64,000 bases of DNA from Mangrovivirga cuniculi. Its GTDB lineage: Bacteria; Bacteroidota; Bacteroidia; Cytophagales; Cyclobacteriaceae. The notes under the pieces were generated by a model. That model was given only the letters and a program-made list of their open reading frames with translations. It made no database searches and was not told where the DNA came from. The stretch lies in the NCBI RefSeq assembly GCF_005166025.1, contig NZ_CP028923.1, forward strand, positions 3,846,001 to 3,910,000. The letters run 5' to 3'. The position numbers and the translations under genes were made by a program. This document shows positions 1 through 64,000 of this stretch, one piece after another; the first letter of the stretch is position 1, and every line of letters begins with the position of its first letter.

Positions 1-78
1 TTCATTTATATTTGAATTATCGACTCCCAGAAAGTCAATAAGGGAGACATTTTCAAGCGTAATAGTTTTTTCTACCAA
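1..78 (-). CDS. phoH: PhoH-like ATPase, N-terminal fragment (cut by window edge)
   Basis: Reading leftward from about position 78, the reverse strand encodes VEKTITLENVSLIDFLGVD and continues off the window. This resembles the N-terminus of Bacteroidota PhoH-family P-loop ATPases as I recall it. No ATG precedes it in frame; the frame closes at a TAA about 15 bases upstream, so a TTG at 78 is the likely start. The gene is divergent from the SAM-hydrolase-like gene. Only about 26 residues are visible and no ATPase motif is reached, so the name rests on N-terminal resemblance only. Confidence 0.5.
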   Translation of the reverse strand, partial: MVEKTITLENVSLIDFLGVDNSNINE

Positions 79-127
79 ATGATTTTCAATTTATATAGTT
101 CAATACTGAATACTAGGTAAAAATTTT

Positions 128-135
128 TAGTTTTG
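128..135 (+). promoter_or_regulatory. Bacteroidota-type -7 element for the SAM-hydrolase-like gene
   Basis: TAGTTTTG is an exact match to the Bacteroidota sigma -7 consensus TAnnTTTG and lies 35 bases before the ATG at 171. I see no clear TTTG -33 element at the usual spacing, so this is a partial promoter match. Confidence 0.45.
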
Positions 136-170
136 CCACAACAAAATTAATCAATAATTTAAACCCTCGT

Positions 171-947
171 ATGGCAATAGTCACTTTTCTGTCAGATTTC
201 GGTAACACTGATCATTACGTTGCAGCCGTAAAGGCTAAAATGCTTCGTGTAAATCCGGGTTTACAGATCATTGACATCTCTCATTCTGTGAGAAAACATA
301 ACCTTATTCATTGTTCATACCTACTGAAAAATGTTTTTAGAGAATTTCCTGCTGGTAGTGTTCACCTGGTCTGTGTTGCCGGAGGTCAGGAAGGCGATGG
401 TGAATTTATTGCAGTCAAGCTGGAAGAACATTATTTTGTCGGTAGGGATAATGGATTATTTAGTTTGCTCTCTGACCATGCTTCGATGGGTGTGGTAGAA
501 TTAGCAAATAAAGCAGATCAGACTTTCCCTGAAAAGGTTGCTTTGGCCGAAGCTGCTGCCAGATTAGCCAGTGGAGAAACAATACATAATTTGGGACCAC
601 GTAAGCCAGAGATGAGAAAACTACTTAACAGGACATCCCGCGCTACAAAAAAGCAAATTCAGGGACATGTCATACATGTGGACCATTTTGGTAACCTTGT
701 GACAAATATCCTCAAACAGGACTTTGATATCCTTACTAAGGAAAGGGGTTTCACAATTATTTTTGGCAGGGAAAAACACAATAAAATTTTTAAAAATTAC
801 AATGAAGTTGAGCCCGGAGAATGCTTTACCTTGTTTAACAGCGATGGTGTAATGGAGATTGGCATCTCTCAGGGAAATGCTTCCGAACTTCTGGGCCTTG
901 ATTTTGATAGTCCGGTGAACATCATTTTCGATGAATCCACCCCTTAG
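171..947 (+). CDS. SAM hydrolase/chlorinase-like protein (DUF62 family), divergent active site
   Basis: The 258-residue protein has the DUF62 / SAM hydroxide adenosyltransferase fold signature: N-terminal TFLSDFGNTDHYVAAVK, a central VGRDNGLFSLL block and a C-terminal half with VIHVDHFGNLVTNI and LFNSDGVMEIGIS. Characterised members split S-adenosylmethionine to adenosine and methionine using an Asp-Arg-His set. Here the blocks that normally hold these residues are changed: VDPGVGTxR is replaced by VCVAGGQEGDGE, and the FHGRD block by TFPEKVA. The fold call is firm, but the reaction is not. The gene stands alone and diverges from the phoH-like gene. The ATG at 171 follows a consensus -7 element. 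Confidence 0.8.
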   Translation: MAIVTFLSDFGNTDHYVAAVKAKMLRVNPGLQIIDISHSVRKHNLIHCSYLLKNVFREFPAGSVHLVCVAGGQEGDGEFIAVKLEEHYFVGRDNGLFSLLSDHASMGVVELANKADQTFPEKVALAEAAARLASGETIHNLGPRKPEMRKLLNRTSRATKKQIQGHVIHVDHFGNLVTNILKQDFDILTKERGFTIIFGREKHNKIFKNYNEVEPGECFTLFNSDGVMEIGISQGNASELLGLDFDSPVNIIFDESTP

Positions 948-1051
948 AAATCGGTTTACCTCATAAACCATACATTGCTAGCATTTGAAAATTAATTCAT
1001 TTTTTTAGAAGCTCTCTGATAGACAAATTTGCGTAAGCTAAGTAAATAACT

Positions 1052-2269
1052 ATGTCAGAGACTTTTTCACATATCATTCAGGACAACAGAATTAACGAAA
1101 AGCAAAATCTATCCCATCTTACAGAGCCGGTGGTGATACTTGATCAGGCCTGGTTTGAATTAACCGCAAAGCTGATCGAATCTACGGGTAAAAAGAATGA
1201 GATAAACAAAAAGCTTTTCTCTTTTGCATCTGAATTGTCGAGAAATATGTTTGTGAAATATTTCGAAGACAAAGAATTCAGCTTTTCAGATAAAAAGTTT
1301 ACTATCTCAAGATACCTTAAAGACAGTGGGCTCGGTAATGTTGAATTATCAACCATCTCAGAAAAAGGAGGCGAAATAATTTCAACCACCTTGTGCAAGA
1401 GCTTTGATAAAGAGATCGATAAAGATTTTTTTAGCAATCCTTATGCCATGGGAGTATTGTGCGGAGGACTAAGTGCCGCTTATGATCTTGAGGAAGAAGA
1501 ATCTTTTACTTATTCAAAAGTGTCTTGCAAATCGGCAGGAGACAGTTTCTGCTCATTTAAAATTGAGAGAATAAGTGAAGAGAACCCTTACTGTTATAAT
1601 TCTCCGGAATGGGGTAGTTTTCAAATAGCTAATTCATTTACAGTTAATAATCATTTCGATATGATCACGGAGACAGCTATCTCACTTCCGTTTTATGGTG
1701 ATCATAATGGCGAGATTCAGTGTTTAAATAACTCCTTAGTTAAAGTTTTTAGCAATTACCTGGCATTTTTCCCTTTCCTGATCTGTGAAATAGCTAAAAC
1801 AGACTCTGAAGGAATGCCGGTATGTAAAAGATATAATAGATTAATATCAGATCTGTTTATTCATTTCTTCGAACATCTCTACAGGTCTGCAGAATGGAAA
1901 GGACTAACAATTGATTCTATTCATAAAAATCAGGATATGGCAGATTGCTTAATAGCATTCGTTAATGCCTTAGGTTATGGAAAGTTTATTCGCAAAAGCT
2001 ACAAGGACAACACGGAGCTTTCTATTATCTGTATTAATAATTTTGAATCAAATTCACAGATCGGATCTAGGCTTATAGAGGATGAAGACCTGAGCAATTT
2101 ATTTACGACAGGAATGCTCACCGGGCTGATGAGGTTCATTCAAAGTAAAAAAGATCAGAAAAAGCTCTTCAAACTGAATGGAATTGGTTTAAAATCCTTC
2201 AAAGCCGAACAATTATCTTCAAGAGTAAAAGGTGAAGATGAAGATATTTTTAGGGTTTACGCCAGGTAA
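1052..2269 (+). CDS. V4R (4-vinyl reductase) domain protein, possibly with two repeats
   Basis: This is a 405-residue soluble protein without signal peptide or membrane segment. Residues about 110-175 fit a V4R domain: MGVLCGGLSAAYDL followed by the Cys-rich end SCKSAGDSFCSFKI. V4R domains bind small molecules or metal and often act as sensory modules. Residues about 210-400 have a similar order of elements (FTTGMLTGLMRFIQ, then LNGIGLKSF) without the cysteines, suggesting a degenerate second copy. That repeat is my inference from pattern only. No DNA-binding or output domain is visible. The next gene starts 44 bases downstream on the same strand and may be co-transcribed. Function unknown. 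Confidence 0.6.
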   Translation: MSETFSHIIQDNRINEKQNLSHLTEPVVILDQAWFELTAKLIESTGKKNEINKKLFSFASELSRNMFVKYFEDKEFSFSDKKFTISRYLKDSGLGNVELSTISEKGGEIISTTLCKSFDKEIDKDFFSNPYAMGVLCGGLSAAYDLEEEESFTYSKVSCKSAGDSFCSFKIERISEENPYCYNSPEWGSFQIANSFTVNNHFDMITETAISLPFYGDHNGEIQCLNNSLVKVFSNYLAFFPFLICEIAKTDSEGMPVCKRYNRLISDLFIHFFEHLYRSAEWKGLTIDSIHKNQDMADCLIAFVNALGYGKFIRKSYKDNTELSIICINNFESNSQIGSRLIEDEDLSNLFTTGMLTGLMRFIQSKKDQKKLFKLNGIGLKSFKAEQLSSRVKGEDEDIFRVYAR

Positions 2270-2313
2270 ACTGATGATATTGTCAGGTTAACGGATTACC
2301 TTTAAAACAAAAA

Positions 2314-2604
2314 ATGCTAATAAGAATAGTCCGTATGAGCTTTGAACCTTCAAAGACGGAAGAGTTTGTTGAAATATTTAAGACCAGTCAGAATAAAATA
2401 AAGGCTTTCGAAGGATGTCAGCATGTTGAATTAATGCAGGACCTTGAACATCCGAATGTTTTTTCAACGTATAGTATCTGGGAAAGTGATCTGCATTTAC
2501 AAAAGTATCGACATTCAGAACTTTTCAAATCAACATGGGCTAAAACAAAAATATTGTTTAACGGCAAACCTGAAGCTCACAGTTATAAAAAGAAAATAGA
2601 GTAA
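2314..2604 (+). CDS. Antibiotic biosynthesis monooxygenase (ABM) domain protein
   Basis: The 96-residue protein has the ABM / dimeric alpha-beta barrel pattern: an opening strand MLIRIVRMSFEP, a helix EEFVEIFKTSQNKIKAFEGC, then CQHVELMQDLEHPNVFSTYSIWES and a final helix LQKYRHSELFKSTW. Small members of this family include quinol monooxygenases, heme-degrading enzymes and many of unknown function; nothing here separates these. It sits 44 bases after the V4R gene on the same strand and ends about 70 bases before tRNA-Leu. Confidence 0.7.
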   Translation: MLIRIVRMSFEPSKTEEFVEIFKTSQNKIKAFEGCQHVELMQDLEHPNVFSTYSIWESDLHLQKYRHSELFKSTWAKTKILFNGKPEAHSYKKKIE

Positions 2605-2672
2605 CAGATCAAAAATTGTTTGATTTGTTTTGACGTTTTAAAAATCTTTAATCAGATTTGCAACCCGAACAA

Positions 2673-2754
2673 GCCAAAGTGGCGGAACTGGTAGACGCGC
2701 ACGACTCAAACTCGTGTTCCTTCGGGAGTGAGGGTTCGATTCCCTCCTTTGGTA
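2673..2754 (+). tRNA. tRNA-Leu(CAA)
   Basis: An 82-base class II tRNA. The acceptor stem GCCAAAG pairs with CTTTGGT, with one terminal G-U pair. The anticodon stem CACGA/TCGTG encloses loop CTCAAAC with anticodon CAA at 2707-2709. A long variable arm and a T arm GAGGG-TTCGATT-CCCTC follow. CCA is not encoded. A hairpin with a T-run follows at once. Confidence 0.97.
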
Positions 2755-2759
2755 CTAAA

Positions 2760-2789
2760 AGCTATCGGATATTCCGGTAGCTTTTTTTT
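2760..2789 (+). terminator. Rho-independent terminator after tRNA-Leu
   Basis: AGCTATCGGA pairs with TCCGGTAGCT (one G-U pair) around a short loop, followed directly by eight T. It lies six bases after the tRNA 3' end. Confidence 0.85.
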
Positions 2790-2810
2790 ATTCTTCCACA
2801 TCTTTTTTCT

Positions 2811-2855
2811 ATGATCCAGGTCATAAATAGGTAAGGGTCCTAGGCGCTATTTTTG
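2811..2855 (+). promoter_or_regulatory. Crp/Fnr-type operator plus -7 element for the membrane-protein pair
   Basis: The dyad ATGATCCAGGTCAT (2811-2824) is followed by TATTTTTG (2848-2855), an exact TAnnTTTG -7 match. The distance from dyad centre to the -7 element is about 30 bases, which would place the dyad near -41, a class II activator position. The same dyad and spacing recur before nrdJ, the crp/fnr gene and ric. Confidence 0.75.
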
Positions 2856-2867
2856 TAAAAAAAACCA

Positions 2868-3932
2868 ATGGTCCTTAAAAATATCATAATAAGAATTATA
2901 CCCGCCCTAGGTCTTATTGCCCTTATAACAGGAATTTGGACCGGCTTACAACGTATGGGTTACTCTTTACCCATGATATCTCTTTCTGCAGCTTCTCTTC
3001 ATGGACTTATTATGACAGGAAGCTTCCTGGGAACTTTACTTTCTTTTGAAAGAGCAATGATAAGTCGATATAAAATTTCATTGATCGTTCCAATTATCGC
3101 TGGAATTAGTGGTGTGTTCCTTCTTACAGGCCAAACTAATATTGGTCAGATTCTTCTATTAATCGCCAGTATCGGTTATTTGACCATTATTTTCCCTATT
3201 TATCTGAAATTCAATACACCAGATATTTTCTTCAATCTGGGAGGTCTCTGCTGGATATTGGGCAATGTATTAATTATGAAAACCGGATTGTTCCCTCAGG
3301 CTCTGCCCTGGTGGATCGGATTTTTATTTTTCACAATTTTCGCCGAACGCCTGGCTATTAGTCAGTTTTTAAAAAAATCTGTAGCTGCATCTGTTTTAAA
3401 ATGGATAATCCTGGTTCTTTTCCTTTTAAGCCTGATGATACCATTTCACAATTCCGGCAATATTGTTTTTGGAATCACTTTAATACTAGCCTCTCTCTGG
3501 TTACTAAAGTTTGATATGGCGATTTTCTCTTTAAAAAAAGCTGGATGGCATCGATTCTCTGGCATTACCCTTCTTATCGGTTATGTCTGGCTGGGGATCA
3601 GCGGAATTCTTTTCCTATCTGATAAAATGGATCTATTTAATTATGATGCCAAGGTCCACACCTTTTACTTAGGCTTTGTCTTTTCCATGATCTTTGCCCA
3701 TGCAACACATATTTTTCCTCCACTTTTAAAAGTAGCGGCACCTAAATTCAATCCAATTTTTTACATAATCCTGATTCTTTTTGAGGTCGCACTGATTACC
3801 AGAACTATTTCAGATCTTTTTCACCTTCCTGAAATTAGAATCTATTCAGGAATAGTTTCCGGGTCAGCGATACTCCTGTTTTTTGCTACACTTGGTATTA
3901 TGACCTATCTTAAGCAAAAAGATAATTCTTAA
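2868..3932 (+). CDS. Polytopic membrane protein, distantly NnrS-like, probable Fnr-type regulon member
   Basis: The 354-residue protein is almost entirely membrane segments, about ten by eye. Conserved-looking histidines sit in helices, in HGLIMTGSFLGTLLSFERA near residue 45 and HTFYLGFVFSMIFAHATHIF near residue 265. This recalls NnrS, a heme- and copper-containing membrane protein of nitric oxide metabolism, but I cannot confirm homology. It has its own operator/promoter. Its stop overlaps the next start (TAATG), so the two membrane proteins are translationally coupled and probably work together. Regulation with nrdJ, ric and nosZ suggests a role in low-oxygen or nitrogen-oxide metabolism. 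No soluble domain is visible. Confidence 0.6.
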   Translation: MVLKNIIIRIIPALGLIALITGIWTGLQRMGYSLPMISLSAASLHGLIMTGSFLGTLLSFERAMISRYKISLIVPIIAGISGVFLLTGQTNIGQILLLIASIGYLTIIFPIYLKFNTPDIFFNLGGLCWILGNVLIMKTGLFPQALPWWIGFLFFTIFAERLAISQFLKKSVAASVLKWIILVLFLLSLMIPFHNSGNIVFGITLILASLWLLKFDMAIFSLKKAGWHRFSGITLLIGYVWLGISGILFLSDKMDLFNYDAKVHTFYLGFVFSMIFAHATHIFPPLLKVAAPKFNPIFYIILILFEVALITRTISDLFHLPEIRIYSGIVSGSAILLFFATLGIMTYLKQKDNS

Positions 3933-5209
3933 TGAATAAATCGGAAATTCCAAAATCCTGGGTTTATACTGCTTTCTTTCATCTGCTCATCGTAGCATTA
4001 ATCGGGTGCTTATTAAGACTTATGTTTGTTTCTCCCGTTACCTGTGTTACTTACAAATATATCCTGCACGCACATTCACACGTAGCATTCCTGGGATGGG
4101 TATTTTCTGCCATTATGATTTTACTACTTAAAACATGGCTCCCCGGTTCTATTTCCAAATTCAGAAGTTTATTCTGGGCAATTCAATTTTCGGTGGTCGG
4201 TATGCTGATCACTTTCCCAATTAAAGGCTATTTTCTGTGGTCGATAATTTTTTCAACCCTACATATGGTCTTGGCGACAATATTCGCAATTCGCTTTTAT
4301 TTAAAAACCAAATCAAAAATTCAAAAAGGTCGTACCTATGATCTAAAATTCATTTACTGGGGTTTTATTTTTATGATTATCTCTTCTATCGGACCTTTTG
4401 CCCTGGGTTATTTAATGGCTAATAACATGGGTGGATCGGATTGGTACAGCCTGTCAATTTATTTCTACCTTCATTTTCAGTACAATGGCTTTTTTACTTT
4501 CATTCTTATTGGACTTCTGATTTATTTTCTGTCTTCACGAGGAATTGATTTTTCCAAAAAGAAATTAAAATTGATTTTTTATTTAATGGTCATTTCGTGT
4601 TTTCTATCTTTTTTTCTATCGACGACATGGGTATGGAAAAACATATATGTTTATGCTATTAGTCTGATTTCTGGTATCCTTCAACTATATGCCTTTTTAT
4701 TGATTATCACTGAATTAATTCGAAATGTTAAACCTAGCCGAACTAAATTTGGTCGCAGTTCAACCCTGTTAATCAGTATTTCACTGGTTATTTTAATGCT
4801 GAAAGGTATTTTGCAGCTGTTAACTGCATTCCCATATTTTGCAGAGCTGGCATTGGTATACAGGGAATTGGTCATCGGATATTTACACCTGGTATTTTTG
4901 GGCTTGATAACCCCATTATTATTTGCTTACCTTTTAATTCAAAAATCAATTATCGCTAATCTTTATTTTAGAATTGGTATCCTGATTTATTTTACTGCAT
5001 TTATATTTACAGAAATATTGCTCTTTGGAGAGAGTTTATATCGCGCTTATTTTTCTAATTCCCTCCCCTACTATTTCGACCTTATTTTTGGGGCCTCTTG
5101 CCTTTTCCCCTTTGCAATCTTTATCATGCTTATCTCTCAACACTCTTCCATTATATTTTCGTATAAAAGACAAGGAAACAAGAAAGAAAAATGCCTTGGC
5201 CCAATATGA
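3932..5209 (+). CDS. Polytopic membrane protein with heme-copper-oxidase-like histidine helices
   Basis: The 425-residue protein has about twelve predicted membrane segments. Histidines fall in helices in patterns reminiscent of cytochrome oxidase subunit I or NnrS: HAHSHVAFLGWVFSA (residues about 46-60), YFYLHFQYNGFFTF (about 178-191) and GYLHLVFLGLITPLLF (about 314-329). It is shorter than a typical oxidase subunit I, and I cannot assign six metal ligands. It overlaps the preceding membrane-protein gene by one base. Its own TGA lies inside the dyad operator of the downstream nrdJ promoter. I do not recognise a named family; a heme or NO-related membrane role is an inference from context and histidine placement. 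Confidence 0.6.
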   Translation: MNKSEIPKSWVYTAFFHLLIVALIGCLLRLMFVSPVTCVTYKYILHAHSHVAFLGWVFSAIMILLLKTWLPGSISKFRSLFWAIQFSVVGMLITFPIKGYFLWSIIFSTLHMVLATIFAIRFYLKTKSKIQKGRTYDLKFIYWGFIFMIISSIGPFALGYLMANNMGGSDWYSLSIYFYLHFQYNGFFTFILIGLLIYFLSSRGIDFSKKKLKLIFYLMVISCFLSFFLSTTWVWKNIYVYAISLISGILQLYAFLLIITELIRNVKPSRTKFGRSSTLLISISLVILMLKGILQLLTAFPYFAELALVYRELVIGYLHLVFLGLITPLLFAYLLIQKSIIANLYFRIGILIYFTAFIFTEILLFGESLYRAYFSNSLPYYFDLIFGASCLFPFAIFIMLISQHSSIIFSYKRQGNKKEKCLGPI

Positions 5210-5249
5210 TTCAAGTCATATAAAAGTGTGGATACAGGTCTTAGATTTA
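5206..5249 (+). promoter_or_regulatory. Crp/Fnr-type operator and -7 element for nrdJ
   Basis: The dyad ATGATTCAAGTCAT (5206-5219) includes the stop codon of the preceding gene. A near-consensus -7 element TAGATTTA (5242-5249, 7 of 8 to TAnnTTTG) starts 29.5 bases from the dyad centre, matching the other three sites. This leaves a leader of about 70 bases before the nrdJ ATG. Confidence 0.65.
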
Positions 5250-5323
5250 ACTCCTGAAAGAGAGGGAGAATTTACCTTGCTGAACTTTAAAATTCCTGAT
5301 TAACGAAAATAAAACCATCAATA

Positions 5324-7879
5324 ATGAAATCTACCACTTCTATAGAAAACGAATCACTAAAATCATATCCTGAACCTGAAGTATCTGAAGCAAGTAAAAA
5401 GTATTTCAATGGAGATACTCTGGCTGCGGAAGTATGGAAAAATAAATATGCCCTAAAAAATGGTGAGGGTGAATATTTTGAAAGAACTCCGGATAATATG
5501 CATAAAAGGATTGCCAGGGAGTTCTCAAGAATTGAAAATAAATATCCGACACCATTAAAAGAAAAAGAGATTTATGCCTTGTTAAAAAATTTCAATTACA
5601 TCATCCCACAGGGTAGTCCGATGGCCGGTATCGGGAATGACTTCCAGATCTCATCGCTATCGAATTGCTTTGTAATTGGTGTAGAAAACGATGCTGATTC
5701 ATATGGAGCAATAATGAGTCTGGATGAAGAATTGGTGCAATTGATGAAAAGAAGAGGTGGTGTAGGATTAGATCTATCTTCCGTAAGACCAAAAGGCAGT
5801 AAAGTCCACAATTCGGCTTTAACTGCAACGGGAATCGTACCTTTTATGCATCGATTTTCTAATTCAACAAGAGAAGTAGCCCAGGGAGGCCGTCGGGGTG
5901 CATTGATGCTAACTCTTTCTTCAAAACATCCAGATGCGCTTGATTTTACAAAAGCCAAAAGGGATACTACTTCTGTAACAGGAGCAAACATTTCCTTAAA
6001 AGTAGATGACGAGTTTATTAAAGCAGTAAAAGACCACACTCAATATATTCAGCAATTTCCTTTAAATTCTGAAGACCCTAAACTGACAAAGAAAATTAAA
6101 GCTGAAGACCTCTGGGACGAGATAATAGAAGGTGCCTGGAAGTCTGCCGAGCCCGGAGTAATATTCTGGGATACGGTACAACGCGAATCACTTCCTGACA
6201 GGTATCACAAACATGGTTTCACCACTACATCAACTAATCCATGTGGTGAAATACCGTTATGCCCGTATGACAGCTGCCGGTTACTCGCTATAAACCTTTA
6301 TAGTTATGTAAAAGAGCCTTTTACTGAAAAGGCAGCTTTTGATTTTGATCTCTTCAAAGATCATGTTCACAAGGCATTAAGATTAATGGATGACCTTGTA
6401 GACCTTGAATTAGAAAAAGTCGATAACATCCTGAAAAAAATAGAGTCAGACCCGGAACCTGATCAATACAAAAACAGGGAAAAGAAATTATGGACTAAAA
6501 TCAGGAACAAAACAGCGAAAGGCAGACGTACCGGACTGGGAGTAACAGGCCTTGGTGATATGCTTGCCGGATTGGGTATTCAATACGGATCAGAAGCTTC
6601 CATCATCCTGGCGGAAAAAGTTCAAAAAACTCTGGCTCTTTCTGCATATTCCAGTTCCGTGAAACTCGCTGAAGAAAGAGGAGCCTTCCCGGTCTATGAT
6701 GAAAATTTAGAGAAGGATCATCCGTTTTTAAACAGGATAAAAGATGAAGCCCCCGAGGTTATAGAAGGAATGAAGAAATTTGGCCGAAGGAATATCGCCA
6801 TGCTTACCATTGCACCTACCGGATCGACCAGTCTTTTAACACAGACTACCTCAGGTATAGAACCGGTGTTTCGAATTTACTATACCAGGAGAAAAAAGGT
6901 CAATGATTCATCAGAAGTCACAGGAAAGCAATACTTCACCGATGAAAATGGAGATAAGTACGAAGAATTTGCAATCATTCATCACAAATTCAGAAACTGG
7001 TTAAGCTCCAAAGGCTTTACAGACGAAGAAATCACTCAATTAAAACCAAAAGATCTCGATAAGCTTATTAAAGATTCTCCCTACAGGCAGTCGAGCAGTG
7101 AACACATCGACTGGAAATCGAAGGTTAAGCTACAGGGTAAATTACAGAAATGGGTTGATCATTCGATTAGCGTGACTGTAAACCTACCGGAAAAAACCAG
7201 TCGTGAAGTGATATCCGGTTTGTACATGGATGCCTGGGAAGCTGGATGTAAAGGAATTACAGTTTACCGGGAAGGCAGCAGATCTGGAATCCTGGTTAGC
7301 GATGAAAGTAAAAAATCAACAGACTTCCAGGAGACGATAGCTCCAAAAAGACCTGAAATTCTTGATGCTTCTGTCATTCAGTTTCTGAATAATGACGAAA
7401 AATGGGTGGCAGTTGTCGGTTTATTAAACAATAAGCCTTACGAGATATTCACAGGTAGAGCTGATGACTCTTTTTCAATTTTATCTAAAGTCAAAAAGGG
7501 CAGAGTAATAAAAACCAAAGGAAAAAACGGCAAAAACAGGTATGACTTCCAGTATTTGGATGCCGACGGGTATAAGGTAACGATCGAAGGTTTATCCAGG
7601 ACATTTAATGAAGAGTACTGGAACTATGCAAAATTAATCAGTGGTGTTTTACGCCATGGTATGCCACTAAAATATGCTGTAGAGATGATTGATGACCTCT
7701 ACCTTGATGCCCCTACACTAAACACATGGAAAAACGGGGTTAAACGTGCTCTGCTACAATTCATTCCTGATGGTACCATACCAACTGATAATTTATGTCC
7801 GAATTGTAAATCACCTGCGATGAGCTATCAGGAATCATGCTTATTATGTAACAATTGCGGTTATAGTAAATGCGGTTAA
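5324..7879 (+). CDS. nrdJ: Adenosylcobalamin-dependent (class II) ribonucleotide reductase
   Basis: The 851-residue protein reduces ribonucleotides to deoxyribonucleotides using an adenosylcobalamin-derived radical, independent of oxygen. Diagnostic blocks are SSLSNCFVIG near residue 110, MKRRGGVGLDLSSVRPKGS near 140, the active-site NPCGEIPL near 305, LGVTGLGDMLAGLG near 405, and IAPTGSTSLLTQTTSGIEP near 495. The C-terminus carries a CPNCKSP...CLLCNNCGYSKCG tail typical of class II enzymes, with redox or zinc cysteines. No NrdR box or cobalamin riboswitch was recognised. Its promoter shares the Crp/Fnr-type dyad, consistent with use under low oxygen. The crp/fnr gene follows on the same strand from a separate promoter. 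Confidence 0.93.
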   Translation: MKSTTSIENESLKSYPEPEVSEASKKYFNGDTLAAEVWKNKYALKNGEGEYFERTPDNMHKRIAREFSRIENKYPTPLKEKEIYALLKNFNYIIPQGSPMAGIGNDFQISSLSNCFVIGVENDADSYGAIMSLDEELVQLMKRRGGVGLDLSSVRPKGSKVHNSALTATGIVPFMHRFSNSTREVAQGGRRGALMLTLSSKHPDALDFTKAKRDTTSVTGANISLKVDDEFIKAVKDHTQYIQQFPLNSEDPKLTKKIKAEDLWDEIIEGAWKSAEPGVIFWDTVQRESLPDRYHKHGFTTTSTNPCGEIPLCPYDSCRLLAINLYSYVKEPFTEKAAFDFDLFKDHVHKALRLMDDLVDLELEKVDNILKKIESDPEPDQYKNREKKLWTKIRNKTAKGRRTGLGVTGLGDMLAGLGIQYGSEASIILAEKVQKTLALSAYSSSVKLAEERGAFPVYDENLEKDHPFLNRIKDEAPEVIEGMKKFGRRNIAMLTIAPTGSTSLLTQTTSGIEPVFRIYYTRRKKVNDSSEVTGKQYFTDENGDKYEEFAIIHHKFRNWLSSKGFTDEEITQLKPKDLDKLIKDSPYRQSSSEHIDWKSKVKLQGKLQKWVDHSISVTVNLPEKTSREVISGLYMDAWEAGCKGITVYREGSRSGILVSDESKKSTDFQETIAPKRPEILDASVIQFLNNDEKWVAVVGLLNNKPYEIFTGRADDSFSILSKVKKGRVIKTKGKNGKNRYDFQYLDADGYKVTIEGLSRTFNEEYWNYAKLISGVLRHGMPLKYAVEMIDDLYLDAPTLNTWKNGVKRALLQFIPDGTIPTDNLCPNCKSPAMSYQESCLLCNNCGYSKCG

Positions 7880-7886
7880 CCCTTCC

Positions 7887-7913
7887 AGGCTGTCAGTTTA
7901 AAACTGGTAGCCT
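7887..7913 (+). terminator. Possible terminator hairpin after nrdJ
   Basis: AGGCTGTCAGTTT pairs with AAACTGGTAGCCT, allowing two G-U pairs, seven bases after the nrdJ stop. There is no T-run, so it may be a 3'-end processing hairpin and not an intrinsic terminator. Confidence 0.4.
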
Positions 7914-7953
7914 AATTCCCACCCAATAATCATAAGAACAATCATTTGAGATC

Positions 7954-7997
7954 ATGAGGAAGGTCATATCCATGCCCTGCGTGTGTTATTAATTTAC
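7954..7997 (+). promoter_or_regulatory. Crp/Fnr-type operator at the crp/fnr gene (likely autoregulation)
   Basis: The dyad ATGAGGAAGGTCAT (7954-7967) keeps the ATGA/TCAT ends seen at the other three sites. A weak -7 element TAATTTAC begins at 7990, 29.5 bases from the dyad centre. The start codon at 8002 follows closely, so the mRNA leader would be very short. Confidence 0.55.
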
Positions 7998-8001
7998 ACT
8001 C

Positions 8002-8622
8002 ATGATCATTAATCCAGTAATATTAGAAAAATACGGTGCCAAACCGATTTTATTCAAAAAAGGTGAAATTCTTTTCAGAGAAAGATCCGAAGCAACGCAT
8101 TTTTACCAGGTTGCCAGTGGAATAGTCAAAATGAATAATTTCAATGAAGAAGGGACTGAATTTATCCAGGGAATGTTTCATGAAGGAGAAAGCTTTGGTG
8201 AACCGCCTCTTTTTGGTGATTTTAAATATCCTTCTAATGCAGAAGCGGTAACAGAATCCGTTCTTTGGAAAATCCCCAAAGAAAATTTCCTCAACCTCCT
8301 CAAAGAAAACTTTGACCTGCATTTAAAATTCTGTTCGTTATTAAGTCAGCGTCTTCAGTTTAAGGCTATGATTGCCAAGGAGATTTCAACAAACACTCCT
8401 GAACACCGAATCCTGACACTCATTGAATATTTTCAAAAAAAGTCATCAAAGAATGCAAACTGTCCATTTTTTGAAGTTCCTTTTACCCGTCAGCAAATTG
8501 CAGATATGACCGGATTAAGAGTTGAAACGGTAATCAGAACGATCAAAGCCCTGACCAAGGAGAATAAGCTACAAATCATCAACAGAAAAGTTTTTTACCC
8601 AGCTGAAAAAGAACTGGCCTGA
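8002..8622 (+). CDS. Crp/Fnr-family transcriptional regulator of the anaerobic block
   Basis: This 206-residue regulator has an N-terminal cyclic-nucleotide-binding-like beta barrel (residues about 15-105, with GIVKMNNFNEEGTEF and GESFGEPPLF), a dimerisation helix, and a C-terminal winged helix. The recognition helix reads TGLRVETVIRTIKAL; the Glu and Arg match those of FNR (VETISR) and CRP (RETVGR) that read the TGA core. This agrees with the ATGA-N6-TCAT dyads found upstream of this gene, nrdJ, the membrane pair and ric. It lacks the N-terminal four-cysteine cluster of true FNR, so oxygen sensing through a 4Fe-4S cluster is unlikely. A DNR/NnrR-like role in NO sensing is a reasonable guess. 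Confidence 0.85.
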   Translation: MIINPVILEKYGAKPILFKKGEILFRERSEATHFYQVASGIVKMNNFNEEGTEFIQGMFHEGESFGEPPLFGDFKYPSNAEAVTESVLWKIPKENFLNLLKENFDLHLKFCSLLSQRLQFKAMIAKEISTNTPEHRILTLIEYFQKKSSKNANCPFFEVPFTRQQIADMTGLRVETVIRTIKALTKENKLQIINRKVFYPAEKELA

Positions 8623-8642
8623 TACCGATCAAGTACCAGGCC
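8616..8642. terminator. Hairpin between convergent crp/fnr and nosY genes
   Basis: GGCCTGATAC pairs with GTACCAGGCC around a seven-base loop with one mismatch. It overlaps the regulator's stop codon and sits eight bases from the nosY stop. It lacks a strong T-run on either strand, so terminator function is plausible but weakly supported. Confidence 0.4.
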
Positions 8643-8649
8643 TGTTAGA

Positions 8650-9432
8650 TTAAAAATCCTTTGCTTTACATTGCCAGGAAATTGTCCATACCGGACCGGC
8701 AACCCAAAGCAAGGAAAAAAACAATGAAATGATTATCCCCAGGGAAGTCCCAAAGAACTTATTAAATACTGCGCCTGTATATCCCAGCAAAGCAGATATA
8801 TCAAGCTGTAACATCACTAATGTGCGACACAGGTCGATTGGGTTAATCACGGTCATTGCCAGTGAAAAAGTTTCTAAAGGGTATTCTTCAAATATAAATA
8901 ATGACATGAGAAACAATCCATCATAAATAATGGCCATAAACAACCAGATGATAATGGCCAGTCCAAATCCTTTTATCTTGTTTGAATTTTTCATTGCCAC
9001 CAAAAACGAAATTGCCAGGAAGGCCATAGTTAAAATTGATCCTGCGATTAGAATAGTCAGAAAATTAAGTATGGTATCGGCTCCACCAAATCCATAGAAA
9101 ATAAACGGGATGGTGATTCCAGCGATAAAACTGATGACAATGGAAAATGCTAACCCAAAATACTCACCGAGAAAAATATCCCGTCTTTTTATAGGCTGAG
9201 CCAGTAATAGTTCGATAAAGTCTTTTGAATTATAATAATACATCACTCCAAAGAGCGTTCCGATAAGCGGACAAAGGATAATTACAATATTCATCAGGCT
9301 GGCAAGAGCTCTTGAAGAATCATTACTCATGTATAGTAAAGAAGAAGATGTAATCAGAAAAAACAGAAAATAGAAGATGCTCCATCTGCTTCTGATCATA
9401 TCGAAAAAGCTATATTTCAGGATCCGTTTCAT
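8650..9432 (-). CDS. nosY: NosY: membrane permease of the NosDFY copper/maturation ABC complex
   Basis: The 260-residue inner-membrane protein has about six hydrophobic segments and the ABC-2 permease layout of NosY, including FIELLLAQPIKRRDIFLGEY near residue 73. In nitrous oxide reductase maturation, NosY with the ATPase NosF and the periplasmic NosD supports assembly of the copper-sulfur CuZ site. It is the last gene of the leftward nos operon and overlaps nosF by four bases (ATGA), a sign of translational coupling. It converges with the crp/fnr gene. Confidence 0.88.
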   Translation of the reverse strand: MKRILKYSFFDMIRSRWSIFYFLFFLITSSSLLYMSNDSSRALASLMNIVIILCPLIGTLFGVMYYYNSKDFIELLLAQPIKRRDIFLGEYFGLAFSIVISFIAGITIPFIFYGFGGADTILNFLTILIAGSILTMAFLAISFLVAMKNSNKIKGFGLAIIIWLFMAIIYDGLFLMSLFIFEEYPLETFSLAMTVINPIDLCRTLVMLQLDISALLGYTGAVFNKFFGTSLGIIISLFFSLLWVAGPVWTISWQCKAKDF

Positions 9433-10195
9433 AGCCCTACCTTGTTTAATTTAAATCTAAAACCGTTTTTTTGAGATGAATCTTCTTTTCCTTTCTGCTC
9501 CTTTAAAAGAAGCTGTGCGATAGAAGCTTCCACACCTTGTGAACCAGTAAGCTCATCAAGTTTGTCCTGGTCTCCCTGGAAGTAAATCTTACCTTCCATT
9601 AAAAAAATGATTTCATCAGCCATTTTTTCAACTACATCCATAATGTGAGTCGTTAAAATAATTATCTTCCCTTCCTGCTTCTTTTCCTCAATCAGTTTTC
9701 TCAAAGCGATCATCGCTACGGGGTCAAGCCCGGAAGTAGGCTCATCAAGTAAGATATATTGTGCATCAAACATGAAACAAATAACCAGGTTCACCTTTTG
9801 CCTGGTCCCCCGGAAAGCGAACTAAGTTTATAAGACAGATATTTCTCCAGACCGAATCGTTTGATCAGGTCTTCTGACTTTCCTTTTTGCCCACGAAGGT
9901 CGGAGATCATTTTAAATAACTCTTCGACCTTTAAGTTATCCGGAAACCTGGCTATTTGAGGGAGGTAACCAATGTTTTCTCGATATAAATGCTTTCTGAT
10001 TACGGCCTCTCCACCAACAAAGACGTCTCCTTCATCAGGCAGAACCATTCCGAGTATACATTTCATCAGGGTAGTTTTTCCCGATCCGTTTGGTCCGAGA
10101 ACAGCATAGACCCCTCCTTTTTCCATTTTAAGGCTCACTCCTTTTAAAACCGGGACCTTTTTATATGCTTTATATATATTTTTGAGCTCGATCAT
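9429..10195 (-). CDS. nosF: NosF: ATPase of the NosDFY complex, frameshifted at a G-run
   Basis: An ABC ATPase with Walker A GPNGSGKTT near residue 34, a Q-loop region GYLPQIARFP, and Walker B YILLDEPTSGLDP with switch His in LTTH. The reading frame breaks inside the ABC signature. One frame reads LSSLSGG then runs out of frame; the other picks up with VNLVICFMFDAQYILLDEP. Restoring one base in the C5 run at 9807-9811 (plus strand) gives LSGGTRQKVNLVI and a continuous 255-residue protein of normal NosF length. The gene overlaps nosD and nosY by four bases each. I think a homopolymer sequencing error is more likely than a true null allele, because every other gene of the operon is intact. Confidence 0.85.
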
Positions 10196-11424
10196 TGTAT
10201 TGGTTTCATTTTAGGTGATTCATCTTTTAAACTTTCCGGAGTAAATACCGGGGTAACTTTCTCAGCATAATTGAGCAGATCAACGAATAAGCTTCTTAAT
10301 AAGATTATGGAAGATTCAGACTTAGTGATCACATGAGAAAACAAGCTTACAGGACGGTACGGAACATCTCCATATCCATCTTTATTCAGGTCGTAACCAG
10401 TATATTCATCCCAGTAATTACCCTGGTAAATGTTATAATTCCTGGAGCTATTGGTGGTAACATCAAAGGTATTACCAATGAAATTATTTGATACCACTTC
10501 GTTATCCATGCAGCTACCAAGGATTTTTAACGCCCAGCCATTTTGATGAAATTCATTATTGCTGATCTTTATTCGGGTAGCACTTTCACCATAAATACCA
10601 ATGGTGTTTTTATAAAATTTGTTATTGATAATTTCAGCATCGTAAATTTCTTTTAGAAGCAAGCCATAAGAAGTCGTTCCCCAGTTTTTTTCAAATAGAT
10701 TATCTTCCATTATGATGAATTTTGAGAACATTACTGCCACTCCGGCACCATTATCACGGAGAACATTGGATATATAATCATCCCAATTTGAGAACATGAA
10801 ATGGAGGCCGTATCTCAGGTTTCCTTCGCTTATGTTATTCACGATCCGACTACTATCGACAAACTCAAGGTAAATGCCGTCCCGATGATTTTTTACCTGG
10901 TTATGAATGATTTGCATATTATCACAATGCCACAGGTGTATGGCATTTCCGGAGGAAATTTCTTTAACTGCATTACCCTTAATCACATTACCTTCAATCG
11001 TACCATAAGACGATTTCTGATAGTAAACTCCGAAAAAGCTATTTTCCAGAATGTTACCTTTAATATTGACGAAGTCACTATTGATAATATTAATAGCAGC
11101 AAGATCTTTAGTGTAGCTTACCCCAACATTTATAAGTTTAAGTCCCTGAAGGGTAACACTATCAGATTTTATTGTGAAAATCTCAAATTCAGACTCACCA
11201 TCTATTACCGGATAATCTTCACCAATAATATATAAAGGCTTTTCTATCGTAATATTCCCCTCTTTGTAAACACCGCTTTTTACAATAATTGTGTCATATG
11301 GAGAAGATAATTTTATCGCCTCTTTAATAGAAGTATAAGGACAATCCGGACATACCTTTAATTTTTGCGAATGCAAATTGATAGTTCCGGTAATCAGGAT
11401 AAAAAGCATCAATAAATTTTTCAT
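10192..11424 (-). CDS. nosD: NosD: periplasmic beta-helix maturation factor of nitrous oxide reductase
   Basis: The 410-residue protein starts with a Sec signal peptide (residues 1-19, ending LHSQ) and continues with right-handed beta-helix (CASH/NosD) repeats rich in N-x-I/F-x-N-N patterns, such as IINSDFVNIKGNILENS and IINNKFYKNTIGIYGE. NosD partners with NosF and NosY in building the copper site of NosZ. It lies between nosL (7-base gap) and nosF (ATGA overlap). Length and position match other nos clusters. Confidence 0.9.
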   Translation of the reverse strand: MKNLLMLFILITGTINLHSQKLKVCPDCPYTSIKEAIKLSSPYDTIIVKSGVYKEGNITIEKPLYIIGEDYPVIDGESEFEIFTIKSDSVTLQGLKLINVGVSYTKDLAAINIINSDFVNIKGNILENSFFGVYYQKSSYGTIEGNVIKGNAVKEISSGNAIHLWHCDNMQIIHNQVKNHRDGIYLEFVDSSRIVNNISEGNLRYGLHFMFSNWDDYISNVLRDNGAGVAVMFSKFIIMEDNLFEKNWGTTSYGLLLKEIYDAEIINNKFYKNTIGIYGESATRIKISNNEFHQNGWALKILGSCMDNEVVSNNFIGNTFDVTTNSSRNYNIYQGNYWDEYTGYDLNKDGYGDVPYRPVSLFSHVITKSESSIILLRSLFVDLLNYAEKVTPVFTPESLKDESPKMKPIQ

Positions 11425-11431
11425 AACCTGA

Positions 11432-11884
11432 TCAGTTGATGTTCATTTCTGGCAAGCTGCCAAACTTTTTTAACAACTCATTCCAGGTATAAATTTCACC
11501 GCCATGTTTTTCCTGAAGCTCTTCAGCAAATTCATGATCAGACAAGCCATTTAGGTACTCACCCATGGGGCTGGGTAATTCGGGAGTACGCAAGTAAACA
11601 CATGATTCGGCACTGGTCAGGCCTTCGGAATCAAATGGAGATATCAACTTTAAGGAAAATTCTGTATCACCATTTTCATTAATAAAGTTCAGAAGACACT
11701 CGACTGCATCAAACTTATAGACTTTTGATTTACTCGTTACTGCTTCTGCAGCATACCTCGAATCAACTATTGTCATTTTACAATAATGACAACCGTCTTC
11801 CCCGTAATTAATCGGTTGAGGTTTTGGAGTACAGCTAAATAAAAAAATGAGGATAAATATCGATAGGTTAATTGGATATTTCAT
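11432..11884 (-). CDS. nosL: NosL: copper-binding lipoprotein for NosZ assembly
   Basis: This 150-residue lipoprotein has a signal peptide with lipobox LFSC (Cys18). The NosL Cu(I)-binding motif is visible as GCHYCKM, with Cys32, Cys35 and Met37, followed by the family block VYKFDAVECLLNF. NosL is an outer periplasmic copper chaperone that supplies apo-NosZ. It is in the leftward nos operon, seven bases from both its neighbours. Confidence 0.92.
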   Translation of the reverse strand: MKYPINLSIFILIFLFSCTPKPQPINYGEDGCHYCKMTIVDSRYAAEAVTSKSKVYKFDAVECLLNFINENGDTEFSLKLISPFDSEGLTSAESCVYLRTPELPSPMGEYLNGLSDHEFAEELQEKHGGEIYTWNELLKKFGSLPEMNIN

Positions 11885-11891
11885 ACGTTTA

Positions 11892-12473
11892 TTATTTAGT
11901 CTTTTTGAAAACGCCAGCTAAATACCACGATAAAGCTGCAAGAATTATTGAAAGTCCCAGCCAAAGTCCTCCCCAGTATGGGTATGAATCTGCTTTGAAG
12001 TTCAATAACATTTTAGACCCAAACAAAGGAGGCTGATATGACATGCCTGGCACTTTAATTGGAGCCTTAGGGTCAAGATTATGGCCATAATCATATTCCC
12101 ATAAATAGAAATCATACAAACCAAGGCCACATAGAACGACAAGTATGATCAACCAGGTTAAAACCAAGGATCTTTTACCAATCCAGGCTACCACTAAGCC
12201 CAGCAAACTCATTGCACCGATGATAAATGGAAAGTACTTTAATTCAGGAATAGAGTCAGGCTCTATATATTTCATTCCGACATAATGATTCAGGATATTT
12301 ATATTCTGTAGAGTGTGTGGTGTATCTCCGGTAATTTTATTTATCCAGATATACATTGTGACACCATCAGGATATTGTGGAGCTTCAAGAGTTATTCTCC
12401 AAAGAGGTGTTACGAACAGCAAAAGCAGGGCTAATGCTGAAATACTCATGATTATTTTTGCTCGTACATTCAT
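11892..12473 (-). CDS. Four-helix membrane protein of the nos operon
   Basis: The 193-residue protein has four membrane segments: near residues 8-25, 80-100, 105-127 and 165-187. A loop of about 40 residues between the third and fourth contains GHNLDPKAPIKVPGMSYQPP, and one of about 55 follows the first. These loops are probably periplasmic. Similar small membrane proteins are common between nosZ and nosL/nosD in clade II nos clusters, and one such type has been called NosB, but I cannot confirm it is the same family. The His and Met residues in the loop would suit copper handling; that is inference only. Confidence 0.7.
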   Translation of the reverse strand: MNVRAKIIMSISALALLLLFVTPLWRITLEAPQYPDGVTMYIWINKITGDTPHTLQNINILNHYVGMKYIEPDSIPELKYFPFIIGAMSLLGLVVAWIGKRSLVLTWLIILVVLCGLGLYDFYLWEYDYGHNLDPKAPIKVPGMSYQPPLFGSKMLLNFKADSYPYWGGLWLGLSIILAALSWYLAGVFKKTK

Positions 12474-12495
12474 CAGTTTTGTTCTTTAGTATGGA

Positions 12496-12521
12496 AGAGG
12501 CCGCAAAAAAGCGCGACCTCT
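12496..12521 (-). promoter_or_regulatory. Intercistronic hairpin between nosZ and the downstream nos genes
   Basis: In the nos mRNA (minus strand) AGAGGTCGC pairs with GCGGCCTCT around an eight-base loop; one pair is G-U in that RNA but would be C-A on the opposite strand. No T-run follows. It lies in the only gap over 50 bases inside the operon, so it may stabilise the nosZ message or attenuate transcription. Confidence 0.5.
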
Positions 12522-12540
12522 TTTTATCCAATTAACCAAA

Positions 12541-14502
12541 TCATTCTTCGCCGTCAAGCGACCACTTTATAGGTACATCAGCTCCTTTTGGAGAAACTCT
12601 GATATATCCTTGCATTTCCTGGTGTAAGGCAGAGCAGAAATCTGTGCAGTAGAAAGGATAAATACCTGCTTTCTGTGGTTCCCACACCAGAGTTTCAGTT
12701 TGGCCCGGCATTACAAGAAGCTCTGCATTTCTGGCTCCCATTATGCTCAATCCATGAGGAGTGTCCCAATCCTGTTCCAGGTTCGTCAAATGAAAATAGA
12801 CCTTATCCCCTACTTTGATTCCTTCAATGTTATCCGGATTGAAGTGGCTTCGTATTGAGGTTAAATAAACCCTGACTACATTACCATCTCGTTCAACACG
12901 CACATCCTTTTCGTTTTTCACTGCATGTGGGTGTTTATTCTCCTCGATTGGATAGATTTTTTTAGAGTTTTCCATTACTATATCGGCTGGAATAGCTTGT
13001 GCATAATGTGGTTCTCCTATTGTTGGAAAATCTAATATCAACTCCATTTTATCACCTGAAATGTCATACAATTGAGCTGAATGGTTCATTTCAGGTCCGG
13101 TAGGCAGATATCTGTCTTTAGTAATTTTATTTAAAGCGACAAGATATTTACCCCATGGACTTTTTGAATCACCACCAGGGATCATTAAGTGACCCACAGA
13201 ATAGTAGCATGGCGCACGATCAAGCACTTCCCAGGTTCCTAATTTCCATTTCACTACTTCAGAAGAGATAAAGAAAGTCGTATATGCATTTCCTTTACCA
13301 TCAAACTCAGTATGCAATGGTCCTAATCCTCCACTAGAAACTGTTCCGGCACTAACTGCGTCTAATTTTAAAATTGGAATTCCATCTACTTCACCTTCGA
13401 ATTCTTCATTTTCGATTGCAGTGAGCATTTTACTAAAAGAGTGAACTGTCAGGTCAGCAGATAATTTTCCGTTACCAACGATGTATTCACCAGTTGGATC
13501 AACATCCACACCATGGGGCGATTTAGGAGTTGGTAAATAGTATATTAAACCGGGGCATTCTGATGGTATCAAAACAGTCACTTCCTTTTTCTCAGTAGAA
13601 GTTGCTGTATGAGTTTCCTCATCATAGTAATTATGTATGTAGTCCGATGGCATTTTTTTACCCTTTCCTTGTTCCAGGTATTCTTCTGCCTTCTTCCAGT
13701 TTACCGCAGCGATAAAGTCCTTATCGTTTTGAGAAGCATTTACTTCTTTTAAAGTATGACTTTCCTCTGTATTATAAGTGGTAAAAAAGGTCCACCCATG
13801 TGATTTACCTTTTCCTGAGTGAGCCAGATCATAATCATAACCCGGAACGAGAATTTGGAAGGATACGTCCATATTCCCGGGTTCATCGGCTTTAATGTAG
13901 GTCAATGCACCTTTGAAATTCTCTTTATATGAATCGATCGGTACGTCCTTTTGAGGGAAAGGAACACTAAATCGTGTACCCGCTACTACATATTCTGAAT
14001 TTTCGGTAATAAATGGGGAACTGTGATTACCTCCACTATTTGGAATTTCGATAATCTCAGTAGTTTCAAAGGTTGTAAGGTCAACCCTGGCTATACGAGG
14101 TGTATTATTTCCATTAATGAAGATCCACCTTCCATCAGGCACACCATCAGTTTGAGATAACTCAGGGTGGTGAGCATCATCCCATGGCACAAAACCGTAT
14201 GAGGTGTTTAGCATCGGTTTTGTTTCCTCATTGTAGCCATATCCTTTTTCAGCATCTTGTGAGAAAACAGGTATCACCTTCAACAACCTACCCGAAGGGA
14301 GGCCGTAAACGCTTATCTGCCCACTAAAACCACCAGACATAAAAGCGTAAAATTCATCATATTCTCCAGGGGCTACATACACTTTTTGTGCCGCATCCCC
14401 GGTATTCATCATTCCTGAATCCTTTTTGTCTCCTGAGTTACCACAAGCAGCCAAAAAGATCAGAAATATAAATGACAGCAATATTGAGAAGGTATTTTTC
14501 AT
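12541..14502 (-). CDS. nosZ: Nitrous oxide reductase, clade II lipoprotein type
   Basis: The 653-residue enzyme reduces N2O to N2, the last step of denitrification. The N-terminus is a Sec-type lipoprotein signal ending LAAC (Cys20) with no twin-arginine motif, which marks clade II. The beta-propeller domain carries CuZ-type His motifs, such as DDAHHPELSQTDG near residue 108 and SPHGVDVDPTGEYIVGNG near 328. The C-terminal cupredoxin domain carries the CuA motif CTDFCSALHQEM near residue 620. A small c-type cytochrome, a plausible electron donor, lies directly upstream; nosL, nosD, nosF and nosY are downstream. NosR is absent, as is usual for clade II. Confidence 0.96.
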   Translation of the reverse strand: MKNTFSILLSFIFLIFLAACGNSGDKKDSGMMNTGDAAQKVYVAPGEYDEFYAFMSGGFSGQISVYGLPSGRLLKVIPVFSQDAEKGYGYNEETKPMLNTSYGFVPWDDAHHPELSQTDGVPDGRWIFINGNNTPRIARVDLTTFETTEIIEIPNSGGNHSSPFITENSEYVVAGTRFSVPFPQKDVPIDSYKENFKGALTYIKADEPGNMDVSFQILVPGYDYDLAHSGKGKSHGWTFFTTYNTEESHTLKEVNASQNDKDFIAAVNWKKAEEYLEQGKGKKMPSDYIHNYYDEETHTATSTEKKEVTVLIPSECPGLIYYLPTPKSPHGVDVDPTGEYIVGNGKLSADLTVHSFSKMLTAIENEEFEGEVDGIPILKLDAVSAGTVSSGGLGPLHTEFDGKGNAYTTFFISSEVVKWKLGTWEVLDRAPCYYSVGHLMIPGGDSKSPWGKYLVALNKITKDRYLPTGPEMNHSAQLYDISGDKMELILDFPTIGEPHYAQAIPADIVMENSKKIYPIEENKHPHAVKNEKDVRVERDGNVVRVYLTSIRSHFNPDNIEGIKVGDKVYFHLTNLEQDWDTPHGLSIMGARNAELLVMPGQTETLVWEPQKAGIYPFYCTDFCSALHQEMQGYIRVSPKGADVPIKWSLDGEE

Positions 14503-14529
14503 AATACTTAACGTTAATAATTAAGGTTA

Positions 14530-15003
14530 TCAGAGTGTTCGAATGTATTCTAAGATTTTCCTGGCCTGATCTCTGGTGAGATTTTGATTGGCCATTGGAG
14601 CGCCATTGGCCTCAATTAAGAGTTGCTTGGCTATTGGATCCTTCTGAATCATTTCCTCCGGATTCAACATCATGTTCATTGCCCACTCTGGTGTCCTTCG
14701 GTCTAATAATCCCTTAGGAGAAGGACCGATAAATTTCTTATTTACTTTATGGCAGGCAGTACAAAGTTCTTCGTAAAGCTTTTGTCCTTCAGCTGCAATT
14801 TCAGGATCTATTTCTCCCAATTCCACAGAACTTACAGGACCGATACCCTTGTTATCCTGCCAGTTTTCCATTGGATCCTCAGGTTCAGAAATCATGGACT
14901 GAACTTCTCCGGAAGATTCCTCAGATTTTTGATGATTTGAATCGCCACCACAGGCAGAAATTATCAGCATTAAAACCAGTGCTATTAAACTATTTATTTT
15001 CAT
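14530..15003 (-). CDS. Small c-type cytochrome lipoprotein of the nos operon
   Basis: The 157-residue lipoprotein has lipobox ISAC (Cys18), an acidic Ser-rich linker to about residue 65, then one class I cytochrome c domain with heme motif CTACH and a probable distal Met in GAPMANQNLTRDQ. It likely passes electrons to NosZ on the periplasmic face. It sits between ric and nosZ with gaps of 29 and 27 bases in the same direction. Confidence 0.85.
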   Translation of the reverse strand: MKINSLIALVLMLIISACGGDSNHQKSEESSGEVQSMISEPEDPMENWQDNKGIGPVSSVELGEIDPEIAAEGQKLYEELCTACHKVNKKFIGPSPKGLLDRRTPEWAMNMMLNPEEMIQKDPIAKQLLIEANGAPMANQNLTRDQARKILEYIRTL

Positions 15004-15032
15004 TGCTTTTATATTTAGAGTTTTTAATCTTT

Positions 15033-15740
15033 TCAGTTGCCATTGAAGAATTTTGGAAACAACACATTGTTTTCCAGGTGGATATGAGTATTCAGGTCCT
15101 TTTCAAATTCTTCCAGTTTTTGATATAGTACTTTGAAGGTTGCACAAGCATCTTCGGGAGCCTGGTAGCCATTACTTAATTCAGAAATTGAATGAATAAT
15201 GTCTCCCGCAGTCTCATGCTCTTCATGCATTACCTCCAGAGGATCTGTATATGTTACCTCATCCGAAGGTTTAGAATCCCAAATCGATTGAAGCAGGTTA
15301 TGGCGATATAGCATAGAAGGAAATATTATCTGTTCTTCTTTATACAGATGGGTAATAAGATCGTCCGCAAGCTTTTTGATAAGTCTATGGATGGTTATAG
15401 TCTCAGGGTGAGCATGACCATGAACCCGGGCTACTTTCCAGGAAAATTCTATCAAAAGAGGAATTGCTTCCTTTACATAGGAATGATGAACATTAACTAT
15501 GTGTTCTATTAATTTGACAGTATTCCATTCTGAATAATCAGGATATTCAGAAGGTCTTTCAGTTACCTCAGAAAGGTCTTTAATCACCTGATCAGGACTA
15601 ACAGATTGTTTATCACAAGCATCCTTTAAAGGTATATTTCCCTTACAACAAAAGTCAATTTGATACTTTTTGAAGATCTCTGCATACTTGTAGTTATCTG
15701 CAACAATTTCCGCGACTGTTGAATCAATAAAATTTTGCAT
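15033..15740 (-). CDS. ric: Ric/ScdA-type di-iron protein (iron-sulfur cluster repair, NO stress)
   Basis: The 235-residue protein combines an N-terminal ScdA_N domain (residues about 1-60, with IDFCCKGNIPL) and a hemerythrin-like domain with di-iron ligand blocks HIVNVHHSYV, HLYKEEQIIFPSM, MHEEHETAGD and HIHLENNVLFPKF. Ric proteins repair iron-sulfur clusters after nitrosative or oxidative damage. I chose the ATG at 15740 over the in-frame TTG at 15770, because that TTG lies inside the predicted -7 element. It is the first gene of the leftward nos operon and follows the Crp/Fnr-type operator, so NO-damage repair is made together with N2O reductase. Confidence 0.9.
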   Translation of the reverse strand: MQNFIDSTVAEIVADNYKYAEIFKKYQIDFCCKGNIPLKDACDKQSVSPDQVIKDLSEVTERPSEYPDYSEWNTVKLIEHIVNVHHSYVKEAIPLLIEFSWKVARVHGHAHPETITIHRLIKKLADDLITHLYKEEQIIFPSMLYRHNLLQSIWDSKPSDEVTYTDPLEVMHEEHETAGDIIHSISELSNGYQAPEDACATFKVLYQKLEEFEKDLNTHIHLENNVLFPKFFNGN

Positions 15741-15767
15741 GGGATGATTTTTTCTTTTGTTATACCA

Positions 15768-15811
15768 CAAATTTCATCACCAGTTCTCCATTATTTTATG
15801 ATTCAAATCAT
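15768..15811 (-). promoter_or_regulatory. Crp/Fnr-type operator and -7 element for the ric-nos operon
   Basis: The dyad ATGATTCAAATCAT (15798-15811) is followed on the minus strand by GAAATTTG (15775 down to 15768, 7 of 8 to TAnnTTTG). The spacing from dyad centre to the -7 element is 29.5 bases, the same as at the nrdJ and crp/fnr promoters. It should drive ric through nosY. Confidence 0.7.
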
Positions 15812-15880
15812 ATTACAAAAACAGCTTTCTCCGAGTTTTTATGACCATTAAGACTTGTTTAATCCATGTAAAAAACTTGC

Positions 15881-15897
15881 ATTTGATTGAATCAAAT
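15881..15897. promoter_or_regulatory. Perfect 17-bp palindrome upstream of the S9 peptidase gene
   Basis: ATTTGATTGAATCAAAT has two exact 8-base arms around a central G. It lies just upstream of the -33 element of the rightward promoter. Its TTGAT/ATCAA halves resemble FNR half-sites but sit one base closer than in the FNR consensus, so a different repressor or activator is possible. Confidence 0.45.
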
Positions 15898-15902
15898 CGC
15901 AT

Positions 15903-15933
15903 TTTGACAAACATTTTCACTTAGATAAGTTTT
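15903..15933 (+). promoter_or_regulatory. Bacteroidota-type promoter for the S9 peptidase gene
   Basis: TTTG (15903-15906) is followed after exactly 19 bases by TAAGTTTT (15926-15933, 7 of 8 to TAnnTTTG). This matches the TTTG-N19-TAnnTTTG layout of the major Bacteroidota sigma factor. The ATG lies 26 bases downstream. Confidence 0.65.
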
Positions 15934-15959
15934 ATAATCTGTATTAATCACACGGAAAC

Positions 15960-18343
15960 ATGTTTAAACAAGCCTTAACCCTACTTTTCCTATTAGTATC
16001 CATTGGAATTCATGCCCAAACTGAGCCTTATGAAAGCACTTCAGCATTAAAAATTGAAGACTTCATGAAGGGTGAAAATTTTGTTGGTTTTCAGCCTGAA
16101 AACATCCGATGGTCAAACGATAGTAAAAGAATACATTTCGAATGGAACCCTGAGAAAAATTTATTATCAGACCAATACTATTATGATCTTGATGAGGATA
16201 AAATAATAAAGATTGTACCGGAAGATTATTCACTGATTCCGGAAACAGGAGAATGGAATAAAGAGCATTCAAGAAAGGTATATAGCAAAAATGGAGACAT
16301 TTATTTATTTGATGTTGATAAAGAAAATTTAATCCAGGTTACTAATACTGTCAGTACCGAAACTGGACCGGAATTTTCCGGAGATGAAAAATCTATAATC
16401 TATAGAAGAGGAAATAATTTATTTTCTTGGAATTTAGAATCAGGTACTACTACGCAGTTAACGGACCTTAAGTCTGGAAGTGAAAAAAAAGAATCTGAAA
16501 ATACTGAACAAGAAGGATTTTAATGGCTGAGGAAGAGGCATTATTCAATACGGTAACACAAAGCTTAGCCAAAAAGAATTTAAGAGAACAGCGATCTGAA
16601 AAATCAGGTCCGGAAAGACCAAAAACAATCTATATAGGAAAAAAGAGAATCACCTCATTTAAGGTTTCCCCTGATACACGCTTTATCGGTTACTCGCTTT
16701 ATGAACGAGCTCAAGCTAAATCTACTAAAATGATGGACTTCGTTAATGAAACTGGTTACACCAGGGAATATAATGCCAGGCCAAAAGTAGGTAGTCCGTT
16801 AAGTTCATTTCAAACATATATTTATGATAGAGAAAGAGACACTACATTCACCTTTGATACAAAGCAGCTACCGGGTATTTATGAAAAACCTGAATTTCTC
16901 AAGGAATATCATGATGAGGAAGATTACAATGAAAAATATGATGACCCTAGAGATGTGGTTCTGGTAGATCTTTTATTTAATGAGAATAATGAAGCTGTGG
17001 TAGTCTACAGATCCGAAGACAATAAAGACAGATGGATAATGAAAGCAGATCTGGAAACCGGCGACCTGGACCTTCTGCAAAGAGAACACAATGATGCATG
17101 GGTAGGAGGTCCCGGAATTAGTTCATGGAACTATTACCCTGGCAATATTGGCTTTACTAATAATCCTGAAGTTCTTTACTATCAGTCTGAAGAAACTGGT
17201 TTTTCACATTTGTATACTATCAACATTAATTCGAAAGAAAAAAAGCAGTTAACTTCCGGATCATGGGAGGTTTTAAAAGCAAACCTTTCCAACGACAAAG
17301 AAACATTCTTTATAACAGCTAATAAAATAAGTCCATTCGACCACCACTTCTTTACGATGCCTGTTGAAGGAGGTGAACTTGAACAAGTTACCACCGGCCA
17401 GGGAAATTATGAAGTTACTGTTTCCCCGGATGAAAAATGGCTGGCTGTACGTTACAGTTATTCTAATAAACCATGGGATTTATACCTTATGCCTTTTAAG
17501 GCTGGCAAAGAAATGGAAAGAATTACAGAAAGTACTACTGAAGAATTTAACCAATATACATGGAGAGCACCTGAGATCATCACCTTTACAGCAGATGATG
17601 GTGAAGAAGTTCCGGCAAGAATCTATATTCCTGAAGAAGACAATAAAAACGGGGCAGCAGTAATCTTCGTTCACGGAGCAGGATATCTTCAAAATGTACA
17701 TCATTGGTGGTCATCATACTTCAGAGAATATATGTTCCACAATTTCCTTGCTGACAATGGATATACAGTTTTAGATATTGATTATCGTGGAAGTGCAGGT
17801 TATGGTGAAGAATGGCGAACTGCCATTTACAGGCATATGGGTGGAAAAGATTTATCAGACCAGGTGGACGGAGCTGAATTTTTAATTGAAGAACATGGCA
17901 TTGACCCGGAAAAGGTCGGGATTTATGGAGGGTCTTATGGTGGATTTATCACATTGATGGCCCTTTTTAATGCATCAGAGACATTTAATGCAGGAGCCGC
18001 AATTAGGTCGGTTACCGACTGGGCTCATTATAATCATGGCTATACTTCTAACATTTTAAATACACCCATTGAGGATCCAAAAGCATACAGAAGAAGTTCT
18101 CCAATATATTTTGCAGAAAACCTGAACGATCCTTTATTAATTCTTCATGGGTTACAAGATGATAATGTCCAGCCTCAGGATGTAATTAGATTATCCCAAA
18201 GGCTGATTGAACTCGGAAAGCATGGCTGGGAAACAGCTTATTACCCGGTTGAACCTCATGGGTTTAAGGAGGCAGCCAGTTGGACAGACGAATACACTAG
18301 AATATATAAGTTATTTCAAAAGCATCTGTTAGATAAAAAATAA
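15960..18343 (+). CDS. S9 family prolyl oligopeptidase / DPP IV-like peptidase, frameshifted at a T-run
   Basis: A secreted serine peptidase with signal peptide (residues 1-19, ending IHAQ), a DPP IV-type beta-propeller, and a C-terminal alpha/beta hydrolase. The catalytic Ser is in [10 protein letters not shown], Asp in [10 protein letters not shown] and His in VEPHGFKEA. The frame ends after TEQEGF at 16523, and the rest reads from an overlapping ATG (TAATG). Adding one T to the T4 run at 16518-16521 gives [14 protein letters not shown] and a continuous 794-residue protein of normal length. The downstream part alone would lack the signal peptide and the first propeller blades. It is divergent from the ric-nos operon. 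Confidence 0.85.
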
Positions 18344-18361
18344 TTAGTTAAATTATTAACT

Positions 18362-18778
18362 ATGAAAACTAAAACTTACAGCAAAGGAAATACAACCGTA
18401 GTCTGGCAGCCTGATAAGTGCTACCATTCAGAAAATTGTTATAAAGGATTACCAGAAGTTTTTAATCCCGAGAAAAAACCCTGGGTCAATATGGCCGGGG
18501 CTTCGGAAAAAGCTATTAGAGAACAAGTTGCCATGTGTCCTTCAGGTGCATTAAGTATAAAAGAAAAAGACCAGGAAGATAAAATTAACGATATGAGCGA
18601 TGTAAAAATTAAAGTCAGTCCTGCCGGACCGTTAATGGTTTCAGGAAATTGTACAATTGAACTTAAAGATGGAAAAACAGAAGTTGTAGAGAAGGTAGCT
18701 GCCCTGTGCCGATGTGGTGCCAGCAATAACAAGCCTTACTGTGACGGCTCTCATTCCAAAGTTGACTTTGATAAATAA
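18362..18778 (+). CDS. YjdI-like plus CDGSH iron-sulfur domain fusion protein
   Basis: The 138-residue protein has two cluster-binding parts. Residues about 1-68 match the YjdI-type (4Fe-4S mono-cluster) domain, with WQPDKCYHSENCYKGLPEVF and VAMCPSGALSIK. Residues about 78-138 carry a CDGSH/mitoNEET motif, ALCRCGASNNKPYCDGSH, giving three Cys and one His for a 2Fe-2S cluster. Such proteins are thought to act in electron transfer or cluster handling; the partner is unknown. The next gene, a TSUP permease, starts 21 bases downstream on the same strand. Confidence 0.85.
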   Translation: MKTKTYSKGNTTVVWQPDKCYHSENCYKGLPEVFNPEKKPWVNMAGASEKAIREQVAMCPSGALSIKEKDQEDKINDMSDVKIKVSPAGPLMVSGNCTIELKDGKTEVVEKVAALCRCGASNNKPYCDGSHSKVDFDK

Positions 18779-18799
18779 CTAACAACCATATCTTAAGCT

Positions 18800-19549
18800 A
18801 TGTCATTCATAGATAGCGAATTACTTTCCTATCTGTTGTTATTTATCCTTGGAGCAGGGGCCTTCATTCTGTCTACTATTGCAGGAGGGGGTGGTGCTCT
18901 TGTTCTTGTTCCTGTATTAAATTTTTTGATTGGAGTAAAATCAACTGCTCCGGTTTTAAACCTGGGAACTTTTATCGGGCGGCCAGTAAGACTATGGCTA
19001 TTCAGAAAAGATATTGACTGGAAAATCTCAGCCTATTATATCCCCGCAGCACTAATAGGCTCTGCTGTTGCCGGTTGGTTTTTTGAAAAAACTAATATTG
19101 GTATACTTCAAGTCTTAGCAGGTATATTTTTGATTAGTACAGTATTTCAATATCGTTTTGGCAAAAAGGAAATATCATTTCCTGTAAAAAAATATCATTT
19201 CTTCTTCCTGGGATTAATTGTAACCTTCATCAGTACAATAATCGGCGCTGTAGGCCCGATTCTTAATCCATTTTATCTCAATACCGGAATATCAAAAGAA
19301 AAACTTACCGGAACTAAAACAGCAAATTCATTTTTTACTGGAATTTTTCAGATCAGTTCTTATTCTTTTTTCGGACTTTTGCATGAACAATTAGTCTGGT
19401 ATGGTGTTGCTTTAGGTTTGGGAGCGACAGTTGGTAATATCATCGGGAAAAAAACCCTCAATAAAATGACAGAAAAAGGATTTAGAAAGTGGGTCATAGG
19501 CATGATGGTTATCAGCGGTATCGTCCTGATTGTAAAGAAGTTTGTTTAA
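18800..19549 (+). CDS. TSUP (TauE/SafE) family membrane permease
   Basis: The 249-residue protein has about eight membrane segments in two halves. It shows the TSUP glycine-rich start GAGAFILSTIAGGGGALVLV and a second-half block IVTFISTIIGAVGPILNPF. Family members export sulfite, sulfoacetate or other small organosulfur anions. The substrate cannot be read from the sequence. It follows the CDGSH gene closely and is probably co-transcribed with it. Confidence 0.85.
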   Translation: MSFIDSELLSYLLLFILGAGAFILSTIAGGGGALVLVPVLNFLIGVKSTAPVLNLGTFIGRPVRLWLFRKDIDWKISAYYIPAALIGSAVAGWFFEKTNIGILQVLAGIFLISTVFQYRFGKKEISFPVKKYHFFFLGLIVTFISTIIGAVGPILNPFYLNTGISKEKLTGTKTANSFFTGIFQISSYSFFGLLHEQLVWYGVALGLGATVGNIIGKKTLNKMTEKGFRKWVIGMMVISGIVLIVKKFV

Positions 19550-19574
19550 ATTTCTATATAAATAATGTTTATAA

Positions 19575-19589
19575 TTATGATAATCATAA
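19575..19589. promoter_or_regulatory. 15-bp palindrome upstream of the ABC/HlyD/TolC genes
   Basis: TTATGATAATCATAA is a perfect dyad with a central A and sits 98 bases before the ABC gene. No T-run follows, so an operator is more likely than a terminator. AT-rich palindromes arise easily by chance in this genome. Confidence 0.3.
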
Positions 19590-19686
19590 ACAAAAATTAT
19601 ATAAAATTGGTTATACATAATTAATTAGTTAACAACCTTAAGGCTAAGATTAGCGTAATTTGTATTGAATTACCTTAAAAGAAAAT

Positions 19687-21273
19687 ATGGACGGTAATAA
19701 GACCACTAAATTGGCATTTAAGCGTTTCTTCAGGCTTATTAAAAATGATAAGGAAAATATCCTGAGGATATATATGTACGCATTTTTTCAGGGAATTGTA
19801 TACTTAAGTTTGCCATTGGGTATTCAGGCGATTATTAACCTGATCATGGCCAGGCAGGTTACCACTTCATGGATTTTACTGGTTCTTCTGGTTCTGGTGG
19901 GTTTATTAGTTCATGGATGGTTGCAGGTAAAACAAATGTATATAACTGAAAGCATCCAGCAGAAGATTTTCACAAGGTCAGCCTTTGAACTTACTTATCG
20001 GATACCTCACTGGGAACCGGAGCACATAAAGAAAAATTATCCTCCTGAGCTTGTAAACCGATTTTTTGATACAATCAACATCCAAAAAGGATTCTCAAAG
20101 CTATTATTTGACTTTACAACAGCTGCATTGCAAATTCTTTTCGGACTGTTATTACTCGGGTTATATCACCCAATTTTCCTCGCAATCTCAATAATATTAT
20201 TTGGCGGTTTACTACTGGTATGGAGATTTACAGGTGAAAAAGGTCTTAGAAGTAGCCTTGATGAATCTGATTATAAATATAAAACAGCTTTCTGGCTGCA
20301 AGAGGTAGCCAGAACAAAAGAAGTCTTTTACGACCAAAATGCAGGTAAAAGAGCATTTAACAGAACAGATGATTATGTTTCCAATTACCTGGATAGTCGT
20401 AATCAACACTTTAAAGTACTGGTGAAACAGTTTTATAGTCTCCTAACTCTTAAAATATTAATTGCAGGACTACTCCTTATCCCGGGAGGATTACTGGTTA
20501 TCAATGATAGTATGAACCTGGGTCAATTTGTGGCTGGTGAAATCATTATCATTATGCTCATGAATGCTGTTGAAAAGCTGATCTTGAGTATGGAGACTTT
20601 ATACGATACACTCACCGCATCAGAAAAACTGGGTAAGCTTGTCGATATTCCATTGATTGATGAAAAGAGCCAGGAAAGAACAGGAAGAGGTTCATTTACT
20701 CTGAACATATTTGATACAGAAAATAAGAAGAAAAGTTCTCTAAATATCCGTAAAGGTCAAAAAATAAAAATCAAACTTCCTCATGAAAGTGATATACAAA
20801 ACGTTTCTTTCACGATTGAACAAAATGTCAAATCCCCATTCAGGATTGGATTATTGAACAGTACAGAAAATATTTTTGATGGAACCCTGAGGCAAAATGT
20901 TAGCATTTATGAAGAATTAGATGATTCTGAGATTATTGCCCTCCTTAAAAAATGTGGGTATAAATTTAAGATGGATGAAGAGGCAACATGTTCAAAACAT
21001 ATCCAACCTAAAGGAACTAACATCGATTTTGAAAGTCGACATGCGATAATTGCTGCTAGATGTTTAAGTATGAATCCTGAGATCATTTGCTGGAATGAGG
21101 ATACATTTCACGAAGAATTTTTAACTGAAGAATTAATGGAATACATAATTCTTAATGATATTCCTCTTGCTGTTGTAACTAAAAAGGAACACTTAAAATT
21201 CGAAGGGTATGATTTTGATAAATTATACTCCTGGCCAAAAGATTTTTCTCCAGCTGAATTATTAAATATTTAA
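19687..21273 (+). CDS. ABC-exporter-like protein with degenerate nucleotide-binding domain
   Basis: The 528-residue protein starts with an ABC exporter membrane domain (residues about 15-320, five or six helices, e.g. FFQGIVYLSLPLGIQAIINL). Residues about 335-528 occupy the place of the ATPase domain but lack its motifs. There is no GxxGxGKS Walker A (KGQKIKIKLPHESDIQN is found instead), the Q-loop position reads IGLLNSTENIFDGTLRQNV without Gln, the LSGGQ signature is replaced by FESRHAIIAARCL, and Walker B has become IICWNED. It heads a tight operon with HlyD- and TolC-like genes (3- and 1-base gaps). It may need a second, active ABC partner encoded elsewhere, or work without ATP hydrolysis. 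Confidence 0.8.
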   Translation: MDGNKTTKLAFKRFFRLIKNDKENILRIYMYAFFQGIVYLSLPLGIQAIINLIMARQVTTSWILLVLLVLVGLLVHGWLQVKQMYITESIQQKIFTRSAFELTYRIPHWEPEHIKKNYPPELVNRFFDTINIQKGFSKLLFDFTTAALQILFGLLLLGLYHPIFLAISIILFGGLLLVWRFTGEKGLRSSLDESDYKYKTAFWLQEVARTKEVFYDQNAGKRAFNRTDDYVSNYLDSRNQHFKVLVKQFYSLLTLKILIAGLLLIPGGLLVINDSMNLGQFVAGEIIIIMLMNAVEKLILSMETLYDTLTASEKLGKLVDIPLIDEKSQERTGRGSFTLNIFDTENKKKSSLNIRKGQKIKIKLPHESDIQNVSFTIEQNVKSPFRIGLLNSTENIFDGTLRQNVSIYEELDDSEIIALLKKCGYKFKMDEEATCSKHIQPKGTNIDFESRHAIIAARCLSMNPEIICWNEDTFHEEFLTEELMEYIILNDIPLAVVTKKEHLKFEGYDFDKLYSWPKDFSPAELLNI

Positions 21274-21276
21274 AGG

Positions 21277-22635
21277 ATGCTAAATCTAAGTGAAAGAAGG
21301 GTTAAAGACGACATAGACACATCCTCTTATAAGTCGTTTGATAAAATAGAAAACTTTGAGCCACGGCCATCAAAGAAATATAAATATTTCTGGCTGTTAC
21401 TTATTCCTATTTCTTTTTTTATTCCATGGACTCAGAATATTCAAACTGAGGGAGAAGTTACTGCGCTCCTTCCATCTGAAAGACCTCAATCTATCCAGAG
21501 CTTTATTGACGGGAGAATTGAAAAGTGGTACGTTTCTGAAGGTCAGGAAGTAAATAAGGGTGATACAATTTTAAAAATCGCTGAAGTTAAACCTGAATAT
21601 CTTGACCCTAATCTTATTAGAAGAACAGAATCTCAGGTAAATGCTAAAAGAAGTGGTATGGGATCATATCAAAGCAAAATAGAGGCTTTGAATAATCAGT
21701 ATAACGCCTTGCTTTCAGCAAAAAAATTCAAACTTCAGGAAGCTACTAATAAACTTGAACAAGCCAGACTGTCAGTTCAGATTGATAGTATGGAATGGAA
21801 TGCTGCAGAAACTAACCTTGATGTGGCTGAAGCCCGGTTTGACCGAATAAAGGCACTTTATGAAGATGGACTGAAATCAAAAACTGAATTTGAAACAGGT
21901 CAGATGAAACTTCAGGAAGCTAAGGCTAAACGTACAGCTGCCTATAACAAGTATTTGAAATCTCAAAATGAACTGATAAATGCCAGAATTGCTTTACAAA
22001 GCATTGAGGCAGACTATAACGATAAAATTGCCAAAAACAGATCTGAAAAAGCAGAAGCTGCCAGTAATCTGTATTCTGCCGAGGCAGACCTGGCTAAAAT
22101 GGAAAACACACTTAGTAATTATGAACTCAGGTCTTCTTTTTATTTTATAACTGCACCCCAGGATGGTTATATTACCCAGGCATCAATGACCGGTATTGGT
22201 GAAAATGTAAAAGCAGGAGAAAAGCTGATAACCATTATGCCCAAGGATTATCAACTGGCTGCTAATTATTATGTCAACCCTGTAAACCTCCCTCTGCTTG
22301 AAAAGGGACAGGAAATAAGATGTATTTTTGATGGATGGCCTGCGATCGTATTCAGTGGTTGGCCAGGTGCATCTCATGGAACATTTAGTGGTGAGATTGT
22401 CGCTATCGATAATTTCAGCCAGCCAGACGGAACTTACCGAATATTGGTAGCCCCAAGTAAAGAAGATGTTGCCGACTACTCATGGCCGGATGCTTTAAGA
22501 CCCGGGTCAGGAACCAGAGGCATTATTCTACTGAAAGATGTACCTTTATGGTATGAAATCTGGCGACGTATTAATGGATTCCCTCCTGATTTCTACAAAA
22601 AGAATACTAATCAGAATTCTGAAAAAGAAAAATAA
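21277..22635 (+). CDS. HlyD-family membrane fusion (periplasmic adaptor) protein
   Basis: The 452-residue adaptor has one N-terminal membrane segment (residues about 37-52, FWLLLIPISFFIPW). A biotinyl-lipoyl-like half-motif IDGRIEKWYVSEGQEVNKGD follows, then a long alpha-helical hairpin of about residues 115-285 with coiled-coil heptads. The second lipoyl half ITAPQDGYITQASMTGIGENVKAG and a beta-barrel region complete it. It bridges the inner-membrane ABC-like protein and the outer-membrane TolC-like channel, with genes directly before and after it. The exported substrate is unknown. Confidence 0.88.
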   Translation: MLNLSERRVKDDIDTSSYKSFDKIENFEPRPSKKYKYFWLLLIPISFFIPWTQNIQTEGEVTALLPSERPQSIQSFIDGRIEKWYVSEGQEVNKGDTILKIAEVKPEYLDPNLIRRTESQVNAKRSGMGSYQSKIEALNNQYNALLSAKKFKLQEATNKLEQARLSVQIDSMEWNAAETNLDVAEARFDRIKALYEDGLKSKTEFETGQMKLQEAKAKRTAAYNKYLKSQNELINARIALQSIEADYNDKIAKNRSEKAEAASNLYSAEADLAKMENTLSNYELRSSFYFITAPQDGYITQASMTGIGENVKAGEKLITIMPKDYQLAANYYVNPVNLPLLEKGQEIRCIFDGWPAIVFSGWPGASHGTFSGEIVAIDNFSQPDGTYRILVAPSKEDVADYSWPDALRPGSGTRGIILLKDVPLWYEIWRRINGFPPDFYKKNTNQNSEKEK

Positions 22636-22636
22636 T

Positions 22637-24040
22637 ATGCAAAGACTGGTAATCTTATTTTTTCTGCTGGTCAGTATTTTTCAAACCAGCGGCCAGGATT
22701 CCTTAAAGTTAGAGGATGTTATCAGATTGATTGATAACCATCCTGAGGCTTCCAGGATATGGTGGTCTGTAAGGGAAGCAGAAGCAGAATTATTATCGAA
22801 AAGAGGGGCTTTCGACCCTAAATTATATGGTAATTACGACACCAAAAAGTTTAATGGTTCCGATTATTTCACTCACAGAGAAGGTGGAATAAGTATACCT
22901 ACTGCTGCTGCCGGCCTTGACTTTAAAGCGGGTTATGAGCAAAATGAAGGTTTTTACCTAAACCCCGAACTTACCGTACCTGATGAGGGTTTATGGAAAG
23001 CCGGCTTAAGTTTTGACCTGGGGCGTGGACTGATTACGGATGAACAGCGGACAGAATTAAGAAATGCTAATTTAAAAGTTGATAAAACCAGTGCTGAAGC
23101 GGATTTACGATCAAACTCGTTAATTTTCTCTGCAGCGAGTGCTTTTTTCGAATGGCAGGCAGCTTATGAATACCTTCAGCTACAGCAAGAATTAATAGAC
23201 ATAGGCCTGCAACGTTTCCGTGGTGTAAAAAGATCTGCGGAACTCGGAGATTATGCAGCAATTGACACCCTTGAAGCACTTACTCAGTTAACTCAAAGAC
23301 AAACTGACCTGATCGATGCTCAATTAACTTACCAGTTACAGAGTCAGCGTTTGGATTTATACCTTTGGCAGGATTCTCTCAAAATAGATACAGATCTAAC
23401 CTCCGAAAAAATTCCGGATCAGAATATGATAGAGCCCTTGGTCACTGGCTTAATAGATTCCCTGGCTTATGACCATCCTATTTCAAGGTATTACCGTTCA
23501 GAGATAGCTATTTTGGAGAATACTACACAATTGATGAGGCAACGGCTTCTTCCCGAAATACTGCTAGAGGGATACTACCTGTTTTCTGATTTTGAAAACG
23601 AAAGCCAAAGAAAGAGCAATTCCATCGATGAAAACTTTACGGCTGGTGTTAAGATCAACTTTCCGATTTTCCTTAGGAAAGAACGTGGTGGATTGAAAAC
23701 TCAAAAAGCCAGATTAGAAATGACCAGTCTTCAATGGAGGTATAAACAAAATGAATGGCTAACAAAACAGCGTCTGGCATATACCCAATGGCAAAATCTG
23801 TCTGAACAGCTGGAAACAGTAAGGAAAAATGCCGAATATTTCAGATTGATGATGGTAGCGGAAAGAAAATTGTTCGATGCCGGTGAGTCGACATTATTTT
23901 TAGTCTTTTCAAGAGAGAATAAATATATGGAAGCTCAGATAAAACTGATTAATCTTATAAAAAAGACTCAAAAATCATATCTGAAGTGGCTTGATACCTC
24001 TGGAAATATAAAAGAATGGAAAGAACAAATTGTTCAATAA
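22637..24040 (+). CDS. TolC-family outer-membrane channel
   Basis: The 467-residue protein has a signal peptide (residues 1-20, FQTSGQ) and the outer membrane efflux protein layout: two long coiled-coil hairpin repeats, the first around DKTSAEADLRSNSLIFSAAS and the second around LRKERGGLKTQKARLEMTSL. I chose the ATG at 22637, one base after the HlyD stop, over an upstream in-frame start inside the HlyD gene because only this start gives a signal peptide. It completes the three-part export system, and a strong terminator follows at once. Confidence 0.87.
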   Translation: MQRLVILFFLLVSIFQTSGQDSLKLEDVIRLIDNHPEASRIWWSVREAEAELLSKRGAFDPKLYGNYDTKKFNGSDYFTHREGGISIPTAAAGLDFKAGYEQNEGFYLNPELTVPDEGLWKAGLSFDLGRGLITDEQRTELRNANLKVDKTSAEADLRSNSLIFSAASAFFEWQAAYEYLQLQQELIDIGLQRFRGVKRSAELGDYAAIDTLEALTQLTQRQTDLIDAQLTYQLQSQRLDLYLWQDSLKIDTDLTSEKIPDQNMIEPLVTGLIDSLAYDHPISRYYRSEIAILENTTQLMRQRLLPEILLEGYYLFSDFENESQRKSNSIDENFTAGVKINFPIFLRKERGGLKTQKARLEMTSLQWRYKQNEWLTKQRLAYTQWQNLSEQLETVRKNAEYFRLMMVAERKLFDAGESTLFLVFSRENKYMEAQIKLINLIKKTQKSYLKWLDTSGNIKEWKEQIVQ

Positions 24041-24041
24041 A

Positions 24042-24072
24042 AAAGGAGCTGAAAATTCAGCTCCTTTTTTTT
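24042..24072. terminator. Bidirectional terminator between TolC-like and TonB-receptor genes
   Basis: GGAGCTGA pairs with TCAGCTCC, flanked by A-runs and an eight-T run, so it can terminate from both sides. It lies between the rightward TolC-like gene and the leftward TonB-dependent receptor gene. Confidence 0.88.
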
Positions 24073-24093
24073 AATCTTTTATGTATTTAAATG

Positions 24094-26244
24094 TTATAAA
24101 TTAACATTGATTCCCGCCAAATAAAGAGCCCCGATTCTGTCTGCAAAACCAAACTGATCTTTTTCTCCGGCAAGAAGATTTCTAGCATTTACAAATCCTT
24201 TAAATCCTTTAGCGAATTCATAAGAAGCCTTAATACTTAAAGTTGTAACCGGATCTATTGTAGTAGTACCTAATTGCTCAGATGTAGATGCTCGTTCATG
24301 ACGATAAAACTGCTCACTCATATAATAAAAGCTTGAATAAATCGAAAGTTTATCCAAAGGTCTGTAATTAAACGTCATACCACCATAAAAATTTGGTGTA
24401 CGTTTATTTTCCTGATCAACCCTATTATAAGTTGGAAGTTCCATAGTAAACGGATTGATACCTGTTTCTTTTTTATCATAATTTTCTAGCTCAGTCTTTT
24501 GAACAGTTCCGAAAACCCTCATTTGTATTTTATCTGATGGAGCAAAATTTAAAGCAGTTGTCACACCACTCTGAGTAGAGATTAAATCACTATTAAAGTA
24601 ATTAAACTCAATTATCGGACCTTCTGCACTATTATAGAATTCTGTCGGTTGAAAATCTACAGCGTTTTCAAATACTGTTCTGAATGCCTCTACATCCAAT
24701 ATTAGCTTTTCAGAAAGTTTGCCTCTATATCCGAATTCAACCATATTCATTGTTGGTAAAAGCAACTCTCTATTACCTACATATGCTACATCAACTTGTC
24801 CATCCACATAATAATCTGCATAAGAGTCGATAAAGAAAGAACTTCTGTTAGATTTTGATGCAACGGCCCTTATTAAATGGTTCTCATTGAATTTATATGT
24901 AGAAATAAACTGATATGTGAAGTATACATCATCAGGTACATTGTATTTATCTAATCTACCCGCAGCTACCAATCTTAGTTTATCATTTAATAACTTATAA
25001 TCAGCTTTTAATGAAAAGCCATAATTACTTAGCTGCTGCTCCGCATTCATTAAGCCTATAGTATTTGGCTCTATATAAGGCACATCAGAATAAGTAGCCT
25101 GCTGATAATTAAATGCTGGCTGTAGTGATAGATTACCTAATTCAAAAGAATAATCAAGGTTTAAATCTATTTTATTATAATCCATTGTAGAAATAAAACC
25201 AGAACCTCTTGCAATATCCTGAACACCACTTTCTGTGGAAGCTTGAATATTTAAGCCTTTAATCTTAGAGGTCAAATCTATATAAAATGACTCTGAAGTC
25301 CTGTCTCCTAGAACAGAATAAAAGTTCTCAAAAAAGGCTGATTGAGAAACTGAATTTTGATATCCTGTTTTCAGGTCAATATTCACATCCTTATTAATAT
25401 CATAAGAGATAAATGCATTAACCCCTAAACGCTCCTTAGCCATTTCGACTTCTTCAAACCAACCATAAGAATCTTCAATCTGATTTCCATTATTATAATT
25501 AACTAACTCAGACCTTGGAGTATACTCTCCAGTCCACCAATTATAATACTCTTCGTGATCTCTATCTCGCGTTTCGATATTACCACTTAATCCGATTGAA
25601 ACCTTATCATTTTTTAACCTCTTTAGAGCATTGAAACTTCCGATTACCGTCCCTTTATTTCCTCCCTGCACATTTGCAGTTACCGAAGATTCAGAATTTG
25701 AAAATCCTTGTTTAGTAATGATATTGATCACGCCACTTACTGCATTTGGTCCGTAAAGTGGTGACGAAGGACCTCTTACTACCTCAATCCTTTCTACATC
25801 TGCTAGGCCAATTGGAAGTGCCTCCCAAAAAGTACCTCCATTTATGTAATTGTAAACCCTACGCCCATCGATCATAACAAGCGTTAAACTATTTTCTGTG
25901 AAAAAAGTAAAGTTACCAGGAGGTAAAGACTCATTTCCTCTGACATGCACGTCATAGTTACCATTTGATTCCTCTCTTACTATCATTCCAGGTACTAATC
26001 TAAGTGCTTCTTCGATCGTGGTAGCTCCTGATGCTATGATTTCTTCTCCTGTAATTACAGTAGAAGAAAGTGGAGCATCAAAACTACTTTCCGCCTTCTT
26101 TGAAGCTGAATATATTTCAACTTCCATCAATTCCTCCAGAGACATATCAAATAGATCCCTGTCACCCTCTTCAGTATCTTGTGCTGACATTGTGAAAAAA
26201 GAGATTAAAAATAAAAAATTAATCCTAATTAATGATTTAAACAT
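24094..26244 (-). CDS. TonB-dependent outer-membrane receptor, paralog 1
   Basis: The 716-residue receptor has a signal peptide (ending SAQ, about residue 21), a short N-terminal segment DLFDMSLEELMEVEIYSASKKAES, a plug domain (about 55-175, with ASGATTIEEALRLVPG and VERIEVVRGPSSPLYGPNAV) and a long beta-barrel ending in GALYLAGINVNL. No carboxypeptidase-like or Secretin_N extension is present. Substrate cannot be predicted. It closely resembles the second receptor gene 0.7 kb away, including the upstream region, indicating tandem duplication. Confidence 0.88.
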   Translation of the reverse strand: MFKSLIRINFLFLISFFTMSAQDTEEGDRDLFDMSLEELMEVEIYSASKKAESSFDAPLSSTVITGEEIIASGATTIEEALRLVPGMIVREESNGNYDVHVRGNESLPPGNFTFFTENSLTLVMIDGRRVYNYINGGTFWEALPIGLADVERIEVVRGPSSPLYGPNAVSGVINIITKQGFSNSESSVTANVQGGNKGTVIGSFNALKRLKNDKVSIGLSGNIETRDRDHEEYYNWWTGEYTPRSELVNYNNGNQIEDSYGWFEEVEMAKERLGVNAFISYDINKDVNIDLKTGYQNSVSQSAFFENFYSVLGDRTSESFYIDLTSKIKGLNIQASTESGVQDIARGSGFISTMDYNKIDLNLDYSFELGNLSLQPAFNYQQATYSDVPYIEPNTIGLMNAEQQLSNYGFSLKADYKLLNDKLRLVAAGRLDKYNVPDDVYFTYQFISTYKFNENHLIRAVASKSNRSSFFIDSYADYYVDGQVDVAYVGNRELLLPTMNMVEFGYRGKLSEKLILDVEAFRTVFENAVDFQPTEFYNSAEGPIIEFNYFNSDLISTQSGVTTALNFAPSDKIQMRVFGTVQKTELENYDKKETGINPFTMELPTYNRVDQENKRTPNFYGGMTFNYRPLDKLSIYSSFYYMSEQFYRHERASTSEQLGTTTIDPVTTLSIKASYEFAKGFKGFVNARNLLAGEKDQFGFADRIGALYLAGINVNL

Positions 26245-26296
26245 TTTAATAAATTATTGATTGATTTATGTATTATATTCTTATAAGAGTCCATTG

Positions 26297-26325
26297 GTAA
26301 CCAATAACTTGACAAAACGTGACAA
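26297..26325 (-). promoter_or_regulatory. Shared upstream motif of TonB receptor 1
   Basis: On the plus strand GTAACC (26297), TTGACA (26309) and TGACAA (26320) occur at offsets 0, 12 and 23. The same three blocks at the same offsets lie upstream of receptor 2 at 29101-29129. Distance to the start codon is 53 and 52 bases. This is a likely operator or activator site retained after duplication. Confidence 0.5.
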
Positions 26326-26388
26326 AATAGTCATGAACAATGACAAATTATCGATGAATCAAAAAATCAAATAATTAGTGCCTTTTAT

Positions 26389-26396
26389 TATCTTTG
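26389..26396 (+). promoter_or_regulatory. -7 element for the small lipoprotein gene
   Basis: TATCTTTG is an exact match to TAnnTTTG, 19 bases before the ATG at 26415. No clear -33 element is visible. Confidence 0.45.
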
Positions 26397-26414
26397 TAGC
26401 AAAATCTCAGGTAA

Positions 26415-26843
26415 ATGATTCGATTTAAAATTTTAATATCTTTTTTTTTATTATTTATTATTTCTTCCGGGTGCAAGAAATTTGAAAACACCCATGAGGA
26501 AATTAACCCCAATGACCTGAATATCAGGATAGCCCTTGCAGCCGAAAATGATGAACCGTGGACAAAGCAACCTCTTTCAACTATACAACACTTTTATGAT
26601 TACCCGAATGATGCGGCCAAATTTGCATTAGTCGAAGATGTACTGAGTAAACGACCTGCCAGAGATAGTGTAAGAATTACTGTTTACAGAGAATTATTAC
26701 CCGATAAATCTACTTATGGAATCAGAACTGAATATTATATGAAACCTAAATCTGATTTCTGGGAAATCACTACGATTAGAAAATCATATAAGTGTAACCA
26801 GGGGTTTGGCAACCCTTTCTATAGTGGACAGAAATGCAATTAA
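26415..26843 (+). CDS. Small hypothetical lipoprotein
   Basis: The 142-residue protein has a lipoprotein signal peptide with lipobox SSGC (Cys20). The remainder is soluble, with a charged middle and two further cysteines near the C-terminus (SYKCNQGFG and SGQKCN) that could form a disulfide. I do not recognise a family. It lies between, and points opposite to, the two paralogous TonB-receptor genes and has its own -7 element, so it may belong to that locus or may simply have been enclosed by the duplication. Confidence 0.65.
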   Translation: MIRFKILISFFLLFIISSGCKKFENTHEEINPNDLNIRIALAAENDEPWTKQPLSTIQHFYDYPNDAAKFALVEDVLSKRPARDSVRITVYRELLPDKSTYGIRTEYYMKPKSDFWEITTIRKSYKCNQGFGNPFYSGQKCN

Positions 26844-26894
26844 TTGATTACTTAATGATTAGAGATATTAAAATTTATTATTACTAAACAAAAA

Positions 26895-26916
26895 TGGAGC
26901 TGATTGCTCAGCTCCA
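26895..26916. terminator. Bidirectional terminator between lipoprotein and TonB receptor 2
   Basis: TGGAGCTGA pairs exactly with TCAGCTCCA around TTGC. On the minus strand it is followed by TTTTTGTTT, a good terminator for receptor 2; on the plus strand by TATTATTTTAT for the lipoprotein gene. Confidence 0.8.
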
Positions 26917-26940
26917 TATTATTTTATAAAAATGTATTTT

Positions 26941-29049
26941 TTACAAACTAAAGTTTAATCCAGCCAGATATAAAGCACTGATTCTGTCAGTAAAACCAAA
27001 CTGTTTTTTACTTGCCCCAATGTTTCTAGCATTAACAAAAACTAAAAGGTTTTCAGTTACCTCGTAACTCACTTTCGTATTGAAAATAAAGTTTGATGGA
27101 ATATCATCATTCAATACATATTCTCTGGTTTGCCCCATCATATTAATTATATAATCTTCATGGTCTAGAATATGTTCAGCCATATAGTAGCTAGATAAAT
27201 TAATATTAAGCTTAGATACCGGTCTATAATTCATGAAGAAACCACCAAATACTGATGGTGTACTTTCATGTTCTAAATCTATTAGCGTGTTTTGATCGTC
27301 TACATCTGGAGCAAAATTATAAGTATCAGTTTGCTGATAAGTTGCAAACAACCTAAGATTTAGGTTTTTCACTGGTACAAGATTTAAACTAGCAGTTGCA
27401 CCATATTGCTTTGCCTCAGCCTCAATATTTTGCGCACGTCTAACTTCATATTCCAAAGGACCAAAAGTAGGATGGTTTCTCGTTTCAGTTCTATGGTAAA
27501 ACACTCTCGTAAAATCTCTAATTGTCGAAGTAAATACCTCAAAGTCCAAGGACATATTGTCCGTTAATTTTGATCGATAACCTATTTCTACCATATCCAT
27601 AGTTGTCAGCTTAATATTTGGGTTACCCTCTACTGCAATACCTTGTCCTATTGGAGGAATTGGCACATCTATATCAGCGTACAAATTAAAAAGGAATGGG
27701 GCGGTATTAGCTCTTGAATAGATTATTCGAACCATGTTGTCTTCGTTAATATTATACGTACCACCTAGCTGCCAAGAAGCATAAATATCATCTGGATCAC
27801 TATATTTATCACCCCTTAAAGCGGCGATTAATCTTAAGTCCCCCATCTTATAGTCAGCTCGTAAAGACAAAGCACCATTTTCAATATATGAGCCTTCTTT
27901 TATTGATTCCCATTCATAATCTGCCCTATTGTAACTTATACCAGGCCTTAATGTCAAACCACCTTTTACAAATGAATATTCCAGACTTGTTGCGAGGATA
28001 TTATAAGGTATACCTGCTGAACTGTAAGAGGTTTGTTCACCAAATGTATTTGATATTTTAAAGTTAAATCCTTTATAGCCTGCAGTTAAATCAACATAAG
28101 ATGAATATACATCATTAGTATTAAATGGGGTATCTGCTAAACTAGAAAATACTCTTTGTGCCCGTGAATCCTGATGTCCTGCACGTAAACTAATCGCTAA
28201 ATCATCATCATTATAATTCAAAGCAGCATTTACACCATATTTCTCCATTGAAAGAGCAGGTTCAGGAAACCTAGATGTGAATTCAAAGTTTGGTCTTGGA
28301 ATAGCTAATGAAGTTACGGTATCTGGCAGTTCCATATACTGACCCCTGTCAAAAATATAATAATCTTCTTCGTAACGATCACGTTTTTGATAATTACCCG
28401 ACACCAAAAAACTCCATTTATTCTTCATATATCCAACAGAAGCATTTGCAACAGTAGTTTTTAATGTTCCAACTTGTGCATTTGCAACACTGTAAACACC
28501 ATCTTCTTGAGGGTTTCTTGTTATAATATTGATTACACCAGTAACTGCATTGGGACCATAGAGTGCGGAAGAAGGCCCTCTAATGACTTCAATCTTATCA
28601 ACATCATTTAAATCGATTGGAAGGGTTTCCCAAAAGGTACCTCCATTAAGATAATTGTAAACGATACGATTATCAATCATTACCAGCGTCAATTGATTTT
28701 GTGTATCAGTAAACTGACCATTTGGAGGAACATTGTCCATACCACGAATGTGGATATCATAAGTTCCATTAGTTTGCTCTCTAACAATAACACCTGGAAC
28801 AAGCCTTAATGCCTCTGGAATAGAAGTTACACCTGATTGTAAGATCTCCTTACTTGTAATTACAGTCGAAGACAACGGAGAATCGAAAATACTTTCAGCC
28901 TTTTTAGAGGCAGAATATATTTCAACTTCCATTAATTCCTCTAATGACATGTCAAAAAGATCCTTCTCTTCCTTGTTAGAATCCTGACTTAGTGCACTAA
29001 AAAATGAGATAGCCAGTAAAAAATTAATCCTAAAAAGTGATTTTATCAT
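26941..29049 (-). CDS. TonB-dependent outer-membrane receptor, paralog 2
   Basis: The 702-residue receptor shares with paralog 1 the leader segment DLFDMSLEELMEVEIYSASK, the plug blocks (SGVTSIPEALRLVPG, VDKIEVIRGPSSALYGPNAV) and the C-terminal ALYLAGLNFSL. The barrel is more diverged than the plug, especially in presumed external loops, which suggests different ligands. The signal peptide ends near residue 21 (SALSQ). It has the same upstream motif as paralog 1. Confidence 0.88.
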   Translation of the reverse strand: MIKSLFRINFLLAISFFSALSQDSNKEEKDLFDMSLEELMEVEIYSASKKAESIFDSPLSSTVITSKEILQSGVTSIPEALRLVPGVIVREQTNGTYDIHIRGMDNVPPNGQFTDTQNQLTLVMIDNRIVYNYLNGGTFWETLPIDLNDVDKIEVIRGPSSALYGPNAVTGVINIITRNPQEDGVYSVANAQVGTLKTTVANASVGYMKNKWSFLVSGNYQKRDRYEEDYYIFDRGQYMELPDTVTSLAIPRPNFEFTSRFPEPALSMEKYGVNAALNYNDDDLAISLRAGHQDSRAQRVFSSLADTPFNTNDVYSSYVDLTAGYKGFNFKISNTFGEQTSYSSAGIPYNILATSLEYSFVKGGLTLRPGISYNRADYEWESIKEGSYIENGALSLRADYKMGDLRLIAALRGDKYSDPDDIYASWQLGGTYNINEDNMVRIIYSRANTAPFLFNLYADIDVPIPPIGQGIAVEGNPNIKLTTMDMVEIGYRSKLTDNMSLDFEVFTSTIRDFTRVFYHRTETRNHPTFGPLEYEVRRAQNIEAEAKQYGATASLNLVPVKNLNLRLFATYQQTDTYNFAPDVDDQNTLIDLEHESTPSVFGGFFMNYRPVSKLNINLSSYYMAEHILDHEDYIINMMGQTREYVLNDDIPSNFIFNTKVSYEVTENLLVFVNARNIGASKKQFGFTDRISALYLAGLNFSL

Positions 29050-29100
29050 TTTATTAAAATTTATTTGATTTTAACGTTATATTCATAACGAATAAAATAT

Positions 29101-29129
29101 GTAACCATCAATTTGACATAAAATGACAA
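29101..29129 (-). promoter_or_regulatory. Shared upstream motif of TonB receptor 2
   Basis: GTAACC (29101), TTGACA (29113) and TGACAA (29124) on the plus strand repeat the arrangement found before receptor 1, with identical 12- and 11-base offsets, 52 bases from the start codon. Confidence 0.5.
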
Positions 29130-29429
29130 TTAATATTTTAAGTAGCGAAACAACAAAATCAATATAATGTACTTAAATAATAAGCTTTTTAACTATTCCA
29201 ACACTTTTTTAAATGATTATAATATATAGATATAATAATCTAAATTATAGCTTAGAAAAAGAAAGAAGTAGGTAGTGATTGAAAAAAAATAATCTTTTGA
29301 TGAGCCTATTTAATCAAGTAATCAAAAACCAAAATAATAAACTGCACTATTCTACCATTAAATAGAACTATAATACTTAGTTATTAACAGGGGAAAATTT
29401 AGATGAGTAACCTATAGTTAATATAAAAA
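29130..29429. other. AT-rich intergenic region, no gene seen
   Basis: About 300 bases between the upstream region of TonB receptor 2 and the stop of the Rrf2 gene. It is very AT-rich with short A and T runs and several short chance palindromes. I see no open frame of note, tRNA-like fold, or convincing terminator. Confidence 0.6.
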
Positions 29430-29873
29430 CTAACTTTTGTACAATCCCGCAAGTGTTGTTTCTCTTTCAATTATTTTTTCAAGAGTAGCATTTTTAAGCA
29501 GTTCGACTGTGGCATTTCTAACATTTAAAAATACATCTCTAATACCACAAGTTTCTTCGTCTTTACATTCTTCACACCTTTCGTAATATTTGTAAGTAAC
29601 ACAGGGTAAAAAAGCAATAGCACCATCAAAGAGTCTCATCACTTCAGCCATATTTACATCAGCGGGTTCTTTAAATAAAAAGTACCCACCGCCTTTCCCC
29701 TTTTTACTTCGGAGAATTCCAGCTCTTTTCATATCGAGCAAAATAGCTTCTAAAAATTTTTGAGGTATTTTTTCGGATTCGGCTATATGACTAATCTGGA
29801 CAGGACCTTCTCCCTTTTTCTTAGCAAGAAAAACAAGTGCATTAATAGCATACTTAGCTTTTTTTGAAAGCAT
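29430..29873 (-). CDS. Rrf2-family transcriptional regulator with likely iron-sulfur site
   Basis: The 147-residue regulator starts with a winged helix (MLSKKAKYAINALVFLAKKK; recognition region EKIPQKFLEAILLDMKRAGIL; wing SKKGKGGGYFL). Cysteines follow in FLPCVTYKYYERCEECKDEETCGI, at about residues 90, 99, 102 and 108. Three Cys in this region ligate the cluster in IscR and NsrR, so a redox- or NO-responsive cluster is plausible. I chose the ATG at 29873 because the longer frame begins with TTG three codons earlier. The nearest targets are unknown; GACTA/TAGTC half-sites lie in its own upstream region. Confidence 0.85.
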   Translation of the reverse strand: MLSKKAKYAINALVFLAKKKGEGPVQISHIAESEKIPQKFLEAILLDMKRAGILRSKKGKGGGYFLFKEPADVNMAEVMRLFDGAIAFLPCVTYKYYERCEECKDEETCGIRDVFLNVRNATVELLKNATLEKIIERETTLAGLYKS

Positions 29874-29960
29874 GAATTTCAATTAGTGTTGTCTATACAA
29901 TTTTAAGTCAATTAACAGGAAAATAATAATTCAAAAAATATTAATTGATAAATCTTTACT

Positions 29961-29990
29961 GACTAGCATAAATAGTCATGTTTAAGACTA
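29961..29990. promoter_or_regulatory. Three alternating GACTA/TAGTC half-sites upstream of the Rrf2 gene
   Basis: GACTA (29961-29965), TAGTC (29973-29977) and GACTA (29986-29990) form two overlapping inverted repeats with 7- and 8-base spacers, about 90 bases upstream of the Rrf2 start. They may be an autoregulatory operator, but half-sites this short can arise by chance. Confidence 0.3.
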
Positions 29991-30083
29991 TATGATCAAT
30001 ATTAAAAAATACCATCAGTTGTAAATATTAGTTTGAACCTATAATAAACAAGTACTGGTAAGATTTTGATCATAATTATTTTT

Positions 30084-30091
30084 TATATTTG
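30084..30091 (+). promoter_or_regulatory. -7 element directly before the small membrane-anchored protein gene
   Basis: TATATTTG matches TAnnTTTG exactly and ends only seven bases before the ATG at 30099. If used, the transcript would be leaderless or nearly so. An upstream TTTG at 30065 is at a shorter spacing (15 bases) than usual. Confidence 0.35.
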
Positions 30092-30098
30092 TGATTAA

Positions 30099-30446
30099 AT
30101 GAAATCATGGAAAGCAAAATATAGCCTGATCAGAGCATTCAGATCAATTCCTATAACATTACTGTTACTAAGTTCGCTGTGGTTTTTTTGTAATTCCATA
30201 TTGATAAATGTCACACTTGATGCTTATAATGAAATCAGAAAGGAATATCATCACAATCAGGCTAATGATGGATTCACTTCAAATGTTTTGCTAGAAGAAG
30301 AAGATAGCCCGGGTTATCTGCATGGATTTTTTGACATTGACGATAAGAATTTTACAGTTCCGAAATCTATAGAGGTACCTTATTTAATCTCACACGAGGA
30401 ACCATGTCAGGAAATGAGCGTCCCTCCTCCCCGGCCTTTTATTTAA
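30099..30446 (+). CDS. Small hypothetical protein with one N-terminal membrane segment
   Basis: The 115-residue protein has one hydrophobic segment (residues about 17-37, SIPITLLLLSSLWFFCNSIL). Its basic N-terminus suggests a membrane anchor or uncleaved signal. The rest is acidic and ends in a Pro-rich tail MSVPPPRPFI. I recognise no family. It lies 82 bases before the SulP gene on the same strand. Confidence 0.55.
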   Translation: MKSWKAKYSLIRAFRSIPITLLLLSSLWFFCNSILINVTLDAYNEIRKEYHHNQANDGFTSNVLLEEEDSPGYLHGFFDIDDKNFTVPKSIEVPYLISHEEPCQEMSVPPPRPFI

Positions 30447-30528
30447 TTTCCGGCTAATTAAATAAGATTTTTTCTATTCTTTATTTAAGAATAGTTATTG
30501 ATATTGAATATTTTCAAAAATTAAAATT

Positions 30529-32174
30529 ATGAGCTTAAAAGAGGGATTTTTCTCAAATATTAAATATGACTTACCAGCAAGTATAATTGTCTTCCTGGTT
30601 GCGGTACCCCTATGTTTAGGGATTGCCCTGGCCTCCGAAGTTCCAATGTTCGCAGGTATCATAGCTGGTATAGTTGGTGGTATTGTAGTTGGTTTTTTTA
30701 GTGGATCTTCACTGGGTGTTAGTGGTCCGGCTGCCGGGCTTGTGGCTATTGTTATTAGTGCTCAGAATACACTGGGATCATTTGAAGCATTACTGGCAGC
30801 AACTGTTCTTGCAGGTATTATGCAGATTACTCTTGGCTTTATGAAAGCAGGAATTATCGGCTACTATTTCCCGAATTCAGTAATTAAAGGAATGCTTACA
30901 GCAATTGGTATTATCATTGTCCTTAAGCAAATTCCTCATGCTGTAGGTTACGATGCAGATTACGAAGGCGACCTGAGCTTCTGGCAAACGGATGGACACA
31001 ATACATTCTCAGAGCTGTATTATATGCTTGACTTTTTAAGTCCAGGTGCTATTTTGATCACACTGATCTCACTTGCAATTCTTATTATCTGGGAACAGCC
31101 ATTTATGAAGAAAAATAAAATTTTCACTTTAATACAAGGTCCTTTAGTAGCAGTCGTAGTTGGAATCATATTAAATTATGTTTTTAAAGGTAATAACACC
31201 TGGGGATTATCATCTGACCAGTTGGTTTCTCTACCTACACCAGGATCCTTCAATGAGTTTTTAGGAAATTTCAGAACACCAGACTTTAATGTTTTTGCTG
31301 ATAAACCAAGTGCAATACTTTTAGCTGGAGTAACAATTGCTGTAGTAGCATCTATCGAGACGTTACTTTCTGTTGAAGCAACTGACAAGCTAGACCCTCA
31401 AAAAGAGTCACACCAACTAACCGTGAGCTTAGAGCACAGGGTATTGGTAACGTAGTTTCTGGTATGATAGGTGGTCTTCCTATTACTCAGGTAATTGTTA
31501 GAAGTAGTGCAAACATTCAGTCGGGTGGTAAAACTAAGGCAAGTGCTATTATTCATGGTATGATGCTTTTAGTTTCTGTGCTTTTATTTCCTGAGGTATT
31601 AAACCAAATTCCATTCGCATCTCTGGCAGCAGTACTATTTTTAGTTGGATATAAACTGGCTAAACCAACCCTATTCAAACAAATGTGGAAAAATGGTTTC
31701 ACTCAATTTGTACCATTCATTGTGACAGTTGTTGCTATCGTAGCCACTGACTTACTTATTGGTATCGGTATAGGACTTGCAGTAGCCATTTTCATAATCT
31801 TGTTTTACAACTTAAAAAATCCATTTTACTTCAATGATGATGATCATGTAGAAGGTGAAAAAGTAACGATTGAATTATCTGAAGAGGTTTCATTTTTGAA
31901 CAAAGCAGCTATTCTTAAAGCTCTTAACAGTGTCCCTGATAATAGTTCAATAATTGTTGATGCTACCAAAACAAAAGTAATGGACTTCGATGTTCAGGAA
32001 ATACTAAAAGATTTCAGAACAACAGCAGGACATAAAAATATTAAATATAAGGTCATAGGATGGCCTAAAGACAAACCTTTAAAAAACTCTGAAAAGCATT
32101 TTGTCAAAACAATGGACGACGCCATTAAAAAAAACAATAACGAGCTCAGCAAGAAAGAGGAATCTAAAAATTAA
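30529..32174 (+). CDS. SulP family anion transporter, frameshifted at an A-run
   Basis: A SulP-type transporter of sulfate, bicarbonate or related anions. The first part has the family signature DLPASIIVFLVAVPLCLGIA and SGSSLGVSGPAAGLVAIV, and about eight membrane helices up to VEATDKLDPQK. The frame then fails (stop at 31455) and resumes as MIGGLPITQVIVRSSANIQSG. Restoring one A in the A5 run at 31400-31404 gives DPQKRVTPTNRELRAQGIGN and a continuous 548-residue protein of normal length. The C-terminus (about 440-530) is a short STAS-like domain. No carbonic anhydrase gene is adjacent, so the substrate is open. Confidence 0.85.
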
Positions 32175-32180
32175 CAAAAC

Positions 32181-32212
32181 AGCCCGGATATTACTTCCGG
32201 GCTATTTTTTTA
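32181..32212. terminator. Terminator between SulP and phosphopantetheinyl transferase genes
   Basis: AGCCCGGA pairs with TCCGGGCT around a seven-base loop, followed by A and seven T on the plus strand. It ends the SulP transcript and overlaps the last codons of the convergent transferase gene. Confidence 0.87.
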
Positions 32213-32837
32213 TTACTTCTTTTATAACAGTATAATTATTCAGATCGGTAGTTTCAATTGCATAACTAATCCAATAACTATCCAATTTCACACTTTCTAC
32301 TTTAAATAATTGACTATCAAAGCCATACATACTTTCATTATATCGTTTAACTTCATCTACTTCATCTAACGACCTATCTGATGCTTTGATAATCGATTCA
32401 ATAATCGTCCATCTGTAAATAAAATCATCAGAATTAGTACTTTCATTTAGAATATTTGATTCCAGACTATCTATTATCTCTTTGTAATCTAAATCATCAA
32501 GTACTTTTTCTACATCGATTCCAACTCGCATTGATGATTCTGTAATAATCAATGCGATTAAACTTCCTGAATGAGAAATGTTAAAATTTATTCCCTCTAT
32601 ATATGGTTTTCCACTTTCAGAAAAATTCACATTCTTTATCAATGAAGAACGATAAAGTTTATCCAATCCTCTACATAACAATAACCTCCCAGCAAGGAAT
32701 TGTAACCTGGACTTTTTATTAATGAATGTTTCGCATTTATTTATATCTTCAGAATTTAATATCTCTCTTAAGTCATAAAGAGAAATATTATGTAACAAAT
32801 CATCAATAAGAGAATGAAAAACAAATATTTTAACCAT
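32202..32837 (-). CDS. Sfp-type 4'-phosphopantetheinyl transferase
   Basis: The 211-residue enzyme transfers 4'-phosphopantetheine from coenzyme A to the conserved Ser of a carrier protein. The family motifs are visible: GKPYIEGINFNISHSGSLIA near residue 90, the Mg-binding VGIDVEK near residue 110, and RWTIIESIIKAS near residue 145 (W-x3-E-x3-K). The sequence is otherwise diverged and AT-rich. It is divergent from the polyketide synthase gene 310 bases away, and the carrier domain there (Ser1668) is its obvious target. Confidence 0.88.
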   Translation of the reverse strand: MVKIFVFHSLIDDLLHNISLYDLREILNSEDINKCETFINKKSRLQFLAGRLLLCRGLDKLYRSSLIKNVNFSESGKPYIEGINFNISHSGSLIALIITESSMRVGIDVEKVLDDLDYKEIIDSLESNILNESTNSDDFIYRWTIIESIIKASDRSLDEVDEVKRYNESMYGFDSQLFKVESVKLDSYWISYAIETTDLNNYTVIKEVIKK

Positions 32838-33147
32838 TACAATAATTAATAAAAGAGATTAATAAAATTCTTCTGATGCAATATTTTTTTATTAGTAGTA
32901 ATCTATCAATTGATTTATATTAATCTTGATATTTTATCACATCACCATTCAGACTTACTTATCAACACTTGTCAAAATTCTTTAACATAAAATATCAAAT
33001 TTTGACGATTGTAAAGAATCTTTGCATCACTTTAATGATAGAAACATCTCACAATTACATTGTATACTTAGCAATTAAATTGACCCCATTTTCTAGTTAA
33101 GTTAATAGTTACTTTGTACTGTTAAGTATAACCAAAACAAATTTATC
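32838..33147. other. Divergent intergenic region of the polyketide locus with inverted repeat
   Basis: 310 bases between the divergent transferase and PKS genes. It holds an exact inverted repeat, GTCAAAAT (32971-32978) and ATTTTGAC (32999-33006), with a 20-base spacer, which may be a regulator site. A partial -7 element TTACTTTG (33109-33116, 7 of 8) precedes the PKS start by 32 bases. No small gene is apparent. Confidence 0.45.
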
Positions 33148-36100
33148 GTGTGTAAAGTTGCTATTGTTTCAATGTCATGCCGATTTCCCGGTGGTAGAAC
33201 ACCGGGTGAATTCTGGAATTCACTTACGGGGGGAGTGGATTGCATCGGTAAAATGCCTGAAGACCGTTGGAATTTCAAAGATTTTTTTGATCCGGATCCA
33301 AGAACTGCTGAAAAAACATATCAAAATAAAGGAGCATTTCTAAAGGACATCAATGATTTTGATGCTCAATTATTCAATATCTCACCAGCTGAAGCAAAAG
33401 AGATGAATCCATCTCAAAAATTGATGCTGGAGTTAGTCTGGGAAGCCATTGAAAATTCAAGATCAACATTTAATCATTGGTTAGGCTCTAAAACAGGTGT
33501 TTACATTGGGAACATATGGAGCGATTTTGAGCATCACAGAAAAAATGTTTACGCTTCGACAACCTCACATTCAGCAGTAGGACAGGCTTCTAATGTTATA
33601 GCAAACAGAATTTCTTTTTACTATGGTTTTCATGGAGCAAGCCTCGTGGTAGACACAGGTTGCTCATCATCTATAGTTGCTCTACATATGGCTGTTCAAA
33701 GCATCATGGATAATAGTATCGAACAGGCAGTAGTTGGTGGAGTTAACCACATTCTTGATCCTGAGCAATATGTTCTCCTGTCAAAATTTGGTGGCTTATC
33801 CAAAAATGGTAAATGTAGTACTTTTAGTAATGAAGCTGATGGATTTGTAAGAGGTGAAGGTGCTGGAATTGTCCTTTTAAAACCACTTGACAAAGCAATA
33901 AAGGATAAAGATGAAATTTTAGCAGTAATTGAAGGCACCGCTGTAAACAACAATGGATATAACGCATCACTTCCGGCAACAAGCACGGATGGACAAATAA
34001 GCATGTTGCGTGATGCATTTAAGAATGCAGATATCAATCCTGCTGAAGTACAATACGTTGAAGCTCATGGAACTGGTACTAAATTGGGAGATCCTACTGA
34101 AACTAAAGCTCTTGGGTTGTTTTTTGGAGAAAACAGAAGAACACCTTTGCGAATTGGTTCTGTGAAAACAAATATTGGTCACCTTGAAGGTGCTGCTGGA
34201 ATTGCCGGTCTTATAAAAGTGTTGCTGGCAATGAAGTATAAGAAATTACCACAAAATCTTAATTTCAAAACACCAAATCCCGAAATCAAATTTGAAGAAT
34301 GGAAACTTGAAGTTCAGAAACAACTTACTGACTGGCCTACTGTAGAAGATAAATTAATAGCCGGAGTTAATTCATTTGGTTGGGGTGGTACAAATGCGCA
34401 TGTTGCATTAACTAATTATATCCCTGTACCCGACAATAATGATTTCAATTATAATTTCCCTGGTTTATTATTGAAACTTTCGGGTAACAATCCACAGGTA
34501 ATAAAAGATCAGGCTGATAATATTGTCAATCAATTAATAAAAAACGATTTAAAATATGCACAAAATCTTTGTGCAGCTTCTATAACTAAAGGATTACCGA
34601 TTAATCTGTCTGTAACTATTGCAGCCAGAGATAAAGATCAGCTTATTGATAAATTGACTAATCTGGATGTCTCAAATCTGGAATTAAAAGCAAAGAAAAA
34701 ATTTAATAGCCAAAAAGTATGTTTTGTTTTCCCTGGCCAGGGTAGCCAGTGGGTAGGCATGGGAAAGCAACTCATGGAAAACTTCCCGGTATTTAAAGAG
34801 GCTATTAAAGAATGTCATACAGCTCTTGAAAATAATTGTGATTGGAGTTTAATCGAAGTTTTAGAAAATAACTCTCCGGCAGTAAACTCTGATATTTCAA
34901 TAATTCAGCCAGCACTATTTGCAATAGAAATAGGCCTGGCAAAGCTGTGGGAATCATTTGGAATAAAGCCGGATGCTATCATTGGTCATTCAATGGGCGA
35001 ATGTGCAGCTGCTTATATTTCAGGTGCTTTAACCCTTGACGATGCTGCAAAAATTATCACCGACAGAAGTAAACTAATGTCTACAGTTTCCGGACAGGGA
35101 TATGGCATGGCAGTAACTGAATTGAATAAAGATAGTGCAGAACAATATACTGAAGGTAATAACTCCCTTTCAGTGGCTGTTTATAATTCTGCTCAAAACA
35201 CAGTTATTGCAGGAAAAGAATGTGACCTTTTACCACTAATTGAAAAACTGGATGAAGAGGGTATTTTTTGTAAGCAGGTAAAGGTTGACGTAGCGAGTCA
35301 TAGCTTACAAATGGAACCACTCACTTCATTATTGGCTGATGAGATAAAATCAATATCTCCAGCACCATCCGTAGTACCTTTTTATTCTACTGTTTTACCG
35401 GACAATACAACTGATCAAATTCTCAATCCTGATTATTGGGTAAAAAACCTTAGAAACCCTGTTCAGTTTCATAAGGCAGTAAAAAATGCGCTAGAGGATA
35501 GGATTGAAATTTTCATTGAAATGAGTCCTCATCCTGTATTGAATCAGGCTATAGAGCATACTATCAAAGAGACTGATTCAAACAGTATTACTACATATAG
35601 TTTGCTAAGGGAAAAGGATGAGGTAATCAGCATTTTAAATTCAATCGGAAACCTTGTAATGGCAAATGTGCCTATTGATATACATAAAGTATTCTTTAAA
35701 GGCACACCGGACCTTAATATTCTTCCGAATTATCCAATGCAACGCAAAACTCTGGTCCCAGACTTAAGACTTACTAAGAAATCAAAAGGAAAAAATGGAA
35801 ATAGGTTTTCCGGAGAAAAGCTGGATATCTGCGATGAAAGCATTTTAATATGGAAATCAAGTTTTTCACTTCAGGACTTCCCTCTTTTTGAAGGACACAA
35901 GGTAAATGAAGAAGTAGTATTGCCAGGTACGACATATATCAGCATGGTCAGTGAGATCATGTCGGAATTAAAAATTGAGAATTATTTCATTGATAAGTTA
36001 AAATTTGAACGGGCAATAACTCTTGATAATAATTCTACTGTTGATTTACAGATTAAAACTTCGATTGAAGATGACAGCTTCAACCTGGAATTTTATTCTT

Positions 36101-39063
36101 TACAGGATAATAGCTGGCAACGCACCGCTAATTGTACAGTAAAAACAAACCAGAATTTTAGTTTTCCTCTTTTAGACAGAACTTCAGAAAACATTCCGGA
36201 GATTACCGCAGGAGAATTTTATAAAATCACAAATTCTCTCGGTATAGAATATTCTGAAGCATTTAAAAGTATTGTGAATATTCATGGTAAAAATGATTAT
36301 TTCTATGGATTGATTAAGTTACCTGAAAACACTCCACTATATTCTGATACCAAGGTTCACCCTGCATTATTAGATAACTGCCTGCAATTAATTTTCTCAA
36401 AATCATCGGAGAATGGAAATATCAGTTCTGCGTATCTCGAAGAAATTGAAGGTATAAAAATTTATGATTCTTTAAATACAACAGAACCTTTATTGGTTGA
36501 GATCAGCTACTTATTCAGCGAAGATGCTTTTAATCCATCAGCAAGGATATTTATATACAATATGTATGGTGATCCGGTTGCAAAAATTAACAAAGTATCA
36601 GCGAGACTAATTCCATCTATAGAAACGAATGAGAAATCTCCGAAAGTATTTCAATTAAACTGGACTGAGATTACAGGAGTCAAGAAAGACTCATCTCTAG
36701 ATAATCTAACTGTGATTTGTACTGAAAACAATGGTCATTCACAGCTTATTGAAGAGATAGAAAAACCGATCGGTAAGGTAAACATAATTTATATTAATTC
36801 TTCAGAGAATTCTATTGACTTGTCTGGAATTAAGGGAGCAAATGTTTTATACATCCCACATAGCGATAACCATAATGTATCGGAAGCAGCGTCTTTTAAC
36901 TTACTTGTTTTAGGTGAAATACTTAATAATAAAGTAAATTCTTTAACAGTATTGACTCTTAAAGCCAGTGGATATACAAGTCCTGTTGATCTTTCACTAA
37001 TAGGAGTTTGGCAGGCAGGTAAAACCGCTATTAATGAACACCCTGAGGTTCCTGTGAAAATTATTGATATTGGGGATAGTTATTCAACAGAAGATATTAA
37101 TATCCTTGTAGATATATTGGGATCGAATAAGTCAGTTCAGGCAGCCCTGAATAATTCAAAATTATATTCACAAATCCCTGAGAATTTCAAAGCAAAAACG
37201 ATCATTCCTGGGAAATTCGAATCTGATGAAGTAATTGTTCTCACAGGCTTTAAGGGAGCGGCATTTTCGTTCGTTGAATTACTAGCTAAAGCAGGAGTAA
37301 GAGCAATTGCCCTGGTAAGCCGTAACCCGGAATTATCTAAAGAGCAAAGTGAAAAAATAAAAGACTTCAGAAAAACCGGGACTATAATTGAACGTGTAGC
37401 CTGTGATGTTTCAAATATTAAGGATTTCACACAGTGTCTCGAAGGTATTCAGAATAACCTTGGAGAAATTACTGGCTTTGTTCATGCAGCGGGTCTTATA
37501 TCTCCAGAAAGGCTTGATAGTCTGAGCTCAGAAACAATCCGAAAAATCTTATCAGTTAAGATCAATGGAGCATTAGCGATGGATAAATTCGATACGAAGG
37601 GTAAGCTAAGGCATTTCATTACGTTTTCATCTGCATCAGTATATTTTGGCTTGAGTGGTCAGGGAGCATATGTTGCTGCAAATGCAACACTTGACGCTAT
37701 TGCCGCAAACAGAGTTCAAAATAACAAACCAGCCTTGTCAGTCAACTGGGGAGTAATAAAGGATGCAGGTATGGTTGCAAACAATAATCATCTTGAAAGG
37801 TATTCTGAGGCTGAAGGATTTATTTCTATGAAAATGAATGAAGCGTTAGGGTTATTTGTCAACCAATATGATCCTTTTGGAAAATCCTTCTCAATTATGG
37901 GTATTGACTGGAAGAAGTCTAAAGAGTATCATAAAAAATTAGCCGAATCATTTTTTTATAGTAAGGTTGAAAAGGTTGAGAGTGGAATTAATATTTCAGG
38001 ATCACTAATTAAAGATTTGCAGGATCTTTCTAAAGAAGAGCAAAAATCAACTATTAAAAACTATTTGATAGAAGGCTTATCAAGAATCACCCAGTTAGCT
38101 GCCACAGATATTCCTGCGCAGGCTTCATTTAAGAGTATGGGACTGGACTCGCTTATGGCAGTTCAATATCGAAATCATATAGAAAAAGGATTTGAAATCA
38201 AGCTGGCGATATCAAAGATCTGGAAAGCAGATAATATTGAAAACCTGACATCTCTTCTATTTGATGAAATTTCTTTAAGGAATTCTGATAAAAAATCAAT
38301 TGCCTGGACTAAAAAGGACACAGCAATCACCTATTTCGGTGATAAATCTTCCAAAAATCAAATCATTGCCATTCATGATGCAGGAGGAAGCTCTGCCTTA
38401 TTTAGTTCGATGAATGATGAGAAACTACCTGAGGAAATTGGGCTAATGGCAATTGATCTACCTGGAAGAGGCCTTGCAGATGAGTTCCAACCTTTTGAAA
38501 CGCTGGAACAATGTGCCGTTAACATTGCGAATAAAATTACCGAAGCAAACCTTGAAAGTGTTTGGCTGATTGGTCATAGTATGGGTGGAGCAATAGCTAC
38601 TGAGGTAGCATACTTACTGGAAATGACGAATATCAAAATCAACAAACTTGTTGTTTCTTCCACTCCGGCGTTGAATTCATATAATCCTGAACGATATAAA
38701 AGTGACTTGCCGGATAATGAGTTGATCAGATTATTTCCTCACATCAATGAAATCGCTTCAGATGAAGAATCATTAAAGTATCTAATTTCACTATTAAAAA
38801 ATGACCTGAAAATGGTAAACAAATACCGTTTTAGTCACCAGGCTAAAATTCAGAATAATGTTGAGGTTTGGTATGCATCAGATGATGACCAGGTTTCTGA
38901 GAAACAAGCTCAAAACTGGAAATCACTAGTAGAACACCCAATTACAATAAGAAAATTTCAGGGTGGACATGGTTATTTATATAAGGAAGAATATGCAAAG
39001 GTGGCTATTCCTTTGATTCTGGAAAATATTAAAAATGATTTGATAAAAGATGAAAATTACTAA
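33148..39063 (+). CDS. Single-module type I polyketide synthase (KS-AT-DH-KR-ACP-TE)
   Basis: The 1971-residue protein carries six domains. Ketosynthase (about 1-425): Cys172 in VDTGCSSS, His307 in EAHGTGT, His345 in KTNIGHLEG. Acyltransferase (about 525-815): Ser615 in GHSMGE, specificity region VASHS. Dehydratase (about 905-1150): His917 in EGHKVNEEVVLPG (the usual Gly is Glu), Asp1076 in HPALLDNCLQ. Ketoreductase (about 1360-1560): Tyr1508 in GQGAYVAANA, but the cofactor loop reads TGFKGAA instead of the usual TGGxGxxG. Carrier: Ser1668 in MGLDSLMA. Thioesterase: Ser1811 in GHSMGG. With one module and no enoylreductase it is probably iterative and makes a partly reduced chain released by the thioesterase. 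GTG at 33148 is the start; an in-frame stop lies 42 bases upstream. Confidence 0.92.
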   Translation: MCKVAIVSMSCRFPGGRTPGEFWNSLTGGVDCIGKMPEDRWNFKDFFDPDPRTAEKTYQNKGAFLKDINDFDAQLFNISPAEAKEMNPSQKLMLELVWEAIENSRSTFNHWLGSKTGVYIGNIWSDFEHHRKNVYASTTSHSAVGQASNVIANRISFYYGFHGASLVVDTGCSSSIVALHMAVQSIMDNSIEQAVVGGVNHILDPEQYVLLSKFGGLSKNGKCSTFSNEADGFVRGEGAGIVLLKPLDKAIKDKDEILAVIEGTAVNNNGYNASLPATSTDGQISMLRDAFKNADINPAEVQYVEAHGTGTKLGDPTETKALGLFFGENRRTPLRIGSVKTNIGHLEGAAGIAGLIKVLLAMKYKKLPQNLNFKTPNPEIKFEEWKLEVQKQLTDWPTVEDKLIAGVNSFGWGGTNAHVALTNYIPVPDNNDFNYNFPGLLLKLSGNNPQVIKDQADNIVNQLIKNDLKYAQNLCAASITKGLPINLSVTIAARDKDQLIDKLTNLDVSNLELKAKKKFNSQKVCFVFPGQGSQWVGMGKQLMENFPVFKEAIKECHTALENNCDWSLIEVLENNSPAVNSDISIIQPALFAIEIGLAKLWESFGIKPDAIIGHSMGECAAAYISGALTLDDAAKIITDRSKLMSTVSGQGYGMAVTELNKDSAEQYTEGNNSLSVAVYNSAQNTVIAGKECDLLPLIEKLDEEGIFCKQVKVDVASHSLQMEPLTSLLADEIKSISPAPSVVPFYSTVLPDNTTDQILNPDYWVKNLRNPVQFHKAVKNALEDRIEIFIEMSPHPVLNQAIEHTIKETDSNSITTYSLLREKDEVISILNSIGNLVMANVPIDIHKVFFKGTPDLNILPNYPMQRKTLVPDLRLTKKSKGKNGNRFSGEKLDICDESILIWKSSFSLQDFPLFEGHKVNEEVVLPGTTYISMVSEIMSELKIENYFIDKLKFERAITLDNNSTVDLQIKTSIEDDSFNLEFYSLQDNSWQRTANCTVKTNQNFSFPLLDRTSENIPEITAGEFYKITNSLGIEYSEAFKSIVNIHGKNDYFYGLIKLPENTPLYSDTKVHPALLDNCLQLIFSKSSENGNISSAYLEEIEGIKIYDSLNTTEPLLVEISYLFSEDAFNPSARIFIYNMYGDPVAKINKVSARLIPSIETNEKSPKVFQLNWTEITGVKKDSSLDNLTVICTENNGHSQLIEEIEKPIGKVNIIYINSSENSIDLSGIKGANVLYIPHSDNHNVSEAASFNLLVLGEILNNKVNSLTVLTLKASGYTSPVDLSLIGVWQAGKTAINEHPEVPVKIIDIGDSYSTEDINILVDILGSNKSVQAALNNSKLYSQIPENFKAKTIIPGKFESDEVIVLTGFKGAAFSFVELLAKAGVRAIALVSRNPELSKEQSEKIKDFRKTGTIIERVACDVSNIKDFTQCLEGIQNNLGEITGFVHAAGLISPERLDSLSSETIRKILSVKINGALAMDKFDTKGKLRHFITFSSASVYFGLSGQGAYVAANATLDAIAANRVQNNKPALSVNWGVIKDAGMVANNNHLERYSEAEGFISMKMNEALGLFVNQYDPFGKSFSIMGIDWKKSKEYHKKLAESFFYSKVEKVESGINISGSLIKDLQDLSKEEQKSTIKNYLIEGLSRITQLAATDIPAQASFKSMGLDSLMAVQYRNHIEKGFEIKLAISKIWKADNIENLTSLLFDEISLRNSDKKSIAWTKKDTAITYFGDKSSKNQIIAIHDAGGSSALFSSMNDEKLPEEIGLMAIDLPGRGLADEFQPFETLEQCAVNIANKITEANLESVWLIGHSMGGAIATEVAYLLEMTNIKINKLVVSSTPALNSYNPERYKSDLPDNELIRLFPHINEIASDEESLKYLISLLKNDLKMVNKYRFSHQAKIQNNVEVWYASDDDQVSEKQAQNWKSLVEHPITIRKFQGGHGYLYKEEYAKVAIPLILENIKNDLIKDENY

Positions 39064-39484
39064 TCAGATTATAGGGGCATGGAGATTGGTCGAGTGGGTT
39101 TTCGAGAATGAAACTACCGGAGAAAAACACTCATTTTATGGTGATAACCCGGATGGCTTACTCATATTCGACAATTCAGGGTGGATGACCGTTCAAATTG
39201 CTAAAGAACCAAGAAAGGACCTTAAAAGTAATTCATTTGATTCAGGAATCCCTGAAGAACTCAGTGATGCTTATAAATCATACATGGGTTACTTCGGGAA
39301 ATTCAGGGAAACAGAACCCGGGGTGCTGGAGCATACCGTTCAGAACTCTTTATATCCAAATTGGAGAGGGGATATTCATATCCGGTATGGAGAAGTTAAC
39401 GGAAATTTATTAACCCTAAGCACTCCACCAACAAATACTGAAAATGGAAGTATTTCCTTCAAAATAACGTGGGAAAAGCAATAA
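39050..39484 (+). CDS. Lipocalin-like domain protein of the polyketide operon
   Basis: The 144-residue protein matches the lipocalin-like (Lipocalin_5) pattern: an opening GAWRLVEWVFENETTGE, then YGDNPDGLLIFDNSGWMTVQI and a final strand-rich half. No signal peptide is present. Its ATG lies inside the last codons of the PKS gene (14-base overlap), so the two are translationally coupled. Such proteins occur in polyketide clusters and may bind or process the product; which is unknown. Confidence 0.8.
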   Translation: MKITNQIIGAWRLVEWVFENETTGEKHSFYGDNPDGLLIFDNSGWMTVQIAKEPRKDLKSNSFDSGIPEELSDAYKSYMGYFGKFRETEPGVLEHTVQNSLYPNWRGDIHIRYGEVNGNLLTLSTPPTNTENGSISFKITWEKQ

Positions 39485-39522
39485 TAATCACACTTAATTT
39501 TTTACATCAAATTCTAACAATT

Positions 39523-39933
39523 ATGACAAATTCATTTGCAACAGCGAAAAATCACAAAGTTTTATTAAAAAGAAAAAATATTATAGTTGAACATAATAAA
39601 GAACTTAACTACGTTTACTTAAGATGGGTTGGCTACCAAAAGGAAGCTGATATTAAAGAAAGTGGAGAGGAAATCCTTAAAATCTTTAAGACAATGGATT
39701 GTAAGGATATATTAAATGATAACAGAGAAGTCAAGGGGCCATGGAACACTGCAGCAGACTGGACAGTAAATGACTGGTTTCCAAGAATGATTGATGCAGG
39801 AATGCAAAAATTTGCCTGGGTTTTCCCTGACAATATATTTGCTGAGCTTTCAGCTACAAAGGCAATGCCTGATAATGAATTAGTGAAAAAATTTAATTCA
39901 TATAATGAGGCTGAAGCCTGGTTACAGGAATAA
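39523..39933 (+). CDS. Unrecognised small protein, copy 1, polyketide locus
   Basis: The 136-residue cytosolic protein has no signal or membrane segment. The core pattern is YVYLRWVGYQ...SGEEILKIF...CKDILNDNREVKGPWNTAADWT...WFPRMIDAGMQKFAWVFPDNIFAE, ending AEAWLQ. The alternating strands and helices recall SpoIIAA/STAS-like folds seen in many Bacteroidota hypothetical proteins, but I cannot name the family. The ATG at 39523 is preferred over an in-frame GTG at 39469 that overlaps the lipocalin-like gene. It is the last gene of the PKS operon before a terminator, and a clear paralog lies just beyond. Confidence 0.7.
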   Translation: MTNSFATAKNHKVLLKRKNIIVEHNKELNYVYLRWVGYQKEADIKESGEEILKIFKTMDCKDILNDNREVKGPWNTAADWTVNDWFPRMIDAGMQKFAWVFPDNIFAELSATKAMPDNELVKKFNSYNEAEAWLQE

Positions 39934-39962
39934 TTATTTTATTCATATACTTAGATCGATAA

Positions 39963-39990
39963 AGCAGCCAATAATTTGGCTGCTTTTTTT
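39963..39990 (+). terminator. Rho-independent terminator of the polyketide operon
   Basis: AGCAGCCAAA pairs with TTTGGCTGCT around a short loop, followed by seven T. It lies 29 bases after the stop of small protein copy 1. Confidence 0.9.
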
Positions 39991-40170
39991 ATTAATAGAT
40001 TTTCATTAAAATTTTCAATAACATTCTTTATTTGAAACTTGTTGATTGGAAAAGTTGGTAATATTGTAAAATTACTTTAAATAAGAATAACTAGGTTTAA
40101 TCATATTTCAAAACTCTGGTTTTGAAGTTTTAAAACAAGTAAATTAACATATAAGGAAGTTAACATACAT

Positions 40171-40575
40171 ATGGTTCACCCAGAAAGCGTAAACAAAACT
40201 GTAATCCTAAGTCAGAATAATTTAACGATGGAATATATCAGTGATTTTGATTATATATATCTGAGATGGATAGGATTCCAGTCCGATGAAGAAATACGTT
40301 CAAGCGGAGAAAAAATACTTCGAAAATTTAGAAACCATAAGTGTAATAAAATTTTAAACGACAATAGAGATGTTAGGGGCCCCTGGAATACTGCATCAAC
40401 CTGGACTTCTGAATACTGGTTCCCTCACATGGTAAATGCCGGATTGCAAAAATTCGCATGGATATTTCCTGAAAATATTTTTGCAGAATTTTCTGCTCAG
40501 GAAGCTATGCCCGAAAGTCTGACGATTCGAAAGTTTAAGGATTTCGACAAAGCACATAACTGGTTAATAAACTAA
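40171..40575 (+). CDS. Unrecognised small protein, copy 2, polyketide locus
   Basis: The 134-residue protein is a paralog of the one ending at 39933: it shares YIYLRWIGFQ, SGEKILRKF, KILNDNRDVRGPWNTAS, WFPHMVNAGLQKFAWIFPENIFAEFSA and the AMP block, roughly half of all residues by eye. It lies after the operon terminator with its own 180-base upstream region, so the two copies may be expressed separately. No cysteine pair, metal site or catalytic triad is evident. Conserved polar residues (Asn-Asp-Asn-Arg, Gly-Pro-Trp) may form a binding site. Function unknown. Confidence 0.7.
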   Translation: MVHPESVNKTVILSQNNLTMEYISDFDYIYLRWIGFQSDEEIRSSGEKILRKFRNHKCNKILNDNRDVRGPWNTASTWTSEYWFPHMVNAGLQKFAWIFPENIFAEFSAQEAMPESLTIRKFKDFDKAHNWLIN

Positions 40576-40616
40576 AAGGAGATCCATAAGTATGAATCTC
40601 CTTTATTATTTTTTTC
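40575..40616. terminator. Bidirectional terminator between small protein copy 2 and TonB receptor 3
   Basis: AAAGGAGAT pairs with ATCTCCTTT around a 12-base loop; the plus strand continues with ATTATTTTTTT. It separates the convergent small-protein and receptor genes. Confidence 0.75.
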
Positions 40617-40628
40617 TGAATACTTTTT

Positions 40629-43055
40629 TTAAAAGTCACCCATATCTCCTCCACCTTCATAATTACCTCTTCCTCTTTGAGGACGTTTCTTCTGATTAAT
40701 TCTATATGTTAATGAAAGAGTGAATTGTCTTGGTCTCCACTGAAATGTACTTTCTGAATACAGATTTGCAAATTCAGTTTCCGATCTCCATTTACGCGAA
40801 TTAAACACATCGCTAACATTCAATGTAAGAGTCCCCTTATTCTTAAATATGTCTCTACTTATGGCAAAGTCCATAACAAACATGCTTTGTCGCCTACCCT
40901 GGGCTTGATCCTGAGGAGCTATGTACCTCGAGTTAAGTTGCATATCAATTTTATCACCAATCTTAAACCTATTGCTCATCCTGGCATTAAAAGACATTGT
41001 TTCAACGTAAAACTCCTGCTCTTCAAATGTCCCTTGCTGGAAGGTTCCCTCAGTTTCATTGTAGAAACCATTAAGACTGAGATTCATATTCCACCATTTA
41101 GTGAAATCCATATTATAGTTTATTTCAACTCCAAGATTTCTTCCTACTCCAAGGTTCGAAGGAATTGAATAATTTATTGAATCAATTCTATACCTGGCTC
41201 TAAAAATCACATCCTGAGTCTGTCTGTAATAAACTGCTGTATACAAGGATCCTTTATCAAACTCATTTAAAAAGCCAAACTCATATGAATCGGTAAACTC
41301 AGGATTTAAATTCGGATTTCCCGCTCTGATATTCTGATCATCGGCGATTGTGAAAAAAGGATTCAGATACCAAAATCTAGGTCGTTGAATTCTTCGACTA
41401 TAGTTAGCTTGCAGGGATTGCTTTTCTGTTATGTTATAAGTAAGGAATACACTCGGGAATAGATTCAAATAATCTCTTGGATTTTCTTCGCCGGTAATTC
41501 TCAATTCTGTTAGGATATCAGTGTATTCTAATCTCAATCCACCTTGATAAGACCATTTACCTGATTCATTACCAAACTGAGCATATAATGCCTGTACATT
41601 TTCCCTGTAATAAAAATCGTTTGTGAAATCCGGGTCAACTACAAGTTCTCCATTCTCCCCTTCATTAAATACTGTATAGTCATTTTGAATAGTCCTCACC
41701 TGCCCGCGATAACCAGTTTCAAAATTCCCCTTTTCTCCTATTGGGTGCTTATAATTTATTTGGCCAAACCATTCAGTTTCAGCCTCATCATTTTCTGATT
41801 TTTGAAATGTAGTTGGAATTCTGTTTCCGTTTTCGATATCATAGCCAAATATATCAGCTGCTTCAACTTCACCACTATTCTCATATTGTAAGTCAGCAGA
41901 TAATTCCTGGCCTTTTTTATCAAAGGTCCTTTTATAATTTATAGAAAACTGATAATTACCTTCATCTTCCGATTCTTCCTGTACCCTCTGTCTCTGATTT
42001 AACAAATCTCCACTTTCTGATAAACTGTCTATATCGATGACAAACTCATTTCCATCATCACCTATTCTATATAGTCCTGAAACAGTAATTGTATTTTTAT
42101 CATTAAGGAAAAATTCACTTCCCATTCTAAAACTTTGATTTAATCCCCAGCGGGTATAATTTCTATCCCTTTGTAGAATTGAACTCTCATTGCCAAAATC
42201 ATAATATTGAGTTTCCAATCCTCCACCAGGAGACTTTCTATAGCTAATCCCATAATTCAGGAATAAATTATACCATTTTCTCCTGAAGTTAAGATTTGCA
42301 GATACCCCATGATTGTGAGGATAACCGGTATTCATTTGAATAGATCCGTTGATACCTTTTCGTTTATCTTTTTTCAATATAATATTGATAATTCCTGAAG
42401 TTCCTTCCGCATCATAACGAGCAGAGGGATTGGTAACTACTTCAACTCTTTCGATCATCTCTCCTGAGAGCTGTTGTAGTCCCTGAGCTCCGCCTCCAAT
42501 TCCTAATAATCCGGAAGGTTTACCATCAATTAAAATTCGAACTCCCTGTCCTCCTCTGAGACTGACGTTACCATCAACATCGACTGTTATACTAGGCAAC
42601 CTGTCTAAAACATCCGATGCAGTTGCAGCAGTATTAGAAAGGTCTTTACCAATATTATATACCCTTTTATCGAGCTTTACCTCAACCTGTGTTTTTTCTC
42701 CCGCTACTACAACTTCATCTAATGTCGTGGATTCCGGAGATATTTTGATGGTGCCCACATTAGTCTTTCCTGAGACATCATATGGACCAGCATATGAATT
42801 CTTATAAGAAATAAATTGTACCATAACCAGGTACCTGCCCTTTGTAACGGGAATTTCAAATTTACCTTCAGTATTTGTGATATTTCCTGTTACTAATGCC
42901 GAATCCGTAGGATTAATTAATCCTACTGAAGCAAATTCTACAGGCTTACCGGTTTCTGCATCGATAACAGTACCTGTCACTATAGCCTTAGACATCTGCC
43001 CGTAACTACTTAGTGCTAAGAAACTTAAAAAAATAAGTGCGATCTGTCTCATCAT
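40629..43055 (-). CDS. TonB-dependent receptor with carboxypeptidase-like N-domain, OMP_b-brl_3 type
   Basis: The 808-residue outer-membrane protein has a signal peptide (ending SSYGQ). A CarboxypepD_reg-like domain (about 22-105, VTGTVIDAETGKPVEFASV) is followed by a plug (about 120-220, DVLDRLPSITVDVDGNVSLRG, GVRILIDGKPSG, IERVEVVTNPSARYDAEG), then an outer-membrane beta-barrel of the OMP_b-brl_3 class. The C-terminal tail is Arg/Gly-rich (KKRPQRGRGNYEGGGD). Substrate unknown. It follows the histidine kinase gene by 54 bases and could be co-transcribed with the two-component system. Confidence 0.88.
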   Translation of the reverse strand: MMRQIALIFLSFLALSSYGQMSKAIVTGTVIDAETGKPVEFASVGLINPTDSALVTGNITNTEGKFEIPVTKGRYLVMVQFISYKNSYAGPYDVSGKTNVGTIKISPESTTLDEVVVAGEKTQVEVKLDKRVYNIGKDLSNTAATASDVLDRLPSITVDVDGNVSLRGGQGVRILIDGKPSGLLGIGGGAQGLQQLSGEMIERVEVVTNPSARYDAEGTSGIINIILKKDKRKGINGSIQMNTGYPHNHGVSANLNFRRKWYNLFLNYGISYRKSPGGGLETQYYDFGNESSILQRDRNYTRWGLNQSFRMGSEFFLNDKNTITVSGLYRIGDDGNEFVIDIDSLSESGDLLNQRQRVQEESEDEGNYQFSINYKRTFDKKGQELSADLQYENSGEVEAADIFGYDIENGNRIPTTFQKSENDEAETEWFGQINYKHPIGEKGNFETGYRGQVRTIQNDYTVFNEGENGELVVDPDFTNDFYYRENVQALYAQFGNESGKWSYQGGLRLEYTDILTELRITGEENPRDYLNLFPSVFLTYNITEKQSLQANYSRRIQRPRFWYLNPFFTIADDQNIRAGNPNLNPEFTDSYEFGFLNEFDKGSLYTAVYYRQTQDVIFRARYRIDSINYSIPSNLGVGRNLGVEINYNMDFTKWWNMNLSLNGFYNETEGTFQQGTFEEQEFYVETMSFNARMSNRFKIGDKIDMQLNSRYIAPQDQAQGRRQSMFVMDFAISRDIFKNKGTLTLNVSDVFNSRKWRSETEFANLYSESTFQWRPRQFTLSLTYRINQKKRPQRGRGNYEGGGDMGDF

Positions 43056-43109
43056 TAATGTTAATTTAGATTGTAAATCTACGTGCAGATTTTGAAGTAA
43101 ACCTGAAGA

Positions 43110-44378
43110 TTACATCAGATTAACACTAATTGTGTGTATAAAGTTTTCTTTATCAAACTTATACTTTATATCAAATCCATAATAATCTCCGATCTTTTTG
43201 ACGATTGACAAACCAAGACCGGGACTTTCAGCAGATAAATCCCCTTTCTTGAAACGTTCAAATAGAATTTCAGGATCACCTTCTACTTCCTTACCTGAAT
43301 TTTCAATAATAAGTAAACATTTATCCAGACTAATTTTTACAAATCCATTTCGAATATTATGCTTTAACGAATTCTGAAATAAATTCATCAAAAGTATTTC
43401 AATCAAGGAAGGATCTGCATTTATTTGACATTCTTCAATGTTTGATGTCTTAACTTCGATTTTTTTCAACTCATACAATTCCTTGAATTGTTTAATCTTA
43501 TTGATTAATTCTTTCTTTAAATCAATCTCAGCACTTTTGTCGTATTCTTTATTATCGATCCGCATTAATAATCCCAGAGACCTGCTAAGTTTGCTAATAC
43601 TTTTTAAAGCATTTTGAGCAGAAAGAATTAGGGTATTCTGTTCTTCAGACATGTTTTCTCCATGCCTTTCAAGCAAAATATCTAATTTACCCCGGGCAAT
43701 TGCTACAGGAGTTTGCAACTCGTGACTCGCATTTTCAGAGAATTCTTTAAGGGAATTATAATCCCTTATGATTTTTTCAGACATTATGAAGAGTTCTGCA
43801 TTTAATTCCCTCAACTCTTTAGTTTGTGTTTGAGGCAGATTAAGCGTATCTCCTTTTTTAAGAGAGAAATTCTGTAACTCTTTTAATGTATTATAGAAAG
43901 GCCTCAATAATATATTAGAACTTATAACCGATACTACAATTGTTAAAATTGACAACAAGGCAAAAACCTTAATCATAGAAGATCTAACTCCATCTTCTAT
44001 ATCATCACTTTCAATTATTACGTCATAAAGAATTACTTTATAGGCCAGTGTATCAAATCCATAATATGCAGTAAGTTTTAGATGGGGTTCAAGTCGTTGT
44101 AGCTGGGAATGCATAACCAATGTATCTGAAAAACTAATAGATTCTTCCTTAATCAGAGTATCTATTGGATAAACCCCATATTTAGGTATAACAAAAGGTT
44201 CAGTTGGCCTGTAACGCTCTATTCTTTCTTTTGCATTATCAAATCGTTCTTTTAGAAATCTTTTTTGCTCAATATCGATTTCACTTTCCATGGCATTATA
44301 CACGATCACCCCTCCGATAAGAAATGCACAGATCGTAATAAAAAGATAAATTAAAGTGAGTTTTATTATAAGTCTCAT
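43110..44378 (-). CDS. Sensor histidine kinase
   Basis: The 422-residue kinase has two membrane segments (about 2-24 and 140-160) enclosing a periplasmic sensor of about 115 residues with no recognised domain. A HisKA helix contains the phospho-acceptor in SENASHELQTPVAIARGK. The ATPase domain has the N-box NLFQNSLKHN and G-box SPGLGLSIVKKIG. I chose the ATG at 44378, one base after the response-regulator stop, over an earlier start inside that gene. It pairs with the upstream response regulator. Confidence 0.9.
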   Translation of the reverse strand: MRLIIKLTLIYLFITICAFLIGGVIVYNAMESEIDIEQKRFLKERFDNAKERIERYRPTEPFVIPKYGVYPIDTLIKEESISFSDTLVMHSQLQRLEPHLKLTAYYGFDTLAYKVILYDVIIESDDIEDGVRSSMIKVFALLSILTIVVSVISSNILLRPFYNTLKELQNFSLKKGDTLNLPQTQTKELRELNAELFIMSEKIIRDYNSLKEFSENASHELQTPVAIARGKLDILLERHGENMSEEQNTLILSAQNALKSISKLSRSLGLLMRIDNKEYDKSAEIDLKKELINKIKQFKELYELKKIEVKTSNIEECQINADPSLIEILLMNLFQNSLKHNIRNGFVKISLDKCLLIIENSGKEVEGDPEILFERFKKGDLSAESPGLGLSIVKKIGDYYGFDIKYKFDKENFIHTISVNLM

Positions 44379-44379
44379 A

Positions 44380-45051
44380 TCAACCAAATCGATATCCAAG
44401 CCCATAGACAGTTTTTATCTCTGGAATAGAGCCGGCATCTTTTAATTTTTTTCTTAAGTTTTTTACATGCTGGTAAACAAAATCATACGAATCGGCATCC
44501 TCCATATAATCTCCCCATAAATGTTCTGCTATTGCATTTTTTGAAATCAGCTTTTTTCTGTTCACAACAAAAAAAAGTAATAACTGAAGTTCTTTACCAG
44601 TAAGATCCAGGGTCGTTTCATCTACTTTAGCCAGACTACTATCAGTATCAATACAGATGTTTTCGAGCTTAACTTCTGAAGAGCCACTTAAACTTCTTCT
44701 TCGATATAAAGCTCTGACCCTGGCAAACAATTCTGTTAGATTAAATGGTTTTGGAAGGTAATCATCCGCACCCATATCCAGTCCTTTTACTTTATCCTCC
44801 ACACCATCACGGGCGGACATGATCAATATACCTGTTGAAGGAAAAGTTTCTTTTAAATATGGGATTAAGTCAAAGCCTTCTTTGTCTGGTAGCATAAGAT
44901 CTAGCAGAACTACATCGTATTCAAATGACACAAGCTTTTCTATAGACTGATGGTAAGATGATGCAATAGATACTGTTACACCTTCTTTTTCAAGATAAGT
45001 ATTGATATTATCAGCTAACTCCGGATTATCTTCAACAACAAGGATTTTCAT
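44380..45051 (-). CDS. OmpR-family response regulator
   Basis: The 223-residue regulator has a receiver domain (phospho-acceptor Asp in DVVLLDLMLPDKEG, conserved Lys in DYLPKPFNL) and a C-terminal winged helix (about 130-223, with LTGKELQLLLFFVVNR and VYQHVKNLRKKLKDAG, ending YGLGYRFG). It precedes its kinase gene by one base. Targets are unknown; the downstream TonB-receptor gene is a candidate. Confidence 0.92.
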   Translation of the reverse strand: MKILVVEDNPELADNINTYLEKEGVTVSIASSYHQSIEKLVSFEYDVVLLDLMLPDKEGFDLIPYLKETFPSTGILIMSARDGVEDKVKGLDMGADDYLPKPFNLTELFARVRALYRRRSLSGSSEVKLENICIDTDSSLAKVDETTLDLTGKELQLLLFFVVNRKKLISKNAIAEHLWGDYMEDADSYDFVYQHVKNLRKKLKDAGSIPEIKTVYGLGYRFG

Positions 45052-45109
45052 CTAAAAATATTTACTGTAATATCAAAACTACTGATTGATTCTGAAGCAA
45101 CTTTGAATT

Positions 45110-46185
45110 TTACAGCCAGTTTTTCCGTTTAAAAAAGATTAACATACTTACTACTATTAAGGCCATTACAGTAAGTGTAATTGCAAAACCATCAGGGTCA
45201 CTCAAGCCGTACATTTTGTCGAAATTCATTCCAAAAACACCCGCTATAAATGAAATAGGAATAAATATTGAGGATATAATGGTCAAAACCCTGAATATTT
45301 CATTGGAGTTCTGACTAAGATTAGAAAAGTATAGATTACTTAAACCATCGATGATATTTCGATTAAATTCAACCTGTTCGATAATGTTTTGTACGTTATC
45401 CTTAAGGTCATGAAAATACTTCATATTTTTCTTTTGAATGTATTTCTGCCTTATCTCAAGACTAAAAGCAGCATCTTTTAATGGATTGATAACCCTCATC
45501 AGGTTATTTAACTTCTTTCGTTGAGTCTCTATATCGATCAATACATCCCGGTCATAATTCCCCAGAACTTCCTCTTCTAATTGCTCTATTCTACCAATTA
45601 CCTGATCCAGAACGTAATAATATTGATCAATTACAGAATCAAGTAATGAAAAAAGGAGATAATCACTCCCTTTGGATCTTACAACACCAGAGTTTTTCCT
45701 TATCCTTTTCCTCAATTCTTCAAAAATGTCTGCTTTCTTTTCCTGTAATGAAACAACATAATTTTTACCCACAATAAAGTTTATCTGTTCGATATTCATT
45801 TCATCATCATCGTCCACCCTGGCATTGGTAATAGATTTCAATGTAAAAAACAGGTAATCTTCCATTTCTTCCAACTTAGGCCGCTGCCGGGTATCAAGCA
45901 TATCTTCCATGATCATATTACTGATGGATAATTGTTCCCCAGAGCTTTGATATATTTCACTTCACTCAACCCATGAAAATTTAACCAGCTGATATGTTTT
46001 TCATCCATTTGTTCTTTAAATTGTTCTAATTCAAAATAGGATGTGTTTTCATCAAACCAATCAGCATTATATCTGATGAGTTGAATATTGGTTTTTTGGT
46101 CAACATTTTGCCCGGTATAGACCAGTGATCCCGGCTGAGATCCGGGTTTCGGAGGTGTACGCTTAATACGGTAAGTTTTAATCAT
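45110..46185 (-). CDS. corA: CorA-family divalent cation transporter, frameshifted at a G-run
   Basis: A CorA magnesium/cobalt channel. The C-terminal part has the diagnostic GMNF pore motif (VFGMNFDKMYG) and two terminal membrane helices. The N-terminal part begins MIKTYRIKRTPPKPG and contains HISWLNFHGLSEVKYIKALG, then runs off frame. Restoring one base in the C4 run at 45937-45940 (plus strand) gives GEQLSISNMIMEDMLDTRQRPK, the usual CorA junction, and a 358-residue protein of normal length. Without the repair the cytosolic domain lacks its first 90 residues. It precedes the two-component genes by 58 bases in the same direction. Confidence 0.87.
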
Positions 46186-46223
46186 CTTTTTAAATTAGAA
46201 AAAAATAGCATAAAGCAGAAATA

Positions 46224-47207
46224 ATGAAACACATAATATACAATGAAAGTGGGGATATTGATTCGATGGACTGGAAATCAGGTGAGCCATTAAAACCACG
46301 GGGCGAACAACTTAGAATTGAAGTAAAAGCTTTTGCATTAAACAGGGCAGATCTTCTTCAACGAAAAGGAAAATACCCTCCACCACCGGGTGAAAGTGAA
46401 ATTTTGGGACTGGAGTGTGCTGGCATCGTAGTCGACAAAGGTGACGACTGCAATAAATTCGAACCAGGTGATAGAGTGATGTGTTTGCTGGCCGGAGGCG
46501 GTTATGCTTCTGAAGTGGTGGTCAATGAAAATCTATGCATGAAAATACCGGAGAACCTGGACTATGCTGAAGCCACTTCAATTCCGGAATCTTTTCTAAC
46601 TGCTTTTCAATGTCTGCATCTGATTGCGAAAATAAACAGGGGTGACAAAGTGCTTATTCATGCCGGTGCCAGTGGATTGGGAACTGCGGCTATACAACTT
46701 TGTAAACTATTTGAAGCAGAAAGCATCATTACTGCTGGTACCGAAGAAAAAATAGAATATTGTAATTCGTTAGGTGCATCTCTCGGCATCAATTATAAGA
46801 CCGACAATTTTAAAGAAATAATAGAAGAGAATTACGGGAAAAATAAAATAGACATTATCATGGATGTTATTGGTAAACCTTACGTCAGCGATAATATCGA
46901 TGTGATAAAAACTGATGGCAAATGGGTTTTAATAGCATTTATGGGTGGTGCGAGAGCAGAAAATTTTCCTTTATTTAAAATTTTAGGTAAAAGAATTCAA
47001 CTTACAGGAACAACACTCAGAGCCAGAACATTAAAATACAAAGCTCATCTTATTGATAAATTTACAGAAAAAGCATTACCAGCTTTCGAGGAGAAAAAGA
47101 TCACACCAGTAATACACGAAGTATATAAATATCAGGACATAAAAAAAGCTACCCGAACAATGGAAAATAACCAAAATACCGGGAAGCTTGTTTTAACCTT
47201 TAACTAA
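46224..47207 (+). CDS. NAD(P)H:quinone oxidoreductase, zinc-free MDR family (PIG3-like)
   Basis: The 327-residue enzyme belongs to the medium-chain dehydrogenase/reductase family. It has the GroES-like N-terminal half (LNRADLLQRKGKYPPPPG, LGLECAGIV) and a Rossmann half with the cofactor motif HAGASGLGTAAIQLCK near residue 146. The zinc-ligand Cys/His set of alcohol dehydrogenases is missing, as in quinone oxidoreductases. The YPPPPG block is typical of the PIG3 group. It stands alone, divergent from corA, and converges with the lipoprotein gene 5 bases away. Confidence 0.88.
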   Translation: MKHIIYNESGDIDSMDWKSGEPLKPRGEQLRIEVKAFALNRADLLQRKGKYPPPPGESEILGLECAGIVVDKGDDCNKFEPGDRVMCLLAGGGYASEVVVNENLCMKIPENLDYAEATSIPESFLTAFQCLHLIAKINRGDKVLIHAGASGLGTAAIQLCKLFEAESIITAGTEEKIEYCNSLGASLGINYKTDNFKEIIEENYGKNKIDIIMDVIGKPYVSDNIDVIKTDGKWVLIAFMGGARAENFPLFKILGKRIQLTGTTLRARTLKYKAHLIDKFTEKALPAFEEKKITPVIHEVYKYQDIKKATRTMENNQNTGKLVLTFN

Positions 47208-47212
47208 ACGTA

Positions 47213-47661
47213 TTAAAATTCTGAAATATTAGTTGAAGTTTCTCCTCGATACTCAATTCCACCATAGGTAATAGAATATGAAACTTTAGTGATTTCGCTG
47301 TAATTACCTTCAACTGTTAAGGAAGCCCTTGAAGGGAATTTCACTACGGCATTATCAGGTTGTGCAGGATTGTAATCCTCAATTGCAGTAACAGAAACTG
47401 TACTTTCAGATAACTCATATTCCCCTGAAAGCTCAGTGGAATTAATTACAAAACTAAAATAATCTCCTGTACCTTCGAGAACCCCATTAGTACCGACAGT
47501 TATCCTGTCAAAATAAATATCCACAAAGTAATTATCTCCAACATCTCTTATTACAACACCTTCAGGATTTTTTGTTTCAGTTGGAGTTTCAGAGTCATCA
47601 GATGAACAAGAAGAAGTAAAAAAATTGTTAATACTGCTAAAAAATAAATTGATCTTTTCAT
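47213..47661 (-). CDS. Small hypothetical lipoprotein, frameshifted at a T-run
   Basis: The open frame beginning at 47524 lacks a signal peptide. Upstream, an ATG at 47661 encodes a signal start MKRSIYFLAVLTI in another frame. Adding one base to the A7 run at 47618-47624 (plus strand) joins it as IFFTSSCSSDDSETPTE, a classic Bacteroidota lipobox, and gives a continuous 149-residue lipoprotein. The mature part is beta-strand rich and ends YGGIEYRGETSTNISEF. No family recognised. Confidence 0.7.
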
Positions 47662-47823
47662 AATAAATGAGATATAGTTGAATGAGGCACTAAAAGTAAT
47701 CAGCCTCATTTCTAATTACACTTCAATTTGACCTGATTTATTACCTGGATCGATAATTAATTATATAATACCTGGAAGGGATTTATAAAATGTCAAACAT
47801 CTTTACAGTATTATAAAATTACT

Positions 47824-47889
47824 AGAGTGAGTATTGAGAAAACAGTACTCAGAATTCTCGCTCTCGCTCGCACTCTCGGTACTGTTTTA
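47824..47889. repeat. 66-bp direct repeat A with inner inverted arms
   Basis: It matches the copy at 48272-48337 at 62 of 66 positions without gaps. Inner arms AAAACAGTAC and GTACTGTTTT form a hairpin around a GA/CT-rich loop with several GCTC/CTCG units. Two of the four differences from the other copy are compensating changes in the stem. It covers the end of the four-helix-bundle frame. Confidence 0.85.
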
Positions 47890-47967
47890 GGAATCGAACC
47901 GTTTTATCAATCCATAAAGCATCTTAGATAATTCTTCCAAATTAACATACAGCTTTTGATACTGTTC

Positions 47968-48234
47968 TTAGGTTATTTCCTGGCTTTCTTTTAATAACTC
48001 TAGAATTGCAAGGCATTCGAAAACACTTCCTCTGGAAATCACCATAAAATGTTTGCGATCTTTTAGTGTGAATCTGGAAGATCCTTCAGCTATATTTAAA
48101 GCTATACTCATTGAAGCTCTGGATAACTGATCCCTGGTTGTTCTGTCAAATTTGTTTTCGAAAATTAAAGATCGGATTGATTTCCTAAAATCTTTGGAAC
48201 GATGATAAACAGTCAGTTTTTGAAAATCGAACAT
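47968..48234 (-). CDS. Four-helix-bundle protein (S23 / TIGR02436 family), interrupted near its C-terminus
   Basis: From the ATG at 48234 the 88-residue product matches the four-helix-bundle family linked to 23S rRNA intervening sequences and to Avd proteins: FQKLTVYHRSKDFRKSIRSL, DQLSRASMSIALNIAEGSSR and the terminal SVFECLAILELLKESQEIT. A TAA stop follows at 47968, but the same frame continues with family-like EQYQKLYVNLEELSKMLYG to a second TAA at 47887, giving 115 residues, the usual length. A single GAA-to-TAA change would explain it. The in-frame extension upstream of 48234 runs into the repeat and tRNA and is not real. The gene lies between two 66-bp direct repeats. Confidence 0.7.
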   Translation of the reverse strand: MFDFQKLTVYHRSKDFRKSIRSLIFENKFDRTTRDQLSRASMSIALNIAEGSSRFTLKDRKHFMVISRGSVFECLAILELLKESQEIT

Positions 48235-48271
48235 CTCTTTTTTGGTTGATAGATTTGAAAGATTGAGTGTG

Positions 48272-48337
48272 AGAGTGAGTATTGAGAAAACAGAACCAAG
48301 AATTCTCGCTCTCGCTCGCACTCTCGGTTCTGTTTTA
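48272..48337. repeat. 66-bp direct repeat B with inner inverted arms, abutting tRNA-Leu
   Basis: It is the near-identical partner of 47824-47889. Inner arms AAAACAGAAC and GTTCTGTTTT keep perfect pairing although the base that differs from copy A is changed on both sides. It starts two bases from the 3' end of tRNA-Leu(GAG) and, read on the minus strand, could act as its terminator (arm ending GTTTT). Confidence 0.85.
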
Positions 48338-48339
48338 AG

Positions 48340-48423
48340 TGCCCAGAGCGGGAGTCGAACCCGCACGCCCTAACGGACACATGGCCCTCAACCATGCCTG
48401 TCTACCAATTCCAGCACCTGGGC
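48340..48423 (-). tRNA. tRNA-Leu(GAG)
   Basis: An 84-base class II tRNA on the minus strand. Acceptor GCCCAGG pairs with TCTGGGC (one G-U pair). The anticodon stem CATGG/CCATG encloses TTGAGGG with anticodon GAG. The long variable arm TGTCCGTTAGGGCG and T arm GCGGG-TTCGACT-CCCGC fit tRNA-Leu. CCA is not encoded. Confidence 0.97.
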
Positions 48424-48489
48424 AGTGCTAATCAGGGCAGCAAAACTATTGCATATCGCAATATTATCCCAGCCTGACCATATAATTTT

Positions 48490-49764
48490 TTAAATATATT
48501 CAGCCAGCCTCAATCCGGTCATCCAAAACCTGTCTGTAGGTGAAACTCCTAGGCGGCAGGTATTTCTTATAACTTCTGAAGAACTCAATGACGACCCTCC
48601 TCTGACTACCTGTCCTCCTGCTACCGGCCGCATAAATTTACCCAGTGGCATTGAGGTGGTTTTATAACCAGGATATACCGACATCGGACTGCTGGTCCAT
48701 TCCCAGCAATCACCATAAAACTGGAAGGTCTTCTCTACTCTTGCTAAAGGATGAAATTTTCTCTTCTCTAAAAAATTCGCAGTCTCCGGTATTTCTTCTC
48801 TAAGCTTTTTACAAGCTACCTCCCACTCATACTCCGTAAGAAGTCGCTTACCTCTCCACTTAGCAAACGCTTCTGCTTCATAGAAACTAATATGAGCTAA
48901 TGGTTCATATGGATTTAGCTTATCATATCCTCTTAATGTATATTCATACCAGCTTTCCTCTCCATTTTCCCAATAAAGAGGACAATTAATTTCATTCTGT
49001 TTTATATACAACCAGCCTTCTTCTGTCCAGTAATCTTCTTCTTCATATCCACCAGCCTCCATGAATTCAAGGTATTCACCATTTAAAACAAGCCTGTCTA
49101 ATACCTGGAACGCATCGAGATAGACATTATGCTGTCCTCGCTCATTATCAAAAGAAAAGTGATTATTCAGTTTGCTACCTATTTCATAAATCCCATCGTC
49201 AAACTCAAGGTAATTTTCTTTGAAGATCTTCAAATTGGGTTCAATCCCTGAATCAAACTTATGATATATAGGTTTAAATGGGTTACTTCCCAGTAAAAAC
49301 TTTATACCATTGAGCATTCTCTCAACGTGATTTAATTCATGATTAATTCCTGCATTGATCAGAAATTCAATTTCTTTAGTTTTATCCTTATCGTTCTCAA
49401 AGAGATCAAGCATATGCTGATCTACGTGATTACGATATTTAATTATCTCTTCAACCGATGGCCGGCTGTATTGAATGGAGTGTTGTTTCTTTTCAAAAGT
49501 TTCAGAATAGGTCAGTCCGGTATTAAACCATTTCTCCAATTCCGGCCTGAAAAACTCGTAATTCTTTTTGTGAGGCTGAAGTACAAAATATTCAAAAAAC
49601 CAGGTTGTATGCCCCATATGCCAGGCAACTGAATGGTGATCGACATTTGGCTTAACATAAAAATCTCCTGGATTTAACGGAGCAGTAAGTTCCAGAACCA
49701 TATCCCTTACTTTAAGGAATTTTTGACTGAGTCCGGAAACATTTAAAGCTAGAACTTTTTCCAT
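48490..49764 (-). CDS. egtB: EgtB-like sulfoxide synthase / DinB-FGE fusion protein
   Basis: The 424-residue protein joins a DinB-like helical N-domain with metal-ligand candidates in SVAWHMGHTTWFFE (about 45-58) and INHELNHVERM (about 138-148), and a C-terminal formylglycine-generating-enzyme-like fold (ERGQHNVYLDAFQVLDRLVLNGEY...WRGKRLLTEYEWEVAC...GGQVVRGGSSLSS). EgtB uses a non-heme iron held by three His to couple trimethylhistidine with a thiol in ergothioneine biosynthesis. The HxxxH pair and overall layout fit. No egtD methyltransferase gene is visible here, so a related iron oxidase role (SenA or OvoA type) cannot be excluded. Confidence 0.78.
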   Translation of the reverse strand: MEKVLALNVSGLSQKFLKVRDMVLELTAPLNPGDFYVKPNVDHHSVAWHMGHTTWFFEYFVLQPHKKNYEFFRPELEKWFNTGLTYSETFEKKQHSIQYSRPSVEEIIKYRNHVDQHMLDLFENDKDKTKEIEFLINAGINHELNHVERMLNGIKFLLGSNPFKPIYHKFDSGIEPNLKIFKENYLEFDDGIYEIGSKLNNHFSFDNERGQHNVYLDAFQVLDRLVLNGEYLEFMEAGGYEEEDYWTEEGWLYIKQNEINCPLYWENGEESWYEYTLRGYDKLNPYEPLAHISFYEAEAFAKWRGKRLLTEYEWEVACKKLREEIPETANFLEKRKFHPLARVEKTFQFYGDCWEWTSSPMSVYPGYKTTSMPLGKFMRPVAGGQVVRGGSSLSSSEVIRNTCRLGVSPTDRFWMTGLRLAEYI

Positions 49765-49853
49765 AGGCTAATTGTCAGATTTGAAAAATAAGTAAAAAAA
49801 GGGAAAAATACATTTCTCAAACCTTGCCTAATTTTAAATAACCTGACATATCA

Positions 49854-49887
49854 CAAAAAAAACCGGGTTTTCTTTCAAAAACCCGGT
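49854..49887 (-). terminator. Rho-independent terminator of the rhodanese/CstB-like operon
   Basis: On the minus strand ACCGGGTTTT pairs with AAAACCCGGT around a short loop and is followed by eight T. It lies about 35 bases after the rhodanese stop. Confidence 0.87.
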
Positions 49888-49920
49888 CTTCTCTTTAAAT
49901 TTTAAATTATTGTTATCTTT

Positions 49921-50226
49921 TTATTCGGTATCACCATCCCAGTCAAGCATACCTCCGTCGAGATTATATAAGTGAGTAAAACCAACGGAAGACATATACT
50001 GGCAAGCCTTGCCGCTGCGATTTCCACTACGGCAAACCATCAAATACTTCTTGTCCTTATCTAATTCAGTGATTCTTTCAGTAAAATCCTGATCCATTAT
50101 ATTCATTTTTAATGCTCCGGGAATAATACCTTCTTCCCATTCCTGTGGAGTCCTCACATCAATGATTACTGTGTCAGGACCGTCCATCAATTCTTTAGCT
50201 TCTTCTGTATCGATATCTTTATACAT
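49921..50226 (-). CDS. Single-domain rhodanese (sulfurtransferase)
   Basis: The 101-residue protein is one rhodanese domain with the start VIIDVRTPQEWEEGIIPGAL and active-site loop MVCRSGNRSGKA, where Cys accepts the sulfane sulfur. It has no signal peptide. It follows the CstB-like gene by 13 bases in the same operon, so it probably receives or relays persulfide sulfur in sulfide detoxification. Confidence 0.9.
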   Translation of the reverse strand: MYKDIDTEEAKELMDGPDTVIIDVRTPQEWEEGIIPGALKMNIMDQDFTERITELDKDKKYLMVCRSGNRSGKACQYMSSVGFTHLYNLDGGMLDWDGDTE

Positions 50227-50239
50227 GATTGCTGTTATA

Positions 50240-51637
50240 TTATTTTATAACCTCTGAATCAGAAACGATTTTCATTCCTGTTTGTTTGATCTGATTAAAT
50301 CCTCCGATCACATCCGTTACACCCTGATATCCTCTTGATTTTAATATCGATGCTGCGATCATACTTCTGTATCCGCCACGGCAATATAAAGTCAGGTGCA
50401 TTTCTCTAGGATATTCATCCTGCCAATCGGTTATGAAATCTAATGGTTTAAGGGGTGATCCTTCCACATGGCTCGTATCATACTCTCCCGGTTTCCTCAC
50501 ATCAACTGGCTGTTCGATATTTTCATATGATCCCGCAAATGTTTCTGCATCTATTCGATTTATGGTCTGAATTTCTTCACCTGATTCTACCCATGAATTT
50601 ATACCTCCTTTAAGATACCCCAATGTATTATCGTATCCTACTCTTGAGAGTCTTGTCACAGCTTCCTCTTCCCTGCCTTCCGGCGTGATCAATAAGATCG
50701 GTGTATCCAGCTCTGCGATCAATGCACCTACCCATGGCGCAAAACTACCATCTATACCAATGAATAATGATCCTGGAATGGATCCCTCAGCATATTCATC
50801 GGCTGTTCTTACATCTAGTACCAGCGCATTATTATTGATATAATTTTTAAATTCATCGGCAGAAAGTGCTCGCGTCCCCTTTTCAAGGATTTCGTCAAGA
50901 CTTTTAACACCGGATTTATTTAACTGGGCATTCTTAGCAAAATATTGAGGCGGCGGCATGATACCACACGTTACTTCTTTAATAAAATCCTCTTTCGAAA
51001 GATCTTCCGCCAGGGCATAATTAGTTTGCTTCTGATTACCCAAAGTATCAGAAGTTTCACTACTCATATTCTTCCCGCAAGCTGAGCCGGCTCCATGTGC
51101 TGGATACACAATAATATCATCAGGAAGTCTCATAATTTTATTTCTCAAACTATCATAAAGCATTCCTGCAAGATCTTCCCTTGTAAGGTCTGATTTAATC
51201 GCAAGATCGGGCCTTCCAACATCACCTATAAATAAAGTATCACCTGAAAATATAGCATGTGGCTTACCTTCTTCATCATACATTAAATAACAGCTGCTTT
51301 CTAAAGTATGACCGGGAGTATGCAAAAGTTCAAATTTCAATTTACCCACTTCAAAAACATCACCCTCCCCAGCCTCAACTATATCATACTTGGTTTTTGC
51401 ACCGGGACCATATACTATTTTGGCACCCGTTTTTTCAGCAAGTTCCTGGTGACCGGATACAAAATCAGCATGAAAATGAGTTTCAAGCACATATTTAATC
51501 TTTGCACCAGAACTTTTAGCCCTTTCTATATATGGCTTTGTTTCTCGTAACGGATCTATCACCACTGCTTCACCATCCGACTCTATATAATAAGCTCCCT
51601 GCGCTAAACAACCAGTATATATTTGTTCTAACTTCAT
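50240..51637 (-). CDS. CstB-like persulfide dioxygenase-rhodanese fusion
   Basis: The 465-residue protein has an ETHE1-type metallo-beta-lactamase domain (about 1-230) with the iron-binding THFHADFVSGH, HTPGHT and SGDTLFIGDVGR blocks. A first rhodanese-like domain (about 255-350) has the catalytic loop replaced by ITPEGREEE, with no Cys. A second rhodanese domain (about 365-455) keeps an active loop YCRGGYRS. This three-part layout is that of CstB, which oxidises persulfide sulfur to sulfite and forms thiosulfate. It is followed by a single-domain rhodanese. Confidence 0.87.
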   Translation of the reverse strand: MKLEQIYTGCLAQGAYYIESDGEAVVIDPLRETKPYIERAKSSGAKIKYVLETHFHADFVSGHQELAEKTGAKIVYGPGAKTKYDIVEAGEGDVFEVGKLKFELLHTPGHTLESSCYLMYDEEGKPHAIFSGDTLFIGDVGRPDLAIKSDLTREDLAGMLYDSLRNKIMRLPDDIIVYPAHGAGSACGKNMSSETSDTLGNQKQTNYALAEDLSKEDFIKEVTCGIMPPPQYFAKNAQLNKSGVKSLDEILEKGTRALSADEFKNYINNNALVLDVRTADEYAEGSIPGSLFIGIDGSFAPWVGALIAELDTPILLITPEGREEEAVTRLSRVGYDNTLGYLKGGINSWVESGEEIQTINRIDAETFAGSYENIEQPVDVRKPGEYDTSHVEGSPLKPLDFITDWQDEYPREMHLTLYCRGGYRSMIAASILKSRGYQGVTDVIGGFNQIKQTGMKIVSDSEVIK

Positions 51638-51813
51638 GATATAATTTTAATTCAGACCGCAATTTAATAAAATTTCAGAATCCCTCTCAGCCTATCAAGC
51701 TTGATATTAGCCTAACCTTAATAAATAATTAATCTGGCAAATTTTCATTTTCTATAATAAAATATTTTATTCACGAAACTTTCAATCATCTATCAACCAA
51801 ATATTTACACCTG

Positions 51814-53739
51814 ATGAAACTCTTATCTTATCGATCGATCATGCCATATATGGTATTGATATTCCTGAATAGCATCATCTATGGTCAAATCTCCAATGGA
51901 TCTTTTGAATCCTGGACTAGCAATTCTCCGGATGAATGGACTACAATAGATAATGGAATCTCAGTCAATCCCTCATCCTTTACCAGCTCAGGTAATTATT
52001 CTGCAAAGGTCACTGTAATGACCGGCAGCCAAAGTAGTACAGATCTCAGACAAACTATTTCAGTGACGCCGGGTCTGTCATATGTATTTTCTGTGTGGGT
52101 TTACCATACAGAAGGTAGCGTTGCCGCCAGATTATATGTCGATGGCTACAGAAATTATTCTAATGAAAACATTACCGGCCAATGGCAAAAAATTGAATAT
52201 GCTTACACCCCCTCAACCAGTTCAATCGAAATCGGACTTAGATTTTACGATCGCTCCGGATTTGATGGAAACGAAGTAGTTTATGTAGACGACTTCCAAC
52301 CATCATCTTCACAATTGCCTCCGGACAACGGTGACAGCTGCATGGAAACTGAAATAACCTTATCTCTAACCACTGATAATTATGGGTATGAAACCTCCTG
52401 GATTCTAAAAGATCAATCTACCGGAGCGACAATTTCTTCAGGGTCGCAATATCAAAGCAGCTATAGTTATTCTGAATCATTTTGTCTTTCTGACGGGGAT
52501 TATTCTTTCACAATCTATGATAGTTATGGCGATGGAATCTGTTGTTTTTACGGCTACGGAAGCTATTCTCTTGATTATAATAACCAAAACATTGTTTCTG
52601 GAGGCAATTTCGGTAGTTCTGAATTAACATATTTCAGTATAAGTACCGGAGGTGATAATGGCGGTGGAAGTACATTAGACGGGTATTATAGAAGCGCTAA
52701 TGGCTTAAGTGGTTTTCAACTTAAATCAGCACTCCATTCGATCATTAAAGATTCTCATATTCCAGAATCATACAGTTCAATCTGGGATTTCTATTCTAAC
52801 AATAGCAGAGATATTTATTATGAGAATGATAATTCATTTTTAGATATCTATAGTGAGAATCCAAACGGAGCCGATCCATATGTTTATACCTCAACAAATT
52901 CACAATGTGGAAATTATAGTGGAGAAGGAGATTGTTATAACCGTGAGCATTCTTTTCCTAAAAGTTGGTTCGGCGGTTTTGCACCAATGGAAGCAGATAT
53001 CCATCACATTTTCTTAACAGATGGTTATGTCAATAGTAAAAGAGGCAGCTACCCATATGGAGAAGTAGGTTCTGCATCTTACATTTCAGCAAATGGCAGC
53101 AGAGTAGGTTCAGGAACATCAGCATCCGGGTATACAGGGATTGTTTTTGAACCAATCGATGAATTCAAGGGAGATATTGCCAGAACATATTTTTATATGG
53201 CTACCCGTTATGAAGATCTGATCGCCGGCTGGGAAAACAACAACACTTATTCTGATGCCATGCTTAATGGAACTTCATCGACTGTATTTGAACCCTGGGC
53301 AGTTCAATTATTACTCAACTGGCATAATAATGACCCTGTAAGCCAGAAAGAATTATCGAGAAATGAAGCCGCTTACCAACACCAGGGAAATAGAAACCCA
53401 TATATTGATCATCCTGAATTAGTTTCAAGTATTTGGGGTAATTCATCTTCCCGGCTAACATATAATAATGAAGTAATAAATATCAATTCCATCACTCAGG
53501 ATCAGGATAAAAGAAATTACCAGATCTTATATTCTGATGATAATAATGAACTAATTATAAAGGTTAAAAAGGATTATAAAGGGAAGCTTTCAATAATTAA
53601 TTTATCCGGACAACAGGAATATCTAATTAATATAGACCAGCCTGAAACAAGGTTTAAAACCAATCTTAAGGCAAATACAATATATTTATTTCGCTTCGAT
53701 AATGAAGCAAACGACCATACCGTTAAATTTATTTATTAG
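51814..53739 (+). CDS. Secreted modular endonuclease I with C-terminal sorting-like domain
   Basis: The 641-residue secreted protein has a signal peptide (residues 1-24, IIYGQ). A carbohydrate-binding-like jelly roll (about 26-165, NGSFESW...DEWTT) is followed by a Cys-bearing Bacteroidota repeat domain (about 175-275, SYGDGICCFYGYG). The endonuclease I catalytic domain (about 290-540) has the family blocks YNREHSFPKSWFGG, DIHHIFLTDGYVNSKRGSYPYG and RNPYIDHPELV. The C-terminus (about 565-641, IINLSGQQEYLI...NTIYLFRF) resembles a type IX secretion sorting domain. It likely degrades extracellular nucleic acids. Confidence 0.87.
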   Translation: MKLLSYRSIMPYMVLIFLNSIIYGQISNGSFESWTSNSPDEWTTIDNGISVNPSSFTSSGNYSAKVTVMTGSQSSTDLRQTISVTPGLSYVFSVWVYHTEGSVAARLYVDGYRNYSNENITGQWQKIEYAYTPSTSSIEIGLRFYDRSGFDGNEVVYVDDFQPSSSQLPPDNGDSCMETEITLSLTTDNYGYETSWILKDQSTGATISSGSQYQSSYSYSESFCLSDGDYSFTIYDSYGDGICCFYGYGSYSLDYNNQNIVSGGNFGSSELTYFSISTGGDNGGGSTLDGYYRSANGLSGFQLKSALHSIIKDSHIPESYSSIWDFYSNNSRDIYYENDNSFLDIYSENPNGADPYVYTSTNSQCGNYSGEGDCYNREHSFPKSWFGGFAPMEADIHHIFLTDGYVNSKRGSYPYGEVGSASYISANGSRVGSGTSASGYTGIVFEPIDEFKGDIARTYFYMATRYEDLIAGWENNNTYSDAMLNGTSSTVFEPWAVQLLLNWHNNDPVSQKELSRNEAAYQHQGNRNPYIDHPELVSSIWGNSSSRLTYNNEVININSITQDQDKRNYQILYSDDNNELIIKVKKDYKGKLSIINLSGQQEYLINIDQPETRFKTNLKANTIYLFRFDNEANDHTVKFIY

Positions 53740-53758
53740 AATTTAACCAGATACATTT

Positions 53759-53786
53759 AAGGACTTGCATTAAAATGCAGGTCCTT
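53759..53786 (+). terminator. Terminator after the endonuclease gene
   Basis: AAGGACTTGCAT pairs with ATGCAGGTCCTT (one G-U pair) around a TAAA loop, followed by TT. It lies 19 bases after the stop. Confidence 0.7.
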
Positions 53787-53827
53787 TTCATATCTTAATC
53801 GACTAAACAGTTAAATCAAAACTTTAT

Positions 53828-53835
53828 TAACTTTG
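53828..53835 (+). promoter_or_regulatory. -7 element of the hypothetical gene before murI
   Basis: TAACTTTG is an exact match to TAnnTTTG, 27 bases before the ATG at 53862. Confidence 0.45.
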
Positions 53836-53861
53836 GCTTCATCAATCCGTTATCAAATTTG

Positions 53862-54407
53862 ATGAACAAGCTAACTATTATCTTATTTTTCTTAGCGACT
53901 ATTATGAGTATGGATCTATACTCTCAAAATGTTTGTGGTGCCAAAAACGACCCCGTTTATGCTGCGGATATTATTGTCGGTAGAGCAGAATACGACAAAT
54001 ACTTGTTAGAGGAAAAAGCCCATCAATTCATCGAGTTATATTTTAAAGAAAGAGAGGATGATTTTGTTGTAAGTGATAGTGTGATATTCATACCCTTAAA
54101 GCTTTTCCTATACGAATTAGCCTCACCTGAAAACAGAAAATCGGTGTACGACTCTTTAAGAATACTCGATAGTTATAATTATTTTGAAGATTATAACGAT
54201 CCGTTAATACCTCACGGAAATAAAAAGATAAATCAGGAGAATAATGTGTTGTATTTCTCTAAACCTGAAAACAATAGATTAACAGCGATGGTAAAGGAGA
54301 ATAATGCGGAAACCACCTATTTTCTATTCATATTTGATAAGGAGAAGAACCTTAAAATGGTCAAAAGTGTAAATTCGACTGTTGATTCTAATAGATTTTC
54401 AGAGTAA
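53862..54407 (+). CDS. Hypothetical secreted protein upstream of murI
   Basis: The 181-residue protein begins with a signal peptide (about 1-22, ending MDLYSQ). It is otherwise soluble and acidic, with one Cys soon after the cleavage site (NVCGAKND). No domain recognised. The ATG at 53862 is preferred over a TTG one codon earlier. It lies 30 bases before murI on the same strand and may be co-transcribed with it. Confidence 0.6.
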   Translation: MNKLTIILFFLATIMSMDLYSQNVCGAKNDPVYAADIIVGRAEYDKYLLEEKAHQFIELYFKEREDDFVVSDSVIFIPLKLFLYELASPENRKSVYDSLRILDSYNYFEDYNDPLIPHGNKKINQENNVLYFSKPENNRLTAMVKENNAETTYFLFIFDKEKNLKMVKSVNSTVDSNRFSE

Positions 54408-54437
54408 TTTTTTAATCTTTGTTGCAAATTACTTTCG

Positions 54438-55247
54438 ATGCAAGCAAAACAACCTATTGGTATTTTTGATAGTGGAATTGGCGGGCTTACTGTAGCTCGT
54501 GCAGTAAAAGAACTGCTTCCAAACGAACAAATCATATACTTTGGCGACACCGCACACCTCCCTTATGGCGATAAATCCACTGCTGCTATTCAATCATATT
54601 CTGTAAAAATCAGCCAGTGGCTGTTAGAAAAGAATTGCAAAGTTATTTTGATCGCTTGTAATTCGGCCAGTACAGCTGCCTATGATCTTATTAGGGAATA
54701 CACAGGAAAAAAAGCGAAAGTTTTTGATGTGATAAACCCGGTCATTGATCATTTAAGGGAAAAGTACAGGGACAATAAAGTGGGTTTGATCGGAACATTG
54801 CAGACAGTAAACTCCGGTGTTTACCAGAAAAAAATAGACGATATTAAAGCGAATATTGATTTTTCTTCACTCGCCACTCCTTTATTGGTACCAATGATAG
54901 AAGAAGGTTTTCATAAAAAAGAAATTACTGAGGCGATTATTTCAGAATACCTCGAAAATCCTGTATTAAAAGACATTTCAGCATTAATTCTTGGTTGTAC
55001 GCACTACCCGGTGATCAAAGAAGAAATTCAATCTTTAATCGGTGAATCGACTGATGTTATTGACAGCAGTGTGATCACAGCAAAAGCATTGAGGGGATAT
55101 TTAGAATACAACAATCTTCTAAATGAAAAACCTGAAGGAGAAGATCACTTTTACGTCTCGGATTACACGTCAAATTTTGAATTCAGCACTCGATTTTTCT
55201 TCAAAAAAGAAGTTCATCTTGAAAAATATCCATTATGGGATGATTAG
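54438..55247 (+). CDS. murI: Glutamate racemase
   Basis: The 269-residue enzyme makes D-glutamate for peptidoglycan. It starts with the family signature PIGIFDSGIGGLTVARAV. The two catalytic cysteines are visible in LIACNSASTAAYD near residue 75 and ILGCTHYPVIKEE near residue 185. Asp/Ser in the first motif and YFGDTAHLPYGDKS complete the active site. Length is normal. It precedes the nuo genes by 132 bases. Confidence 0.95.
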   Translation: MQAKQPIGIFDSGIGGLTVARAVKELLPNEQIIYFGDTAHLPYGDKSTAAIQSYSVKISQWLLEKNCKVILIACNSASTAAYDLIREYTGKKAKVFDVINPVIDHLREKYRDNKVGLIGTLQTVNSGVYQKKIDDIKANIDFSSLATPLLVPMIEEGFHKKEITEAIISEYLENPVLKDISALILGCTHYPVIKEEIQSLIGESTDVIDSSVITAKALRGYLEYNNLLNEKPEGEDHFYVSDYTSNFEFSTRFFFKKEVHLEKYPLWDD

Positions 55248-55379
55248 GTCTTCTGTTTATTGTCATTTAAGCAATTCAGTATTACATTCGTATTAGAATT
55301 CAGTTAACAAATAAGCCCCCGAACAGTTAATTGAAACATTAAATAAAAGTTAAACGCCTAAACCTATTTTTACGGCGAT

Positions 55380-56477
55380 ATGATAAGCTTTTTATTCTTT
55401 TTAGGTTTTCTGGTTTTTTATGGTCTGATAGCTATTTATGCAGAACGTAAGATCAGTGCTTTTATTCAGGATCGATATGGTCCGATGGAAGTTGGCTATA
55501 AAGGTCTTTTACAAACTTTTGCAGATATTTTAAAATTGCTTCAAAAGGAACATATCTTCACTTTTGCTGCTGATAAACCATTATTTGCTATAGCACCTAC
55601 GATTATCTTCGTAGCCATGTTTGCTGCATTTGCAGTTATTCCTTTGAGTGTAAACATCACTGGTTCGGCGGTAGCTACGGGAGTTTATTATGCGCTTGCC
55701 ATCGTATCACTTGATATTTTAGGGATTTTAATGGCTGGCTGGGGCTCAAATAATAAATATGCGATTATAGGTGCTTATCGTTCAGTTGCGCAGATCGTTT
55801 CTTATGAAATCCCACTGGGATTAGCAGTTCTTGGAGTAATAATGATGAGTGGAACGTTAGATCTTCAGGAAATAAGCCTTCAACAAAGCATATTTTATGA
55901 AGGAGCCACTAAAAATGCAGAAAGCTATCTATTTGGGCTTAAGTTTTTAGGTATTAATGTTGGTAAATATGGCGGAATTTTATCCTGGAACATTTTCAGA
56001 ATGCCTCCTCTCATTATTGGTTTTGTAATCTTCTTCATAACCTCCCTGGCGGAAAGTAACCGGGCTCCTTTTGATTTACCAGAGGCAGAATCTGAACTTA
56101 TAGCAGGATTTCACACAGAGTATTCAGGTTTTAGATTTGCCGTTATCATGCTGGCGGAATATGGAGTAATGTTGTTAACGTCATTCCTGGCTGTGGTTTT
56201 ATTTCTTGGAAGCTGGAGTACACCATTACCAAATATTGGAGCACTGAAACTGGCAGACTGGACATCAGGCACACCCGGTTCAATATCTGCTGACCTGTGG
56301 GGTATTTTCTGGCTATGCCTGAAAGCGATGACACTTGTATTGGTTCAGATATGGATCAGATGGACTTTCCCACGCCTGAGAGTGGACCAGCTGATGAATT
56401 TAGGCTGGAAATATCTTACTCCTGCAGCTTTGATTATTATATTTATTGTCGGACTTTGGAAATTGGCATTATTGTGA
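55380..56477 (+). CDS. nuoH: NADH-quinone oxidoreductase subunit H
   Basis: The 365-residue membrane subunit of complex I lies at the quinone-chamber junction. Family blocks include YAERKISAFIQDRYGPMEVGYKGLLQ at the N-terminus (two contiguous parts), AYRSVAQIVSYEIPLGL near residue 135, ESNRAPFDLPEAESELIAGF near residue 225 and a C-terminal RWTFPRLRVDQLMNLGWK. It has about eight membrane helices. It starts the local nuo run; subunits A-G are not in the window. Its TGA overlaps the nuoI ATG by one base. Confidence 0.95.
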   Translation: MISFLFFLGFLVFYGLIAIYAERKISAFIQDRYGPMEVGYKGLLQTFADILKLLQKEHIFTFAADKPLFAIAPTIIFVAMFAAFAVIPLSVNITGSAVATGVYYALAIVSLDILGILMAGWGSNNKYAIIGAYRSVAQIVSYEIPLGLAVLGVIMMSGTLDLQEISLQQSIFYEGATKNAESYLFGLKFLGINVGKYGGILSWNIFRMPPLIIGFVIFFITSLAESNRAPFDLPEAESELIAGFHTEYSGFRFAVIMLAEYGVMLLTSFLAVVLFLGSWSTPLPNIGALKLADWTSGTPGSISADLWGIFWLCLKAMTLVLVQIWIRWTFPRLRVDQLMNLGWKYLTPAALIIIFIVGLWKLALL

Positions 56478-57208
56478 TGAAAAGAAAAGGAGCAAATAAT
56501 ACATATTTTGGAAATATAACCGAGGCTTTTGATACCCTGATTTCAGGATTAAAAACAACCTGGAAGCACATTCCTCTTGCCAGAAAAAAACGCAGCGCAA
56601 AAAACGTTGACAGCGATAAATATTTCGAAAAACAAGAAGGGTTATTTACTGTGCAGTATCCCCGGTTTGAAATGCCTGTTCCGGAGAAAGGAAGATATCA
56701 GCTTCACAACGAAATAGAAGATTGTATTGTATGTGACAAGTGTGCTAAAGTTTGCCCGGTAGATTGCATTGATATAGAGCCTGTTAAAGCTACTGAGGAG
56801 ATTGGTAAAACATCAGATGGTACTCCAAAACGAATCCATGCAGCCAAGTTTGATATTGACATGGCTAAATGCTGTTTTTGTGGATTATGTACTACTGTTT
56901 GCCCTACGGAGTGCCTGACTATGTCCCAGGACTATGATTATAGCACCTTTGACATTACAGATCATAATTTCCCTTTCAGTAAAATGACTGAAAAAGAAAT
57001 TAGTGACGCCAGGGCTGATCTGGAAAAAGCAATGGAGGAGAAGGCGGCAAAGGCCAGGAAAAAAGCTGAAAACAGGGCTACATCAGAAAGCAGTGAAAAG
57101 TCTTCAGAAGCGGCTAAACCTAAAGCGGCTAAACCAAAATTTAAACCGCGACCGATGAAGAAAAAGATAGATAGTGATACGGATGATAATAAAAAAGACG
57201 ACAACTAA
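56477..57208 (+). CDS. nuoI: NADH-quinone oxidoreductase subunit I (2 x 4Fe-4S) with long C-terminal tail
   Basis: The 243-residue subunit carries the two ferredoxin motifs for clusters N6a and N6b, CIVCDKCAKVCPVDC (about 86-100) and CCFCGLCTTVCPTEC (about 136-150). I chose the ATG at 56477 because an earlier in-frame start lies inside nuoH. The C-terminus beyond about residue 180 is an extra Lys/Ala/Glu/Pro-rich tail (KAAKARKKAENRATSE, PKAAKPKFKPRP), longer than usual for NuoI. It overlaps nuoJ by one base (TAATG). Confidence 0.94.
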   Translation: MKRKGANNTYFGNITEAFDTLISGLKTTWKHIPLARKKRSAKNVDSDKYFEKQEGLFTVQYPRFEMPVPEKGRYQLHNEIEDCIVCDKCAKVCPVDCIDIEPVKATEEIGKTSDGTPKRIHAAKFDIDMAKCCFCGLCTTVCPTECLTMSQDYDYSTFDITDHNFPFSKMTEKEISDARADLEKAMEEKAAKARKKAENRATSESSEKSSEAAKPKAAKPKFKPRPMKKKIDSDTDDNKKDDN

Positions 57209-57732
57209 TGCCTGACGCAGGAACTATATCGGTTTACTCTTTCGCAGTCATTACTGTAATTAGTGCCTTGTTCGTACTGATTACCAGGCATATTTTACAT
57301 GCTGCCTTCGGGCTGCTGGTATGCCTTTTGGGTATATCCGGCCTATACCTTCTGGCAGGAGCTGAATTTTTAGGGGTTACCCAATTGTTGGTATATGCAG
57401 GTGGTATACTTGTTTTAATAATCTTTGGTATTATGCTTACCAACAGGGCCGATGGAAAAACGATTAAAGCAGGTAATCATCGTGTCATCCCCGGAATACT
57501 TGCCGGAGTGGCAATTTTTCTACTTTTCACACAGATCTATTCTCAAAGTAGTTTTCGTGATTCTCTTAGGAGCACAGAAAATAATATCCCCTTAATGGGA
57601 CACCCAATAGAATCACTTGGAGTTGAGATCATGACGAGATACTTACTTCCATTTGAATTAATAGCAGTTATCCTGTTGGTGATACTCATCGGTTCATTAT
57701 TTATATCGAAAAAAGAAAATGACACAAATTGA
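57208..57732 (+). CDS. nuoJ: NADH-quinone oxidoreductase subunit J
   Basis: The 174-residue membrane subunit has five helices and the family block LAGAEFLGVTQLLVYAGGILVL near residue 50, which includes the helix-3 region needed for proton-pump coupling. It overlaps nuoI by one base and nuoK by 14 bases. Confidence 0.94.
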   Translation: MPDAGTISVYSFAVITVISALFVLITRHILHAAFGLLVCLLGISGLYLLAGAEFLGVTQLLVYAGGILVLIIFGIMLTNRADGKTIKAGNHRVIPGILAGVAIFLLFTQIYSQSSFRDSLRSTENNIPLMGHPIESLGVEIMTRYLLPFELIAVILLVILIGSLFISKKENDTN

Positions 57733-58024
57733 ATTGTATTTTCTAATCAGTATTATTCTGTTTTGCATCGGAATCATGATCGTTTTGATTAAGAAAAACG
57801 GCATTATGATTCTTATGGGAATAGAACTTATGCTAAATGCGGCAAATATAAATTTCGTTGCTTTCGCGATGAAATCACCGGAGGCTATTCATGGAATTAT
57901 GTTCAGTTTATTTTTAATAGTAATGGCTGCTGCAGAAGCTGCGGTAGCTCTGGCTATAATCCTCAGAGTCTACCGATTTTACAAAACTACTGACGTGGAC
58001 GAAATCGCTGATTTAAAAGGCTGA
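57719..58024 (+). CDS. nuoK: NADH-quinone oxidoreductase subunit K
   Basis: The 101-residue three-helix membrane subunit has conserved Glu residues in MGIELMLNAANINFVAF and in AAAEAAVALAIILRVYR, as required for proton translocation. It overlaps nuoJ by 14 bases and precedes nuoL by 3. Confidence 0.95.
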   Translation: MTQIELYFLISIILFCIGIMIVLIKKNGIMILMGIELMLNAANINFVAFAMKSPEAIHGIMFSLFLIVMAAAEAAVALAIILRVYRFYKTTDVDEIADLKG

Positions 58025-58027
58025 TAA

Positions 58028-60052
58028 ATGAAGCACAACGATTTTATCATAATTATTTTAATCTTATGCGGTTGGCTAATTCCTCTCTTATGTGGAATAT
58101 CAGGCATATTTTTAAAGAACCGTAAAAATTCAGGTCTCCTCGTTTCTGGTGCACTTGCATTGAGCACCCTTGTGCATTCAATTATATTGTTCTTTTTATA
58201 CGAAGGCAATGAAATTATAGCCGGACTGCCATGGATCAAAATTGGCAATCTCGACATATCACTGGGCATTTGGGCTAACGATGCATCAATCAGTATGGCA
58301 TTATTGGTTTCTTTCATTGCCACCCTGGTCTCATTTTTTTCCAGGAAATACATGGAAGATGAGCCGAGAATTCATCATTATTTCGCATTCCTTGGATTCT
58401 TCACTTTTGCCATGATTGGCATTGTCTGGAGTGAAAATTTATTCCTGATGTTCGTTTTCTGGGAACTTGTCGGATTAGCCTCCTACCTTTTAATTGGCTT
58501 CTGGTACACAAAGCCCAGTGCTGCAAAAGCAGGCCTTAAAGCTTTTGTAATGAACAGAATAGGAGACTTTGGGTTTCTGGCTGGAATGGGAATATTGTTT
58601 GCATTGTTTCACAATCTCTCGATTACAGAACTGTCTGTAGAATACCTGAACACCTCTCCGGATAATGAAAACATATTCTGGATCATTTTAGCGGGTCTTG
58701 GAATCTTTATGGGAGCAATGGGAAAATCTGCCCAATTTCCACTACAGGTCTGGTTGCCAGATGCCATGGAAGGCCCCACACCTGCTTCCGCTTTAATACA
58801 TGCAGCAACTATGGTAGCAGCCGGTGTTTACATGCTATCCAGAACAGTATTTTTATATATCGGATGGGTAAGTGACTTCATCGTTATAATCGGAACAATT
58901 ACTGCTTTGATCGCTGCATTTTCTGCAATCAAACAAAATGACATAAAAAAAGTACTGGCATTTTCAACTATCTCCCAATTGGGATATATGATCGTAGCTG
59001 CTGGAACTGGTTCAGCAGGAGCTGCCATGTTTCACTTATTTACACATGCATTTTTCAAAGCAGGTCTATTCCTCGGAGCCGGTGCAATAATTTATTATAT
59101 GCATCAAAGGGAGCATTCGGAAACTGATCTTCCTAAATATTTCGATGCCCAGGATATGCGGTTTATGGGTGGATTAAGAAAAATAAATCTGATATTATTT
59201 ATTGGATATACCATTATGACCGCTTCCTTATGTGCCATCCCTTTTAGTTCCGGGTTTTTATCTAAAGAAAGTGTGATCAAGCATGCTCTTATATATGCTC
59301 AGCAAGGTGATTTCAGGTTTCTGGTACCTGTATTACTACTAATAACATCAGGACTGACAGCCTTTTACATGGGAAGGCAATGGTATTTAGTTTTTATGGG
59401 GAAAAGCCGACTTAAGAACAATGAGTCTTTCAAGTTGCCAGCACTCAACACGAATACTAACAAACAGTTAGTTATTCCTGTCGCAATATTGGCTCTGCTT
59501 TCACTGTGGATACCTTTTTCGCTTAATCCTTTTCATGCAAATGAAATTAGTTTATTTAGTTCACTAACCTCTTATCCTCAAAACATTGAATATTCAGCAC
59601 CGATATGGTTGCCTGCAACTGCGGTAATTCTTACAGTTATCGGTTTATCTGCTGCAATATTTGGATTGACCAGAAGAAGAATAAGTTATGCTTCTCCTAC
59701 TTTTACTTCGAAAACACCATTTTTGAAGTTAAGCAGGGAGCAATTATATTTCAATGATTTTTACAACCTTACCATAGTTCCGGCAACGATTAAATTAGGA
59801 AGCTTTTTAGAAAAAGTCGATCTGAAAGTAATTGATGGAATTCTACATGCCATTACAATAGGAACAGTGATTATTGGTCAGATCACAAAGGTCGTAGAAA
59901 AATATTTTGTTGATGGATTGGTCAGAATGGTGGTTTATATCAGTGGAACTACTGGTAAAATAACCAGGCAAATGCAAGGTGGTAGAATACAACTCTATAT
60001 CTTGTATGCTGTGATCTCTATTGTATTTTTAATGTTAATGTTTTACCGCTAA
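58028..60052 (+). CDS. nuoL: NADH-quinone oxidoreductase subunit L (antiporter-like)
   Basis: The 674-residue antiporter-like subunit has about 16 helices. Typical blocks are FWELVGLASYLLIGFWY near residue 143, GKSAQFPLQVWLPDAMEGPTP near residue 230, ALIHAATMVAAGVY near 258, and KQNDIKKVLAFSTISQLGYM near 300. The C-terminal amphipathic lateral helix and last anchor are present. It forms the distal proton channel. It lies between nuoK and nuoM in a tight run. Confidence 0.95.
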   Translation: MKHNDFIIIILILCGWLIPLLCGISGIFLKNRKNSGLLVSGALALSTLVHSIILFFLYEGNEIIAGLPWIKIGNLDISLGIWANDASISMALLVSFIATLVSFFSRKYMEDEPRIHHYFAFLGFFTFAMIGIVWSENLFLMFVFWELVGLASYLLIGFWYTKPSAAKAGLKAFVMNRIGDFGFLAGMGILFALFHNLSITELSVEYLNTSPDNENIFWIILAGLGIFMGAMGKSAQFPLQVWLPDAMEGPTPASALIHAATMVAAGVYMLSRTVFLYIGWVSDFIVIIGTITALIAAFSAIKQNDIKKVLAFSTISQLGYMIVAAGTGSAGAAMFHLFTHAFFKAGLFLGAGAIIYYMHQREHSETDLPKYFDAQDMRFMGGLRKINLILFIGYTIMTASLCAIPFSSGFLSKESVIKHALIYAQQGDFRFLVPVLLLITSGLTAFYMGRQWYLVFMGKSRLKNNESFKLPALNTNTNKQLVIPVAILALLSLWIPFSLNPFHANEISLFSSLTSYPQNIEYSAPIWLPATAVILTVIGLSAAIFGLTRRRISYASPTFTSKTPFLKLSREQLYFNDFYNLTIVPATIKLGSFLEKVDLKVIDGILHAITIGTVIIGQITKVVEKYFVDGLVRMVVYISGTTGKITRQMQGGRIQLYILYAVISIVFLMLMFYR

Positions 60053-60064
60053 ATACATTACCGA

Positions 60065-61789
60065 ATGGATATCGGATTTATAAGTTTGATAATTTTTCTT
60101 CCCCTGGCGGGAATTCCGATAATATTACTACTGCCCGACAGAAGTGGGTATATTATGAGGCGATTAGTGACCGGGATCTTCGGAATTGAAATCCTTTTAT
60201 CACTCATTGCTTTTTATGCTTTCAATCCGGTTGGAGATGTCAATACTCCTAATATGATTTACGACTGGATGAGCCTGTCCTTTTATGATGAATTACCATG
60301 GATAAGCATGGATCTGGGAATGTTAGGCGAACTAAACATTAGTTATAGCCTTGGAATTGATGGATTGAGTATATGGTTAATCATTCTCACATCATTCATT
60401 ATGCTGGTAGCAACATTAGCCAGTCACACGATAAAGGTCAAACTAAAAGGATATTATGTCCTTTTATTACTCCTGGGCACCACGATATTCGGTTGCTTTG
60501 CAGCAATGGACCTCTTTCTTTTCTTTTTGTTTTTTGAGTTCATGCTGTTGCCAATGTATTTTCTCATTGGTTTATGGGGAGGACCAAGAAAAGAATATGC
60601 TGCCATCAAATTTTTCCTATATACACTCGCCGGTAGTATGATGATTCTGGTCGTAATGATTGGTTTATATGTTTCTGCCATAGACCCAATTGCTACCGGG
60701 GAAAAAGCAGGCCTGATAGATATTCAACAGCCGCTGACAGAACAAGTGGAAGTTGTTCAATCTGAACTTGCTCAGGGAAATATAGAAGAACAATACTGGG
60801 TCAGGACTTTCAAGTGGGCTTACCTGACTGATACAGGGAATTATCTTCCTAACAGCATTTTCTCTTCAAACGACTTTAAAATTTGGGGTGAATCTGCACG
60901 TAGCCTGGCTTTCCTGGCCTTATTTATCGGATTTCTGATAAAATTACCTGGTGTACCATTTCATACCTGGCTTCCAGATGCTCACGTTGAGGCCCCCACT
61001 CCTATTTCTGTAGTGTTAGCTGCACTATTACTTAAAGTCGGAGGGTATGGTATTCTCAGAATGGCCTATTCTATTTTTCCGGAAGGAGCAATTCAATATG
61101 GTTACCTTATTGGAATACTTGGAGTAATCTCCATAATTTACGCGGCGTTGGTGGCCCTTGCTTCAAAGGATCTTAAAAAAATGATTGCTTACAGTTCGGT
61201 AAGTCATATGGGGTTCTTCCTTTTAGGTATTGCTTCATTAACCAATGAAGGATTTATGGGGGCAAACTTCCAGTTATTCAGTCATGGGCTAATCTCAGCT
61301 ATGCTTTTCCTGATAGCGGGAGTTGTTTATTCAAGAACCCATGACCGAACGATTAATCATTATGGCGGTCTGGCTAAGAAAATGCCAAAATATACATTTT
61401 TTGTGGTCATTGCCTTTTTTGCATCATTAGGCTTACCCGGATTTTCAGGGTTTATCGCAGAAATTTTTGTTTTCCTTGGAGGATTTTCATCATCAACCGA
61501 GAACGGGATTTTACCAAGATCTTTAGTAATAATCGCAGCCATCGGATTGATATTAACAGCAGGATATTATTTATGGACTTTACAAAGAATGTTCTTTGGT
61601 AAGTTTTATTACAGAGAAAAGGAAAAAGAACGCTCTTTGGTGGATCTTGAACCAGTGGACTATTTAATGTTCACACCACTGGCCATTGCCATTTTATTTT
61701 TCGGGCTGTTCCCCCAGATTTTTATAGATGGTGTAGCTCCAACTGTTGAAGGGCTGATCAATCACATCATGTCAAGTACTACTAAATGA
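60065..61789 (+). CDS. nuoM: NADH-quinone oxidoreductase subunit M (antiporter-like)
   Basis: The 574-residue membrane subunit has the family blocks FFEFMLLPMYFLIGLWGG near residue 155, IKLPGVPFHTWLPDAHVEAP near 300, and KMIAYSSVSHMGFFLLGIA near 380, carrying the conserved Glu, Lys and His of the proton path. An insert of about 60 residues (about 210-270, including EQVEVVQSELAQGNIEE) lies between two helices. It overlaps nuoN by four bases. Confidence 0.95.
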   Translation: MDIGFISLIIFLPLAGIPIILLLPDRSGYIMRRLVTGIFGIEILLSLIAFYAFNPVGDVNTPNMIYDWMSLSFYDELPWISMDLGMLGELNISYSLGIDGLSIWLIILTSFIMLVATLASHTIKVKLKGYYVLLLLLGTTIFGCFAAMDLFLFFLFFEFMLLPMYFLIGLWGGPRKEYAAIKFFLYTLAGSMMILVVMIGLYVSAIDPIATGEKAGLIDIQQPLTEQVEVVQSELAQGNIEEQYWVRTFKWAYLTDTGNYLPNSIFSSNDFKIWGESARSLAFLALFIGFLIKLPGVPFHTWLPDAHVEAPTPISVVLAALLLKVGGYGILRMAYSIFPEGAIQYGYLIGILGVISIIYAALVALASKDLKKMIAYSSVSHMGFFLLGIASLTNEGFMGANFQLFSHGLISAMLFLIAGVVYSRTHDRTINHYGGLAKKMPKYTFFVVIAFFASLGLPGFSGFIAEIFVFLGGFSSSTENGILPRSLVIIAAIGLILTAGYYLWTLQRMFFGKFYYREKEKERSLVDLEPVDYLMFTPLAIAILFFGLFPQIFIDGVAPTVEGLINHIMSSTTK

Positions 61790-63318
61790 TGAGTATGATT
61801 TTAGCTGCAGACATATCAGGTTATATAGATGAAATCATCAGGTCGTTACCTTTACTGACGACTGAATACACCCTTGTATTATCAATTGTTGCCATAATAA
61901 TGATGGACCTCCTATTTGGGAAACAAAATCCTCAACTATTATATATGGCAGCGACAACAGGGTTATTAGTAGCCTTGATTGCCTCAATAAATGACTGGAA
62001 TACCGTTGAAGGTCCTCAGAATATCTTCGAAAATATGATAAGGGTGAACAGACTTAGCCTTTTTCTTTCGATATTATTAATCATTGCCACCTTACTAACT
62101 ATTCTGATCACTTCATTTGAAAAACCATTTAAAGAAGAAAAAAAGGGTGAAGGAGAATATTTTTCATTATTGACCCTTATCACCCTGGGATCCATTCTGA
62201 TGGTAAAAGCAAATCATTTCTTAATGTTTTTCCTTGCTATTGAAACAGTCAGTATGGGTTCTTACCTGATCGCAGGATTCAGATTTGATAAAAAAGGATC
62301 TGAAGGAGCAATGAAATACGTATTATTCGGAGCTTTTGCTTCTGCGATAATGCTGTATGGAATCAGCTTACTTTATGGGTACACGAATAGCTTCGGCTTT
62401 ATTGATCTGACAGAAATAGCTGCTCAGGGCAGGCAAATTGACTTTGGACTGGGTTTCGCCTTGATAATGATTATTTCAGGCCTGTTCTTTAAAATATCTA
62501 TTTTCCCATTTCATGTATGGGTGCCTGATGTTTATAAGGCTGCACCGACAAGTATTACCGCCTTCTTTTCGATAGTTCCAAAAATCGCGGGATTAATGAT
62601 GATGTTCAACATTGTTAATCGGATGGGAATAAATGATCTTGAAATATCATCGATTTCCCTTCACCTTGATGAAATGCTTGGGATCGCTGCAATATTTACC
62701 TTGATTGTATCTAATTTTTCAGCTATCTGGCAAAAAAGTGGCAAACGAATGATGGCTTATTCAAGCATCAGTCATGCCGGTTTTATGATGATAGCTATAT
62801 TATCCCTGACAGAAATGGGACTCTATGCCCTGTTATTCTATATTTTTGTTTACATACTGATGAATTACGGGGTGTTCTTTATCCTGATAAAGTTGGAAAA
62901 TGCCACGGGTTCTGATGAAATCAAAGACTTTAAAGGAATGGGAAAAGCAGCTCCTGTAGCGTCAACTGCTTTAGTGATTTTAATGATCTCACTGACCGGC
63001 CTGCCACCTACTGCAGGTTTTACTGCTAAATTCATCCTGTTTACCACAGTATGGGAGAATTTTGAATTATCTGGACAGTATATATATTTGTTTTTATTGT
63101 TAATCGGCCTGGGAATTTCAGTGGTAGCCTTGTTCTATTATTTAAGGATCCCGTATTTTATGTATTTCAAAGAATCTGAAGATAAAAGGGAGCCGGTGAC
63201 TTTTAATTTATTTGAATTAATATTTCTGTTATTTCTTACAACGCCAATTTTTCTACTATTCTTCCAACCTGATTGGTTGTTCGACGTAATTAATAGTATT
63301 AATTTTGCATCCAATTAA
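61786..63318 (+). CDS. nuoN: NADH-quinone oxidoreductase subunit N (antiporter-like)
   Basis: The 510-residue membrane subunit has about 14 helices and the blocks FFLAIETVSMGSYLIAGFR near residue 147, FKISIFPFHVWVPDVYKAAP near 230, and KRMMAYSSISHAGFMMIAIL near 320. The start overlaps nuoM by four bases (ATGA). It ends the local nuo run; a purF-like gene starts 12 bases later. Confidence 0.94.
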   Translation: MMSMILAADISGYIDEIIRSLPLLTTEYTLVLSIVAIIMMDLLFGKQNPQLLYMAATTGLLVALIASINDWNTVEGPQNIFENMIRVNRLSLFLSILLIIATLLTILITSFEKPFKEEKKGEGEYFSLLTLITLGSILMVKANHFLMFFLAIETVSMGSYLIAGFRFDKKGSEGAMKYVLFGAFASAIMLYGISLLYGYTNSFGFIDLTEIAAQGRQIDFGLGFALIMIISGLFFKISIFPFHVWVPDVYKAAPTSITAFFSIVPKIAGLMMMFNIVNRMGINDLEISSISLHLDEMLGIAAIFTLIVSNFSAIWQKSGKRMMAYSSISHAGFMMIAILSLTEMGLYALLFYIFVYILMNYGVFFILIKLENATGSDEIKDFKGMGKAAPVASTALVILMISLTGLPPTAGFTAKFILFTTVWENFELSGQYIYLFLLLIGLGISVVALFYYLRIPYFMYFKESEDKREPVTFNLFELIFLLFLTTPIFLLFFQPDWLFDVINSINFASN

Positions 63319-63330
63319 GAAGGGGACCGA

Positions 63331-64000
63331 ATGAGCGATTCTATTAAACACGAATGTGGTATTGCAATGTTAAGATTGCGAAAGCCACTATCTTACTACT
63401 TCGAAAAGTATGGCACACCGACCTACGCCATGAGTAAAATGTATCTGTTGATGGAAAAACAACACAACAGAGGACAGGATGGAGCAGGTATTGCCAATTT
63501 CAAACTGGATACTAAACCTGGTCAGCGATATATCAGCAGGTACAGATCAATTGATACCAACCCGATTCAGGATATATTCAGAAAAGTAACTAAGAAGTAC
63601 AGAAAAGGAATTAAAAACGGGGGTGATAAATTTTATGATCCCGATTGGTTTAAAGAAAATGTGGCTTTTTCAGGAGAAGTCTGGCTCGGACATTTGAGAT
63701 ACGGGACTCATGGAACCAACAGCATTGAAAACTGCCATCCTAAGTTACGTCAGAATAACTGGAGAAGTAGAAACCTGGCAGTAGCGGGAAACTTTAATAT
63801 GACCAATGTCGATGAGCTATTCGACATTCTTGTTAAGCTTGGTCAGCACCCGAAAGAAAAAGCCGATACTGTCACTGTTCTTGAGAAAATCGGTCATTTC
63901 CTCGACGACGAAAATCAAAAGATTTTTGAAAAATATAAAGGTGAACTCTCAAATATTGAGATCACTGAACGAATTGAAACTGAACTTGATATTCAACGCA
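63331..64000 (+). CDS. Amidophosphoribosyltransferase-like protein (PurF type), cut by window edge
   Basis: The visible 223 residues form the N-terminal glutamine amidotransferase (class II, Ntn) domain. A short propeptide MSDSIKHE precedes the nucleophile Cys9 in CGIAMLRLRK, followed by QHNRGQDGAGIA and VWLGHLRYGTHGTNSIENCHP. It fits PurF, the first enzyme of purine synthesis, in the longer form seen in Bacteroidota; the phosphoribosyl domain is beyond the window. It starts 12 bases after nuoN and is likely read from the nuo transcript at least in part. Confidence 0.85.
   Translation, partial: MSDSIKHECGIAMLRLRKPLSYYFEKYGTPTYAMSKMYLLMEKQHNRGQDGAGIANFKLDTKPGQRYISRYRSIDTNPIQDIFRKVTKKYRKGIKNGGDKFYDPDWFKENVAFSGEVWLGHLRYGTHGTNSIENCHPKLRQNNWRSRNLAVAGNFNMTNVDELFDILVKLGQHPKEKADTVTVLEKIGHFLDDENQKIFEKYKGELSNIEITERIETELDIQR

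What the first reader, a model, noticed from the sequence alone, without database searches (positions are those of the whole stretch)
47824..48423. Four-helix-bundle cassette flanked by direct repeats with co-varying hairpins, next to tRNA-Leu
Two 66-bp repeats differ at four positions, and two of these are paired changes that keep a 10-bp stem (CAGTAC/GTACTG versus CAGAAC/GTTCTG). Between them is an S23/Avd-like gene, a family known from rRNA intervening sequences and retroelements. Repeat B begins two bases after the tRNA. Covariation suggests function as RNA or DNA hairpin, and the layout suggests a small mobile unit inserted behind tRNA genes.
Basis: partly seen in the sequence, partly recalled or inferred. 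Interest (0 to 1): 0.7.

Follow-up and report, generated by a model that had tools for sequence, protein, structure and literature searches.

The report
S23 gene cassette on tRNA tails
Behind a leucine tRNA gene sits a small gene of unknown function between two copies of an RNA hairpin; the same hairpin, with a conserved tip and a co-varying stem, sits at the very end of many tRNA genes across a large bacterial class, often followed by the same gene, which looks like a small selfish element that lives on the tails of tRNA genes.

Summary
Confirmed and wider than first described. Each 66-bp repeat holds a hairpin ("H") that starts at the base next to tRNA-Leu(gag), with a long stem and a conserved purine tip around GCGAGAGC. 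Between the copies lies an S23/23S_rRNA_IVP gene with one in-frame TAA; codons behind it differ from a sister species only synonymously. A covariance model of H, holding no tRNA, gave 49 matches in 32 of 395 genomes of the class. In 21 of the 30 loci saved, H starts within 4 nt of a tRNA 3' end; in 13 of 30 an S23 gene or its 5' part follows. In 49 distinct rows 16 of 18 stem pairs change on both sides. No Rfam family matches. Sister species show tandem H-S23 units, an H without S23, and duplicated tRNA 3' ends. The 15 H-linked S23 proteins lie in one supported clade. In a wider set, S23 genes of other phyla also sit beside tRNAs, all in the tRNA's direction. Best reading: a tRNA-tail counterpart of the S23-coding 23S rRNA intervening sequences, a small selfish cassette whose hairpin ends the tRNA transcript. 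Mobility, termination and protein function are inferred. GIY-YIG arrays behind tRNAs show the same architecture.

The parts
48339..48423 (-). tRNA-Leu(gag), the gene on whose 3' end the cassette sits
   Evidence: ARAGORN, Rfam tRNA
48283..48338 (-). Hairpin H1: stem of 17 bp in the predicted fold, purine internal loop, tip GCGAGAGC, then T-run; begins at the base next to the tRNA
   Evidence: fold z -3.9; R1 69.9 bits (this copy is in the model's training set); covariation in relatives
48261..48282 (-). Pyrimidine-rich tail, complementary to the purine loop of H; precedes the S23 start
   Evidence: sequence; over 45 loci complementarity better than shuffled tails, own-versus-other weak
47890..48234 (-). 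S23 / 23S_rRNA_IVP four-helix-bundle gene; in-frame TAA at 47968-47970, then 26 further codons; the next in-frame stop (TAA 47887-47889) lies inside H2
   Evidence: dN/dS 0.06 against G001 over 71 codons; 7 synonymous and 0 non-synonymous differences in 15 codons compared after the TAA
47835..47890 (-). Hairpin H2, second copy, 448 bp from H1
   Evidence: R1 66.4 bits (in the training set)
47783..47800 (-). Remnant of a second S23 start (five codons, then a stop) behind H2; a like remnant stands in G001
   Evidence: sequence read by eye

Best explanation
The unit is H + pyrimidine-rich tail + S23 gene: a small selfish cassette that has colonised the very 3' end of tRNA genes in Bacteroidia. 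It is the tRNA-tail counterpart of the S23-coding intervening sequences of 23S rRNA. Shown by sequence: H abuts the tRNA 3' end; H is a conserved covarying hairpin; S23 or its remnant often follows in the tRNA's direction; units stand in tandem (tRNA-H-S23-H-truncated S23); S23 is under purifying selection; H can stand without S23; tRNA 3' ends are duplicated at two loci. Inferred: H replaces the tRNA's own terminator and trailer, so that insertion does not hurt the tRNA, and S23 is made from readthrough transcripts. Pairing of H's purine loop with the tail, or of the tail with the next H behind the gene, would put the S23 ORF in a loop as in the rRNA elements. S23 protein probably binds these RNA ends. 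New units arrive by recombination or break repair in the tRNA 3' end, and copies in one array are kept alike by gene conversion.
For: tRNA abutment (within 4 nt) in 21 of 30 saved loci though the model holds no tRNA. S23 or its 5' part 30-132 nt downstream on the same strand in 13 of 30, full-length in 7. Covariation score 0.593 versus 0.190 in shuffles, 0 of 500 as high; on the unconstrained 12-row alignment 0.579 versus 0.241, 0 of 500. No Rfam family. tRNA-H-S23-H in the window and at tRNA-Thr in G001; at tRNA-Leu in G001 the same layout split over two contig ends; H on both sides of S23 in G700, with no tRNA in the 7 kb read; 77-bp hairpin-like direct repeats on both sides of S23 behind tRNA-Val in a WOR-1 genome, which R1 does not match. 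H without S23 in G002. tRNA 3' end duplicated before H: 18 nt of tRNA-Thr, 17 nt of tRNA-Arg with one mismatch. In 62 S23 loci of other genomes, 19 have a tRNA within 500 bp and all 30 such tRNAs point the gene's way. H-linked S23 in one clade. dN/dS 0.04, 0.06, 0.15 and 0.32 in four close Bacteroidota pairs.
Against: Movement was not observed; within genera the same tRNA is mostly occupied, so vertical descent explains much. The cassette carries no recombinase, nuclease or RT. On the 12-row alignment the number of pairs with double changes (11) is not above shuffles (mean 9.5; 102 of 500 as high) and further pair types only marginally (48 of 500); the cells and the score are. The loop/tail pairing is only weakly specific to its own locus (own better than half of others in 28 of 45, in the best 10% in 3). 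In the window the junction before H2 is the S23 3' end, without a tRNA duplication. At tRNA-Thr the third H of G000 is closer to the G001 copies (8 of 77 differences) than to its own neighbours (10, 11), against gene conversion there. S23 is broken in the window and truncated in many copies, so it is not needed for H to persist. Nine of 30 H loci do not abut a tRNA found by ARAGORN; two of these (L158, L168) are plain terminators. In L153 and L154 the S23 gene lies on the other strand. The set was picked by similarity to a tRNA-linked S23, so its tRNA enrichment does not speak for all S23.
Confidence: 0.6

Rival explanations
1. Host function: H is a cis-acting tRNA trailer or attenuator and S23 a resident RNA-binding regulator of tRNA maturation, inherited vertically.
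For: Strong stem covariation with a fixed tip, purifying selection on S23, mostly the same tRNA within genera, strict co-orientation with tRNAs in 62 loci.
Against: Found in 32 of 395 genomes of the class (filters there lose weak matches, so a lower bound); 17 of 30 H loci have no S23 downstream on the same strand, and S23 is broken or truncated in several others; 12 different anticodons; tandem units.
Confidence: 0.2
2. H is merely the tRNA's intrinsic terminator, and the S23 gene is an unrelated neighbour duplicated with it.
For: Stem followed by a T-run immediately behind the tRNA in most loci.
Against: Conserved loop around GAGCGAGAGCGA with diverged stems; one shape at 12 anticodons; S23 follows in 13 of 30 loci; five copies only in the own genome. 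The simple terminator scan finds none here, but it allows loops of 3-8 nt only, so this says little.
Confidence: 0.08
3. A retroelement in which S23, like the Avd protein of diversity-generating retroelements, works with a reverse transcriptase in trans.
For: Avd belongs to the same fold family (recalled); copies behind RNA genes would fit. The own genome has five RVT_1 matches and G001 one.
Against: No RVT_1 match at E 0.001 in 10 of 17 H-bearing genomes, eight of them 99-100% complete; in the own genome the nearest match is over 300 kb from the cassette. P0001 matches the general S23 model TIGR02436 and two PRK12275 models; whether that library holds an Avd model I did not check.
Confidence: 0.05
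4. Cassettes are moved by a homing endonuclease in trans (GIY-YIG) that cuts the tRNA 3' end; S23-H units are passengers of the same site.
For: GIY-YIG genes stand in tandem behind tRNAs with copies of the tRNA 3' end between the units, in the own genome (tRNA-Val, three units), G727 (tRNA-Asp) and G820 (tRNA-Phe); one H (L185) is followed by a GIY-YIG start, named by eye; all 20 H-bearing genomes searched hold GIY-YIG matches.
Against: GIY-YIG is near universal (12 of 14 control genomes), and many matches are long frames of UvrC length, so presence says little; no complete GIY-YIG gene was found beside an S23-H unit; cutting of tRNA genes was not tested.
Confidence: 0.25

Closest known systems
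S23-coding intervening sequences (IVS) of 23S rRNA, e.g. the Coxiella IVS (PMC4990558, passages read)
   Same: Same protein family; small unit with one S23 ORF; sits in a stable-RNA gene; self-complementary ends; S23 decaying; heptamer repeats before S23.
   Different: Behind tRNA genes rather than inside rRNA; hairpins as direct copies on both sides rather than one terminal stem; conserved purine loop and GCGAGAGC tip; tandem units.
rRNA insertion sequences of CPR bacteria with 23S_rRNA_IVP, LAGLIDADG or GIY-YIG (PMC11270868, passages read)
   Same: S23-type and homing-endonuclease cargo in stable-RNA genes.
   Different: In 16S/23S rRNA genes; the term tRNA had 0 occurrences in the text.
Avd accessory protein of diversity-generating retroelements
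   Same: Same four-helix fold family (recalled).
   Different: No RT near by; general S23 models match.
Integrative elements with attachment sites in tRNA 3' ends (recalled)
   Same: Use of the tRNA 3' end, with duplicated ends at two loci.
   Different: A unit of about 450 bp whose only recognised gene is S23.

Membership tests
S23 / 23S_rRNA_IVP protein family (PF05635, TIGR02436) | Profile match over the curated cut-off | tested here: met
   68.6 bits versus 33.8, and 62.2 versus 24 for the first 88 residues; whole domain 89.3 bits
23S rRNA IVS element | Located inside a 23S rRNA gene | tested here: not met
   Behind tRNA-Leu; no rRNA match in the window at Rfam gathering scores
23S rRNA IVS element | Terminal sequences that pair around the S23 ORF | tested here: inconclusive
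   H copies are direct repeats; tail and loop are complementary, own-versus-other weak. Other S23 clades do have inverted flanks
23S rRNA IVS element | Excision by RNase III | not testable with these tools
   needs RNA work
Diversity-generating retroelement accessory (Avd) | Adjacent RT | tested here: not met
   Nearest RVT_1 match over 300 kb away; none in 10 of 17 H-bearing genomes
Diversity-generating retroelement accessory (Avd) | Template and variable repeats with adenine-specific differences | not tested
   The 66-bp repeats are hairpins outside the gene; no separate search was made
Ordinary intrinsic terminator | Stem plus T-run | tested here: met
   Sequence of H1 and H2
Ordinary intrinsic terminator | No conserved loop or gene linkage | tested here: not met
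   Conserved loop and S23 linkage
Integrative element of tRNA genes | Own integrase | tested here: not met
   S23 is the only recognised frame between the repeats
Known structured RNA (Rfam 15) | Match to a family | tested here: not met
   tRNA only, apart from two microRNA families far below their gathering scores

The most novel reading that the evidence does not exclude
Bacteroidia carry a class of tRNA-tail cassettes, each made of a tRNA 3' end, a terminator-like hairpin and one small gene (S23 or GIY-YIG), that pile up in tandem behind tRNA genes. S23-type rRNA intervening sequences, S23 genes inside CPR tRNA clusters and these cassettes would then be one superfamily of stable-RNA-gene parasites whose S23 protein acts on the self-complementary RNA ends.
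Probability: 0.35. Interest if true: 0.88.

Novelty: new variant of a known kind. Interest (0 to 1): 0.74.

Why it matters
[quoted passage not shown] A conserved hairpin fixed beside the gene, at the end of a mature RNA, gives a concrete RNA partner to test. It also shows a structured RNA motif that Rfam 15 lacks, and a niche, the tRNA tail, used in parallel by GIY-YIG genes.

Tried and rejected
Loop-motif search AGCGAGAGCGARAATTC (one mismatch) in 390 genomes of the order: 16 matches in 15 genomes, against 8 for the pattern read backwards; two are the window's own. None of the 14 other loci has a tRNA, so they are probably chance; the motif alone is too short.

I first took a GGTTCGATTCC at the S23 3' end for a tRNA T-arm duplication; it is codons of the S23 C-terminus, and G001 has AGGTTTGATTCA there. 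Dropped for the window.

A regex label for H on the S23 tree gave false positives. Labels were redone by hand from model hits and locus context; L142, whose S23 lies before H, counts there as H, and L153/L154 as other.

The inverted-flank control was invalid because the loci were not oriented; redone. There, flanks of other S23 genes have inverted matches of score 14 or more in 19 of 30 and 27 of 55 loci, against 0 of 30 and 0 of 47 for windows moved outward. The control with flanks of other loci gave 40 of 349 and 41 of 649, since the same low-complexity motifs recur.

H/tail co-adaptation: weak (45 of the 49 H, leaving out the two false ones and two later array copies). RT dependence: not supported. 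dN/dS: two further pairs (L147/L164, L145/L065) were saturated at synonymous sites. A possible GIY-YIG remnant between tRNA-Thr and the duplicated tRNA end in G000/G002 could not be established.

Literature: searches in the open-licence PMC library listed no paper whose title or abstract start concerns S23 genes or this hairpin behind tRNA genes; subscription papers and preprints are not in it, and listings were capped. Read in passages only: PMC4990558 and PMC11270868; all others were seen only as search listings.

Full report
Observation. The two 66-bp repeats, the hairpins, the S23-type gene and tRNA-Leu(gag) are all where the finding puts them. Four of 66 positions differ; two of them form one compensatory pair, the other two lengthen the stem of the tRNA-proximal copy. 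The gene is on the minus strand, in the direction of the tRNA, and reads tRNA - H1 - pyrimidine tail - ATG. It matches PF05635 and TIGR02436. A TAA stands at codon 89; behind it, 7 of 15 codons compared with G001 differ, all synonymously, so the stop is recent, or tolerated, or a sequencing error. The next in-frame stop is the TAA of H2 (TAAAACAG). Behind H2 stands a second S23 start of five codons, then a stop; G001 has a like remnant (by eye).

Close relatives. The window's genome (G000) and the two congeners held were compared. G001 (Mangrovivirga halotolerans M17, by contig match) has tRNA-Leu - H - S23, cut by a contig end, and another contig begins with an S23 3' end - H - truncated S23, followed by the gene that also follows in the window. 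G002 has tRNA-Leu - H and no S23 there; no S23 match was found in that genome. At tRNA-Leu, copies within one genome are closest to each other: 5 and 1 differences of 68 within G000 and G001, 7-9 between them. This suggests homogenisation, since the truncated remnant is shared by both. At tRNA-Thr, G001 has tRNA - H - S23 without a stop - 18-nt copy of the tRNA 3' end - H - truncated S23, the two H 1 of 77 apart. G000 has three H there, each preceded by the last bases of the tRNA, and two S23 stumps cut at the same point by REP-like debris; its first two H differ by 4 of 77, but its third is closer to the G001 copies (8) than to them (10, 11). G002 has one H behind a copied tRNA end, and a weak one (39.1 bits) behind tRNA-Glu.

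Wider relatives. A scan of one genome for each of 84,980 species with the G001 protein returned 64 loci, two of them G001's own. Several Bacteroidota loci show a hairpin of the same build between tRNA and S23: Owenweeksia tRNA-Ala, Chitinophagales and Loclat tRNA-Leu(caa); ADurb.Bin145 has the hairpin and S23 without a recognised tRNA. Twelve such hairpins, eight of them from Mangrovivirga, aligned by MAFFT without structure, gave 18 pairs, 11 with compensatory changes. 89.3% of cells pair against 69.5% in shuffles and the covariation score is 0.579 against 0.241 (0 of 500 each); the bare number of pairs with double changes is not above shuffles (102 of 500). The model R1 was then run on 395 genomes of the class: 49 matches in 32 genomes (stricter filters, so weak ones are lost). 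Thirty loci were saved and examined, one of them from the own genome. In 21 of 30 H begins within 4 nt of a tRNA 3' end on the same strand. Of the nine others, L158 and L168 are plain terminators without the loop; L140 is a later copy in an array whose first copy abuts the tRNA; L143 follows a copied tRNA-Arg end; L139, L142, L146 and L147 follow tRNA-tail-like or S23 3' ends, read by eye; L148 has only about 100 bases upstream in its contig. S23 or its 5' part follows 30-132 nt downstream on the same strand in 13 of 30, full-length in 7; in L153 and L154 a full S23 lies on the other strand. Anticodons with H within 4 nt, over all loci read: Leu(gag, taa, caa), Thr(tgt), Ala(ggc), Arg(cct, tct), Met(cat), His(gtg), Val(tac), Phe(gaa), Glu(ttc). 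One genome, G741, has H behind four different tRNAs. Realigned to the model, 49 distinct rows pair in 91.8% of cells, 16 of 18 pairs change on both sides, and the covariation score falls from 0.593 to at most 0.135 when partners are slid. That alignment leans towards the structure, and the false rows L158 and L168 are in it.

Form of H. Consensus, read by eye: (A)CAAAATCAGAGTGAGTGTGAGAGCGAGAGCGAACACTCTCACTCTGATTTTTT, then CTTCACTCTCACTCTCACACTC, then ATGTTYGATTTY. Of eight stretches folded, six give the long stem with a GC-GAGA-GC tip; L074 gives the stem with an open loop, and for G001 tRNA-Leu the lowest-energy fold pairs the purine loop with the tail instead. z runs from -1.82 to -6.08. Tail and purine strand are complementary beyond shuffled tails (-20.9 versus -14.1 kcal/mol), but only weakly locus-specific.

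S23 in general. In 62 loci (without G001's two), tRNAs crowd around S23: 0.8 per kb within 250 bp upstream and 0.65 downstream, and all 30 tRNAs within 500 bp point in the gene's direction (19 loci). The set was picked by likeness to a tRNA-linked S23. In five CPR loci (L077, L078, L082, L088, L098) and in L102 S23 sits between two tRNA genes. One Peregrinibacteria copy is inside a 23S rRNA gene. In contrast, the 30 S23 loci saved from the window's own family, the best-scoring ones, have no tRNA within the fetched 1.5 kb on each side; many of them are flanked by inverted, low-complexity repeats such as GTACCAAGTACGATGTAC. On a tree of 109 proteins all 15 H-linked S23 fall in one supported set of 27 (96/94), with five other tRNA-linked and seven unlinked rows; most other tRNA-linked S23 lie elsewhere. 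Few columns (118) limit this tree. In four close Bacteroidota pairs (L162/L167, L153/L154, L142/L192, L066/L067) dN/dS is 0.04 to 0.32, and against G001 the window's own gene gives 0.06 over 71 codons.

Mechanism. The facts fit a small selfish cassette that brings its own hairpin to the tail of a tRNA, where it could end the transcript and let the tRNA mature, as the Coxiella IVS is cut out of 23S rRNA by RNase III (PMC4990558, passages). That H is a working terminator, that S23 binds H, and how units move are inferences. A trans-acting GIY-YIG nuclease is an attractive mover: in the own genome three GIY-YIG units 408 bp apart, alike by eye, each ending in a copy of about 30 nt of the tRNA-Val 3' end, stand behind tRNA-Val, with like arrays in G727 and G820. 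No direct link to S23 units was shown, apart from one H followed by a GIY-YIG start. An RT does not seem required: 10 of 17 H-bearing genomes have no RVT_1 match, though the own genome has five.

Comparison and novelty. The protein is a known family, and S23 in rRNA IVSs is known. What I found no report of, in the searches listed under Tried and rejected, is the tRNA-tail site, the conserved hairpin (no Rfam family) and the tandem H-S23-H layout. I file it as a new variant of a known kind.

Noticed in passing
L229 (G000:C1:718800-720800): Behind tRNA-Val(tac) stand three tandem units 408 bp apart, each with a terminator-like hairpin, a GIY-YIG gene and a copy of about 30 nt of the tRNA 3' end; like arrays in L231 (tRNA-Asp) and L232 (tRNA-Phe).
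   Followed up: partly
L004 1600-2110 (G000:C1:3304100-3304610): A second, frame-broken S23 gene in the own genome, flanked by inverted low-complexity repeats of the AACTAATAACTAATAACC type and no tRNA.
   Followed up: partly
L139 (tRNA-Thr locus of the own genome): Two S23 stumps cut at the same base by REP-like debris; a frame in it resembles REP-type transposases (recalled, not searched).
   Followed up: no
L077, L078, L082, L088, L098, L102: S23 genes placed between tRNA genes in CPR and one other phylum, several with GTTAATAGTTAACTGTTAATTG-type repeats on both sides.
   Followed up: partly
L017-L046: Degenerate 7-8 nt inverted repeats around many S23 genes (GTACNNA, AGACNNA, AGTAGTGA types), different from gene to gene.
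   Followed up: partly
L185 1547-1732: Hairpin H behind tRNA-Leu(caa) followed by what looks like the start of a GIY-YIG gene instead of S23, at a contig end.
   Followed up: partly
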